64,000 nucleotides of DNA, taken from assembly GCF_000003815.2 (NCBI RefSeq), contig NC_049995.1, positions 1,268,587 to 1,332,586 of the forward strand, written 5' to 3'. Position numbers and translations under genes: made by a program. Numbering within the stretch: the stretch's first letter is position 1; the number at the start of each line of letters is the position of its first letter. The DNA comes from Branchiostoma floridae. Taxonomy: Eukaryota > Chordata > Leptocardii > Amphioxiformes > Branchiostomatidae. Below the pieces are notes generated by a model. It was not told the origin of the DNA. It ran no database searches and saw only the letters and a program-made list of their open reading frames with translations. Below are positions 1-64,000 of the stretch, piece by piece.

Positions 1-3000
1 GAATGCCGTCTGTGTCAGCACTTTTCTATTCAGCAGGATGATGGAACTACCAAATGCGTGGGGGAATGCCCGGAAGGAAAGAAAGCGGCTCCAAATGGCG
101 CTACGTGCATATGTGAGGACCTTTCCATCCTAGACGACAATGACAAAATCCAATGCGTCACAGCGTGCCCAGACACCCATGAAGTGGGCGACAATGGCGT
201 GACCTGCGAACGTAAGTGGCAACTCGATTCTCCTGTAAAGCTAAGGGCACAACCCGCCGTACGTGCAATTTGTCCGTAAGTTTTTTTGGAAGGCCACATC
301 AAGTATTTCTGAAAACGTGGGGAAGGAATGGCAAGATCAGGGAGCGAGCACTTCAACACGGTAACACAAAGTTTTGCCTGCACGAAAAGTTCTAAGGGGT
401 GTCTGCGTGCTACAAAATCCGTCGGATTCGCTACGAGTTCATGCGGAGTCGGTACTTACCACTTGAATTACCAAGATTTCCCAGGTTTGGCACGTATTTG
501 CACCTACGGCGGGTTGTGCGTTCATAAAGTTCATAAAGCGAACTAGATGCAAAATTGCAAATACAAGGTAAATTTGCACACACAAGGTTGGCCATAGTGT
601 GATTGTAGCTGTGCTATTTAATTGTTTTCTTTCTAGCTAGGACAGTCATAAACAAGTGGAGGCACGACGATCGTTGTGGTCCAAGTTACACGACACCGAC
701 AGCCAACCCTGGACAGTGTGACCCAGAAAGTTCCAAGCCCTGCTGTTCCCCATCGGGATACTGTGGGGATTCCGCCGCTCACTGCACCTGCCCAGGCTGT
801 ATTGACTATCGTAAGTGTTCCTTAAAAGCCCAGTATTTCTTTCTCTCAATCTTTTTGTTCATTAATAGCTTATACACTAAAATGGTAAGATTACTTCCCC
901 ATAAATAGGCCTCCCTAGCCTTTGGTCACATTTCCAAACCGGGATGTTTTGAGAAACAAAAGAATAACAGGTATACCTGGAAATGTGCACAAACCAATTT
1001 GACATTATGTGCATTTTGATGTCTTGTATATCATTCTTTTTGCTCCCGAAAACTGCCTGGACGGGCCCCGGTTGTGGAACTGTGACCTAAGCCTTAGGTT
1101 AATCTAGCATTATGTACACATGTTCTCCATTGTAATCCCCCTTATATTTATTAATATTATAATTTTATCTTATTCCTTTAATTCTTTGCATACCAGGGCC
1201 AAAGTGGAGGGAAGACTGGAAATGTGGCCCAGGCAACGCTGCACTAGGAGCGAATCCCGCCCAGTGTGACCCAACATCAGGCACGCCCTGCTGTTCCCCC
1301 GACGGATGGTGTGGGGCTAGCAACGATCACTGCCAGTGCTCAAGCTGTTGGGACTACCGTACGTGTTACTCCCAAAGCCACGTCTCCCTCAATATCGCAT
1401 ATTATAGCAACATCGAACTAACTATATACATTGCAGAGTCCTAACGTTAGTACGCTGTGTCATGCTTTACCTACACATCCTGCCCGTCCCATTCGCCCCT
1501 CCATGGCACGTCCTTTCCTTCTATTCAAAAATGGTTTCATCTCATTTATAAGTCAAATTATTGTTACCGTAATCGACAATACGTAGACGTCACATGTCCC
1601 ACTTTACATTAGATCATTCTTACCCTATAAACCTGCCATGTAACCGATCTTGTGCCTTTGGGAGAGGCACACTACACGACTGTACTCAATTAATGCTAAC
1701 GTCACATTTGCACAAAGGGGCCCGGTCAGGTAGGTTAGGGGCTGAATTGTTGCACTTTCGGGCGGGTCCCAGTGAGACCCCCGGCGGCTGCCGGGCTATT
1801 TTGGGGCTCGGGCGGAGCCCCGGTTGATTCTAAGTCAGACTTAAAATCAACCGGGTCCCGGGCTGGAAAATACGCCGAATCAAAGCCGTCAACTAATCGT
1901 GAACACATCGGCAGGGTCCCCGGCATTACCTGCCCGGTATGATGATGCAGAGCCCGGCCGGGGCCTACATCGGTTAGACACCGCCTGGACCCCCTGGGTA
2001 ATGTGACGTAGGCCTTATTCAGGTGAAAAATGAGTACCAAGCTAGGCTAGGGCCGTCAGTCGGATAGGACGTTAAATAGTGGTCCTTTGTTTCCGGAGAG
2101 CCAACCCCCACGCACGTTAAAGAACCCACCACACCATTAAAAAAAGAGTAGGGGCATGGTTTGGTGATTCTCTACAATTCACCCGGACTCCAGGAAGAAC
2201 AGTGACATATCAGTCACTAATGGATATCTGTATCAAACCAAACCAACCAAACCAAACCATTTATAGACCCTTCACCTTGGTTTTGTGTCCATGATTTTTT
2301 ACTTTGTCCAGTGAGAATGAATAATCCGGAGGCTCTGTATGTGTTGGGAAACTTCTGAGGTAGTTGAACTCGGGCGTTTGTGCTTAAGGAACCTGGTCCG
2401 AGTTCAACTCAGAAGTTTTTGGAAAATCTTGGACACAGAACGAGACTTTTTCGCTAGAGGGACTCAAGAGGCCATCCACATCAGAGAATGACTTCTACCA
2501 ACACGGATGAACATTCAAGTTACAAATCACATTGCTAATGACAGTCCTCTCGCCTATGGTAGGTAATGTCGCCCGAGGGAAGGCAGCACTAGCAACAAGC
2601 ACCGCCTGGGACGGGGCTGCTGCCAGGGCCGTTGACGGGAACACCGATTCCAACTACGGCGGTGGTTCCTGTACACACACTAACAACGAGGCTAATCCAT
2701 CCTGGAGGGTAGATCTCGGTATGACGTATGCGATTGACAGGTACATAAGGGGCAATATAACCCCAACGTTGCTATAATACACAGTATGTACTACTACTAC
2801 TTCTACTACTACTACTACTACTTGTACACATCTATCTGCAAGCGTTCGAAACCACTGAGAACGGAACCGCAAGCCACTTCGAATCCTGCCAGAATGTGAC
2901 CACAAGAATACCTGGGATGCGGCGATATTGCCTAGAATGCACTACAAATACCCAGGAATAGACAAAGATTGGTTATTCTGACAGCATTTTGGCTCATTCC

Positions 3001-6000
3001 CTCTCATGTGAGAGGATATAAGGTCCATTTGGAATTCCCATCCGAATGTGGCACGAATTTTGCAAATACTTCATTCAGACTGGTTCTGCTTGATTCATGC
3101 TAATTCTGTTTTATTGCGAAGATGCTATAATTCTGTCCCTATATGAGATGCCCAGTGTTAGTATTATGCTCAGGATGGCATTCAGGCGCATATACTTGCC
3201 ATGCTTCGCTTCCGTACAGCAGTATTGACAGCACTGTGGCTTTACACATATCTTTAGTTTGTTTTGCAGCACTTTTTGTTTTCCCAAAATGCTGAGCTGA
3301 CTTTTCTAATTCTTGTCATAATTTCTTTGTGGCTGTGGAACTTAATGTTTAATAGAATTAGCAAAGTACATTTATATATGTTCCGATAGCCTGATTTGAA
3401 TCAATAATTTAAGCGGATTAGTCCATAATTGCTTTTCAAAGAATATTCTCAAGATACAAATACCAATATATTAAGCGATAATAGTGAATGTGGCTCTATG
3501 AAAAATTTAAAGACATGTTATTCGGTGCTTAAAGAGAAGCTCAGCCGAAGATGCAATGTGTATAAAACCTAAATGTCATTTCTCTATCTCCAATGTCTAC
3601 AGAGTTGTCATCTATAATCGTCGGGACTGTTGCGGTGATCGACTCAACAACTTCAACATTCACATCGGGGATAACCCATCGGTCTTAGAGAACCCCAAGT
3701 GTGGAGGGAACCATCAAGCCGGGAACGTCATCACCGTCTCATGCTCGGAAATGCAGGGACGATACGTTTTCATCCGCCTTCCGGGATCTTCCAGGGCACT
3801 AACCCTGTGCGAAGTTCAAGTTTATCCTTGCTTCGATTGTGTTGTCTTTAGCAATGTCGCCCTGGGGAAGAGAACGGTTCAAACGAGTGGAGAAGCGGAT
3901 GGCCCATCCAGCCGTGCTGTAGACGGCAACACCGATACCAACTGGGGTGGAGGATCCTGTACACACACGCGAACAGAGGCGAATCCAGCCTGGCGGGTGG
4001 ATCTCGGCCAAACATATCAGATTGATAAGTAAGTATTTATATATATATATATATACTTAACGTTATATGTACAGTGCGTTTATATATCAATTGAAAACCC
4101 CGTGTCTGGGGAGAGCCATTAAAGAGCACGTTAAAGAACCCACCACACGTGTGATGGTGCGTTGTGAGTGGTTCAAAGCTTACAGTCCCTTGGCCGCACC
4201 TGGGGCAATTACTGTCGTATTGAGGTCACCTGTGTGGCGCCGAATGGCAGCTCGCTTCAGACACTTGCGATTTAGCCTTTGTAAGCTCCTCGCAATTCAG
4301 CCCCTGGCTGCCAAGAAAGAGTAGTCGGCCCACCCAATAACAACAATACAGTAAATAGTACAGTAAATATTTAAAAGAATTAAACCCACTAACACAAACG
4401 AGCACACACACACAAACCTATACTACATGTTTACTACATGTACACTACATGTCCTTATCTTAAAGGACCACCTGGTCATTTTGGCCTCCTTTTGAAAATC
4501 CCCCAGTTTATTTATTTTTTTCATTTGAACCAAGCTTGAGGAATCATGCCCATAGGATATGGCTTATTTAGTCACGTGATCCTTCCCGAAGCAACTGACC
4601 GGCCACCATAGCAACGAGAAAAGTCAGCCATATTGGGGTTCCAGCCTCAGCCTACCTACCGTGGGGCCCTATGCAACTCTCCATAACACTGCACAATGAC
4701 CCTTTAAAATGTTTCATAGTGTCAGTGTTGTACTCTCTAGTGGGATGTTGGTACATCAGTTGTAAAGCACACACTAATTATGTAGCAGAAACATTGGTTT
4801 AGCGTTATTCTTTAGCAAAGCCGCGGCAACGAAGGGTTAACACAACTGTGACGACTGTGATTTCTGCCATACGTAGAAAATAGTCCAAATTTGAGGATCA
4901 ATTTTGTATCTAGACCAGGCAGCAAACGAGCCACTCCTGATAGTGACCTATAGTATTCACTCCATTCTACTACTATTTCTAGAGGCAGAAGGTGGCCAGG
5001 AAAGGCAAAAAAAGACGAACAAACAACCGTAGAAATGACAGTTCTATGATGAATTTCTATAACGGGAGGTGCCCCAACACAGTACGCTTTTTCTTGCGCT
5101 CAAACTCATGGCGCTCCATCGCTAGTTGCCTGAGAGTGGTCAAATTTTGATGACTGAATTTTTTACACATAGATTTGAACAACATACTTGAATAAGAAAT
5201 GCATTCATGTGGTTCATGAACCTTTCGCGCTGCGTGTTACAAGCGGCAAACACTGCGAGACAATTTCGTGTATGTAACCTTCCAATTTTGTGCTACGCTG
5301 GACAGTGTGCCTAACTCGGTACGCTTTTTTTACATTTTGCTCTCTTCAGAAGTAAGTGGTAAATTTAAGTACACAGAAGAAAAATTAATAGTATCATATT
5401 TTAGCTTTCTTTTGACAGTAAAATCGTGACTGTATGTACTTCTTGTCTCACATGAGGAAGGCTGTACCTAGAACAATCCAGCTGATGTTTTTACGGGCAA
5501 TGGGCTGAATGCACTGATTGTGAATGCCCGACTAAAAGTACCATTGCGAAAAAACGACACCGCCAACATCAACAAAACTCTGTCTGATTATATGAAAATA
5601 TCATCTACATCTCTCTATCAAGTCTTATTTTCATAGACAGCACGAATCATTTGTTACAGTCAAATAAATCTTTGGAGCGTTCTCTAGTCTGCCACCTTCA
5701 CGGCCACACTCCCTTGGGAGTACAATGGTGGCAATGTTTATGTCGCTTCCTCTTGGTTGCTTTTCTACTCAACAAACATTTGAAGACCCATATTCATAGT
5801 GTTTTATGGAGCTTTATTTATGTGTATCATGGCAGTTTGTGACTGCTTGAAAGAGTTCGTATAGTTAGCGACACGAGCCGCCAATACGCAGAGGCCGGTG
5901 ACTGCAGTGATTCAGCACTGTCAACATTACTGTTAGAATTCTGTTTTTAAAAAAAAACATGAAGTAAATATGTTAAAGTATACTTGGAATGCAAATTAAA

Positions 6001-7194
6001 GCTGTGTGCATGGACTTGGTTTATTTACCTTTGTAATCAGCATAGTCAGTGGTAACAAACACGGTGTACTTATGGATGATGAGATCAGCAAAAAATCCGT
6101 TCCGTCTTACGACGGGGACCGTCTTAGGGCGGCCCCCGTTATGATGAATTTCTATGAAAACAAGAGTGCAAAATGCTGACAAGAAAAACCTAACCCAGCC
6201 GTACATCCAAAGTTTGTAGTTTCGGCACAAGTTTATGAGTCAATCATCGCTTAGTGAAGGAAAAGCTCAAGATTCTAGTCCCAATATTGGTAGCGGTGAT
6301 AGTTACGGTGGATCTAAGCCCCCCCCCCCCTTTCCACTAGATGGCAATCGCGCTGTTCTCTCAATGCGACCTAAATAGGGTAAGGGTAACCTTCGCTTTC
6401 ACACTGGGTATATCATACAAAACGTAAAAGTGTGACTGAGAAGACAACAAAACACAGAAAGTGTAAAAAGTTTCCTTTCTTTTCTATACAATTCGTTGAG
6501 TGATATATCAAATTTTAGGTCGCAGAGCGCGCGCGGCGAGAACGCCGTCCTAGTGGAAAGGGGGTATAAGTTTACAGACATGTCAGATGGTGTTTATAGG
6601 GACGTCATCCGAACATGTATGTGTTAAACCATTCTTCTGTCTCCAATATCTACAGGGTGAATATCTACAATCGCCGGGACTGTTGCAGTGACCGACTCGA
6701 CCCATTCAACATCTACATCGGGAATAGCGAAACAGCCACAGAGAACCCCAAGTGTGGAGGTGACCACCGTATCGGGAACCAGGCGTCTATGTCCATCTCG
6801 TGTAACAGGATGCGGGGACGATATGTGTTCGTCCGTCTTCCCGGATCCCAACGAACATTGACCCTGTGTGAAGTCCAAGTAATTGGTGGTAAGTTTTCAC
6901 TGTATATATTCTAGATACCAGAAGTATGCACAAATTAAATAATTTTTGGGGGGACTCAAATGGCAGGTCTACAACTCACATAATCTGAGTTCGACAGTTG
7001 GTTTAAAAGCAGTGGATTTCGATCACACAGGTCACGACCTATGAATCTACCATAACGACACATGTGTATAATAAATCGATTGCATTTTCATTCTTCATTC
7101 ATAAATGAATATTTCAGATTTTTCTCAAAGAATTTTTCTTATCATGTAATGTTTAGCCTTTTTCTAAAATCATTTTTCTCTTGTCACAGGCTAG
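1..7194 (+). CDS. Secreted or membrane F-type lectin (fucolectin) protein with Cys-rich and hevein-like domains, 5' partial
   Basis: Seven exons: 1-211, 637-810, 1197-1358, 2563-2740, 3603-4028, 6656-6888 and 7190-7194. Every junction has GT/AG and the phases agree (1,1,1,2,2,1), giving 462 visible residues with the frame open at base 1. Residues 1-70 form a Cys-rich segment of two CxxC-type units. Residues 71-128 and 129-182 are two hevein-like domains with the pattern WR..xxCG...C....CCS..G.CG....C.C..C.DYR. Residues 183-325 and 326-462 are two F-type lectin domains. Both keep the His of SCTHT and the RxDCCxxR motif (NRRDCCGDRL, NRRDCCSDRL) that bind fucose in eel agglutinin, so carbohydrate binding is expected. 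The first lectin half and the second half of each domain are separate exons joined at a phase 2 intron after Ile-Asp. The final G of exon 6 joins GC and then TAG, so the protein stops right after the last lectin strand. A paralogous, broken copy lies at 38204-46465 and shows that the missing N-terminus is probably a signal anchor plus stalk. Confidence 0.87.
1645..2140 (+). mobile_element. SINE body copy interrupted by a nested element
   Basis: The left part (TTTGGGAGAGGCACTACACG) and the right part (AATGAGTACCAAGCTAGGC, GGACGTTAAATAGTGGTCC, ACGTTAAAGAACCCACCAC) match consecutive stretches of the SINE at 43700-44075. In this copy they are separated by about 310 bp of unrelated GC-rich sequence. 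It lies in intron 3 of the lectin gene. Confidence 0.65.
1697..2010. mobile_element. Small inverted-repeat element nested in the SINE
   Basis: The insert begins ACGTCACATT near 1698 and ends AATGTGACGT near 2008, forming short terminal inverted repeats. Its interior is GC-rich and contains a hairpin around 1821-1854 (CCGGTTGATT ... AATCAACCGG). It splits a SINE whose uninterrupted homologue is at 43700-44075. Confidence 0.5.
2563..4028 (+). other. Exon pair encoding lectin domain 1 and the first half of lectin domain 2
   Basis: Exon 2563-2740 encodes the first half of an F-type lectin domain (NVARGKA..., AVDGNTDSN, SCTHT, WRVDLG). Exon 3603-4028 encodes the second half (VVIYNRRDCC, PKCGG, LCEVQV) and runs without an intron into the first half of the next domain (NVALGKR, AVDGNTDTN, WRVDLG). 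A potential short intron before 3853 (TTTAG) was considered. The frame is open straight through and no donor fits, so read-through was chosen. The donor at 4029 is GTAAGT. Confidence 0.8.
2790..2825. repeat. CTA/TAC trinucleotide microsatellite
   Basis: Imperfect run of ACT/CTA triplets in intron 4 of the lectin gene, just after the 2741 splice donor. Confidence 0.9.
4095..4347 (+). mobile_element. SINE 3' body fragment
   Basis: Shares CGTGTCTGGGGAGAGCC, ACGTTAAAGAACCCACCAC, CTTGGCCGCACCTGG and GTCGTATTGAGGTCACC with the element at 43700-44075. It ends in CGGCCCACCCAATAACAACA, a short (AAC/AAT)-type tail. There is no tRNA-like head, so the copy is 5' truncated. It lies in intron 5 of the lectin gene. 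Confidence 0.7.
6326..6564. mobile_element. MITE-like element, family A copy 1
   Basis: The ends are inverted: CCCCCTTTCCACTAG at about 6326-6340 and CTAGTGGAAAGGGGG at about 6550-6564. The termini also carry GCGACCTAAAT and the inverse ATTTTAGGTCGC. The core (CTTTCACACTGGGTATATCA, AAAAGTGTGACTGAGA) recurs in the copy at 20220-20408. It lies in intron 5 of the lectin gene. Confidence 0.75.
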
Positions 7195-7389
7195 TGATGA
7201 TGGAACCACCCAAACGGACCCAGCAGTCATTGAGAAGACACCGAATGAATGGCTTCAAAAACACACTGCGTCATCAAAAGACACACAAGTTTGCTCTCTA
7301 CCTGAGTTTTAGAATACAGTTAGCATTAGCGTAGAAAAGACGAAACTTTTAAACTTTGATGAAGGTTAGACATCCAGGTAATAAGATAT
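7195..7389 (+). other. 3' untranslated region / flank of the lectin gene
   Basis: Continues the terminal exon that starts at 7190. The reading GCT AGT GAT GAT ... is open to a stop near 7310 and resembles the equivalent exon of the paralogue at 46455, but it is not in the phase delivered by exon 6. No AATAAA was seen close by. Confidence 0.5.
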
Positions 7390-7619
7390 GCCCAAAAGCA
7401 GTTACTCAAGCAACTCGATATGATTTGGAAACGGTCAGACGTTTCCACTGGCATCCAACATTTTTCGTCAGTGACACTGAAGTGCTCTGGAAGAAACTTG
7501 TCTGTTGTACCCTATCTACGAATGAAAACAATTTAAACTGTCTAATAGGAAACATGTAAGACAAATTCGCCTGACCGTTTCCAAATCATATCCAGTTGCT
7601 TGAGTAACTGCTTTTTGGC
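7390..7619. mobile_element. Foldback (inverted-repeat) element
   Basis: Arms of about 49 bp at 7390-7438 and 7571-7619 are inverted copies with few mismatches (AGCAGTTACTCAAGCAACT / AGTTGCTTGAGTAACTGCT). About 130 bp of AT-rich sequence separates them. No coding capacity. Confidence 0.8.
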
Positions 7620-8279
7620 GAAACCTTCAAAGTTGTGTATAATTATTTGCATTTTTATCTATGAATCTCTTGAGGTTTTAAGGTGCCCTGTTTGTACTCT
7701 TAAGTGTTGCTAATGTAGCAATGCTTGAAACTTTGCACAACATTTTGTGAGCAAGACCAAAAGCTGAATTTACCACGTAAATTAATTATGTAACAGCAAC
7801 ATATCAGTAGCATCTTTGTAGTCTTGTGGATACAGAATCAAGGTTCGGTGTAGTTTGTATGCATGTGATAAAAACAGATATAATTATTGAGCATAACAGC
7901 TAACTGTTTTATGGTTCGCTTTCGCTTACAAAACCAATCATAGGCAACAATGGTTTTACCACTTTTATGTATAACGTTTTATTTGTGATAGAAGCGTTAC
8001 GGTGTAAGAATACGATTAAAAATCTTGTTAGTAGAAAAGGGATAGAACGTTTTTACATTCATGAACATTTGTCTAACATAATATTAGTTTAGGTATGCTG
8101 AAAGAGTTATTTACTTTCTATCTCTGTATGCATATGACTCCAACTTTCCATTCTTACCAAACTAGACATATGGTACGGGAATCATTTCTGCGGGTGGTAC
8201 TTTTTTTACACGAAGTAGTATTTCAACATTTTGGGGGTATTTCTAGACAATATTGTAGGCAAAATTTGAGCAAGCTTGG

Positions 8280-8636
8280 CAAAGGAGGGAGGGCAGGAGG
8301 GAGGGAGGGAGGGCAGGAGGGAGGGAGGGAGGGCAGGAGGGAGGGAGGGAGGGCAGGGGGGAGGGAGGGAGGGCAGGGGGGAGGGAGGGAGGGCAGGGGG
8401 GAGGGAGGGAGGGCAGGGGGGAGGGAGGGAGGGCAGGAGGGAGGGAGGGAGGGCAGGAGGGAGGGAGGGAGGGCAGGAGGGAGGGAGGGAGGGCAGGAGG
8501 GAGGGAGGGAGGGCAGGAGGGAGGGAGGGAGGGCAGGAGAGAGGGAGGGAGGGCAGGAGGGAGGGAGGGAGGGAGGGCAGGAGAGAGGGAGGGCAGGGGG
8601 GAAGGGGGGCAGGTGGGAGGGAAGGCAGGAGGAGGG
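8280..8636 (+). repeat. 20 bp G-rich minisatellite
   Basis: About 17 copies of a 20 bp unit (GAGGGAGGGAGGGCAGGAGG and variants), purine-only apart from one C per unit. A 26 bp segment with the core TTTGAGCAAGC occurs on both sides (8259-8284 and 8643-8669). The long open frames on both strands here are a product of the repeat. Confidence 0.95.
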
Positions 8637-8892
8637 AGTATTGCAGAATTTGAGCAAGCCGGGCAAAGCAAAATTGTAGACAATTAACTAAGTCTCTTAG
8701 TCACTTTTTTTGCCTAATTACTACTTATGTCTTTCCGGAAATGCATTTAGCTAGGTACCATTTAATCCGTATTTTATTTCAACTGCAAAATTCATAACTT
8801 AATAGTGCCTACCGCCTATAATTGCATGCAGTAAAAGAGTCTTCGGATAAACAACCTGCTAACTCAAAACCAACTAGAGTTCAACGAACCCA

Positions 8893-10221
8893 TCTCTTCG
8901 CCAAATAATCATGCCTTTATTTAAGACTTTAAGGTCTTATTCATGTATTACTAAATAGCAAATGAACTGTGTTCCTCACAAACACACAAACATTTCCAAA
9001 ACCAGACTGTGACCTGACAGATGACCTGGTAACATCCCTGGTCAATCAGAATTTCATGCTTGTCAAAGACTTTGTCCCCAGTGTAAGGGCGTCCTCCAGC
9101 AAACCATCTGTATAACAGCTGTGTCCATAGATATAGGTCAAAATGAGATATATAGAGCACAGTTTATTTCTGTTAATAAGTTTTGCTGCAGTACCTGAGG
9201 AAGCCGCTAGGGGGCCCACTATCATAATTTATCTTCGTTTCCCTGACCCCTACCCACCTACCAAATATCATCAGGATTTTTTCAAGGCTTCTCGAGTTAT
9301 GCATTCCACAAACAAAAGGACGCACACACTCGGTCCGCTACCGTCCTAACGGAAAATGCTACGTCAACTATTTTCGAACACAACCTTCCTTTCTGCAGCC
9401 GCTACTTAAATACTAAATATCATGAAAATCCATACACAGCTTCTTGAGTTATATGATGTTGGCATGGATTTATGAACTTTCCTCATTAATTATGCAAATT
9501 AGCTACTGATTTGCATAATTAGTATTACATTGTATGAGTCATCACTCATTCTATCTACATACCGAAAATCCTGATGATCTGTTTACACGTTCTCAAGTTA
9601 TCCTCGTCCAAAGTTCGAACGAAAATCGGTGCCTGCAGTTCCCAAAAAGCCGCTAGGGGGTCCAAACTCACAGCACTTACTCTCTGTTCCAAGGGCTATC
9701 TACCACTCAAAAATCATGACCACAGCATGTCCAGAACACGAAGTGCCAAAATTAAAAGTTTTGCTGCAGTACCATTATCGAACTTGACCTTCGTTTTCCT
9801 AACCCCAATCCACCTAACAAATATAATCAGGATCCATTCAAGGGTTCTCGAGTTATCTTGCATACAGACAAACGCACTTACATACAAATCCCGCTACAGC
9901 ACCACAGGTAAGAGCCAGGTAAACCATTTTCGCACTTGACCTTCCTCTCCAAAACCGCTACACACCTACCAAGTTTCGTGAAAATCGCCCAGCTAGATTT
10001 TGACTTATGCTGCCAAAAACAAACCGCAAAAAACATACCAAGCTCGCTGCAGTACCGCAGGAAAACGCCAGGTAAACCGTTTTCAAACTTGGCATTCCTT
10101 TCGACAACTGCTACACACCTACCAAAAATCACAAAGTTCCATCCACAATTTCTCGAGTTATATGCTGTTGACCTACATACAGACCCAAGTCAGCAATCTC
10201 ATACTCTTCTTGGCGAAGAGA
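8893..10221. mobile_element. 1.3 kb TIR element with internal degenerate repeats, copy 1
   Basis: Starts TCTCTTCGCCAA (8893-8904) and ends with the inverse TTGGCGAAGAGA (10210-10221). The same ends bound the copy at 56542-57755. The inside has recurring blocks of about 150 bp: a CTGCAGTACC-type start, CCTACCAAATATCATCAGGA, TTCTCGAGTTAT, then CATACAGAC. No transposase frame is visible, so it is probably non-autonomous. Confidence 0.7.
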
Positions 10222-11819
10222 AATATAGCTGTATGGGAAAAGTTGCTGGATTAGATGTGTGTTGTTGTAGCTTTGGTTAAGTTGCCTGAATGTGTTTAAA
10301 GGAATGTTGATTGCTTTTATTTCTAAACCTTATCTTTATTTTGGGTAATTCCTCCCTTTTCCTCTTGATCTTGGACAGTTCAGTAAGGATAATATGAAAG
10401 AAAAAATACAACATGCTGGTCAGGCATAAAGTCAGTCTAGCCGCTTTACAATATCACACTTGGATTGCGAACAATTCAGCATTGACATTTTCACCAAAAA
10501 ACATTCCAATCTAAAGCGATACAGACTGTCCGGTCCTCTAGTTAGCAAGAAGAGCCTTCCAAATTTGTATTTCAGAAATTACCTTCATTGAATAAATGCA
10601 TGTAATGCTTATTTTTCTTCAATTTTTTTTTTTTGGATTGGACTAATAAAATAGGTTCTTCTTAACCTCCTCCGAATGGCGTCATTGAACTGATCTGCAA
10701 AAGAAACCTTTCTTTCTTCACTAGAATAAGCTCATTCCTTTAAGGTGTGTCACGTGATTCGGTAAACCTACTAGCAAGACTTGTGCAAAAGGTGGCAGAA
10801 TGAAAACAATAGACAGGATATGTCATATGCATGTGACATATTGACGTAGCTTATGTGAGTTTTGGGTGGCTGTGAGGCCACATAAAGTTAATTTTATTGA
10901 TGGCTTCCTTCGAAAAACTTACTTCTAATGTTAAAGTGAAAGAAATGACTCGGTTTATTTAGAATTGGCAGGGATCATGGATACCACAGGGTAAACCATT
11001 ATTGCAGGACAGGAACCAAAAGACATTTTCGAGACAAGAATAAGAAATGTATCAAAAGTATCTGTGCAGGCTTCCTCTATGCTATAGATTCTGAAAGTCA
11101 TAAAACAACCTCCTACGTGCCTACCATTACAGTTTCTCTCTATATATCAGCACCCGTATTTCCACTACTTAAAGTTCCACAACTTAATGAAAAAATGCGA
11201 AGAGATTTCTAAGAGAAAGGAAAACAAATCTTTGGATCTCAAAAAGATGAAATGCCATCCATTCAATTAATTTTATGTTGCTAGATTAGATATATAGCAG
11301 AACTTCAGCTACATGGACAGGAAACGAAAAGTGATTTGATTTCATCTTGTCGGTGTTAAAATCTTTAAAGTTGAGACAACGAAAATGGCAAATTGAATCA
11401 TATGATACCTCATCAAATCATCCTTATCAAATGTTAGTTCGTTGACTCTAAGCAATTCATTAACCTACAACTTTGGCAAAGTAAATCTGTTGTCCAGCAC
11501 AAATACCACTGTCAAGTTTCATTGAAATAAATAAAAGCAGTATATCTTTGATTGATGCACGTCGTCTGTCAATACACAATGTCATGTCATGTCAATTCGT
11601 TGTAATAAAATTGCAGTTGTTGTTCTGATGCATTGTGTTTTGGTGTTTTATTTTCGTTATAGTTGTACATTGAAATAGTCCCAAAGGAAATAGAAAATAG
11701 CTCCTTTTGTGATAATCCGATCTTTAATCAAAATGTAACTTTTAATCTTTTATTCAAATAACAGAAAGTAAACATTATTGAAGCAAAAATAAAAGGAAAA
11801 AAAGTACATGCCCATCAAA

Positions 11820-11821
<2 letters not shown>

Positions 11822-11870
<49 letters not shown>
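11822..11870. repeat. (TG)n microsatellite
   Basis: Nearly pure TG dinucleotides of about 48 bp, followed by GTACACGTGTGTGAGAG and a GA run. Confidence 0.97.
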
Positions 11871-11871
<1 letters not shown>

Positions 11872-14800
11872 ACGTGTGTGAGAGAAGGAGAGAGAGAGAG
11901 TAGTGATTGGTGACGCTGTTGTTTCAGCCCACGCCACGGTAACGTAAAATAAAGAAAACAGGCCCGCGTTCTGAAAATGCATGTGCAAACAATTTGTGCT
12001 TGCCGGAATAAAGGTAATATTCCAAAAATGCAAAACAGTGACCTGCAAATATTACATATTTACACGACTTTTCGTGTGACGGCATGCTTGAACTTGCCCT
12101 CTACTAACCACAGGTTACCTTTTTGCTGTGGCTAAACGAACTTTAACCGTGTAGATAACGTGAATGGCTAATTATAACGTTATATTGATTTTTTATGTAT
12201 TTTCATCTAGCCTATGCAGAAGTTTAATGTGAGATAATTAGCTTATCTATATGCCGCTCCATTCTACGGAATATCACTATCTGGCTTAATTCATTCAATA
12301 TAAAAAAATATCAAGAGCTTTCTGGGCCGAATACACACAGTAACAGATGTCATCCGTTCAAAAGGAGGTTTAAAACTTGGCGTGGATGTACCGTTTTCTG
12401 ACGACGTCGTGAAACTGTTGGGGAGGGGCTCTTAAATCGAATTTCCCATTCCCTACATGGTTAAGCTTACTCTTAATAGTCTTATTATAGATTATGGTCT
12501 CATTCCTGTATTACTCCGAGTGTAGAGTCTAAAGGAATCCGGGCTAAAAAATTATCTGGCCCGCAAAGCGTGGTTTTAGGTGGACCATAAATTCCCATTA
12601 ATAAACAATAACTGATATGAAAAGGAATTTAGATGAAAGCTTGTGTATTACTGGCATGATCATGCACGAAAGTTTCGTGACCCGATCGATCCTCGGACGT
12701 TTACGTTTATTTGTACTGAGTGCTCCGGTCAGGCTCCGGGTATTGAAGACGACCTCTAGCGGATAGCGGCTAGGTGCATTTTGAAATGTGATAGAAATTG
12801 TTGTGTCGGCTAGATTTGGGTGACAATTTTTTTTTTATTGTCTAACAAACGTGTGTGCTTACAATAGAAAGCAAAACATCTCCAAATAGACTGTGTTTTA
12901 ATTGGATTTGCGGACATAGAAGTTGTGTATTGAATTCAATGGGGCGATCTAATTGTGTAACGTTAATGAGACCTTAATATAAATAAAAAAATATTCATAA
13001 AAAATCAACAATTAGGGCTAGGGCAAAATTTTGAAGACGATGTTTACCCAGGATCTAATCCGCGATTTTTCAGCGCTAGTTGCGTTATGTAACTATATCC
13101 GTTGCCATGGTAACGGACGAGACCATATTTTGTGGGTTAGATTTACTTGTTATTTTTATCATACCCGTTTGAGAAGGATTCACGATCAGCCAAGGTTACA
13201 AAAGTGTACTAGTAAGATGCAAACACACTCAAACATGTTTCTGGATTGCAAAAGCCGTCTATAATGTATGTTCCGGGGGCACACGCGCACGGATTGTATA
13301 TAAAAGCAGGTGGCATTGTAAGCCCACTTTCGTGGACAACACATATAAGCGTTATCTATAGAAAGAAGGTCAAAGAAGATGGTCCTATGGCCTTTAACTT
13401 GCCCCCCCCCCACCCTGCAATACTGGCTTAAACCTATGGTATATGGATCAAATTTCTAGACCCCGACTTCCCGATCTCAAAACTGTAAGATTTCAGGGAA
13501 TTCTTAGTCCGATATGATGAAAGTTCTGAAGCATAGGCGGTAATGTAACACTCATTGGAGGCGGTCTTGTACTATTCTGTGCAAAGACCCGCCCCTTAGA
13601 CTCGCCTTCCTTCGTGGGTGCTACAATTTGGTATCAATTTGACCTTTCTCTTGCTCAGCCAGGTGAAAGAAATACTTTTTGGCCCATCTGATCTCGAATC
13701 TTTATGAAGGATCCTGCGCTATCTCAATAAACCATTCCCCGTTCCTACGTAAGGCTGACTTCTAAAGTGCGCTCGCTGCACTATCAACAGCATTTCTCTT
13801 CTTTCTTCCTACTGTGAATAGCAATTTTTGCAAGTGTAGATGTATGGCTTTACAGCTATTCGTGAAATGTGGATGTCTTTGCTTTTGGGGGTTCTCCCGA
13901 TGCGATTAACATCTAAAGACCCTTACCGATTCTACCCCTTTCTTTCAGCAGCCTTCAGCAGGGTTTAGTATCGAAAATATCTATTTCGCGCATGCTATTC
14001 ATGTTTACGCGCAAACATTAGGCACAGAGCATATTACTCTAACCAGAGGTGTAAAAAAAAAGCGGACCTAATTACTCTTCCGACACGTCCAAATGACAAT
14101 TAACGGTACATTGTACTTTTACATAGATCCGATAGGTGGCGCATCTCGTGATGTCAAGTATAGACCACCTTTGGGGAGGTGTTGCTAGGTAACGGAGTGA
14201 CGTGAGACGAAAATATTTCAAGATGTTATTGAGGGGAAAGTATTCTTTCGTTTACCAAGTCACCTTAATAATCGATGGAATCATAGTATCAGAGGGACCA
14301 GAGAGGGACGAAGCCCTGAGAAACAACATCTGTTTTGAGTTCCAGTGGGGACAAAGAAAGTTCACGGCTCGGACGATTTCCCCCGGCCCGTCGTCATAGT
14401 AACGGGGCTCAGCAAAATAACCCAAACCAGATGTAACCGGCGTGCGACAGGCACGGGGCCAATCTGAGGCTCTTATGGTGTTTGTCAGTATTCGATGTAC
14501 CCTCGGAATGATTAGGTTTTACTCTTTCATATCTGTTTTTCACGTACTTATCAAAATTAATTCATACAGATATTTTAGATGGACTGTTTGCATATCTAAA
14601 TAAATAAATAAATATCTGTACTTTTATGTTTGGTTTGATAAGGGAAAACAAATCGGTTTTACTCAAAATTCCCAAGAAGAGTATCGAAAAACTCTTCTAA
14701 AGGATTTAACAGTTTGGGGTTAAGCAAGGCTTCACTCAGTGGAATGAAAAATTAAAAGAAACTGATGTTAGCGAAAGAAGTAACAATTATACCGTTAAAC

Positions 14801-15388
14801 AAAACAACGGTATGCTTTTAGTGTAGAGAATACGTTTGTTGCCACTTTTTCCTAGCTGTTATGTTGTGTGTGACTGTTAGTGTACCACCCCTGTTTTTAC
14901 CAGTGGACGACTCTCTGATCTAGGAGGACCCCAGAAGAGGAGACAAAAACCGCCATTTCAGTAAGGTTACTCTTATATTTACCGTCGAAATTACTACAAG
15001 ATGATTATTGGCAATCGCCAATGTTCTTTTGTTTTGCGTAAGTTGCTACTGAACTCATGTAAGTGTTGTAATTCGCGACAAAATGTAGATTGGGGTGTTA
15101 AGACTCATACATGTTGCTGTGTAGATGGGGAGGGGAGGCTATAATATTTGGGATTGGATTTCTCGGGAAAGCTGGTAGGGTAACATAGCGATCTTGTGTT
15201 ACCTTGAGCAACTGCGACATCATACGTTATAATGCAACTGAAAGAGGGAGTTGTAAATATTTCATGGTTATCTTCACTTGTACTGCAGATCAGTTGTTGG
15301 TATTCGAGCATGCGATGTTCCGTCTATAATTTGGCAAAGGCCCATCTGTTTTCAACTTGGATGGGAAACAGTTGGGGTCCTGACTAAA

Positions 15389-15544
15389 TAGCCTGGATTT
15401 TAGACTGTTTCAAGGGGTAAACACCCTGCACACTATGGTCTCGGGGGGCTATGGTATACACATTTCAATTGAGGGCACGCTGGGCCTAAATCCTAGAAGC
15501 TCTTGCCCTGTGTAGACCCTTGAAACAGTCTGGTATCCAGGCTA
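15389..15544. mobile_element. Foldback element
   Basis: 28 bp arms 15389-15416 and 15517-15544 are inverted copies with few mismatches (GACTGTTTCAAGGG / CCCTTGAAACAGTC), both ending in TAGCCTGGAT-type termini. Confidence 0.75.
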
Positions 15545-15687
15545 AACTAAAAACATGTCTGCAACCGTGTCCTGATTTTACTTAGCCTGGATGCCAGGCT
15601 GTTTTTAGGGCAACTACAGGACGACTGCAACTCTGATAAACACCCAGTTGGCCTGTACGGTAGATATGATATCGGGCTGGGGGCCTG

Positions 15688-15785
15688 TAGCCTGGGTACC
15701 ATCCGTTTTCTATCGGGGCTCCTTACACTCGCTAGTCTTTAGTGAAGAGTCTTTAGTCGGTAGAAATCGGATGGCACCCAGGCTA
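15688..15785. mobile_element. Second, related foldback element
   Basis: Arms 15688-15713 (TAGCCTGGGTACCATCCG) and 15762-15785 (CGGATGGCACCCAGGCTA) are inverted. The TAGCCTGG terminus is shared with the foldback at 15389-15544, and a further single arm occurs near 15891-15911. Confidence 0.7.
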
Positions 15786-16499
15786 TCCTGGGCCTGAAAT
15801 CTAGGCTAGCTTTTACGTTGCGTGATTGGGAAGGCATATGGAGGCTAAACTGTTAATTACCAGAGCCCGCACGGGTCGACTATTGTGCCCCTAGGCTGGG
15901 TACCATCCTATTATTGAATGAATGAATGAGTTAACTGTTAGGCTATTGTCGGTTTGTCAAAACGCATGAGAAATATAAACTTGTTAGGGCTACTCATATG
16001 TCTAAAAAAAAAGAAGAAGAAGTGGCAACGACGTCTTGGAAGTTCATTTTTGACGGGAGGGAATGATACTAACTTTAAAGATGTTAATTGATAATTAATT
16101 CTAGATAATCCCTGTAGCGGTAGGGGGCAGCTGACCAAGACAATACAAACCCGGGACCGGAAAAACCAATAACATTTTTTTGCCTAACGTACTATACAAA
16201 GAATGGCCCTGAGGTATTAAATCGGTATACTACGTCCGTCGAACTCTACATGTTAGAGTCTTGTATTTGTTTTACTGAATTATACAACTAGGAACATGCA
16301 TTTTTGTTTTTTCCCAGTGTTTCAACGGAACCCAAACCCGGTTTTTTTTACTCCCAACTCTTTCTCTCTATCTCCCTTCGTTTTGTTTCCCCCCCCCCCC
16401 CCCCCCTCTCTCTACCCTCTCTCTCCTTTTCAATCCCTCCCCCTCACTCATTCTAAAGTAGAAAGAACGTGCTATTTGTTTCATACTGCATAGAGAACG

Positions 16500-19190
16500 A
16501 TGACGTGCACCCCTGGTGTATATGGCATGGCGTCTGGACGTCTGTGGTGGTTGCTATGGTTACTGACGCTCCACGCAGCTTCCAGTCAACACGTGGGCGA
16601 CAAGATGAACCTCAAGTGTGACGTCATAGAGTCAGGTAAGGTTGTTAGGGGGATATGGTATTTTGCTACGTTTTCCACTAAGCGAATCATATTTTGTAAT
16701 GTACATCGACAACTTTTGATTTAGACACATATTGGTTACCCACACACGTCTTCGTCATCAAAAGCAGTCTGGCTGTCCGCTCCGGACTGCAAACCCGTCA
16801 TGAACTGCGTTTCTGCATGGTTCAAACCCATGCCATCTGCTTACAAATGTCCGCATTTGGTACCATTGATATTGTATTATGACATCTTGAGATTTCTTTG
16901 CCAGGCATTTTACAATTTTTCCCCCGAAAACATCGTCACTTCATACACCAAAGATATGGTTTTTGTTTTCGAAAGCCACTTTTACACAATTTACAGCTAA
17001 ACAAAGTACTGAATCAAGTCATTGTGATAAATTATCTAGTCGTATGTTTTGCAAATACATCTTCGTTATAGTACAAAAATGAAGCTTTCTTTTTTTCACA
17101 CACATCAACCACACGCTCTATCTCTCTCCCTATCTCTCTCACGCACAAATACACACTTACTAACACACACACATGCATGCACGCACACACACACACACAC
17201 ACACATACATACACGCATGCACGTACAGACAGACAGACACACACACGCATTCACACAAACACGCACACACACATACACACACAAACTCACATGTATAGAT
17301 GCTTCTGACTGCTCAATTGTAAAGCATGTACAGATTACAGCTTGTACAGATTAGAGCTTCGAGCAACTGGTGTAAGAATGAGTACGTACGTAACACTGTG
17401 CTTCTTTGTTTAGTATACTTGTGCGTTTACAATGTTGGAAACAAAACATCCATATCGATAGGCTTGCATCCATCCCACAACGCCACAATGTGACTCTCGT
17501 CCTGCAGTTCCACTCTTGGGTCTCATAGAGTCCATGCGTTCTACACATGTATAGGGTATCCGCAGGTGATTCAATTTGCAGCCTCTAAACAATGGGTTCC
17601 TATACAAAAAAGAGGAGAAAGCAACTGTTAGTAACTCAACTATCTGACGTTACTGGCACACAAACATACCCTCATATGAAAGCCCGACATCTCAGCTAAC
17701 TTACCCCGTCCCCTCCGGGGGTCGACTAGGCAAGGCAAGGCAAGCTATCCGAAAAACCACATTTCGGCATGAATCTAACGGCGAGAACTTCCGGGAAACT
17801 GAAAGATTGACCCATGACCTCAAAACCGCACCACAACCCAGTGAGGAGGCCATGTGCTAGGACAAAAAAGTCCCAACTTTATACCCCCTAAAAACCACAC
17901 AAACTCAGCTTTTTGGCCCTAATCACAAAGTTGAAACCCTCCCCTGTCACACCCACCTCAAAACTGCCAGGATTTCTACCCATTTGACCAGGAAAAAAAT
18001 CATAATCGACCACCATCAATTTGCATGGCGGATTGACCTGCGGATCCCCTATAGATTTCCTCCATGCCCGTATTTGTTAGGAACGGACTGCTACAAAGTG
18101 TCCACTGGTGGTCGGGACTACCGTGGGCAGGTGCGGGTGACTGACAGTGGACTAGACTGTCAGAGGTGGAGCACACAAGAGCCACACGGACACGAAAACA
18201 CCCCTCAAATGTTCCCCAGGAAAGGATTGGACAGTAACTTCTGTCGGAATCCCTCCCCTAGCGAGTTGGATCAGTACAACAGGCCATGGTGTTACACTAC
18301 AGACCCTGGCAAACGGTGGGAGTTTTGTCCCGTCAACCCCTGCAATGGTGAGAGAATATTATGCAGCGTTTTACTAGCTAAGGATATCCCTGTACTGGTT
18401 GATTTTTTTTCCGTCATCAACAAGAAACATTGACATTTTCGGAACGTTGTTTTCAACAAATGAAGTGATTTTGTAACGGTAAGGCTAATGTTGATTAGAT
18501 CATATGGAGGATATCTGCTTGTGCATCAATTTTCGTCCGTTTCCAAATAAGTTTTCGACCATGCTATAAATCCTGTAAAGCAGTTGTAAAATGAGCAAGT
18601 ATTTGCCGTAGACACAAAAAGACATACAGTAGATATACCGGGAAAATGAATACTAATGTCATAGAACGCCAACGTCAATTACAAAGTTAACGAAGAAGAT
18701 ATCAAAGATAAGAAATTACTCTATTGTGTATTCCTGTGTTTTGTCATTTGTTAAACTTTCCTGACTATGTGCATTTCCTAGCCACTTGCGATGTGTGTGT
18801 GCGCGTGTGTGAGTGTGTGTGAGTGTAATTGTGAGTGTATCTGTGCATGTGTGTGTGTGTGTGTGTGCCTGTGTGTGCGTGTGTGCGTGCGTGTGTGTGT
18901 GAGCGTGTGTGTGCGGGTGTGCGTGCGTGTATGTGTGAGTGTGTGTGTGTGTGTGTGTGCGTGTGTGTGTGTGTGCGTAACGTGTGGAGGGATTGGCACT
19001 CGTGCTTTTTAACTGGGAACACGCCGGGAAAAGAAAACGTATGTAAGGAAAGAAAAAAATGCCGGGAAAGGAATATATGCCAGGAAGCTTGTGCTCGCTG
19101 ATGGGGCGAGTACAAGCTTCCTGGCATATATTCCTTTCCCGGTGTGAGTTTTTTTTTTTTTGTCTTTTGTGTGTGTGTGTGTGTGTGCGT

Positions 19191-19235
<45 letters not shown>

Positions 19236-21728
19236 GACATGTGTGTGTTTGTGCATGTGTGTGTTTGAGCATGTGTGAGTGTTTTTATGAGTGTGAGNNN
19301 NNNNNNNNNNNNNNNNNNNNNNNNNNNNNNNNNNNNNNNNNNNNNNNNNNNNNNNNNNNNNNNNNNNNNNNNNNNNNNNNNNNNNNNNNNNNNNNNNTTT
19401 GGGGGTGTGCGTGTGTTGTGTGTGTGCGTGTTAGGGGGCGGGGGGGGTGGGGTATCCACCGCTGACAAAGGATCTTTCAGAAATGTTGAATCGTTGTCCA
19501 GTACGTTTTTTTACTGCTGTTGTTATGGATAATTTGAAGCCATGTTGTTGATTGCAGAACTCCTGAAGCAGCAGGGCGTCTCCGCCTCAGGCCGGCTGGA
19601 GTCCCAGCTGGAGCGGCAGAACGCCACCATACAGGAGCAGCGGAGGAACCTGGAGGCACAGTGGAGGACTATCAGGTGCGCTGTTTATTGCACTATATAA
19701 GGGTGGCGGATCTGAGGTATATAATTTACGCACATGTTCATATAATGTATGCACATGCGCGCGAGATCGTGCACACCCGCACACACCCTCCCACACACAG
19801 AAAACGCGCGCGCGCGCATGCACATGCATTCTCATACATAGACTGACGCAGGAACCTGACACACACAGAAACACGACTACATAGACGGACACACAAATCA
19901 ACCCAAAAATACAGATGCTTGCACGCACATATGCACACACACACACGCGCGCGCGCGCGTGCGTGCCGATACACTGGCACACTCACGCGTAGAGACACAT
20001 CCATCCATCCATCTATCCATCCATTCATTCTGTTATTTACATGTACGCACCCCAGAGAGTTGCTGCAGGGCCGTGACAGCGGCCCAGTAGACCTGACCAT
20101 AGAGGAGTGTCAGCTGTGTACCCAGGGGGAGTGGTGTGACGTCAGCACGGCCCCGCCCACATGTATCCCCTGTTCTTCCTGTCCGAGCGGGTGAGCAGAA
20201 TATTTTGGACTTTGTTCAGGCCGATCGCGCTGCGCTCTCACTTCGTCCTAAACAATATACGTGTAACCTTTGCTTTCACACTGGGTATATCACACGAAAC
20301 GTAAAAGTGTGACTGAGATTACAACAAAACACACTGCTCTATAGAATTCCTTGAGCGATATGGTCGCAGAGAGAGCGCGGCGAGAGCGCCGTTCTAGTGA
20401 AAAGGGGGCATTAAAGTAATATTTATCTATGTACATTAGATGGCATAGGATGGCTGAGTGGTTTGTCCAACAGTCGCGAGATCGTGAGGTCACGGATGAT
20501 GGCATTTTTCGAGTTGTGATAATAGGTACTTGTCTTCAGTTGGGTAGCTAGATACTTGATAGAGAGAGATGGACTCTTCCTTACAACACAGTACAAAACA
20601 ACCCACTGCCTCTACTGTCTCCAAAATAAATTCAATAAGAATCTTATTTATTAATTTAATCTATTAAGATTAAAGGTGATGGTAGTCCCGTAGCATTTCA
20701 ATATCCTCAACCTGGCCTTTCTACGGTGTATGGAAACCGTAAAATTCACACCAAAAAAAAATTAAGAAAATGGCCATGCCATGGGAGTCAGTCCACGGTA
20801 AGGGTAATGTTTTCCCTCCGGAGGCCGACCAGCTCCTTCGGTAGCATTACTCCCTGGTATTTTTTCTCCCTATAATAGCCATCGTAGTCAGTATGGTAGA
20901 GACTATGTAGTCAGGCCGTACGGAAAGTATTTGTTATCCACTGAGTCTATATCACGGTATTGTAAAGGGGGAGCCCATTTTTCTCATTCCACCGCCTTTT
21001 ACCTCCCCATCTGAAGTCAGGTACCCGTTTTTACACCTAGGTGGAGTGAGGAAAGTCATGTAAAGTGCACGACGTCGAGGGCTTGGCGAGCATCGAACCA
21101 GCGACCTCTTGGTTCCGAGCCCAATGCTCTACCAGTTACGTTGCTCTAACGTTACCTGTGAGATTACCTTTAACATTTTTAATTTAAGGTACAAGAGCCA
21201 GGACCAGTGCTCCGGGGCCACGGACACGGTTTGTGTGGATATAGACGAGTGTGTCGCCAACAGGATGAACAACTGTGAGAAGGACCAGACCTGTGTGAAC
21301 GTACCGGGGAGCTTCTATTGCATGGGGAAGTTCATTCTGTGTGGGCCCAACCAGTTCTATAATACGGTAAGGCAGCACTTTTATATGTAAGACAGACAGT
21401 ATAGGAATCTTGCTGGACTGCGCCGAGTTGAAATTGTACTAGGATACTGCGTTTGATTTGTATTTTCCCTTGTGGCCACACTGGGGCGTTTGCTTTTAAA
21501 GCCCACACCATATCATTGGCAATCGTTGTGTACGTATGTTGTCACTAATAAATTGTGCAAAATAATGAAGTTAAATGATACAAAAATGCCTCGAAAGGAG
21601 ATAAAGGTATGATATATAATTGGCCTAACATATGTATTTATATATCTGAATAATGAGAGAGAGAGATAAAATGTAGCCAACGTAACTGAGGTACAGTGTA
21701 CTGTGTGGACCAATGGTTGAAAGTCTTG

Positions 21729-21781
<53 letters not shown>

Positions 21782-24700
21782 TCATTGACAAAAGTTGATT
21801 TCGTCAATTACTAATATATTACTCTTCGGCAAGGCAGAGAATTGACCCATTTCGAGTTCCAGCGGCCATTTTAAAAGTGCTCTCGCAAGAGTACATACTA
21901 GCGCGATTTCAAGAAAGCGAGGCCTGCGAGGAGCCTCAAGTCAGAAGGTAAAGCTCTGATATTGTGGAAATACTAAACTTTACTTAACCAACACCAAGTT
22001 ACCAACACAGATGAACTTTCATGCTAAGCTCTGATATTTGTATATTTTGTCCCTGACACGCTATGTTGTTGTTGTTGTTTGTTTGTTTCAACAGAACACG
22101 AAGAGTTGTCAGAAGTGCCGGCGGTGCATGGGGGATGGCAGCCGCACCATCGTGCCGTGTCACCTGGTCAGCGACACCCTATGCTCTCCGCCTGTTCCCA
22201 ACCTCTTCTCGGCGCTGTACCTGTCGGAGATCAGGAACAACTCCTACACCAACATCCCCGGCGGGGACAAGTTGAAACTGCGGCCCATCAGGTCATCCAA
22301 CGACTCGTACTTCAGCCGCGACCCTTCTTATCAGAACATCATCCTGGAAAAGGCGGGGTTCGCTGTGGTGGACATCAACTACGCCGTAAGAAGCTCGTGC
22401 TATATTTTCTCTCTGTAAAAACGTGTTTTTTGTTTTTTGTTTTGGTTGTTTCTTTGTATTGTTGTATGAACAAGTTTGTTCTCGCTTCCTTTTGTTCACG
22501 ATTGGCCAATGCTGCGGAAAATGGTGTTGGGCACTCTGGAAAACCATGCGATCGATGCCTATACGTTTCAGCACAGGTGGAGACTTGCAGGATGGCCCGG
22601 GGCCAAAGTTCTTACAGCAGACTTAGCCCGGGCCCCGAATTCTTCAAGAAGTTAGACAGCATTAGCGATGAACTTTAAATACTGACGAAATGAAGTGATC
22701 TACACAATCCAAAATAGTTCTCTCGGACATATATAAAGTCTTCTATTTCTTGTCATTTTCTTGTTTGTTTGCTTTTTTTAAGGTTATAATAGCAAACGGT
22801 TATAGTGCAATGTTCTTCATGGTAAGACTTTCATGCCAACGTTTTGTATGTTTATGTGTGGGCGCGCGGGTGTATTTGTGTGTGTCTAGATCTGTGTGTG
22901 TGCGGTTTAAGATATGTTGAATTTATGCAGTTTCCACAACCATACTTATTGCTGTATACGAGCATCGTACATGTACATATTACATTTTAAGCAAAATATA
23001 TAAGGCCTTTTGGGGGTAACAGGATGAGATGACTATATGTTCTCTTACTCGTTCTACCATTAGTTGAGGCACACATGTGCCAACTACATGCAGCTGAGTG
23101 TAGACTGGGACGGCGTGGCCGAGGCCGGCACCCGGCTGAAGCAGACGGTGGGCCGGTACTACCAGAGCTCTACTGTCAGCACGGCCATGGCGGTCACTCC
23201 GGGGGAGACTCTCGGTGTGGAGATCCGCAGCAACAACCGAGAATGTTTCCCGCCGGGTGACAGGGCGCCCACACAGCTGAAGGAGGTACACAGTATCCAT
23301 GTCATGTCATGTATTTTGGGTCTGCCATGATGGGAGGGGGGGGGGGGGCACTTAACTTATACAGGCGGCGTCAATGAGGTAGTAGAGCATAGTATTCATT
23401 CGCGCCCCCTGGTCCATGGCGCAGAATGGAAAGTAGTACCAAGAAAATTCATAAGGCAGGGTGAAAAAATCTACGTGAGAGACAGCCAGTTACTTGCACA
23501 ACGGATTAACACACAATTCTGTTAATTGCATGGAATCCCCAAATCCCAAACCGGAGCGGTCCAGCTAAATAACTTGGCATTATTGCAACAGCCGGATAAT
23601 TGCACGAAATTTACTGGCTAATGGGCCGTGGAATTCAGTGGCTTTAACTGTACAAACATCGCGCACTATAGGTTCAAACATGTCATGGCAGTTGTTGTAT
23701 GGTCGCTCAGCGATGGCAGTATAGTCGGAAGAGGTTTGATCACAGCGCCCCAAGCCACGGGTATGAATATAACACTCTTGCAACCTGTTTTGATTATTCA
23801 GGTTGCGGACGTGGAGAGGTCCGGCCCTTTCAGCATTCTCTGGCTCTCCCACAAGACTGGTGCCGCACTGCTGAAGGCCTCCATGCAACAGGCAACCTAC
23901 GAGGGCTCCTGGCGGGTAGACTTTGAACTGCAGTCAATATCAGATCCATACATGTTGCAACTGAAATCTTCAAATTTCATCAGGTATTTCTGAACAAATT
24001 TTAATCTTTTGTTCTTCATGCAAAAGCGGCACCTAGCTTTAGCAGTGATTATTGCTCTAAGACAGACGGCATTACCTACACAAGAACTTATAATACTGCT
24101 ATTTGTGTAAAGGTTGGTCAGGATGATGATGCTTTTCGCATACGTTGCGCTCGTCGATGAGGCGTTTAAGCAAACTTTCTTTTTTCTACTTTTTTTAAAA
24201 TCTTATCAGCCCATATAAAATAACAAGATATGTTCCTAGTACTCTTTTGATAAAAACAGTCGATTGATGGTATAAGTTGCATTTGCGCGATTACTTAAAT
24301 TTTTTCACCTTCAGAAATGTCCTTCATTTTCGCAAAAAAATGTGGCCTTTCTAGTTTCCCTTGCAACGGCAATAACAGTAAGCTTCGTCTGTGTCTTAAT
24401 GTTTGATTCGCTTTATTTTATTGATTTGATTGTTTGTTTGTTTGTTTGTTTGTTTTTCCCAGTTTTCGCCGGGAAGGAAACGTGCGGTTTTCCTTCCATC
24501 AGGCTATGTACCTGCAAGGCTTAGCGTGCTCCGGGCCGGAGGGTGTGGTCATGGTGCCCAAACTACTGCGCAGGGGCGGCGGAACAGTCAAGGTGGGTAA
24601 ATAAGTTGTAGTTGTATAAGTGGTGTTTGAATCACATACTGTAAATGCATTTAAGTTCACGGAGACTTAATTTTGCGGTAGCAGGAAAATGAACTTTTAG

Positions 24701-27700
24701 CGGTGGTTTTAATTTCGTGGTAGCACCGTGCGCTGTAGTCTCTTACTGCCATGGAAAAATGTTCACGGTGGTTTTAAATTCGTGGTGAAGCGGCCGCTGT
24801 GAAAACCGCGAACATTAAACAATTGCGAAAGTTTCTGCATTTACAGTTCGTCGTAGAGTGAAATTTGTTATCACCAAGCACAGTAGGGTTATCTTCTCTG
24901 GATACTTCTAAAGAACGCTTGCAGACAGTACAAAAAGTTAGGTGTGATGGGTCGTTCAATTTAATATAACCAGCTGCTGTCGAAGAGGTGTGTTACGACG
25001 AAGGGCAGTTATACCCGCCCGGCTATATATTTTAGATACAGATACAGAATCTATTACAAATCATTTTCTTCCTCTTTGCAAAAAATCTTTATGCTTGGAT
25101 ACATTGCTAGAAATAATCCAACTTTTCATAGGGACTGTTTCAGTTTCCAGTGCAATTTAATTATCATATGGTTACGTTCTGTGTTTGTAAAATCCATAGT
25201 TGAAGAGTTTTATTTTGAGCTTTGTTCCAACACAACGAAAATACTCCCAATGAATTTTCAGTCGATCTCACCAACATCTGTGTTCACGTTTTACTGCGCT
25301 GACATTTCGGAAGTCGGAAGTGTATTGACGTCAGGGGTGAATCAAAAATTGACGAGATCGACCAAAAATTCATGGAATTGTTTTCGTTGTCTTGAAACAA
25401 AACTCAAACTTTACAGCGTGGTATGATTGTAACGTTATACGTCTAAACCAAAGTATCTTCCTAGAAACGTCGATGAAGGTTAGACAACTGCTTTTGGCAT
25501 ATTTTCCTAGAATTGTTGTATTAGTCGTAACTGTAAAATGAGAGTAAATACAGATAACTGTTATAGTTTTCTCCCAGTTACTACATTGAATTACAACATT
25601 ACTATCTAATTATGAGATTACTCATAACCAGTATTTTTGTTCTCGTTTCTCTTGTTCTGCTAAAATAGCTGTTGCAGCACATGAACGTCGGAGTCAACAT
25701 GCAGTACATGACGCTGGTGACAGGGGCCGCTGTTCCCGTCCAGGCTGGTGACCGACTGTTTATGGAAATCGAGAGCGCACGTGACTGCACCATGTACTTC
25801 CTCGGGTCGGATTTAGGTAAGAAAGCGAAGCATTACACAGTACAAGTGACCACTATGGGTCGATGCCTCTGTACGATTGACTCAAAATCTAGGTAGAAAT
25901 GACTGTAAATTGTACTCTACTTCGCTCTTGTTATTTTCCTCGACCGGTAAGCCGCAAAACGCGTGAATGACTGACCATATAATCTGTTCATTTGTCAATA
26001 GGTCCAACATCCGGAGCACTGAATCTGCTTTTGCACCCCTACTGGCCACCGCCACCATAGATAACCACTTTGTTCTCTAAATATTTCACCGTCCTAAAAA
26101 CTTCTACCTGGAAGCTATGTGACTCCACTGAGCACCCCCCCCCCCCCCAAAAAAAAGTCTAGGGTCGGCAGGTTTTTGTGGGTAGTTATAGGGAAACAGG
26201 AAACACAACATTTTTTCCTAAGCTTAGAGCTTTCTTTTGTCTTAGAGCTGTGATCTTCCTGGAGATGGTAGGCTGATTTATATTGATTTAGGGGGTACAG
26301 TTTGTTTGCCACCTTGCTATCTCGTCCATCTCCAGGAATCGGCGGGTTGAACGTGCTTTGGCTGCCCCACCAGAAGTCTGCTGTCCTGATGGGCGAGCTG
26401 TACAACAACGGACAGCTGGAGGGGGTGGCTCAGAGACAGGTGCTGCGCTTCACCGAGAAGAACAACACCGACCCCACCGTGCTCAAACTCAACAAGAACG
26501 GCAGAGTCACGTGAGTGTTGCCTAGCGACGTTCATTAGGTTTGATTAATTCGGTCTAACTTACGGTGGACTCTCACTGCACTTGTGGCTTTGGCTAGAAC
26601 CGTCTCTCTGATAGAACCATAGCCCCGTGTTTGAGGAAAACCATATATCGAGCACGTTAAATAGTGTCCTTCCCTGTGTGAGTTGTTTAAAACCTACAGT
26701 CCTGTGGCCGCATATGGTACGGGCCGCAATTAATGTCGTATGAGGTCACCTGATTTAGCGCGAAATGTCAGACGCTCCAGACCCTTGAGATTTTGCCCCT
26801 CCTATTGTAAGTTCCTCGCAATTCAGCCCCTGGCTGCGATGAGAGAGTAGTAGGTCACCCAATAAGATTTTATTTGATACATATACCAATATTAAGGTAC
26901 ATGAATAAATCACATTAGCTCCTCCATTTAACGTCCTATCTGAGGGCGGCCCTTACCGAAGCTAGGTACTCATTTTCACCTGAAAAGTGAAATAAAGTGA
27001 AGTGAGGAAAGTCGTGTAAAGTGCCTTTCCCTAAGCGAACCCGTTACCTCTGGGGTCTAGGTCAAACTCCTAACTGATTGAGCTACTAGATAAAGAAGAA
27101 AAGCATTTCTATTGTATGTATTCCTCCCCAGGTTTTTGAAGCCAGGACGAGTGAACGTGAACTACCATCAGAACATCATCCACTCGTGTGACTACGCCAG
27201 CATCACAGCGTACTATCACGGCCTGGCTATATCGGACCCCGTCCCCTTCATGCAGCAGGTACGGACTTACAGACTCCCAACATGTCAACACTAAGCGACG
27301 ATTTTTCCACATTTTATTCACAAGTCATAAATTACAGAACATTCACAAATATTCTCCTACTCATTTGTATCACCATTTAACATACGACTAAATAGACACA
27401 ACTTTAACCCTATCCAGGCTCATTCGGCCCGCCTTCGTATTTTCAAAACGGCTAATTGTACAATCACTAAATTTGCCGAAGGCTAATAGCAAGTACATGG
27501 TAGAAACATACTAGTAAGAAAGATACGTGTGACAATGAACACTGATCAGTAAGCATCATTCCCAACACATGCACATCTAAACATGCTCTCGCGAGAGTAC
27601 AGCGTGACGAGAATGCACGTGAGCTCGCACGAAAGCGAGGACCGGGAAAGTTGATGTTTGTTTCAGATAGTCTTTACCCAGGGTGGCCTGCATGGATCAT

Positions 27701-27941
27701 GCAGATCTAACTATACTGTTTATTACGTTCCGTCGTAGTCGTATCACAACATCCTTTGTATATATTTCCACAGGTCCTTGGTAACACTAACGCGAAAGCG
27801 GAAGGCATCTACCTTAGCGGGTCGTACGACGTGGAGGAAGGTTCCCAGATCTACCTACAGATGACCTGCAAACGGGGCAGGATCAACGGGGTGGGGGAGG
27901 GGCACTTCAGCACGCTGTCTGTACTCTGGATCATGCCGTAG
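16500..27941 (+). CDS. Secreted kringle / TNFR-EGF / triple C1q-TNF-like module protein, complete
   Basis: Thirteen exons: 16500-16635, 18081-18347, 19558-19675, 20056-20190, 21189-21366, 22095-22385, 23064-23285, 23802-23983, 24463-24592, 25669-25816, 26336-26510, 27132-27258 and 27774-27941. All introns are GT/AG and phases agree throughout (1,1,2,2,0,0,0,2,0,1,2,0), giving 2277 nt and 758 residues. Residues 10-30 are a signal peptide ([20 protein letters not shown]); ATG 16527 is an alternative start with a good Kozak context. Residues 46-134 are a kringle with all six Cys. Residues 135-173 are a short charged coiled coil that could drive oligomerisation. Residues 174-310 are TNFR-type Cys repeats with a calcium-binding EGF (DIDEC) inside. 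Residues 310-758 are three related beta-rich modules like C1q/TNF heads, each with two Cys. Protein family assignments are from motif reading. An extracellular recognition or adhesion role is inferred. No named orthologue was recognised. Confidence 0.9.
17100..17290. repeat. CA-rich microsatellite in intron 1
   Basis: Imperfect CA/CT run. The open frames on both strands here are microsatellite artefacts. Confidence 0.95.
18081..18347 (+). other. Kringle domain exon
   Basis: A single symmetric phase 1-1 exon carries a whole kringle. The six Cys occur in the contexts TDCYK, LDCQRW, NFCRNP, PWCYT, EFCPV and NPC, with the classical spacing. The motifs [16 protein letters not shown] and RPWCYTTDP fit the family closely. 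Exon-per-domain with symmetric phase is the typical basis for shuffling of this domain. Confidence 0.95.
18790..19275. repeat. TG-rich microsatellite tract in intron 2, ending at a sequence gap
   Basis: GTGTGT/GTGCGT runs occupy 18790-18978 and 19170-19297, interrupted by a hairpin element at 19005-19150. The tract abuts an assembly gap, consistent with an assembly problem. Confidence 0.95.
19005..19150. mobile_element. Hairpin element with perfect 31 bp arms
   Basis: Arms 19062-19092 and 19112-19142 are exact reverse complements (start CCGGGAAAGGAATATATGCC). Another five pairs (CTCGC/GCGAG) follow after one mismatch, leaving a loop of about 7 nt. The arm motif GCCGGGAAAGGAA also occurs singly at 19022-19032 and in the relative at 56276-56350. 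Confidence 0.85.
19298..19397. other. Assembly gap (100 N)
   Basis: Run of N inside the TG microsatellite of intron 2. Exactly 100 N suggests a gap of unknown size. Confidence 1.
20220..20408. mobile_element. MITE-like element, family A copy 2
   Basis: The core CTTTCACACTGGGTATATCA, AAAAGTGTGACTGAGA and the right end GGTCGCAGAGAG...CTAGTGAAAAGGGGG match the copy at 6326-6564. The left terminus lacks the CCCCC/TTTCCACTAG end and is truncated. It lies in intron 4 of the kringle gene. Confidence 0.75.
20995..21150 (-). mobile_element. SINE with tRNA-like head, minus strand
   Basis: On the minus strand it begins with an A-box-like TAACTGGTAGAGCA and a B-box-like GGTTCGATGCT, spaced as in a tRNA. 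The SINE body follows (GTGCACTTTACATGACTTTCC, CTCACTCCACC). It lies in intron 4 of the kringle gene. Confidence 0.65.
21729..21779. repeat. (TA)n microsatellite
   Basis: About 50 bp of nearly pure TA in intron 5 of the kringle gene. Confidence 0.97.
23440..23610. mobile_element. Short dispersed element, family B copy 1
   Basis: Shares CCAGTTA-TTGCACAACGGAT, TGGTCCAGCT-AATAACTT-type segments and CGGATAATTGCACGAAA with 45335-45475, in the same order. The ends are roughly inverted. It lies in intron 7 of the kringle gene. Confidence 0.65.
24638..24847. mobile_element. MITE-like element with ACTGTAAATGCA termini
   Basis: The left end ACTGTAAATGCATTTAAGTT is inverted at the right end (…TTTCTGCATTTACAGT). 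The interior repeats GTTCACGG/CGTGGT-type segments. Length 210 bp. It lies in intron 9 of the kringle gene. Confidence 0.75.
26590..26880 (+). mobile_element. SINE 3' body fragment
   Basis: Has ACGTTAAATAGTGTCC, CTGTGGCCGCATATGG, GTCGTATGAGGTCACC and GCAATTCAGCCCCTGGCTGC, as in the copies at 4095 and 43700. It sits next to a minus-strand SINE fragment, in intron 11 of the kringle gene. Confidence 0.65.
26920..27095 (-). mobile_element. SINE 5' fragment with tRNA-like head, minus strand
   Basis: The minus strand reads GAGTTTGACCTAGACC, AACGGGTTCGC, CACTTTACACGACTTTCC and then AAATGAGTACCTAGC and GGACGTTAAATGGAGG. These are the head and early body of the SINE family, in intron 11. Confidence 0.6.
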
Positions 27942-28600
27942 ACTGTTACGTTGTCGTTGTTGCTATATCCAACTTTTTCAACAATTACAATCAAAATTAA
28001 AATGAAGAACGAAGACCACTTTTATACCAAACCGTTTTGTGAAGTTTGTGTAATTTCATGTGGAATATCATTCAGTTCAGTTCATCCTCAGAGAGGTAAC
28101 ACCAGCGTCTCCGCATGTTTCTGTCCAGCATGGTTGAACGGAGCTCGAATATAAATATGAATAGAGAAAGGCACTACTAAAGAACTAATGTGTGGACAAA
28201 GAAGTCAAAAGATATATTTGAAGAATTTTTTCGAACATACATTTTTGTTACGTTAAAAGGCTACAATGTTATTTGGCTATTGTTGCCTGTCTTGTAAAGT
28301 GTACGTAGATTTTATTTAAGACATTTAAGGCTCTGTGTTTTCAAAAATATATTAACCATTTGCAACAATCTTGAATCGCAATGTAAGGTGACAAAAAAAC
28401 GAGACGCAAAAGAAAGGACATATTGCTCTTTTAAACTGAATGATGTTTTTCCCATGCTCCTTGAAAATATATCAGTTTTGTCCCTCTGTGTTTCTTGGTA
28501 AAATCTTAATAATTTTTTAAAAACTGGTTTCACACAATGTATTCCTTACATTTACATGGTGAAATTCCTTTAGCTTTTATCATTTTGGCTCAAGGCATGC
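27942..28600 (+). other. 3' flank of the kringle gene
   Basis: AT-rich sequence after the TAG at 27939-27941. A weak ATTAAA occurs near 27995. No convincing AATAAA or gene was seen. Confidence 0.4.
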
Positions 28601-29985
28601 AGGGAGACAGGCAGATAGGGAGACAGTAGACAGGAATGCAGCAGGCAGGTAGGCTGACAAACGGGGAGACCGACAGGGAGGCAAACAGATGACAGAAAGA
28701 CAGACAGGGAGGCAGACAGATAGGGAGACAGACGGGGAGGCTAACATACAGAGAGACAGACATGGAGGCAGAGAGACAGGGGGACAGACAGACAGGTAGA
28801 CAGACGGGGAGGCAAAAATACAGAGAGGCAGACAGGGAGGCAGAGAGACAGGGGGCAGACAGACAGGGAGACAGACACACAGGGAGACAGACACACAGGG
28901 AGACAGACAGGCAGACAGACGGGGGCAAACAGATAGGGAGGTAGGCAGATAGACAGGGAGGCAGACAAACATAAAGACCTACAGAGAGACAGCCAGACAG
29001 GGAGACAGACAGACAGGGAACCAGACAGGGAGGCAGACAGACAGGGAGTCAGGAAGGCGGGAAGACAGGGAGACAGACTTCGAGGTAGACAGGGAGGGAG
29101 ACAGGCAGACAGGGAGCCACACAAACAAGCAGGCAGCTGGCCAGACAGACAGACAGGGAGGCAGACAGACGGGGAGATAGACAGACATGTAGTCAGACTG
29201 ACAGGGAGCAAGACAGACAGAGAGACAGGGAGGCAAACATACAGGCAGGGTGCGGCAAGACAGGAAAGTGACAGACTGGGAGGCTGACAGACATGGAGGC
29301 AGACAGACAGGGAAACAGATACACATTGAGGCAGCAGGCAGGGAGGCAGACAGACAGGTCGACAGACAAAGGTAGACAGACAGAGAGGCAGCAGACAGGG
29401 AGGCAGACAGGCAGGAAGCTTGAAGGAGACAGACAGGGATTTACCAGACAGACAGGCAGACCGATAAACAGGATAGCAAGAAATACGGGTGACAGACTTG
29501 GAGGCAGACAGACAGGGAGGCAGACAGACAGGGAGTGAGACAGGCAGGAGCTTGAAGCAGACAGGCAGCGATTCACCAGACAGGGAGGCCAACGGACAGG
29601 AAGGCAGACCGACAGAAAGAGATACAAACAAGGAGCAGGACAGACAGGAGGCAGGCAGACAGGTAGACAGACAGATGGACAAACAGGGAGGTAGACAGGG
29701 AGGCAGAGAGGTAGACAGACGTTGAGGCAGACAGGAAGGGAGTCTAAAGCAGACAGACAATGATTTAGACAGACAGATAGACAGACAGACAGGGAGCATG
29801 ACAGACAGGGAGCCAGACAGACAGGTAGGAAGACAGACAGGCACTACAGACTGACAGAGAGATTGGGGGCAGACAGTAATGGAGGCAGACAGACAAGGAG
29901 CTAAACAGACAGGGAGGCAGACAGACAGGGAGACAGACAGAGAGACAGGGAGGCAAACAGACAGGCGGGCAGACAGACAGCAAAC
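28600..29985. repeat. GACA/GGCA-type minisatellite array
   Basis: About 1.4 kb of interspersed GACAGACAGGGAGGCAGACA units with a 4 bp base period and higher 8, 12 and 20 bp groupings. The minus strand has a 433-codon open frame of CLSVCLPV-type repeats, which is a by-product of the period and not a gene. Confidence 0.95.
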
Positions 29986-29989
29986 CCAC

Positions 29990-30149
29990 AGACCATAATC
30001 AGGTGCGACCTGAGCCAAGACTACATCGAAGGAGGAACGCACACTACAGTCCCTCCAGACATCCTGCCGACTTCACTAGTACCAGACATCACCATTCAGG
30101 ATCCTATACAACAAACACTGAACTTGGTTAATGAAAGAAACTTGCACAG
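29990..30149 (+). other. Orphan coding-like segment ending in a splice donor
   Basis: Directly after the GACA array, one frame is open (IRCDLSQDYIEGG..., ILPTSLVPDITIQD, NLVNERNLHR) and ends at AG|GTAAGT (donor 30150). The composition is balanced, unlike the array. No family was recognised and no partner exon found. It could be a transposon remnant or a chance frame. Confidence 0.25.
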
Positions 30150-33100
30150 GTAAGTTACAGGGCTAGCCTTGTTACAGTTGAAGCAGGGAGCAGAGGGTTG
30201 AATTAACGGCGAGAACACTGCAAAGCTGACGTCGCTCTGTCCGGTAAGCTACAAAGACCGTGAAGTTAGACATCTTAAAAGTAGACTGGGAAAGTGCCAC
30301 TTTATGCACCCTATGCTATCTACTGTGCTAAAAACACGCCTACATGGGACTGTATACGTCAGGACTGTTCATCTACAGAAACTAGCTGTGAGTCATCAGT
30401 GTCTAAATATTATCAAAAGTAAGGTTAATTTTTTTAAACGCTTTCAATCTGTCCGATTACATTGTAATTCTTTAATACCTTACGCCCTCTTGATAAACAA
30501 AGGGCTGTCCTAGGTTTTAGTGTGTACATTCATCTTCTGAAGAATAAAGATGATTTTAACCCCCTGTCTCAGTCACTACAAAGTGCAACAATGTTCCATA
30601 TTGTGATGGACTCTCTGCGCATTCTTCACGCCCGGTATCGCTAAACCCGACACTTTAAAAAACTTGCGTAAATTAAACAAAAACTACACAATAACGACGA
30701 CAAGCTTCCCAAATTCTTCACTGCGTTTGTGTATTGTGGCCAATTTTAAGATAAACAGTACAATTTTTTAAAGACTTTTGACAAATTTGTTCGCCGGCGA
30801 CATGTTTTCCTGGTACGGCATTATGCATTAATTTGAAAAACCCTTCCTCATTGACTGTACCTAATCAGGTCATCGCTTTCGCCAGGTACCGAGCGTAAAA
30901 TTCATTTAGCCGCGACGATGCAGCTGGGACACATACGTCACGCGCGGCAACGTGACTATATATGGTAACACACAGGAAAGGCGGCGGGCTCAGTGAAAAT
31001 ATGAATACTGTTAAAAGCTAGAGCTGTATTTTTGCAATATTCAGACGCTCCAGCCTTGTGGATCAAAAATGTAACCTGGCGATGCTAACTAGAACTGCAA
31101 CCTATCGTGGTCAAGAGTCGTCGATTCGAAATGCATTACGCTAAACTATTGTATGGAACGATGGAACTGCTACCAAATATACCAACAGTATATACTACAC
31201 TACTAAAAAGGCAATGTCATAGCTAAACTTTATATCCGTTCGCATAATTAGAACGCACCTACGGGAAAGGTCACCTAGCACCCAACTACATCCCGGACAG
31301 TAGCGGTCTGCAACCATTTCTTAACTTATCCTCTTCATATTAAACCTATACTGGCCAGAATAAGTAACAATAATGTAAAAGACAAGTATTTTGAATCTCT
31401 GATGAAGTTGATTGGGGAGTTAATTGCTTCACTCTATATGGTCGTTTTTTGTTTTAGTTTTTGCCAACCAACACATTGCTATCAACAATATATTAACTGT
31501 ACGTGAAATTTAAGTTTTCAAATTCTAATTTCTGGTTGCTGACCAATGAAATTCTGTTAAATGTATACAAGGACAAATGTGTAAATGACTGTACTGTCGA
31601 AGAAAAGCCAAAGACCTAGCTTATGACATTTGCCCTTCCAATTAACGATTTTGTGGTTGAATGATCATCAAAGAAACCCTTACGTAAGATCGTCACTTTC
31701 CCACGATTGCATAGAGGAACGTTGACCGGTGGAGGTCATTTTTTTTGGCCGGTATACAAACGATCTTGCCAAAAAATAACAGAACAAAACTTCTCTATCC
31801 ATGTCTGTTATAGACACAACACATTTATTTCATCACCAGATGTTTTTAAAGTAGACGATATTCTCCAATCTTGGAGATCCATTAAAAACGTTGGGAAACA
31901 AATTTTTCAACGCTCCAAAAGCCACTTGCATATGCAGCTTCGTGCAGGTAAAATTGGAGCTGTGCAGGTTTTTCTGGTGTCTACTTGCAGCTTTTCTACA
32001 CAGGTCCATGTACTGGGTTCGGTACAGAAATCTCCTGTGATGCAGGTGTATATGTGGATTGTTATTAGCTGCATTGACTGTTACCAGCTGTAAGGTATAA
32101 GATAAAAAAAGCAATGGTTCCTGAGCAATTCTAGTATCATCCATACTCAGATCAGAGTGTTGCAGATAAAATTTGTCTGGTGCAGGTAATTTTAAATATT
32201 ACTTGCACCGATACAGGAATGCTAAAAGTACGTCGAGCCCATATCAATATCAATAACCTTAGTAAACCAACCTAAACTAAACACATACCACACTTGAACC
32301 TTATAGTGAGGCTGCGGTATCACAACTCAGGCTTGGTAAACTCATGCTCTGGGGTAATAGTATCGTCAGCAAATAATAGAGCAAAAATTTTGATTCATAC
32401 GGATGCCAATTCAGCTTTGATAAGAAATGAAAGACGACCAAGAACAGATTTTTGTTGAAAGGACCTAGAATAGATCTTGTTGTACAACACATTTTAAGAT
32501 GATATATTATTTTCATTAGTTATAAATTTGTTTCTGTTTGTTAAAACGTGTGTTAGCAAATACATATAGCGGAGTTGTTCATACTTAAACTGTTTGTTAA
32601 AGAATATAAATTATCTACATTATTAAACGTTTTAAAAAGTCATTTAATAACTCCTATATTAGTAATTTGTACCATCCATTGTCTTTTACATTTCCGTCGG
32701 ATCCGTGGTTTCTTATGTTTTATTTATTTGAACTAAAAAAAGTGAATGTATCATTTTCTTAAGTTGTGGTTATTTGGTCAACAAGTCGTAACAGTGCCTT
32801 GTACGTAATTCATTAAGTTCTTTTCATATTATCTATGAATGGTTTTAGTTGTTAAATTCTACAAACATTTGAAATGGATTGTTTCTCAACATTTTTAACA
32901 CCTTCCTTTCCTTCAGTCACTCTAGTACTGTTGTTGTTTTAATTGAACATTTATACATTGATTAGAATGCAGATAGCAATCCACTCAATCTGAAACAACT
33001 TATATTGGCGCCGCTGTCAAAACAAAATGAAAATAGCATATAATATAGGGTTGATGACCCGCTTCCTTCGGTGTATATATACGGTGCCATAATTCCTATA

Positions 33101-33286
33101 ACCCACGAATAAACGACCGAGTCCGAATATTCTTGCACCCATTGGAGCATTTTGATAGTTACAGTTGCATTGAGATGTGAATCGATCTGATAATTGAATA
33201 CATCGAGAATTTATGACAGGATTGGATAGTATTCAACCTTATAAATAGGATATACAGGATTGAATTATTCAACAGTGCCTATTCTT
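30150..33286. other. Intergenic, no gene seen
   Basis: AT-rich sequence. 31350-31710 contains a diverged single copy of the unit that is tandemly repeated at 34585-35585. Confidence 0.5.
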
Positions 33287-33631
33287 TATGCCTAGGTTAC
33301 ACATAGCCGAATTTAGCTCCCGAACACCAGCCGACCCTTAGCCGACTCAGGTCGGCTGTTGTTCGGGAGCAGTCTGACCACGCCTATCTTTTAGCGCCGA
33401 ACATGTCCCGAACATGTCCCAACCATTTCCCGACCAGTAAATGACTTACTCTCGACTGTGTCCCGAATGCTAACTAACCTATTACCAACCATCCGACCAG
33501 CCGACTCACCCGAACGCCGGCCGACTCATCCGAACGCCAGCCGACTACAGCCGACTAGCTCCCGAATCACTCCTAAACCATAGTCGGGAGAGAGTCGGGA
33601 GCCAAATTCGGCTATGTGTAACCTAGGCATA
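33287..33631. mobile_element. Non-autonomous DNA transposon with 35 bp TIRs
   Basis: TIRs 33289-33323 and 33595-33629 match with one mismatch (TGCCTAGGTTACACATAGCC outermost) and are flanked by TA on both sides (33287-33288, 33630-33631). The interior is made of short GCCGACT/CCGAAC repeats and a palindrome (AGCCGACTCAGGTCGGCT). No open frame of note. A TA target suggests a Tc1/mariner-type mobiliser, but that is inference. Confidence 0.85.
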
Positions 33632-34584
33632 AACCTGTATGTCTTGATAGAGCCCTGTCAAGCAACATGAAGTTTTTTTTCGCCAAACGACGACAAATCA
33701 TAAACTTTAAGATGGTGATGAATCGCAGCCCAGAAACAACCACATATAGCTGGCCTTGGAGTATTCTGTCCACTTGTACCTCTGCTTAGAACTGTCTTAG
33801 CAGATTTCCAGGACCTTGGGTGGTAGTTCTGCAAATTCTACACACTGCTGTCTTGATTTCAGCCATTCTGGGATTAAAAAATCAGACGAAAATCCAATTC
33901 AGTCTTTCTAAAGAGATGACAAATTAGGCTCCTAATAGAGGAACTACAGTTGTTCTTTATACATACAAATATTGGTCAAGAATGTTTGAACCCCTACTGC
34001 AATAAGTATAATGTAAAATGATGTGTCATATTCGAATATATTCAATTGACATCATTGCCCTAAAATCCGGCCATGTTTACTCTCGTTGAAGAGATAGAAT
34101 ATGCTTGAGTGAACTAGTACCACGATCAAGACTCTGTTGTTGTTGACAACATGCATGTTTACGAAGATATTTCGGAAAAGCAAGCACTCTGATAAGCCTA
34201 CGTTACCATAGCATGTGTAGAGGGAGACAAGAGGAGAGGGTACCTACCTCTGAATATCTTTACGCTCCATTTTGTTAACTTTGCTGTGTTTTTCAACTCG
34301 TTCAACTCCACCTGTCAAGTTGGCAGTGCGTGTGTGGTCACCGTCTGGTGCGGCTATTTCCAGAACTGTGTCTCGAATCTTAACTGGCCAAAACAAATAA
34401 CAATAATGTAAAAGACAAACATTTTAAATTCCTGTTTGAGATAATGTGTGCGTGTGTGTGTGTGTTTTGGGGGGGGGGGGGGACTGCCTCAAAATATATG
34501 CTCGCTTTTGCCAACCAACACATTGCTATCAACATTTTTTTTTACTGTATATGAAAACATTTGTAACATATATGTTACATGTAT

Positions 34585-35585
34585 AAAAGGACAAAAGTGC
34601 AAATGACTGTACTGTCGAAGACAAGTCAAAGACCTAGCTTATGCCATTTGTCCTTGCAATTAACGATTTTGTTGTTGACGGATCATCTAAAAAAAAACTT
34701 ACGTAAGATCGTCACTTCCCCACGATTAAACGTTTGGTGTCTGGTGTGGCTATTTTCAGAACTGCTTGTCCACTTGTATCAAATCTTAACTGGCCAAAAC
34801 AAATGACAATAATGTAATAGACAAACATTTAAAATTCCTGTTAGAGATAATGGGGGGGGGGCTGCTTCAATAAAAGGACAAAAGTGCAAATGACTGTACT
34901 GTCGAAGACAAGTCAAAGACCTAGCTTATGCCATTTGTCCTTGCAATTAACGATTTTGTTGTTGACGGATCATCTAAAAAAAAACTTACGTAAGATCGTC
35001 ACTTCCCCACGATTAAACGTTTGGTGTCTGGTGTGGCTATTTTCAGAACTGCTTGTCCACTTGTATCAAATCTTAACTGGCCAAAACAAATGACAATAAT
35101 GTAATAGACAAACATTTAAAATTCCTGTTAGAGATAATGGGGGGGGGGGCTGCTTCAATAAAAGGACAAAAGTGCAAATGACTGTACTGTCGAAGACAAG
35201 TCAAAGACCTAGCTTATGACATTTGTCCTTGCAATTAACGATTTTGTTGTTGACGGATCATCTAAAAAAAAACTTACGTAAGATCGTCACTTCCCCACGA
35301 TTAAAGGTTTGGTGTCTGGTGTGGCTATTTTCAGAACTGTTTGTCCACTTGTATCAAATCTTAACTGGCCAAAACAAATGACAATAATGTAATAGACAAA
35401 CATTTAAAATTCCTGTTAGAGATAATGGGGGGAGGGGTGCTTCAATAAAAGGACAAAAGTGCAAATGACTGTACTGTCGAAGGCAAGTTAAATACCAAGC
35501 TTATGACATTTGTCCTTGCAATTAACGATTTTGTGGTTGACGGATCATCTAAAAAACACCTTACGTAAGATCGTCACTTAATTAC
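34585..35585 (+). repeat. 287 bp tandem repeat, about 3.5 copies
   Basis: Units start (AAAAGGACAAAAGTGCAAAT) at 34585, 34872, 35160 and 35447 and are nearly identical. Each contains ACTGTACTGTCGAAG, CTTACGTAAGATCGTCAC, CTTAACTGGCCAAAACAAAT and a G tract. The short open frames at 34579 and 34884 are the same frame in two units. A diverged ancestor copy lies at 31350-31710. Confidence 0.95.
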
Positions 35586-36210
35586 GATACGATACAATAA
35601 GTGTTGTATAAGATGGTTACGTAAGATTCGCCAAGTAGTTCCCACGGTACTGATACACTTAAGTGCAGCTTAATCATAGACTTGTAGAAGCGACCGGTAA
35701 TTATCCTTTACAAGTTGGTAAATGAGGTGTAAGAGTTCTGACGATGGAAAGAGGCGATGGCAAGGTAATAAGCTGCACCCATGAGAAATAAGTGGCCCGC
35801 ATGTACTGATTATGTAAGAGAAAAACGACCTTCGAAGTCCTCACATGTCCATTCCCCAACAACAAGTCTATTAAGATCAAGAACATTTATAATAGTACAA
35901 GAGAAAAATGTATGTTAATTTGAATATCTTGAAAGAAATAAAACCCTTCAATTTTGAAATTTGAGTTTCATGATAAAAAGAAATTAATAAACCAAATTTA
36001 CTTGTAGGTAGGTTTCCATGATTTAGTCCTACATCATCACTCGTTGATATACAATGCAGGTCTACTAGGAGGCTGTGATTAGTTGCATCTCGTTATTGAG
36101 CACAAAAGCCTTATTCAAAATTGACCAATAGCATCGAAAGTTGCCAAAGCATACAGGCTGGTGATGTCATATTTACCTGTGTAAAAGAAGTACGTATTGG
36201 TTAGACTCTA

Positions 36211-36337
36211 TTGGAGCACGCCCCTTTCAGCCCTGCCTTTCTCATGTCTTTGCCGCACACACGTCAAACGTCTCACTACCACTGCGCCGTTCCCTCTGTG
36301 ACAGACGTCGTCCTAGAAGACAAGTTGGAAACAGCAG
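36211..36337 (+). other. Possible 5' non-coding exon of the lectin paralogue
   Basis: A moderately GC-rich stretch ending CAGCAG|GTGAGC at 36337/36338, 1.9 kb upstream of the first coding exon (acceptor 38194). Placement and donor quality are the only support. Confidence 0.25.
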
Positions 36338-37194
36338 GTGAGCACCAGATATTTACAAGACGTCAAATATCTTCTTTGTTTTTATCTTTTTTCTTAGGTC
36401 CTAGGCCCTATCTTTATTTCACCTTGTGGTGCAGTAACTCCAATGTACTAAAATCTCTTTTAGCATTTTTTTTGTTGCGCAGTTACTTCTATGTACTAAA
36501 ATCTCTTTTAGTCTTTTTTATAGCTTCATTCCAATATGTTTCATTATGCGCAATAGCCCTACCCGAATAGACCTTACGGACGTTATGTACTTTTTTATAC
36601 ATACTGGCTGATCACATGGGGTTCTTTAAAATGTTATAATGTTTTTTTGTGTGCCAATTGCTAATGAAAAGAGGCTCGGAAAAGAGAATACTAGAAATTT
36701 GCAATTACACGAACTTGTATCCCCATGTTGCCCGCGGTTGTTTGCTTGCTGGACCTACTTTAGAAATTGCTTTGTCTTTTGATCATAACCTTCAGAACCA
36801 TATTGTATATCGTGCAAAGCAGCTTTTAAATTGAACACCTATGTACCGTAAAGAGAACGGCTATGTCGTAAAATGCCTATGTAAATTCAAAATGCAAGGA
36901 AGATAGGGTAAAAGAACAAAAATGTAACTAAATGAAAGTTGAAGGAACAAAAAATACGTTATACACTGTTTTCCAATCTTAGCAATATTTAGATATTGGC
37001 CTTCATTCTACGGCTTTTTAGGTAGGAAATGCCATACGGGGGGACCCGCATTCCCCAAGGTTCCATTACGACCACAGGTATGATCGTTCAAATGTAAGAA
37101 TCCGAAACATTTGCAGGATTCAACTAATAAATCTTATAGCCATAAGCCATAGGAAGGCTATTCCCTAAGACTGTACTCCAGCATCCATCGTCCT

Positions 37195-37490
37195 TTCTCT
37201 GTGTGGACTGCAGCTGGTGTTGTAATCTTGCAGAATGGCATTTGGTCCAATATTGAAGAGGTAGGATATTGCTACTGGATGGAGGATGGTGTCCCTATAT
37301 CTCACCACATTGAAGTTGCCTGGAATGATGACGAGTCTTGTTTTTCCTATGGCGGTTATACCGCCCTACACCATGACGCTGCCTCCAACACCAAATGCCA
37401 AAAGTTACTCTTGTCGTGTCAGCGTGCGGTTCTCTTTGCCGCATCCGCACTTTGATTTGTCCATCCGACTATCGAAAGGGCAGATATACT
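37195..37490 (-). pseudogene. Tc1/mariner-like transposase fragment, degraded
   Basis: Read on the minus strand, one frame gives FGVGGSVMV, a stop, GGITAIGKTRL, then NVVRYRDTILHPVAI and GPNAILQDYN. This matches the conserved core of Tc1-type transposases (GGSVMVWGGI, RYRDEIL, QDNARPH). Just upstream, another frame gives SDGQIKVRMRQREPHADT, so at least one frameshift and one stop break it. It is a relic with no intact DDE catalytic set. Confidence 0.75.
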
Positions 37491-38804
37491 CTACTCTAAG
37501 CGTGCTAAAACCTTGTATGTTCCGTATATCAAGTGTGAGGTGAAAAAAAGATTGATTTAAGCAGCGACACACGCGCCAATATCAACAGTACGGTACAATG
37601 TTGAACAGAAGCAGGGAAATTTGGGCACTTTTTTTTGTGACCCACTCATGTAAGCAGGCCTTGTGCTCGTTTCATGTGTTTACCTTCATGATAATTTTGA
37701 TACCATAGGAAAGAAAATCACACAAGCTTTCTATTGATATATAATACATTGAAATTGATGCATAAGTAACGGAAATATGATATACCAAAGTTGATATTCC
37801 AAACTTTTTGTGCCGAGTGTATCTATAAATATCATTTTCCTTCTCTGTATACGATAAGTATACGATTATGTATACTGCTTTACTTTGCAATTTGTTTGCC
37901 TTCGGGCATGACATTGTAATAAAGATATCAAAATTGCAAGACATTAATCTTGCAAATAGAAGTACCATAATTTACAGAATTCATGAGAAAAAGGTATAAT
38001 AGCTTTCTTTGATTGAATAAAAATGTCATACTTCGAACAGTTATTGTTGTAACATTTAGACAATATAAATGTAGCACCATAGTGTTTGTTATGGTTAATT
38101 ACTATTATTTTTTTTAGTTTTTAACGTCAATGTCGAAAACGCGAACAAGGTGTAAAAACAACATTCATGTTAACGTTCTTTATTTCTTATTCAGTTCTTT
38201 AACATGAAGAAGGCAGTGGGGGTAGGAGTGCCCTTGGTGCTGGTTCTGACCGTCGCCGCGTACCTTGCTGTGACGTGGTATGGAAAGGATGAAGCAACCA
38301 AAGGCCGAATCATCAAAAAATCTGTACAACTAGACGGTAAGGGTCTTGCTCATTAATACATACATTAACAACAGTTTTTGACAGAAGTCTTGGTGGTTCC
38401 ATAGACTCCAAGCAGATCTAACGGTGGAAAAATATAGCATTATAAAGCTGACGAGTATTTAAGACGGTCAATGACAGCCATTGATTGTCATTTGGCTGAT
38501 TAGACTCCTTGTTGTCCTTTTTTCGGCTAAACACCTTGGCCAGCTTTTTAGTACTATCTTATGTCACCGTAGGATTAGTAGCATCACTGCATTTAAACCG
38601 CTTGCCAATATTCGGTGTCGGCCAAGATGTTGGCTGCTTGTGTTAACTAAAAGGTGCTAGGTAGCTAAATAATAAGCAGTGCCAAGGAAAGCCTCTAGCT
38701 AAAGGGGAACCAAATCTGATCATTTACAGCTTTTATCACACCCTATACACACACTAATTAAGTATAAAACTAATCCACAAAGCCATATCTTGTACACAAA
38801 CACA

Positions 38805-38808
<4 letters not shown>

Positions 38809-38850
<42 letters not shown>
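38809..38850. repeat. (CA)n microsatellite
   Basis: About 42 bp of CA dinucleotides in intron 1 of the paralogue. Confidence 0.95.
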
Positions 38851-38852
<2 letters not shown>

Positions 38853-39549
38853 TGCTAGTGAAATTATAACCTCCATGAAAATTTAGGAATAATAAATGGC
38901 AAAACTAAGGGTCATCAATAGGGCTGTCTTTATGAAGGTTAAGGGTGAAAAATCTTACCGTCAGTTTTTGCAGATGTATGGCAAGAACATCAATGATAAC
39001 GTTTAAAATCCCTTTTTTTTGCTCCAGAATTGCCTGATGACATCAGTGAAGCCATGAAAGCAGCGGCGGCTGAACATGCTCCGACTTACGTCCCTGACAA
39101 ACGCTTCCTGGGGGCAATTGCGAAGATGGCTGGAGACCTTTTGTGTAAGCTACTATAATTGCCTTTTTCTATATGCCCTTTGGTACTTAGTTCCGTGTGC
39201 TTACAACATTTTATTTTCAACAAAGTATTCGATCCCTACCCTGCTTTTCTGTGACCAATTGCCGTCTATCCCCCAGTAATAATGACATAAAGCCGAGAGT
39301 AAGTGGTATGGTTTTGGGCACCCTAGCGGCTTGTTTTGGAACTGCAGGGCAAGTTTATCGTGAGACTTTGAAAGGGAATAACTCAAGAAGGGGTTGACGG
39401 ATTGTCATGATTTTTGGTATGTAGATAGCTTAAGTGATGCCTCATATTGTTACATAATAACTATGCAAATTGGAATCTAAATTATATAATCCATTCGAAA
39501 ACTGACAAACACAATTACTATAGCAGTTGTAAAAGATAGAATCATTTGG

Positions 39550-40070
39550 TAAAGGTATAGGGTCGTGGAACTCTAGTTTGGCCATATTTCAGTCTCAAAT
39601 GGATAGAAAGCAATGCAGATTTAGACCATTTGATCTTAAAACTTGCCTAGGATTAGTGTTATGGCAAGGGCTAGGATTAGGGCTAAGTAAGGGTAGGGGT
39701 TTGTTGTAGAAAACATGTTTCCAAGGAGATGTAGTTTGGGCCATATCTTGGTCTGAAATGGATAGAAAACATTCAAATTTTGACCATTTTTTAATACAAC
39801 TTATTGTTAGTGTTAGTGTTAGGGTTAGGTTCTAAGTTTGGGTAAGGTTTAGGGCTAGAGTTAGGGTATGGGGTTCGTGGTAGAAAATCTGTTTTGTTGG
39901 TCATTCCGGTCTGAAACATCCAGATTTTTACCATTTTTAATGACTGCTTAGGGTTAGTGTTATGGGAAAGGCTAGGGTTATGGTAAGAATATGAGTTCAT
40001 GGTAAAAAATTTGTTTTCGAGGAAGTGTATTTTTTTACCATATTTCGTATGAGTAAGGGCTAGGTTTAGG
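39550..40070. repeat. Degenerate ~175 bp tandem repeat rich in GTTAGGG-like words
   Basis: Three units, each with TTTGGCCATAT, GTCT-AAATGGATAGAAA, GACCATTT and then a stretch of TTAGTGTTAGGGTTAGG-type words. The GTTAGGG-like words look like an interstitial telomere-type degenerate repeat, but may only be coincidental purine/T-rich repetition. Confidence 0.7.
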
Positions 40071-41261
40071 GTTAGAGGCCGATTTATTGGCAGTCAAATT
40101 TCTATTGAATGCGGTTTTCTTACATCTTCCGCCATTATCTTTCTTGTTTAGCAAAAGTGAAGCCGGTCAACCCCCAGCAACTAAAACAAGCAATTAATCA
40201 ACTGGGTTCTGCGAGGAACATGGGCCCAGACATCATGTCCGACGCTGTTAAAAACGAGCAAGAGGTGACCGGAGAGGTTGAAAAAGAGGTGGCAGAAAAA
40301 ACAATAGAAAACTTATTTGGAGGATCAGGTAAGTAATGCCATCAATTCTCAACACTTTGTGTAACATAAGTCTAAGCTGATTGTCTGCCAAAAAATGTCT
40401 CCATGACTTTGAATAAAAGACTTCATTTACTTAGTTACAAGAAATTACCCTCAGCCTACAAATATATAAAATCTATATTTGACCAATAATTCAATCTAAC
40501 GTTATGGCTTCAAAACGTTTTCTGCTACAGCTAATATAGGTAGCCAGAACGGGAATCCAAAGGTTTTAGGTAAAGGTGCCACAATCGCCTCCCGTAGCTG
40601 TGGAACAGTACCATCTCACAGGGAAGTGTTAAGGAGGTCGGCTATTGGTGTACTGTGTTCGTAAGCGAACTCCTTTTAGTTCAGACAAGTTCAACGGTGA
40701 TGACGATGTTGTGATGTTAGTAAGAGCCTTGTTGATTTTGTTATGCCGTTATCTGTCTACTCCACTCGAACTGTCAACTCCTTCCTTTGGCTCCCCGTCA
40801 GCACATTCAACTCCTGCAGCTGGTTCTTGGATTTTCCTTCTTAAGGTTCTTAAGTCTGGTGTTGTAGAACTGTTTTTGGCAGGCTTGATCTCCCTCAGAA
40901 TCTTGTTACGATGTTTGCGCCAGTCTTTCCAGTTCTTTTGATTGAAAGCCGACTGTCTTCACTTCATTGAGGACTTGATACTGGGTGAGATCCAAGGTTT
41001 GTCACGTACAGACTTAAGAGGGAAATGTGTTGCTATTGTCTGTTGTAATGTAGAAGGCAGTAGTGTCCCGTTTTCCTGACACATCATCCCACTGGTGCTG
41101 AGTCACCCACTGACCAAAAGATCGGGTACTGGAGAGTCCTTCATCGGTCGGGTTTGTCGTTTTATGGTCTTGTTCTGGAGTGCTCGGTGCTTTCGTGTTA
41201 ACAACACAATGTTGTGATCACACTGACAACATCAGATAGTGGGCATTCCTCAACCTGCAGG

Positions 41262-41420
41262 AAAGACTAGCTGTAGCAGAAGACAGACGGTACTGGAGAT
41301 AACTGTCAATCTTCATGTTTACCTTGTCCCCGCAACGACCGGGAGGTCTAGGGACTAGGTGGGTAGGTAGGCTGTGATCAACACGACCAAGAGGCGACGT
41401 TGCAGAGGAAGGGTTATAAT
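41262..41420 (+). mobile_element. Possible non-LTR retrotransposon 3' fragment
   Basis: One plus-strand frame contains RLAVAEDRRYWR, then a stop, resembling the ‘AxDRxxWR’ C-terminal motif near the end of many LINE ORF2 proteins. It is too short and broken to classify. Confidence 0.35.
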
Positions 41421-41927
41421 AATCAGTGAGATTAGTTATGATCAGATCTTATTCTGCAGACGAACAGCGGTGGTTTAACGAAATTTTATCATACAATACA
41501 GGATGTACCCTAGGATCACAGCTCGACACCGAATGCCTCGAGTGTAAGCACTACTCCGTTGCTAAGGATGATGGAACTACTCAATGCGTGCCAACATGTC
41601 CTCTCAACCTAAAACCGTAACCAAATGAAATGAAGTGCTGGGCATGTAAATACTACGCCGTCCGCATGGAAGATGAGACACTTAAATGCGTTACAGCGTG
41701 CCCCGCCAACCACGCAGTCGGTGACGACGATATATGCAAACGTAAGTCCAAATTGAATACTGCTTTAAACTAGATGCAAATACATGGTCTGCTTGTTAAC
41801 TCTTATGCACGTTTCACATAGTCTGATTGTAGCCATGCTATTTCACAACTGTTTTCTTTATAGCTTTTTGGAGGGATGACAGGACATGTGGTTCAGGACA
41901 TGTCGCAGCAGGAAAGAATCCGGGACA

Positions 41928-42221
41928 TTTAAAAAAAAACTTGTTGTTTTTGTAACCATCAACATGTATCATAATTATTCCTTGACAATTGTGGCAATCA
42001 TGTCGTGTATTGTGGTTATACATAATAGCCTGTATATGCACATGAGAGAAATGCTTATACGAAGATTCGTTTTCCATGTGCAATACCTATTGTGCCTAAG
42101 AAATGTACTCTTACTTATACGACACTAGTACTTCAAATTACTCCCTGTACAGTAGCTTGGATACTATGTTTTTGACAAATGTACTATTTGTTTTTTTTTA
42201 CGAATAAAGCCTTGAAAAAAA
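41928..42221 (+). mobile_element. Retroposed poly(A) insert in the hevein-like exon
   Basis: The insert is bounded by a 15 bp target-site duplication (41913-41927 and 42222-42236, one mismatch, core AAAGAATCC). It ends with AATAAA (42203-42208) 6 nt before an A tract. Sequence left and right of it forms one continuous hevein-like domain in frame. The 294 bp body looks like a 3' untranslated region. It could be a 5'-truncated retrocopy of an unidentified mRNA or of a retroelement. Confidence 0.88.
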
Positions 42222-42644
42222 AAAGAATCCCGGACAGTGTGACCCCAGCAGTGCTGAGCCCTGTTGTTCCCCACAGGGATTGTGTAGAGCTAGCGCCAAC
42301 CACTGCACCTGCTCAGGCTGTACTGACTACCGTACGTATAACTCCAAAATAAAGAAAATGATGCATTCCAAACTTTGCATTTGTACTTGTATTGTAAAGG
42401 GTAGTAAAGGTTTAATATACCAATTATCAGCTAAATGTGCTAATATATCATTAAACCGCATGGCATAGCATATCTGCCGCATTTACCCACATTTACCAGG
42501 TGGATGCAAATTTGCATGTGTCAAGATTTATGTACAGTACGGGGTATTCATAAAATCTGTGAGTTTACCGACAAAACCGCGTGGAATATTTCTTTCTTGC
42601 GTGATTACAACTTCATTGTTCCGATTATGCTTCCTCTTTCACAG

Positions 42645-43088
42645 GATGGCTGGACATGGATACGGTAAGGGTTGTTGGGCAATCAGGACATCCGTATGAG
42701 CACGGAGGAGTGATATATGATCCACAAAAAACCTTGGATGGGGACGTAGGAACCTGGTGGAACCCTCAAGTCCCCAATCGATGGTATAACAACTGGTACA
42801 TCGCTTACGACCTCGGAGCGCCCTTCACACTGATCAAAGTCACCATGAATAACTTTGGAGACTTCAACCATGACGTTAAAAAATTCCGATTGCAAAAGTC
42901 AGAGAAGAAGATGCCATGGAGCTGGTCGGTTGTCACGTACGTTACTAACGTGAGAGCCAGCACGAATGCTCGACAGGAATTCGGCGGTTTCAGAGCAACA
43001 GCGCAGTATTGGCTATTCATAGTCAAGGAGACTCAGTCTGGCTGGCAGCCGTGGTTAAAAGAAGTGCAATTCCATGGATTCACAACTG
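42645..43088 (+). other. F5/8 type C (discoidin-like) domain exon
   Basis: A single symmetric exon of 148 codons. It has the order TLDGDVGTWWNP, WYIAYDLG, FTLIKVTMNNFGD, FRLQKS and LKEVQFHG expected of galactose-binding F5/8C domains. The frame is intact. It has no counterpart in the visible part of the upstream lectin gene, so the two paralogues differ in architecture. Confidence 0.75.
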
Positions 43089-43699
43089 GTAACTGGTATA
43101 TTATATTTCTCTATATTTATAAACAGTTAATATCTGCTAAAGGGCGTCTGGTCCTCAAGCTTTCTATGTACTTTAATATCTCTTAATTAGTTGACCTCTA
43201 ACGATTTGTTACCTGCTTTCAACGCCTTATACTAAACGGCCTAAATTTCTGTATCCTAGGGATTTTTTTTGTATCTTCTTACATGTGTGATAGTCACTTA
43301 ACTGTTTTGTAAAGCTCATCCCGTCTACTGTTAGCGAAAGCAAAATCATATAAGACACAGTGCATTAGAAGCCAGTCCTTATGGAGGTACTTGTATTTAG
43401 AAAATGATTATTGCCGAAAAAAACGAAAATCCAGATAAGGTAAATAAGACAAAAGTCAGATTTTTATCCTCCAAAAATATGATCTATCAGAAAATAACAT
43501 TTACTTTTAGGTGCTTTAGAAGGAATAACACCCCCCAATCTCCCCCTTCTGCCATATCATTACTCATTACCATTAGGGCAAAATGCCTAACTATAAATTT
43601 AACGATTTTTACCATAAACAAGTCCTGTACAAACCACAACCACACATTTTAAATGAAAACATCCTCACCCTTTGGTGATACTTCCCAACCCTTAACCCC

Positions 43700-44075
43700 A
43701 ACCTGCCAATTCATGCGTGAGATCGCGTGGAGCAGCGGCAGTGTATTTGTCTCAGGACCGAGAGGTCTGGAGTTCGAATCCGGCTGCGTGTCACAGATTT
43801 TGTGCCCTTGGGAAAGGCACTATACACGGCTTTCCCCGCTCTACTCAGGTCAAAATGAGTACTCGGCTACGGCTAGGGCCGTCTTTCAGATAGAACGTAA
43901 AATGGAGGTCCCGTGTCTGGGGAGAGCCATGCCCCAGGCACGTTACAAAACCTACCATACGTGCGATGGTGCGTTGTGAGTCCGCATACAGTCCCTTGGC
44001 CGCACCTGGAGCAGTTGCTGTCGTATTGAGGTCACTTGAGTGGCGCTCGAGACTCTTGCGATTTAGCCCCGACCG
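43700..44075 (+). mobile_element. SINE with tRNA-like head, fullest copy
   Basis: The head at about 43716-43795 has tRNA spacing of an A-box-like segment (GCGTGGAGCAGCGGC) and a B box (GGAGTTCGAATCC). The body follows: GTGCCCTTGGGAAAGGCACT, CAAAATGAGTACTCGGC, GAACGTAAAATGGAGGTCCC, AGGCACGTTAC, CTTGGCCGCACC, GTCGTATTGAGGTCACTTGA. It lies where a half-lectin exon is missing in the paralogue. Confidence 0.75.
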
Positions 44076-45334
44076 CCCCCCCCCTCTCCCGACGTTTCAT
44101 GTTGTCATAGATGCAAAGGAAAATTCAAGATGCATGTCACAATATTACAGCAGTGATAGTGGCACTGAATCTACCAACGTTTACACATATATTATGTGGC
44201 TTTCATCTGTATGTACAATGTGCTATTGCTCCGTCTCCAATCTCCACAGCGTGGTCATCTTTAACAACGATGACCAAATCAACCCCTTCAACATCCACAT
44301 CGGGGATTCCGAGGACGTAAGCGCGAACCCCAAGTGCGGTGGTGACCATCCTTATGTCAGGAGTTCGAATCCACGTGAGGAATCAATATCCATGAACGTT
44401 CCTTGTGCTGGAATGCGAGGACATTATGTGGGCATCCGTGCACCCGGATCTTCCCGAGTTCTCTCCTTGTGCGAGGTCCGAGTGTTTTCTGGTAGGCCTA
44501 TGTGATAAGTGCGGTAGGACGTGTAAATCCAGAATCGGACTTATCAGCCACCAAAGAACACATGCGGTCAACCTGATGTGACGTCATCGTCGGCACCGAC
44601 GGACAGCCTTAAGCAAAGTAAGCAACTGTATTAAGTTTACATGATGATGGCTTAATTAATATATGACCGAAGCGCGCAGGTGCTGGCCACGATGATGCCC
44701 TTGATTTGTCATACAATTGACGAAATGCAAATCTCGTTGTGCGTTTGTCACAGAAATTTTAAGTTATTGCACAAGAAAGCCAGGCATGGGAGTCTGCCAA
44801 ATTGTATCCCGCTTTTTATTTGTGGTATGTATGTGGAACAGCCATAAAATCGAAATCCTTCAGTTATCTTCATCACGTTCTGTAACCCCTTAAAAAAATG
44901 AAAATAGAAATTACGGTTGAAATTGCGTTGGCCATCCTAAAAAAAATTAAGTAGATACGAGCATAACCTTTTTATTTCCATATAGTACGGACTGACTAGT
45001 TTTACAGACCAAAGCTAATAACGAAGCATCGGTGTTAATATGGCTTAGTAGGGTTCTGCCAGCACCACAAAAGACGCATTTGAATTCTTTATCTCTGAAT
45101 TTGTGAGTTTAAGAGGCTCATTATCACAGTGGCACAAGTGAATGGTTTTAATGTTGCTGGAGATATAGAGGGAAACATCTAGTTGTTCAGAATGCATGGA
45201 TCATTTTCTACAGCGCGATTAGTGTGAGGTTTTTATTTCGTATTCTTCGTATTTGCACAATGTAATAGAACAGGTAATTATGTTTAACTGTGAGCTGTAT
45301 TATGGCAAAGATATATTATATAGTACCAGTAAAT

Positions 45335-45475
45335 TCCAGTTAATTGCACAACGGATAATCACACACTTAATTGTTAAATGCACAAAATTACAGAATCCCT
45401 TGGAGGTGTGGTCCAGCTTAATAACTTTGTTTTGTTGCACTATTCGGATAATTGCACGAAAAGCACTGTCAAATG
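45335..45475. mobile_element. Short dispersed element, family B copy 2
   Basis: Same order of blocks as 23440-23610: CCAGTTAATTGCACAACGGA, TGGTCCAGCTTAATAACTT, CGGATAATTGCACGAAA. Confidence 0.65.
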
Positions 45476-45499
45476 ATTTATTTGCAGCCAGTAGGTACC

Positions 45500-45716
45500 C
45501 AAAGTGCAAGTTATGAGGCTCATTAACGTGGTCGAGGCGCCTCCTTGAGCACGGGACCCCCATTTTACGTTCCTCCCTGAAGACGATTTCTTGAAATGCT
45601 TCGTGAGGCTACAGCATCCGGTCGTCCTCGGGTGGCCTCCCATCCAAGATCTGACCGGACTACGCGTTGCTTAACTTCCGTATCGAATGATCGGGTGTAT
45701 TCGACGGTCGTAGATC
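45500..45716 (-). mobile_element. SINE with 5S rRNA-like head, minus strand
   Basis: Minus-strand 45716-45606 resembles 5S rRNA: GATCTACGACCGTCG start, ACGGAAGTTAAGCAACG (box A region), CTTGGATGGGAGGCC (box C region) and GGATGCTGTAGCCT end, about 111 bp. It continues into GAACGTAAAATGGGGGTCCC and CACGTTA, the same body found after the tRNA-like head at 43700. A plain 5S pseudogene is the alternative. Confidence 0.75.
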
Positions 45717-46465
45717 GGTGCTTTTTATGCAAATGGGTCATTTCATGTTACTTTCTAAATCATGATTGTTCGTATTTACTTGTTGTAAATACTCTCCAGC
45801 AACAATAAAACAAATTACCAGAGCCACTGCGCAGAGCAGATGCAGGGTCTTCAAAATGACAATAAGTCACTAATGTGAAATTTCTGTTTTCCGTGGTTCT
45901 GGTAAACTCCTAATGCATCCTCTAAAGTCTAGTACTTGCAGTTTATAAAACTTGGTTGCCAATGTTTTATGGAAATACAAAATTGTGTTCATATGTTAAT
46001 CAAATTTATCCGAGTGGCCATCGCAATTTTTCAGCTTTAATTTTTGGATTATACAGAAACATGATAACAAAATTTGAATTGTTAATTTTTGGATTATACA
46101 GAAACATGATAACAAAATTTGAATTGTTAATAGTTCCATATAACTATCATACATACAAATATTATTGTTGCATATCAAATTTACCAGACATTAACGTGAT
46201 CCTAATAAGCTTGGGAAAAAAGTAAACAGCTATTTGTGTAATCATGAATGCATTAGGTTTTTAAAATGTCAGTAAAACTTATTTATATGATAAATCAAGT
46301 TCATTTTCTATATCATTAAGCATTTTTTGATTATGTCAGATTGTTTCTCAAACGTCACAAAACACAAGAAAGATGTACTATTACCATGTATAGTTTAGCG
46401 AAGGGGCATTATTTCAGTCGATCACCCTTTTAAGATTATTTTTCTTCTGTACAGATGAAATCTGA

Positions 46466-48800
46466 TGGGATGACCCTAACGGACACTGCAGTCGTGGAGA
46501 ATGCAGTGAATGAATGACTGCAGAAAACTCAGCGTCATCAAGAAACAATTACGAAAATTTGCTTTCAACTTTCAGCAAAGTTTTTGGCAAGCCGTTACAC
46601 GAATAAAATACAAAATAACTTCATATTTCACGTTTTGTGTTATATACATGTCTCTCTAAGCAAAGCCGAGAGAGACAGGTATAGAATACAAAACATTAAA
46701 AGTTAATTCCGAAAATAGTTTCATCAGGTTGGTAGAATATAAGAGAATTCTTGTACGCAACCAGGTTAAACTTAATTGCTTAAGTTATGGTTTAAAAAGA
46801 GTCAACCCAGTGATGAACTGGGACCAGGGAGGGTACAAACTTGGCCACGTTTAGGATAGTGTTCTCGCCACAAAGGCGCCTACTTCGGCTACATATAGCA
46901 GGGAGAAGCAGAACTCCAGTCAGGAGCTCTGAGGAAGGTGTCTGATAGACACCGAAACGTAAGCACTTAGTAAGTTTAATCTTGTTGTGTACAAGAACTT
47001 TCCCATATCAATTAAAAGTTTTAAGTTTTGATTATTGAAAACAATCGTTACAAATGTGAAGCTTTACAGTGTTCCTATTGGCTCATTAGAGTGTTGCCAG
47101 TGAAACAAATCCTAAATGCATATTGTGCTACAGTTCAACCGCAGTATATAAAACATATGCTAGCCCTTATTGTTATGGTGATTAAGATATTTTACCCTTT
47201 ATCTTTATCTTTACTTTGTACTTTAAGTTCATTCATTCACTTTAGAATCCCAATGAATACAGGATAGTTGACATGTAGACTTTGGTATAAATGGAAAAAA
47301 TACCATAAAAGGGTCACAAATTCGCAGGTGGTTAAATTTCATATGCAGCTTTAGAAAATCGTACCTAACGAAAATACAACAATATAAGTAGTGAGAAAAG
47401 AACAGCCGTACTGATATTACAAAACCAATCTATATACCATAGGGTACGATTTTACCGTTTAAAGGCATGTCAGGTTAGCGGTGGTAGAATTAAGAATATG
47501 TTTCATTTATACGTAAAATAGATTTTCTTTAGGTATTGAAATGTAGTAATAATCTTATAAAGTAGAAATCTAGTAGGGATCGCCCAGATTAACAAATACA
47601 ACTTTTATCAATATTTGCCTTTTCCTAACATAATGTTTGCTTAGATATGCTGAAAGCATTCATTTTTTCATCTCTTGCTTATAGCTTAGAGCTAACCTTT
47701 TCCTGAATACCCAAACCTTTTGCTGAACAGGGACGTCGGGCAAAATGTAATATTTCCTTACGGATTTTCCTACCCAATGTTTTTCCGATTTGAGAAAAAG
47801 AAAAAAAAGAAACTTTTCAAATTGATGGCCACACCTCGTGTTGACGTCTAGTAGCTGTACGTGCCAGTTTTGAACGGTACGTTTATTATTGAATTATTAT
47901 TTTTCTTTCAACTTTGGACTTTGCTACCAGGGACCCCCTAAATTTTGAAAGGTAAGGTTTTCCTGTCCGATTTCTCCTAAACTCGACTTTTTGGAAACAA
48001 AACAACATTCTTTTACCGACCGACCCAATTTTTTCTTTAAAAATCCGAGAAACAACAAAAAAATGGTGTGGCCTACTGGGACCATAAATAATTCTTTAAC
48101 TAAAAAATCCTTGTCAACTCTCTACAGAGCTACCCCACACCTACAGTTGTGTCTATCAGGGGGACTAGGTCGCTTTATCAAGAACCTGTCGATCCAAAAC
48201 AAAATGTAGCTGTATGGTAGAATTGCTAGACTAAGTGTGTATTAGAAATTGCAGTAGATTTGGTTCAGTTACTGATGCTATATGTAATGGTAAATGCTTA
48301 ACCTTATAACACCTAACGTTTGTTTTACTTCTTTAGGCAACTTATCCTTTTCTTCCGATCCTTGACAGATTACTGAGGGTAAGAATACCAACTGCTTAGG
48401 TTCGTACAAAAAATTTATGTACATGTATGTTTATTGTTTGTGGTCCTATTTTTCTTTATGCATGTGTTATGTAGGCAAGGCACATGTGCATGTCTATTGG
48501 TTCTTGGTTCTTGGTTTTGTTTTATTGAAAGAAAAAAATGCTAAATGTTATTACCATTTTTCAAAACTTGCAATATACTACATATCAGGTAAACATATTA
48601 TTTAAAATTATGCATATTTGTCTGTTCTTAGTATTGCAGAAAATTTACCTGCTATACAGCAAAAAGAGAACAAAAAAGTAACGTCAACTGCTATTTTTGC
48701 ACTTGCACAAATTGTATAGCCTTATAGTTACTGTATCTCAGGTGAAATTACTTATTAAGAGAAGCGTACACACCTGCATGAAGAGAATTGTGAACTGATG
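46466..48800. other. 3' flank of the paralogue
   Basis: AATAAA at 46602. Stretches at 47627-47690 and 48190-48390 match 8080-8140 and 10222-10440 behind the first lectin gene. 46690-47020 looks like the end of a retroelement, with a hammerhead-like motif. No gene seen. Confidence 0.55.
46919..46960 (+). ncRNA. Hammerhead-ribozyme-like motif, candidate
   Basis: CTGAGGA (46929-46935), a 6 bp stem GGTGTC/GACACC (46937-46942, 46948-46953) with a 5 nt loop, then GAAAC (46954-46958). A GTC lies 8 nt before the CTGAGGA. This is the order of a hammerhead core. There is one extra A before the stem, and stems I and III are very short, so activity is doubtful. Such cores are known from Penelope-like retroelements. 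Confidence 0.35.
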
Positions 48801-48814
48801 ATATGAGCCAATGA

Positions 48815-51480
48815 TATACACTTAAGTCTGAATAACTATGTCTCAAGTTATATGATTATACACTGAAGTCTGAATAACTATATCTCAGGTGAAATTACTT
48901 ATTAACAGAAGTGTAGACACCTGCATGAAGAGAATTGTGAACTGAAGATATGAGCTAATGATATAATTGTAGTAATGTACACTGAAGTCTGAATAACTGT
49001 CTCAAGTTATATGATTATACACTATAGTCTGAATAACTATGTGTCAAGTTATATTATTTTACACTGAAGTTTGATAAACTATGTCCCACAATTCATATTA
49101 AAAGTGTACACACCTGTGTAAAGAGAATTGTGAACTGATGATATGAGGCAATGATAGAATCATACACTGAAGTCTGAATAACTATGTCTCAAGTTATATG
49201 ATTATACACTATAGTCTGAATAACTATGTCTCAAGTTATATGATTATACACTATAGTCTGAATAACTATATCTCAAGTTATATGATTATACACTATAGTC
49301 TGAATAACTATGTGTCAAGTTATATCATTTTACACTAAAGTTTGAGTAACTATGTCCCACCATTGATATTACAATTGTACACACCTGTGTAAAGATAATT
49401 GTGAACTGATGATATGAGCCAATGATATACACTATAGTCTGAATAACTATGTCTCAAGTTATATGATTATACACTATAGTCTGAATAACTATGTCTCAAG
49501 TTATATGATTATACACAATAGTCTGAATAACTATGTGTCAAGTTATATCATTTTACACTTAAGTTTGAGTAACTATGTCCCACCATTGATATTACAATTG
49601 TACACACCTGTGTAAAGATAATTGTGAACTGATGATATGAGGCAATGATATAATTATACACTGAAGTCTGGATAACTATGTCTCAAGTTATATGATTATA
49701 CACTATAGTCTGAATTATGTGTCAAGTTATATGATTGTACACTAAACTTTGAATTACTATATCCCACATGATAATTACATATTATCAGAAGTGTACACAT
49801 CAGTGTGGAGAGAAATGTGAATTGGTGATATGAGCTAATGATATAATTCTACACTGAAGTCTGAATAACTATGTCTCAAGTTATATAATTCTACACTTAA
49901 GTTTGAATAACCATGTCTCAAGTTATATAATTCTACACTTAAGTTTGAATAACCATGTGTCAAGTTATATGATTCTACACTTAAGTTTGAATAACCATGT
50001 GTCAAGTTATATGATTCTACACTTAAGTTTGAATAACCATGTCTCAAGTTATATACAATATGATTCTACACTTAAGTTTCAATAACCATGTGTCAAGTTA
50101 TATGATTCTACACTTAAGTTTGAATAACCATGTGTCAAGTTATATGATTCTACACTTAAGTTTGAATAACCATGTTTCAAGTTATATACAATATGATTCT
50201 ACACTTAAGTTTGAATAACCATGTGTCAAGTTATATAATTCTACACTTAAGTTTGAATAACCATGTGTCAAGTTATATGATTCTACACTTAAGTTTGAAT
50301 AACCATGTGTCAAGTTATATACAATATGATTCTACACTTAAGTTTCAATAACCATGTGTCAAGTTATATGATTCTACACTTAAGTTTGAATAACCATGTT
50401 TCAAGTTATATAATTCTACACTTAAGTTTGAATAACCATGTTTCAAGTTATATATGATTATACACTTAAGTTTCAATAACCATGTGTCAAGTTATATGAT
50501 TATACACTTAAGTTTCAATAACCATGTATCAAGTTATATATGATTCTACACTTAAGTTTGAATAACCATGTGTCAAGTTATATATGATTCTACACTTAAG
50601 TTTGAATAACCATGTTTCAAGTTATATATGATTATACACTTAAGTTTCAATAACCATGTGTCAAGTTATATGATTATACACTTAAGTTTCAATAACCATG
50701 TGTCAAGTTATATATAATTCTACACTTAAGTTTCAATAACCATGTGTCAAGTTATATGATTATACACTTAAGTTTCAATAACCATGTGTCAAGTTATATA
50801 TTATTCTACACTTAAGTTTGAATAACCATGTGTCAAGTTATATACAATATGATTCTACACTTAAGTTTGAATAACCATGTGTCAAGTTATATATGATTCT
50901 ACACTTAAGTTTCAATAACCATGTGTCAAGTTATATGATTCTACACTTAAGTTTGAATAACCATGTATCAAGTTATATATGATTCTACACTTAAGTTTGA
51001 ATAACCATGTTTCAAGTTATATGATTCTACACTTAAGTTTCAATAACCATGTGTCAAGTTATATACAGTATGATTCTACACTTAAGTTTGAATAACTATG
51101 TGTCAATTTATATGATTATACACTTAAGTTTCAATAACCATGTGTCAAGTTATATGATTATACACTTAAGTTTCAATAACCATGTGTCAAGTTATATGAT
51201 TATACACTAAAGTCTGAATAACTATGTCTCAAGTTATATGATTAAACACTGAAGTCTGAATAATATATCTCAGGTGATATTACTTTACAGATGTGTACAT
51301 ACCTGACGTGTGGAGAGAAATGTGAACTGATGATATGAGCCAATGATATGATATTACACTGAGGTCTGGATAATTATGTGCCAAGTTATAACGGATACAC
51401 TATAGTCTGAATAACTCCAAGTGATATTACTTATTAACAGAAGTGTACACATCTGTGTGAAGAGAATCAAGTATATATAA
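48815..51480 (+). repeat. 42 bp satellite array
   Basis: Unit about 42 bp: CACTTAAGTTTGAATAACCA then TGTGTCAAGTTATATGATTC-type sequence. The core at 49850-51230 has about 33 close copies, some with an ACAAT insertion (46-47 bp). The left side (48815-49840) and the last 250 bp are diverged, with ACTGAAGTCTGAATAACTA and interspersed ~200 bp spacers (ATTGTGAACTGATGATATGA). Confidence 0.95.
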
Positions 51481-52088
51481 TCTTGTATTCTTGTTCAGTT
51501 CTCAAGACTCGGTAAAGTAATACACCTAGGGGCTTTTAGTGTATACATATAGGCGAAAACTAAGTAATAAAGTCACTTGTACATAACGTTACATGTATAT
51601 AATAAAGTCACTTGGCTGTGTGATTCTCTCTGTGCGTGCTGGATTATATTTCTATCTGATAAAGACAAGGGAGAAGTAGAGGGTACCAATGATCCAATAG
51701 TAGAGTAACATTTAGGAAAGGTTTTGTGAACAAAGAAAAACAACTGTTAAAGACCAAACAGGTGTACCCTGGACAAAGCACTAAGGAAGTACTCCCTACT
51801 GTGACCATCCCAGCAGCTAGAGGGGTGAATTGACCCCTATAAATACATAAACTAATAAAAATCCCAGACTGTCTACACACTGGAAACAAAGGCAGGGACA
51901 GATACACATAAAATACTGGTCAAAAATTCAAATATTTTTCTCTACTGGTTTTCAAGGAAACACCATCAAACCCTGCAGAATGATCCAGAAAGCTGTAACA
52001 AAGTTACGTAATCGATGTCCTAATAACAGCAACTTTCAAATTTTGAGAAATCAACCTTGTGTTCAAATTGAAACTTTCAACTCTGCTC

Positions 52089-52207
52089 NNNNNNNNNNNN
52101 NNNNNNNNNNNNNNNNNNNNNNNNNNNNNNNNNNNNNNNNNNNNNNNNNNNNNNNNNNNNNNNNNNNNNNNNNNNNNNNNNNNNNNNNNNNNNNNNNNNN
52201 NNNNNNN
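52089..52207. other. Assembly gap (119 N)
   Basis: Run of N between two copies of a duplicated segment. Confidence 1.
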
Positions 52208-52574
52208 AGCTCAAATGCCTTTATGTCTAGAAATATGGGTAATAATGTGGTGTACCACTAGGAGCTATGTAGACTGTACATGTAACTGTCAGTTATGTCT
52301 CACAGTACCAGAGTAAGACAAGCCAGCATTTTCATTACTTTATGTTCTGGGTTAGGTAAAACTTTATGCATAATCATTCTTCAATAAATACATAAACTAA
52401 TAAAAATCCCAGACTGTCTACACGCTGTAAACAAAGGCAGGGACAGATTAGCATAAAATACTGGTCAAAAGATTTTTCTCTACTGGTTTTCAAGGAAACT
52501 CTAGTAGTTTACGTTAGCCGAAATCATTGGGTGGTTTTATAGTACGGGGTTGGTCTTTAAGAAACATCCATTAA

Positions 52575-52830
52575 ATATTGTCTTGCTTTAGTACCTTCGC
52601 CAGAATGGCAAGGTTATGTTTTAGGCGTGTAGGTCTGTCTGTTAACAGCATAGCTCGAGAAGCCTTGAATGGATCCTGATGATATTTGGTAGGTGGGTAG
52701 GGGTCGTGAAAACGAAGGTCAAGCTTGATAACGGGCCCCTTAAGTGGCTTGCTAAGGTACTGCAGCGGAACTTCTATTTTTGATGTCTCGTGTTCTGGAC
52801 ATGCTGTGGCGATTTTTGTGTGGTAGATAG
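52575..52830 (-). mobile_element. Fragment of the 1.3 kb TIR element
   Basis: Reverse orientation of the internal blocks of 8893-10221: ATAGCTCGAGAAGCCTTGAA, TCCTGATGATATTTGGTAGG and GTACTGCAGC occur in reversed order. No terminal repeats are present. A smaller related piece lies at 39280-39420. Confidence 0.65.
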
Positions 52831-54334
52831 CCCTTGGGGGAGAGAGTAAGTGCTGGAGGTCAAAAAGGTAAAACGCGCAAAGTGGCAGGGAGAGGGGAAA
52901 ATGTGAAAAGTAGTTTAAGTAGAGAGACTCTGAGAGGCAAAGAGTATGAGATTCTCGCATTACAAAAATTGTATCTCTACTCCACCTCTGTAGTGTTGCT
53001 CGGACACCTGTTAGATTCTCAAGTCTCAGATTCTTGCCAGAGATCTTTGATATCAATTTATGATATAACGTCAGAAACTGGTCGGTGCTGTCCACAACAA
53101 GACAAATGATTTTGGCCCCCCTAGTAAGTCATTTGCATGACATTTACAAATTTAAAGCTCTTAAAATCTCATGGAGGTATGAGGTCGCCGAACTCTAATT
53201 TTATAATTTTATGGAAGCAAGCTTCTACTCAACGCGATCTATTTCTATAAATGTCCAAATTATATTTATTGCGTGAAAGTCCTATCCCTAGCTATATTTA
53301 TATGTCATGTAATACGCCACGTTGATTCGTATGTCATGGGCTCCTAAGGGCACCCGTCCTATATGTATTATATAGGGGTAGGCCTGAAATTACACTAAGA
53401 CGAACCCTCTTGAATGACGGAAGGGAAATGGTCTGAACAGCATGGAAAGCATGGCAGTAGCAGAACAAGACCGCACCAATGTTGCGGGTGGATCTAAGGC
53501 AAAGTTAATTCTATTCTATGCATGGATGGCATGCTCGGGGAACCCCAAAATTATTGCAGGCGTGCGAAGAAAGTTTGGCAAAGAAATGTTGCTGTTTGTT
53601 CTATCACATTTCTTAATAAATAAATCCTATTAACTTTGGGGTTGCTGTTGTTGCTTTCGTTGTGACATGATGAAGAACAGTAGGTTTTTCTTTTTATTCT
53701 TTCACATCTTCATAATGAATAAATATTTATCAACTTTGGAGTTGCTATCGAATATTCGAAACGGACAAAAATTGACTCTTGAGCGGTTTTCGACGGCTCA
53801 TATTATCGAAATGATGTCTATTGTCACCAAAAATGAAGACCCTGGAATCTCAAGGGCATTTCGAACAACTGAAATTACTTTTCGAACTTTGAAAGGGAAA
53901 ACGTACCAAGGCGTTTTTACTCTTTTGTCTCACGTTTGTGAATATAAGCTTTTGTGCAGAGTTCTTTGTCAAAGGACCCGGAAAACACTTGCAAATCAAT
54001 GCATCTATAACAGTTGTAGCCATACAGAAGGAAAGATACAATGACCATGAGTGAATGATCCAAATACAACTTTGCCCTCTTTTCAACCTTACCATGTCAA
54101 AAACAGCATAATTATGATGAATAAGGAAAACATACATGGTCAATTTTCTTTGGTAAGGTTTGAACGTCTTTACAAATCAAAAGTAGGATTGCTTCATAGC
54201 GTTCTGTTTGCAATATGTACATCTTTTGGACCCAGTTACGGCAGCTAAGCACGTGTTGGAGGCCGGATTCGTCGCAATTTTGTGTACAATAATAAGATAT
54301 CCCTAATGGGATACGTTTCTAGACACACTTGATT

Positions 54335-56110
54335 AGTTGTACATAAATTGACAGTGTTCAGCACCAAGGACAGACTTAGTTGTACATATATTGACAGTGT
54401 TCAGCACCAAGGACAGACTTAGTTGTACATATATTGATGGTTTTCAACACCAACGACAGATTTAGTTGTACATATATTGATGGTTTTCAGCACCAACGAC
54501 AGACTTAGTTGTACATATATTAATGGTGTTCAGCACCAACGACAGACTTAGTTGCTAATATATTGATGGTGTTCAGCACCAAGGACAGACTTAGTTGCTA
54601 ATATATTGATGGTGTTCAGCACCAACGACAGATTTAGTTGCTAATATATTGATGGTTTTCAGCACCAAGGACAGACTTAGTTGCTAATATATTGATGGTT
54701 TTCAGCACCAAGGACAGACTTAGTTGCTAATATATTGATGGTTTTCAGCGCCAAGGACAGACTTAGTTGCTAATATATTGATTGTTTTCAGCACCAAGGA
54801 AAGACTTAGTTGCTAATTTATTGATGGTGTTCAGCACCAAGGACAGACTTAGTTGCTAATATATTGATGGTTTTCAGCACCAAGGACAGACTTAGTTGCT
54901 AATATATTGATGGTTTTCAGCACCAAGGACAGACTTAGTTGTACATATATTGATGGTGTTCAGCACCAAGGACAGATTTAGTTGCTAATATATTGATGGT
55001 GTTCAGCACCAAGGACAGACTTAGTTGTTCATGTATTGATGGTGTTCAGCACCAAGGACAGGCTTAGTTGTTCATGTATTGATGGTTTTCAGCACCAAGG
55101 ACAGACTTAGTTGTACATATATTGATGGTTTTCAGCACCAAGGACAGACTTAGGTGCTAATATATTGATGGTTTTCAGCACCAACGACAGACTTAGGTGC
55201 TAATAAATTGATGGTGTTCAGCACCAAGGACAGACTTAGTTGCTCATGTATTGATGGTTTTCAGCACCAACGACGGACTTAGTTGTACATATATTGATGG
55301 CTTTCAGCACCAAGGACAGACTTAGTTGCTAATATATTGATGGTTTTCAGCACCAAGGACAGGATTAGTTGTACATATATTAATGGTTTTCAGCACCAAG
55401 GACAGACTTAGTTGTTCATGTATTGATGGTGTTCAGCACCCAAGACAGGCTTAGTTGCTAATATATTGATGGTGTTCAGCACCAAGGACAGACTTAGTTG
55501 CTAATATATTGATGGTGTTCAGCACCAAGGACAGACTTAGTTGCTAATATATTGATGGTTTTCAGCACCAAGGACAGACTTAGTCGTACATATATTGATG
55601 TTTTTCAACACCGAGGACAGACTTAGTTGCTAATACATTGATGGTTTTCAGCACCAAGGACAGACTTAGTTGTACATATATTGATGTTTTTCATCACCGA
55701 GGACAGACTTAGTTGCTAATATATTGATGGTTTTCAGCACCAAGGACAGACTTAGTTGTTCATGTATTGATGGTGTTCAGCACCAAGGACAGACTTAGTT
55801 GTTCATGTATTGATGGTGTTCAGCACCAAGGACAGACTTAGTTGTTCATGTATTGATGGTGTTCAGCACCAAGGACAGACTTAGTTGTACGTATATTGAT
55901 GGTTTTCAGCACCAACGACAGACTTAGGTGCTAATATATTGATGGTGTTCAGCACCAAGGACAGACTTAGTTGCTCATGTATTGATGGTTTTCAGCACCA
56001 AGGACAGACTTAGTTGTACATATATTGATGGCTTTCAACACCAAGGACAGGATTAGTTGTACATATATTGATGGCTTTCAACACCAAGGACAGGATTAGT
56101 TGCTAATGTC
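54335..56110 (+). repeat. 43 bp satellite array
   Basis: About 41 copies of CTTAGTTGCTAATATATTGA followed by TGGTTTTCAGCACCAAGGAC and AGA. Two main variants alternate (GCTAATATA and GTACATATA/GTTCATGTA). It ends at 56110 in a diverged half unit. Confidence 0.96.
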
Positions 56111-56239
56111 TTTATAGTGTACAGCAACAAGCAAATCCGTAAAATTTACTTGCTGTGGCCTTATACAGCCTCCAAGATCAGTGACAGTCGCGATCTGACT
56201 AGCCTCCTTTACCGGCGTCTCTAGGGCCTTGGCGAAAGT

Positions 56240-56360
56240 TTTTTTTGGGGGGGAGGGGAGGGGTTGATTCGCGATTTTTACCCGGGAATACGACGGGAAA
56301 GGAAAATATGCCGGGAAAGGAAAAATGCCGGGAAAGGAATATATACCGGGGGCTTGTACT
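56240..56360 (+). mobile_element. Relative of the 19 kb hairpin element
   Basis: Three spaced copies of GCCGGGAAAGGAA or close variants (56294, 56310, 56328) and GGAATATATACCGGGGGCTT, as in the arm of the hairpin at 19062. The opposite arm is missing. Confidence 0.6.
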
Positions 56361-56541
56361 GGCCCTAGCTCCAAGATTACATGTGTCTTCCGGTTGTGGT
56401 GCATCTTTTGTAAAACAATACAGGGGTTGTGGGAAAATGAAGGAAGCTGTGATCATGATGTTGCCTGTAATTCGCTTCTATCATCAAGTCGTAGAGGCAG
56501 TCGACAACATTTTTAAAATTTCAACTAGAGTTCGACAAACA

Positions 56542-57755
56542 CATTCTCTTCGCCAAATAATCATGCCTTTATCAAGACTTTAACGTTTTATTCATGTATT
56601 ACTAAATAGTACCTACCCCAATAGCAAATGACTGCATGAACGTGTGTTCCTCACAAACCCACAAATGCTACCAAAAACATAACCGTCTCAGCGAACTGAT
56701 GACAATGAAATCATGTACAATGTTGTGATATTTTCCAGTGCAACTTTCATAGTGTTTTGTTAAAATCAGTAGTCTCACCAGACTCCGGCCTGGTCGAATA
56801 GTACACAGATGACCTAGTATGATCCCTGGTCAATCAGAATTTCATGCTTCCAAGACAACGTCAGGGATTCTCTGCTTACACTGGCTCTCTTGACCTAATT
56901 CTTCTCTATTTTTAGACATTTATGGACCGATTCAAGTCCTTTCAGGTAACTCCGTCACAAGTATATTGCAACCATTATAGTTTCCCTAAGTAATCATATT
57001 AAATACATAGTGATTTATATATTTAGCATCTCATTATGTTGATAATCACCCAAAGTACCTACATACCAAAAACAAAGAATATCCATCAATCCCCTCAGGA
57101 GTTATCCATCTAAAAAGTTACGAACTAAACGACCCACTGCAGTTCCAAACAAGCTGCTAGAGGGCCCAAAATTACATCATTTACTCCTAGTCCCAACAGC
57201 TATCCACCACTTAAAATTCATGAACCTGGCACTTCTGGAAAATTTAGGCGCAAACTTTGACGCTCACTTGCAGTACCAAAACAAGTTGCCAGGAAGCCCA
57301 TTATCGAACTTGACCTTCCTTTCTGTGTCCCCTACCTATCGACGAAATATCATTAGCATCCATCAAGAACATCTCGAGTTATCTTGCATACAGACAAACG
57401 CACTTACATACAAAGCCAGCTACAGCACCATAGGTAAAAGCTAGCTAAACCATTCTCGCACATGACAATCATTTTCACAACCGCTACACACCTGCCAAAT
57501 ATCGTGGAAATCGCCCAGCTGCATTTTGACTTATGCTTCCGGAAACAAACCCCGAAAAAATACAAAGCTCGCTGCTGTACCGTAGGAAAACGCCAGGTAA
57601 ACCGTTTTCGAAATAGGCATGCCTTTTGACAACCGCTACACACCTGCAAAAAAATAAAAAAGTTCCATCCACACTTTCTCGACTTATATGTTGTTGACCT
57701 ACATACAGACCCAAGTCGGCAAAATCATACTCTATCGCCATTGGCGAAGAGAATG
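56542..57755. mobile_element. 1.2 kb TIR element with internal degenerate repeats, copy 2
   Basis: TIRs CATTCTCTTCGCCAA (56542-56556) and TTGGCGAAGAGAATG (57741-57755) are perfect 15 bp inverses. The internal order matches the copy at 8893-10221 (AATAATCATGCC, CCTGGTCAATCAGAATTTCA, TATCTTGCATACAGACAAAC). No coding frame is conserved between copies. Confidence 0.75.
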
Positions 57756-57769
57756 AGAACAAGCCCAAT

Positions 57770-58040
57770 GCCGACAGAGCGGCCGGTGAAGGAGGCTGGG
57801 ATCTGGTACCCAGGCGCAGTGGAAGATGGGAGGGTTTAAAACCCGGAAGTGACCCGCAAATCCTTCCCATGGTTCCCAGCGCGCGTGGGGAGGGCAGAAA
57901 GCTGGGTGCAACATACTGCCGTTCATACTGCAACGTCGGGCGGTCTGCACGGATCATTTTGGTGGAAAACCTCGGGAGTTTTGTCGAGCAAGGATCCCTG
58001 TAGTGACCATTCCGTCTGTAAGTAGAGCAGGGCGAGGTAA
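57770..58040 (+). promoter_or_regulatory. EBAG9: GC-rich candidate promoter / first non-coding exon of EBAG9
   Basis: GC- and CpG-rich against AT-rich surroundings. It contains CCGGAAGT (57843-57850), the classic ETS site of TATA-less housekeeping promoters, and two splice-donor candidates, GTAAGT at 58018 and GTAAGA at 58037. A fitting acceptor (TTTTTTCAG, ends 60078) lies just before the first coding exon. The minus-strand 213-codon frame covering this area runs into a repeat and is not taken as a gene. Confidence 0.45.
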
Positions 58041-58860
58041 GAGCGCGCACACGGTCTGTACTGGCGGGAGGGGCGGTGGCGGGTGGTCGGGCTTCATAAT
58101 CATAGTTTCTGCACAACGTAAACATCTCTCCGTCATACCATTCATGTGCATGGGTATGTCGTATAAATGAAAATCTCGGCTTTCACTGTGAACACTGTAA
58201 CAACACTGTAACATAATGTTACTGTTTTCAGCACTGTTAAACCTTGCTAGTTACAGTGGAAAACTCCATAATTTACTCAGTTCAAGCCTCCTTGCCCAGG
58301 GATGTATAACTATTTATTGTGGGATCTGATCAAGGAGGTTAGAATAAAAATATAGATGTGATTAATCGAAGCATAAAATTAAAGTCACTTGTTTCGGTTA
58401 TCTATCTACACACATATTGTGGGTTAATCTAGCTATCTTATAAGCAATCACACAGAGATCAGAATGCATAACGATATTCCCAAGTTAAAGTTCCCATAAA
58501 ATTTAACAAAACCCGTTTGTACGTCATTATGCAATGGTCAAGACAAGGACTGTTTGCTTTTACAGGCCTTTGACATATTAGTTATTACGTAGAATTCCTG
58601 TCGCTGACTCGTGTTCTGATATCCGTGAGAGGGACTATATTATTTACGCTGCCTAGCAATATTTACACTTGGTATGAATTTGACTAAAATGTTGTGTTGT
58701 TCAGAACATCTTGAAATTTGCCAGTGCGGTCACGGACCTGCATTGTTCTTGAACATTTTGCAGATTTTTCAGTTTTCCAGGATGACATGAAAAAAATGAC
58801 GATACAGTTTTTTAACGTTAGATTGTTGGTAGCTATTCAGCTATACTGAGTTACGTATAT

Positions 58861-58970
58861 ATAGAATACAACATGGTGTATTCCGCATCACCTGAGGCAC
58901 AAGCTGGACTGCGGAAAGGATCGCCAGAAGGGACCGAGACTGACGCGGAATACACCGCGTTGTATTCTAT
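58861..58970. mobile_element. 110 bp foldback element
   Basis: 26 bp arms 58861-58886 and 58945-58970 (ATAGAATACAAC...GTGTATTCCGC and inverse) with two mismatches, in the presumed first intron of EBAG9. Confidence 0.75.
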
Positions 58971-59569
58971 TTATGTCATACTCACCCGAGAAACCAAATG
59001 TTTCAATATGAAATGCACCAGAAGTTGAGAAAATTGTAATTGTAGCGTCCTTATCCGGTATTCGATTTTTTCAACTCGGCCCAACTTTGTTCAATGTACT
59101 TTTATTTTCACGGTGTTCACGGTGATGACTGTAACGTGCACTTATCATTACTGATAACAAATAATTTAAAAGACTTTTTTATGTGCAACTGTTGCCACCG
59201 TGAACATTTAGTTCCGAGAACAAGTTAAAGTTTCTCAGAACGTGAAAGTTTGGTACCGAGAAGATAAAGTGAATTACAGTAGTTCGATTCACTCAAAGGA
59301 AGCCTGTGTGATACACCTTCAAAGCATGTATGATACAGAAAGTTATCACACGGTCCGGAACACCTGTATGGAACGTTTGTGTGGCCCAGGTATGACATAA
59401 ACAACCATACGCAGGCATCTAAAGATGAAGCTATTTATCGTCCTGCCAACTACGTAGATTGTAGTTTTGTGAGCTGTTTATTATGAAATCGCACGGCAGC
59501 AGGAGGAATATGTGGATCTCTGCAGAAGGCTTTTGGCATCTTGCATAACTTTAAGTTTACAAGTTCTCC

Positions 59570-59750
59570 GGATGATTGCGGGACGTTCCGAACTTGCGAC
59601 AGTCGTATTGAGGTCACCTGAGTTAGCGTTGAATGACAGCCACTTCAGACTCTTGAGATTTAGCCCTGCCTATTGTAACCCTCTCAAAATTAAAAGAGAA
59701 GAGAAAGTAGTCGGCCCACCCAATAATAATAATAATGATCTTTATTGCAT
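59570..59750 (+). mobile_element. SINE 3' end fragment
   Basis: GTCGTATTGAGGTCACCTGA, CAGACTCTTGAGATTTAGCC and CGGCCCACCCAATAATAATA match the 3' part of the SINE family, including its AAT-type tail. Confidence 0.7.
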
Positions 59751-60162
59751 GTTCATGCCCGTAGGCTAAATGCACAAATGACCACAAGTAGTCTAATGGG
59801 TGAAAAGGAATAAAAACAACTAAGCTTAATATACAGTAGTTTCAACTAGACTAATGGAAAATGATCTTAAATATCGTGTCTCCATATAGGACACAGCATA
59901 ATACAATACTATCGTTAATCGCTACATCTAATATTTTCTTCTCTCTTTTTGAAACTCGTGCGTTTATCCTTTAGAGGAGTATGGTTATGCCTGCCGGATT
60001 CTATATGTAAGGGATGGTCACTAATACGAAATTTACACAAAGCTCTACGATGTTACACGTAACAAGTAATTTTTTCAGAAAAAATCTGAGAGCCAAGAGA
60101 GTAAATTGTTGTCGCCTAACCATGATTATTTCCATAATATGATGTGCAGAAATTTGAGAAGA

Positions 60163-63100
60163 ATGAGAATCATCCAGCTGAAGTTGTGGCGCCTGTGCAG
60201 CTGTTTCACTGTCATCTTCAACTTCTTCAAACGGCTGCTGTGGAGGTCACATGGTCGACGGAACAGTGACACCCCTCTCCCCTCTCACAGCAGTGGTACG
60301 GTCCCAGTACAGGCCCCAACAGCTTCAGGGAATGAGGTAAAACACGCTGTGATTTAGTTTTTTCCCGATACCTATCTGCCATAAACACTGGAAATATGAG
60401 TGTTTGTGCTACGGCATTGTTTAAACCACAGCAAATTCTTCTGTTCCACTCATACATAGAATTGCTCTTGTCCTACATTATTTGCAAAATTGAATGAATA
60501 TGATATAGATATATGGTACAAGTCTAACTTATCACTCACTCACATGTCCTTATATGGCACAAGTCTAACTTATCACACTCTCATGTCCTTATATGGCACA
60601 AGTCTAACGTATCACACTCACATGTCCTTATATGGCACAAGTCTAACTTATCACTCACTCACATGTCCTTATATGGCACAAGTCTAACTTATCACTCACT
60701 CACATGTCCTTATATGGCACAAGTCTAACTTATCACACTCACATGTCCTTATATGGCAGCCAGAGCTCACCTCTTGGACAGACTGGGGTGATGGACCCAC
60801 CAGTGTGGAAGTGGTGCCCAGCAGTACACAGCATGATGAGGACCAACCTGAACCTGACTACTTCCAGGACATGGCACCACAGATTAAACGACCAACCAAG
60901 GTGAGCGTTACTTCCAGGACATGGCACCACAGATTAAACGACCAACCAAGGTGAGCGTTACTTCCAGGACATGGCACCACAGATTAAACGACCAACCAAG
61001 GTGAGCGTTACTTCCAGGACATGGCACCACAGATTAAACGACCAACCAAGGTGAGCGTTACTTCCAAGACATGACACCAGAGATTAAACGACCAACCAAG
61101 GTGAGCGTTACTTGCAGAACATGACACTGCAGATTAAACGAGCAACCAAGGTGAGCGTTACATCCAGGACATGGCACCACAGATTAAACGACCAACCAAG
61201 GTGAGCGTTACTTCCAAGACATGACACCAGAGATTAAACGACCAACCAAGGTGAGCGTTACTTGCAGAACATGACACTGCAGATTAAACGAGCAACCAAG
61301 GTGAGCGTTACATCCAGGACATGGCACCACAGATTAAACGACCAACCAAGGTGAGCGTTACTTCCAAGACATGACACCAGAGATTAAACGACCAACCAAG
61401 GTGAGCGTTACTTCCAGATTAAACGACCAACCAAGGTGAGCGTTACTTGCAGGACATGACACCGCAGATTAAACGACCAACCAAGGTTAGCGTTACATCC
61501 AGGACATGGCACCACAGATTAAACGACCAACCAAGGTGAGCGTTACTTCCAGATTAAACGACCAACCAAGGTGAGCGTTACTTCCAGGATATGACACTGC
61601 AGACCAAATGGCTAACAAAGGTGGTTGTTACTTCCAGCACACAGCACTGCAGATTATTTTTATAGGAACCCAAGATACTGAATCTGGATGTAACCTATAG
61701 AGTTTTTGTGCTGATTCAGACATGAAAAAATTGTTTTTTACAGAATTGTTGTCTGTGGTTTATATGGCAAAACATGTGTAATATGTATTGTAGCTTTTTG
61801 CTTAAAATGATGTAGTGAAGTAATAGCGCAACGAGGAAGAATTAGGGTCACTAATTGTTCCTTCAGTTCTGTATCATACATGATATCTATGAATCTCTCT
61901 GCAGATTGTAGTAAAGAAAAAACTTCATTCAGAGCCAATGGAGGACCTAGGGAGTCTGTCCAGCCGTCTGTCTGCAAGCACTGACGCAGGACTGTTACCT
62001 GTGGTGAGTAAACAAACAAACAAACAAACAAACCTGAATGGATGGGAGAAACAAATTTACAAATTCTTTTCAAGTCTATTCTCTGTCTGCCATGGCACTT
62101 AAATCAAAATTGTTGAATGTCAATACAATATAGTACTATTGGGCGTCTCAGACAGAATATTTATTGCTTGAAAATTGAGGCATGTTGGAATGGAGCCAAT
62201 CGTGTGGCAGACTATCACTTCTGTTACGTTTTTAATAGCAATGTTGGAAGCACAACATCAAGTTCTAGCATAAATATCCACGTGGTTGTTGAGTTATAAG
62301 GCCTCCCTACCTACATGTAGCACGGCTCGAGGGTGTGTCAAAGAAATGTCCGCTCCATATACAGAAGTTTGCACTTTCAAGAGAAATGTTCACTTACAAA
62401 GGAAGAAACGCCCACTTTCCAAGAGAAATGTACGCTTGAAAGTCGAGAAATGTCCACTTTTCTAGAGAGATGTACTCATTGGTCAGGGGGTGCTAGTATC
62501 ACCTGTGGCAGTATGTCTTACATGGAGAACAAAGTGATTGATAAAACCAGTCTGATTTATGCAGACATAATTCCAGCAGGTCACAGATACTCCTGATGAA
62601 TGGGTCTAGAGAGATGTCCAATGAAACATCCCCCAGTATAACACACTCCTGTGTATCTATACTGTACATACCTGTGGGTCCTGCACTACAGATCTCTCAA
62701 ACAGATACATGTATGGCAGACACACAAGATGTTCCAGTGGCATGCATGGCCGAATGACAAGCAACCTGGAGAATAACAAAAATGGTGACAATCTGGGCAC
62801 AGAGAGAAAAAAGCAACTTCATGCTCAGTGTATGTGATAAACTTGTGATCTATAACATTTGAATTTTTATGTTTATTGTTTATAATGTATGCCTGTTAAA
62901 CTGTTGTAAAGCATACATGTAGCACACAGATGTATTGTGAAGCTATGTAAACTATACAGAATGTCAACTTCACCTCCCACCCTACAAGACATTCCAATAG
63001 AAGCTAGCTAGGCATGGGAAAAAATGTTGTGTTTCCTGTTTCCTGACATACCCTAACATAGTGCCAACCCTAGACTTTTTTTGGGTAGGCAATGGAGTCA

Positions 63101-63673
63101 CATAGCTTCTAGTTACAATTTTTCATCAGCCTGCTTCCTATTGAAATAAAAACACCCCTTGTCCTATCTAATAAATAATGAATGATAAATGTATTATTAT
63201 GCACAACATTAAAGTTTGACATTGAAAGACAAGTGTCCTCACGCATTTCAGTTTACTTTGTTCAACTATGTCACACTAGAGTTTTGGCCAGCCTCAAAAA
63301 TATTACAAGGGAAAAAAAGAAGATAATCCATACCTACTGACACTGATTTTTTAAGGAGTGAAACAGGAAACACAACAGTTTTTCCTTGGCCCTAGTCATT
63401 TTCATTTTTCAGTGAGGAAATTGGTATGGTGATTGATTGTGATTGATTTCCCAGAGTTCGGAGCTGGAGACGTGGACGGATGACGGGAACGCGTGGGAAG
63501 AGGACGGGGACTCCATGCTGGCGTGGGAGGCGGAGGCAGCGATACGCGAGCAGCGACAGGCCGAACGCGAGAGGAGACACGCCGATCAGCAGCGCAGGAA
63601 ACAAGAGATGGAGGCACAGAGGGTCGCTAGGCAACAACAACAACATAGACTGGCAGTCAAACTTTCATCATAG
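60163..63673 (+). CDS. EBAG9: EBAG9 / RCAS1 orthologue, complete coding region
   Basis: Four coding exons: 60163-60336, 60760-60900, 61905-62003 and 63455-63673, all phase 0 with GT/AG, giving 210 residues (human about 213). The start at 60163 (MRIIQLKLWRLCSCF) aligns with the family N-terminus; an in-frame ATG at 60142 is possible. Residues 3-25 are a hydrophobic, Cys-containing amphipathic segment followed by basic residues, the Golgi/vesicle membrane anchor of the family. Residues 59-110 contain TSWTDWGDGPTSV and EPDYFQDMAP, followed by IVVKKK, as in vertebrate EBAG9. Residues 139-150 hold SSELETWTDDGNAWEE. Residues 160-205 are a charged, Gln/Arg-rich coiled coil, and the protein ends VKLSS. 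In vertebrates EBAG9 is a Golgi-associated adaptor that restrains regulated secretion; the same role is inferred here. Exon 2 is flanked by minisatellites that include its splice sites. Confidence 0.95.
60508..60759 (+). repeat. 40 bp minisatellite ending in the EBAG9 exon 2 splice acceptor
   Basis: Seven units of 39-41 bp (CAAGTCTAACTTATCACTCA then CTCACATGTCCTTATATGGCA). The last unit reads ATATGGCAG instead of ATATGGCAC, and that AG (60758-60759) is the acceptor of coding exon 2. Confidence 0.92.
60885..61655 (+). repeat. 50 bp minisatellite built from the EBAG9 exon 2 end and its splice donor
   Basis: Unit GTGAGCGTTACTTCCAG followed by 33 bp identical to the end of coding exon 2. Donor-type AAG|GTGAGC occurs at 60901, 60951, 61001, 61051, 61101, 61151, 61201, 61251, 61301, 61351, 61401, 61436, 61536 and 61571, with variants at 61486 (GTTAGC) and 61621 (GTGGTT). 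Two units are shortened to 35 bp. From 61051 a 150 bp higher-order triplet repeats. Confidence 0.96.
62330..62470 (+). repeat. Degenerate short repeat in EBAG9 intron 3
   Basis: Five imperfect copies of AGAAATGTCCACTTTCNNA-like sequence with a spacing of about 30 bp. The 87-codon frame here is a product of the repeat. Confidence 0.5.
63017..63385. mobile_element. TIR element in EBAG9 intron 3
   Basis: 26 bp arms 63017-63042 and 63360-63385 (GTTGTGTTTCCTGTTTC / GAAACAGGAAACACAAC) with one mismatch. A related end occurs at 26190-26219 in intron 10 of the kringle gene. The right arm ends only 69 bp before the acceptor of the last exon. Confidence 0.75.
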
Positions 63674-64000
63674 CAATATGCCAACTTTGTGTCTATGTTA
63701 TGTAGAAACTCATTCCTGTATTATATGTAGTGTCTTATGTCATCACAAAGTTTGAATGTCAATGTTGCAATATTACTCCATTGTCCTAGGTAGAAATTGG
63801 TTCTAGTATAGATAGAAGCTGATGTCGGTATGCATGAGGAAGAAGTCCTTTTACACAGTAAATGATCGATAACAGATCTGGATAATCAGAGTTCTACAGA
63901 AGACTTTTTACTTGTATATACTTGTAACAATATCACAGGACACAAAATCACATCATTATGACCAAAGAACAAAACAAAACAACAGCAGAATTATGTAGGT
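63674..64000 (+). other. EBAG9 3' untranslated region / flank
   Basis: AT-rich sequence after the TAG at 63671-63673. No AATAAA appears before the window ends, so the transcript end is probably outside. Confidence 0.5.

Follow-up and report, generated by a model that had tools for sequence, protein, structure and literature searches.

In the lancelet Branchiostoma floridae, the 5′ splice site at the end of the second coding exon of an EBAG9-like gene is followed by a long series of copies of itself, which raises the question of how this array arose, which of its donors is used for splicing and whether other exon ends of the genome are built in the same way. The window, i.e. the whole stretch of DNA analysed, comprises 64,000 nucleotides (C17:1268587-1332586), and the genome searched was a 513,431,437-base assembly.

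The gene and its donor array

Within the window the host gene consists of four exons (coordinates in Table 1), and it encodes a protein which, by comparison with human EBAG9, we take to be EBAG9/RCAS1; searches of Pfam and PDB with this protein gave no match. When the protein was used as query against the genome, 11 matches were obtained at E up to 1, all of them in this gene, and neither a second nor a processed EBAG9-like copy was among them; a processed copy as a record of the spliced form was thereby rejected. A CAAA microsatellite (62004-62031) lies directly after the exon 3 donor.

Table 1. Features of the EBAG9-like gene around coding exon 2, in positions of the window.
Feature	Position	Strand	Remarks
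Intron upstream of exon 2	60336..60759	+	424 nt
Second minisatellite, 39/41-bp units, with six CTAAC branch-point-like motifs	60510..60758	+	one CTAAC per unit
Coding exon 2	60760..60900	+	141 nt; starts and ends in phase 0; in one continuous frame with exons 1, 3 and 4
End of exon 2 included in the repeat unit (42 nt)	60859..60900	+	42/42 nt common to the next three junctions
Authentic exon 2 donor GTGAGC	60901..60906	+	no. 1 of 14 identical donors
Intronic part of the donor minisatellite	60901..61655	+	15 additional junctions, 13 with the identical donor and one each with GTTAGC and GTGGTT
Array-bearing intron, exon 2 to exon 3	60901..61904	+	1004 nt
Coding exon 3	61905..62003	+	acceptor AG at 61903-61904

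Sixteen tandem AAGGT junctions were found between 60901 and 61621. Fourteen of them, the authentic donor included, read AAGGTGAGC and present the identical donor GTGAGC after AAG; the two deviant ones are the 13th (61486, GTTAGC after AAG) and the 16th (61621, GTGGTT). The repeat unit is made of 42 exonic and 8 intronic nucleotides and measures 50 bp, with two units of 35 bp. TRF placed a 50-bp array from 60859 with a score of 957 (regular part 11.2 copies, 92% matches) and a 150-bp higher-order period with a score of 1138, and at these scores the array is far beyond chance. Units 1 to 4 show no difference over their 50 nt, later units follow a 150-bp pattern of three units each, and divergence is greatest in the last one, at 13 of 50 positions. 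The sequence around donors 1 and 2 is identical between -42 and +116, and that around donors 1 and 3 between -42 and +66; because of these long shared flanks the cell would have no local cue by which to distinguish the first three donors, which differ in their order and in their distance from the upstream acceptor.

Tandem identical donors behind exon 2, in an array that is recent or has been homogenised and shows a higher-order repeat of 150 bp, had already been proposed in an initial annotation made from the letters of the window, and the proposal agrees with this anatomy. Its unit of exon end plus donor also stands, with the exonic share corrected from 33 bp to 42 nt (plus 8 nt of intron); the 33 nt are the part of the unit that follows an internal CAG, and both the 11 in-frame codons per 33-nt piece and the TGA in the next unit were read correctly. 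Absent from that account was the second array (60510-60758), with which exon 2 is flanked by two minisatellites, one for each splice signal. In this second array the true exon 2 acceptor AG (60758-60759) is found at the end of the last unit alone; the other units have CAC in place of CAG, and their sole AG lies within ACAAG.

For the origin of the arrays, a 70-nt query from the donor array and an 80-nt query from the acceptor-side array were run in a DNA search of the genome, giving 16 and 3 matches, respectively, all at this locus; the search skips very common words, and the uniqueness of the array units holds within it. A dispersed repeat or transposon (introner-like) as the source was rejected on these matches, as far as the search sees, and since the unit queries of both arrays are confined to this locus, each array has most likely grown from the gene's own sequence.

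Relation to known repeats at splice sites

Tandem repeats over exon-intron boundaries of amphioxus genes have been termed 'mirages' and are described, in the available parts of two reports, for globin, Adh3, TnC and PGBD5 genes (PMC3087553, PMC3902484), the globin mirages being those of BflGb6 and BflGb9 (PMC3087553). They can involve 5′ or 3′ boundaries, their length can vary between haplotypes and at Adh3 also between somatic cells, and the mRNA is apparently undisturbed at Adh3, TnC and globin, which for PGBD5 was inferred only; it was suggested that they may occur throughout the cephalochordates and may give rise to new introns (PMC3087553, PMC3902484). The EBAG9-like array is a minisatellite-like tandem repeat of a 50-bp unit which spans an exon-intron boundary together with its splice signal (42 nt of exon, and the donor within 8 nt of intron); it fits the definition of a mirage and is a new case of a known class. 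Its 14 identical donors and the presence of minisatellites at both ends of one exon set it apart from the BflGb6 mirage, whose haplotypes have 6 and 3 units of 150-160 bp, and from that of Adh3 with units of 10-72 bp, as given in the part of the source available (PMC3087553). The amphioxus huntingtin paper mentions tandem repeats, and its accessible part does not mention mirages (PMC2206037).

Splice-site copies are also found in other systems, among them intron gain by tandem duplication, where duplicated AG and GT sites serve a new intron. Tandem-array introns of human genes are reportedly the subject of work by Zhuo et al. from 2007. In the potato RdRp gene, as far as the accessible part of the report goes, the likeness is a duplicated splice-site sequence inside a gene (PMC4974935). 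Unlike in these two systems, the EBAG9-like copies lie inside an existing intron, which suffices for the gene model. Minisatellites in introns of alternatively spliced Caenorhabditis elegans genes resemble the array as intronic repeats near splicing decisions, but the linked CeRep25B minisatellite holds intronic motifs, with no sign of a copied exon end and donor in the part of the report available (PMC4039745).

Splicing consequences

Whichever of the 15 downstream donors is used, the frame meets a premature stop in the array or in exon 3, which precedes the exon 3/4 junction by 92 to 765 nt; early stops are common in any intron, so these are no argument for design. Predicted U1 pairing was -9.6 kcal/mol for all 14 identical donors, -6.9 kcal/mol for the exon 1 donor and -8.7 kcal/mol for the exon 3 donor, and as the 14 donors are equal in this prediction, donor strength cannot govern the choice between them. 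According to the available part of a study of human splicing, the upstream donor was used exclusively in five minigenes with identical competing donors and 365-nt introns, and it was preferred in 725 natural cases of near-equal donors flanked by long introns on either side; of 4171 natural human pairs of 5′ splice sites taken without control for strength, about 60% favoured the downstream site (PMC9225289). Given equal donors and introns of 424 and 1004 nt, longer than those of the minigenes, the first donor would be expected to win. By this rule, which comes from human cells, the array is most likely silent and splicing would proceed on the first donor.

The explanation that we favour, with good confidence for it as a whole, joins exon-end duplication, first-donor splicing and decay of other products. 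As a mirage, the array would have started when the 3′ end of exon 2 was duplicated in tandem along with the adjoining 5′ splice site, and it would have grown in steps of 50 bp and 150 bp, presumably by unequal exchange or slippage; nearly all of it lies in the intron. Under exon definition, exon 2 would be read as a unit from its 3′ splice site to the nearest 5′ splice site, that is, to the first donor, and transcripts made from a downstream donor would carry a premature stop and presumably be removed by nonsense-mediated decay. The anatomy, the single locus and the premature stops in this explanation are observed. With its locally indistinguishable donors, the EBAG9-like array offers a clean natural test of exon definition.

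An unlikely alternative, touched on in the initial annotation as a tuning or decoy role, is a poison-donor or U1-decoy regulator, in which regulated use of downstream donors would lead to decay, or U1 would be held and splicing of the intron slowed, with array length tuning the output. It could draw on the broken frame behind all 15 alternative donors, 13 of which are predicted to pair with U1 as the real donor does (-9.6 kcal/mol), but conservation is no higher in the donor than elsewhere in the unit: among the 14 units of full length (the two of 35 bp were left out), 4 of 9 donor positions and 16 of the 41 others are variable, and when the units ending at 61486 and 61621 were dropped the values were 0 of 9 and 9 of 41 (P = 0.14). 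Purifying selection on the array donors was thus not seen among these units, and the exclusive first-donor use in human minigenes, in the part of the report available, also speaks against a regulator (PMC9225289); we found no support for the proposed role.

Much less probable still is an array of micro-exons, also put forward initially, in which 33-nt pieces would be spliced in and each would add 11 codons. The pieces have a suitable length (33 nt, exactly 11 codons in phase 0), and each starts after an AG and ends at a donor. However, the nearest internal acceptor-like AG leaves an intron of 17 nt, pyrimidines occupy 7 of 16 positions at -20 to -5 as against 9 to 11 of 16 in three real acceptors, three of the 16 copies have CAAG in place of CAG, and the stretch 60901-61655 contains a single branch-point-like CTNAY, located in its last full unit. 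An assembly artefact, with copies added or collapsed, would be the least probable reading: minisatellite copy number is often wrong in assemblies, but the ordered 150-bp pattern of differences and the strongly diverged last unit (13/50) are hardly the product of false expansion.

Donor arrays in the genome

Regular donor triples were counted in the whole genome as three AGGTRAG motifs with spacers of 30-60 nt. This gave 7899 matches (4090 + 3809) as compared with 358 (188 + 170) for the reversed motif; corrected for the single motifs (148,070 AGGTRAG, 118,305 reversed), the excess of the donor heptamer in triples is about 17.6-fold. Near-donor controls, as raw counts, gave 947 for AGATRAG and 2569 for its reverse, 1525 for AGGTYAG and 662 for its reverse, so that 7899 is 3.1-fold above the largest of the five raw control counts (358, 662, 947, 1525 and 2569); at least one AGATRAG array (C1:29308986) bears the donor motif on the opposite strand. 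With the period fixed at 50 and four donors, the counts were 116 vs 27. Acceptor motifs gave 211 triples for TTTCNCAG (117 reversed) and 146 for TTTGCAG (136 reversed), and since AGGTRAG probably captures more of the donors than these motifs do of the acceptors, the contrast between donors and acceptors is suggestive and inexact. The 100 AGGTRAG-triple matches listed, which cover the first 2.4 Mb of one chromosome, represent 12 arrays, one of them with 37 matches (8.3 matches per array), and on this basis the 7899 matches would correspond to roughly a thousand arrays genome-wide.

Thirty arrays were sampled, 12 among the listed AGGTRAG-triple matches and 18 of the 20 among the listed period-50 matches, the two left out being that of the EBAG9-like gene itself and one simple repeat. 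For 24 of the 30 arrays, Pfam was searched with the longest open reading that leads to the first donor (the other six readings, of <20 residues, were excluded). Seven of the 24 matched at an E of 0.001 or better, five of these above Pfam's own cut-off: two dynein motor regions, CMIP6, an HNF-1 N-terminus, a coiled-coil family, ribophorin I and Vps52. The opposite strand of the sampled stretches, used as control, gave 0 matches in 26 at E up to 0.01 (Fisher P = 0.003). Six of the 24 peptides, picked by apparent recognition and without opposite-strand control, were searched against the PDB sequences; five matched (dynein heavy chain, acyl-CoA synthetase, RAD50, which is the Pfam coiled coil, Hsp110 and ATP13A2) and one did not. 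One further sampled array sits at the same exon as the ATP13A-like array. In total, 12 of the 30 sampled arrays are observed behind a protein-matched exon; the other 18 are unexplained. An assignment of array B1 to a leucine-zipper kinase was rejected and left uncounted, with no match in Pfam or PDB.

The protein match extends to the final codon before the first donor in six arrays (A3, A10, B9, B10, B14, B18) and stops 6 to 30 residues short of it in five (A2, A4, A8, B6, B11); in A8, and perhaps in A2, the true exon end is probably at an earlier junction missed by AGGTRAG. Reading past the first donor met a stop within 51 nt in 11 of 11 arrays (EBAG9-like gene included, A2 and A8 excluded). 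The exon-side part of the unit was 70 nt long in A8, where it exceeds the period, and 6 to 51 nt in the other 12 of the 13 arrays measured. A general gradient of divergence outward from the exon was rejected, as none of the 9 testable arrays out of 10 gave P <0.12 (positions with >40% mismatch excluded). In A9 (C1:1464398), an array with a 39-bp period and no protein match, one frame is open before the array and through the stretch examined, and use of a later donor there would allow extra units to be translated.

Three dynein-heavy-chain-matching exons, each with a donor array (A2, A3 and A4), are located within about 18 kb (C1:221146-239258) and may belong to fewer than three genes; the same stretch has further runs of AGGTAAG at C1:222126-222432. 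The donor arrays of two ATP13A-like exons 0.7 Mb apart (C14:20733544 and C14:21445836) share one unit; the array may therefore predate the duplication of these exons or be shared by exchange.

Possible causes of the donor bias

Donor-seeded minisatellites, of which many similar arrays are observed, look like a genome-wide habit of the lancelet. We give roughly even chances to a systematic process, specific to 5′ splice sites, which seeds and maintains minisatellites at exon ends and which would have left about a thousand of them with runs of identical competing donors; for such genes to work, splicing would have to obey a strict first-donor rule. About half as probable, in our judgement, is a process at the level of DNA that would duplicate AGGTRAG-like sequence anywhere, without link to splicing, so that exon ends would be hit merely through their motif. 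The 17.6-fold excess of donor heptamers in regular triples is in keeping with such a process, as is the lack of an accepted protein match before 18 of the 30 sampled arrays (six of them too short to search). Against it stand the protein-coding exon before the other 12, with the match reaching the last codon before the first donor in 6, and the fact that untranslated or fast-evolving exons would evade a test by protein match.

A donor bias without acceptor bias calls for a mutational or selective cause. Repair or replication that favours donors may be responsible, or better survival of arrays on the intron side under the first-donor rule, or homogenisation by the selected exon copy. No report of a genome-wide donor bias was found in the literature searched, a search lacking most subscription papers; it is this bias, and the absence of a clear counterpart at acceptors, that specialists would not expect. 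Provided that the genome-wide count stands, routine RNA data would allow exon definition to be tested in a large number of genes together. The donor arrays also provide raw material for intron and exon gain.

A further minisatellite in the window

At 54333-56102 the window contains a minisatellite with a 43-bp unit in about 41 copies. It gave 12 matches to the Rfam family mir-2060 (E up to 0.01; one match above the gathering score), one of them at 55798, and the mir-2060 'hairpin' may be two folded repeat units and not a microRNA gene.
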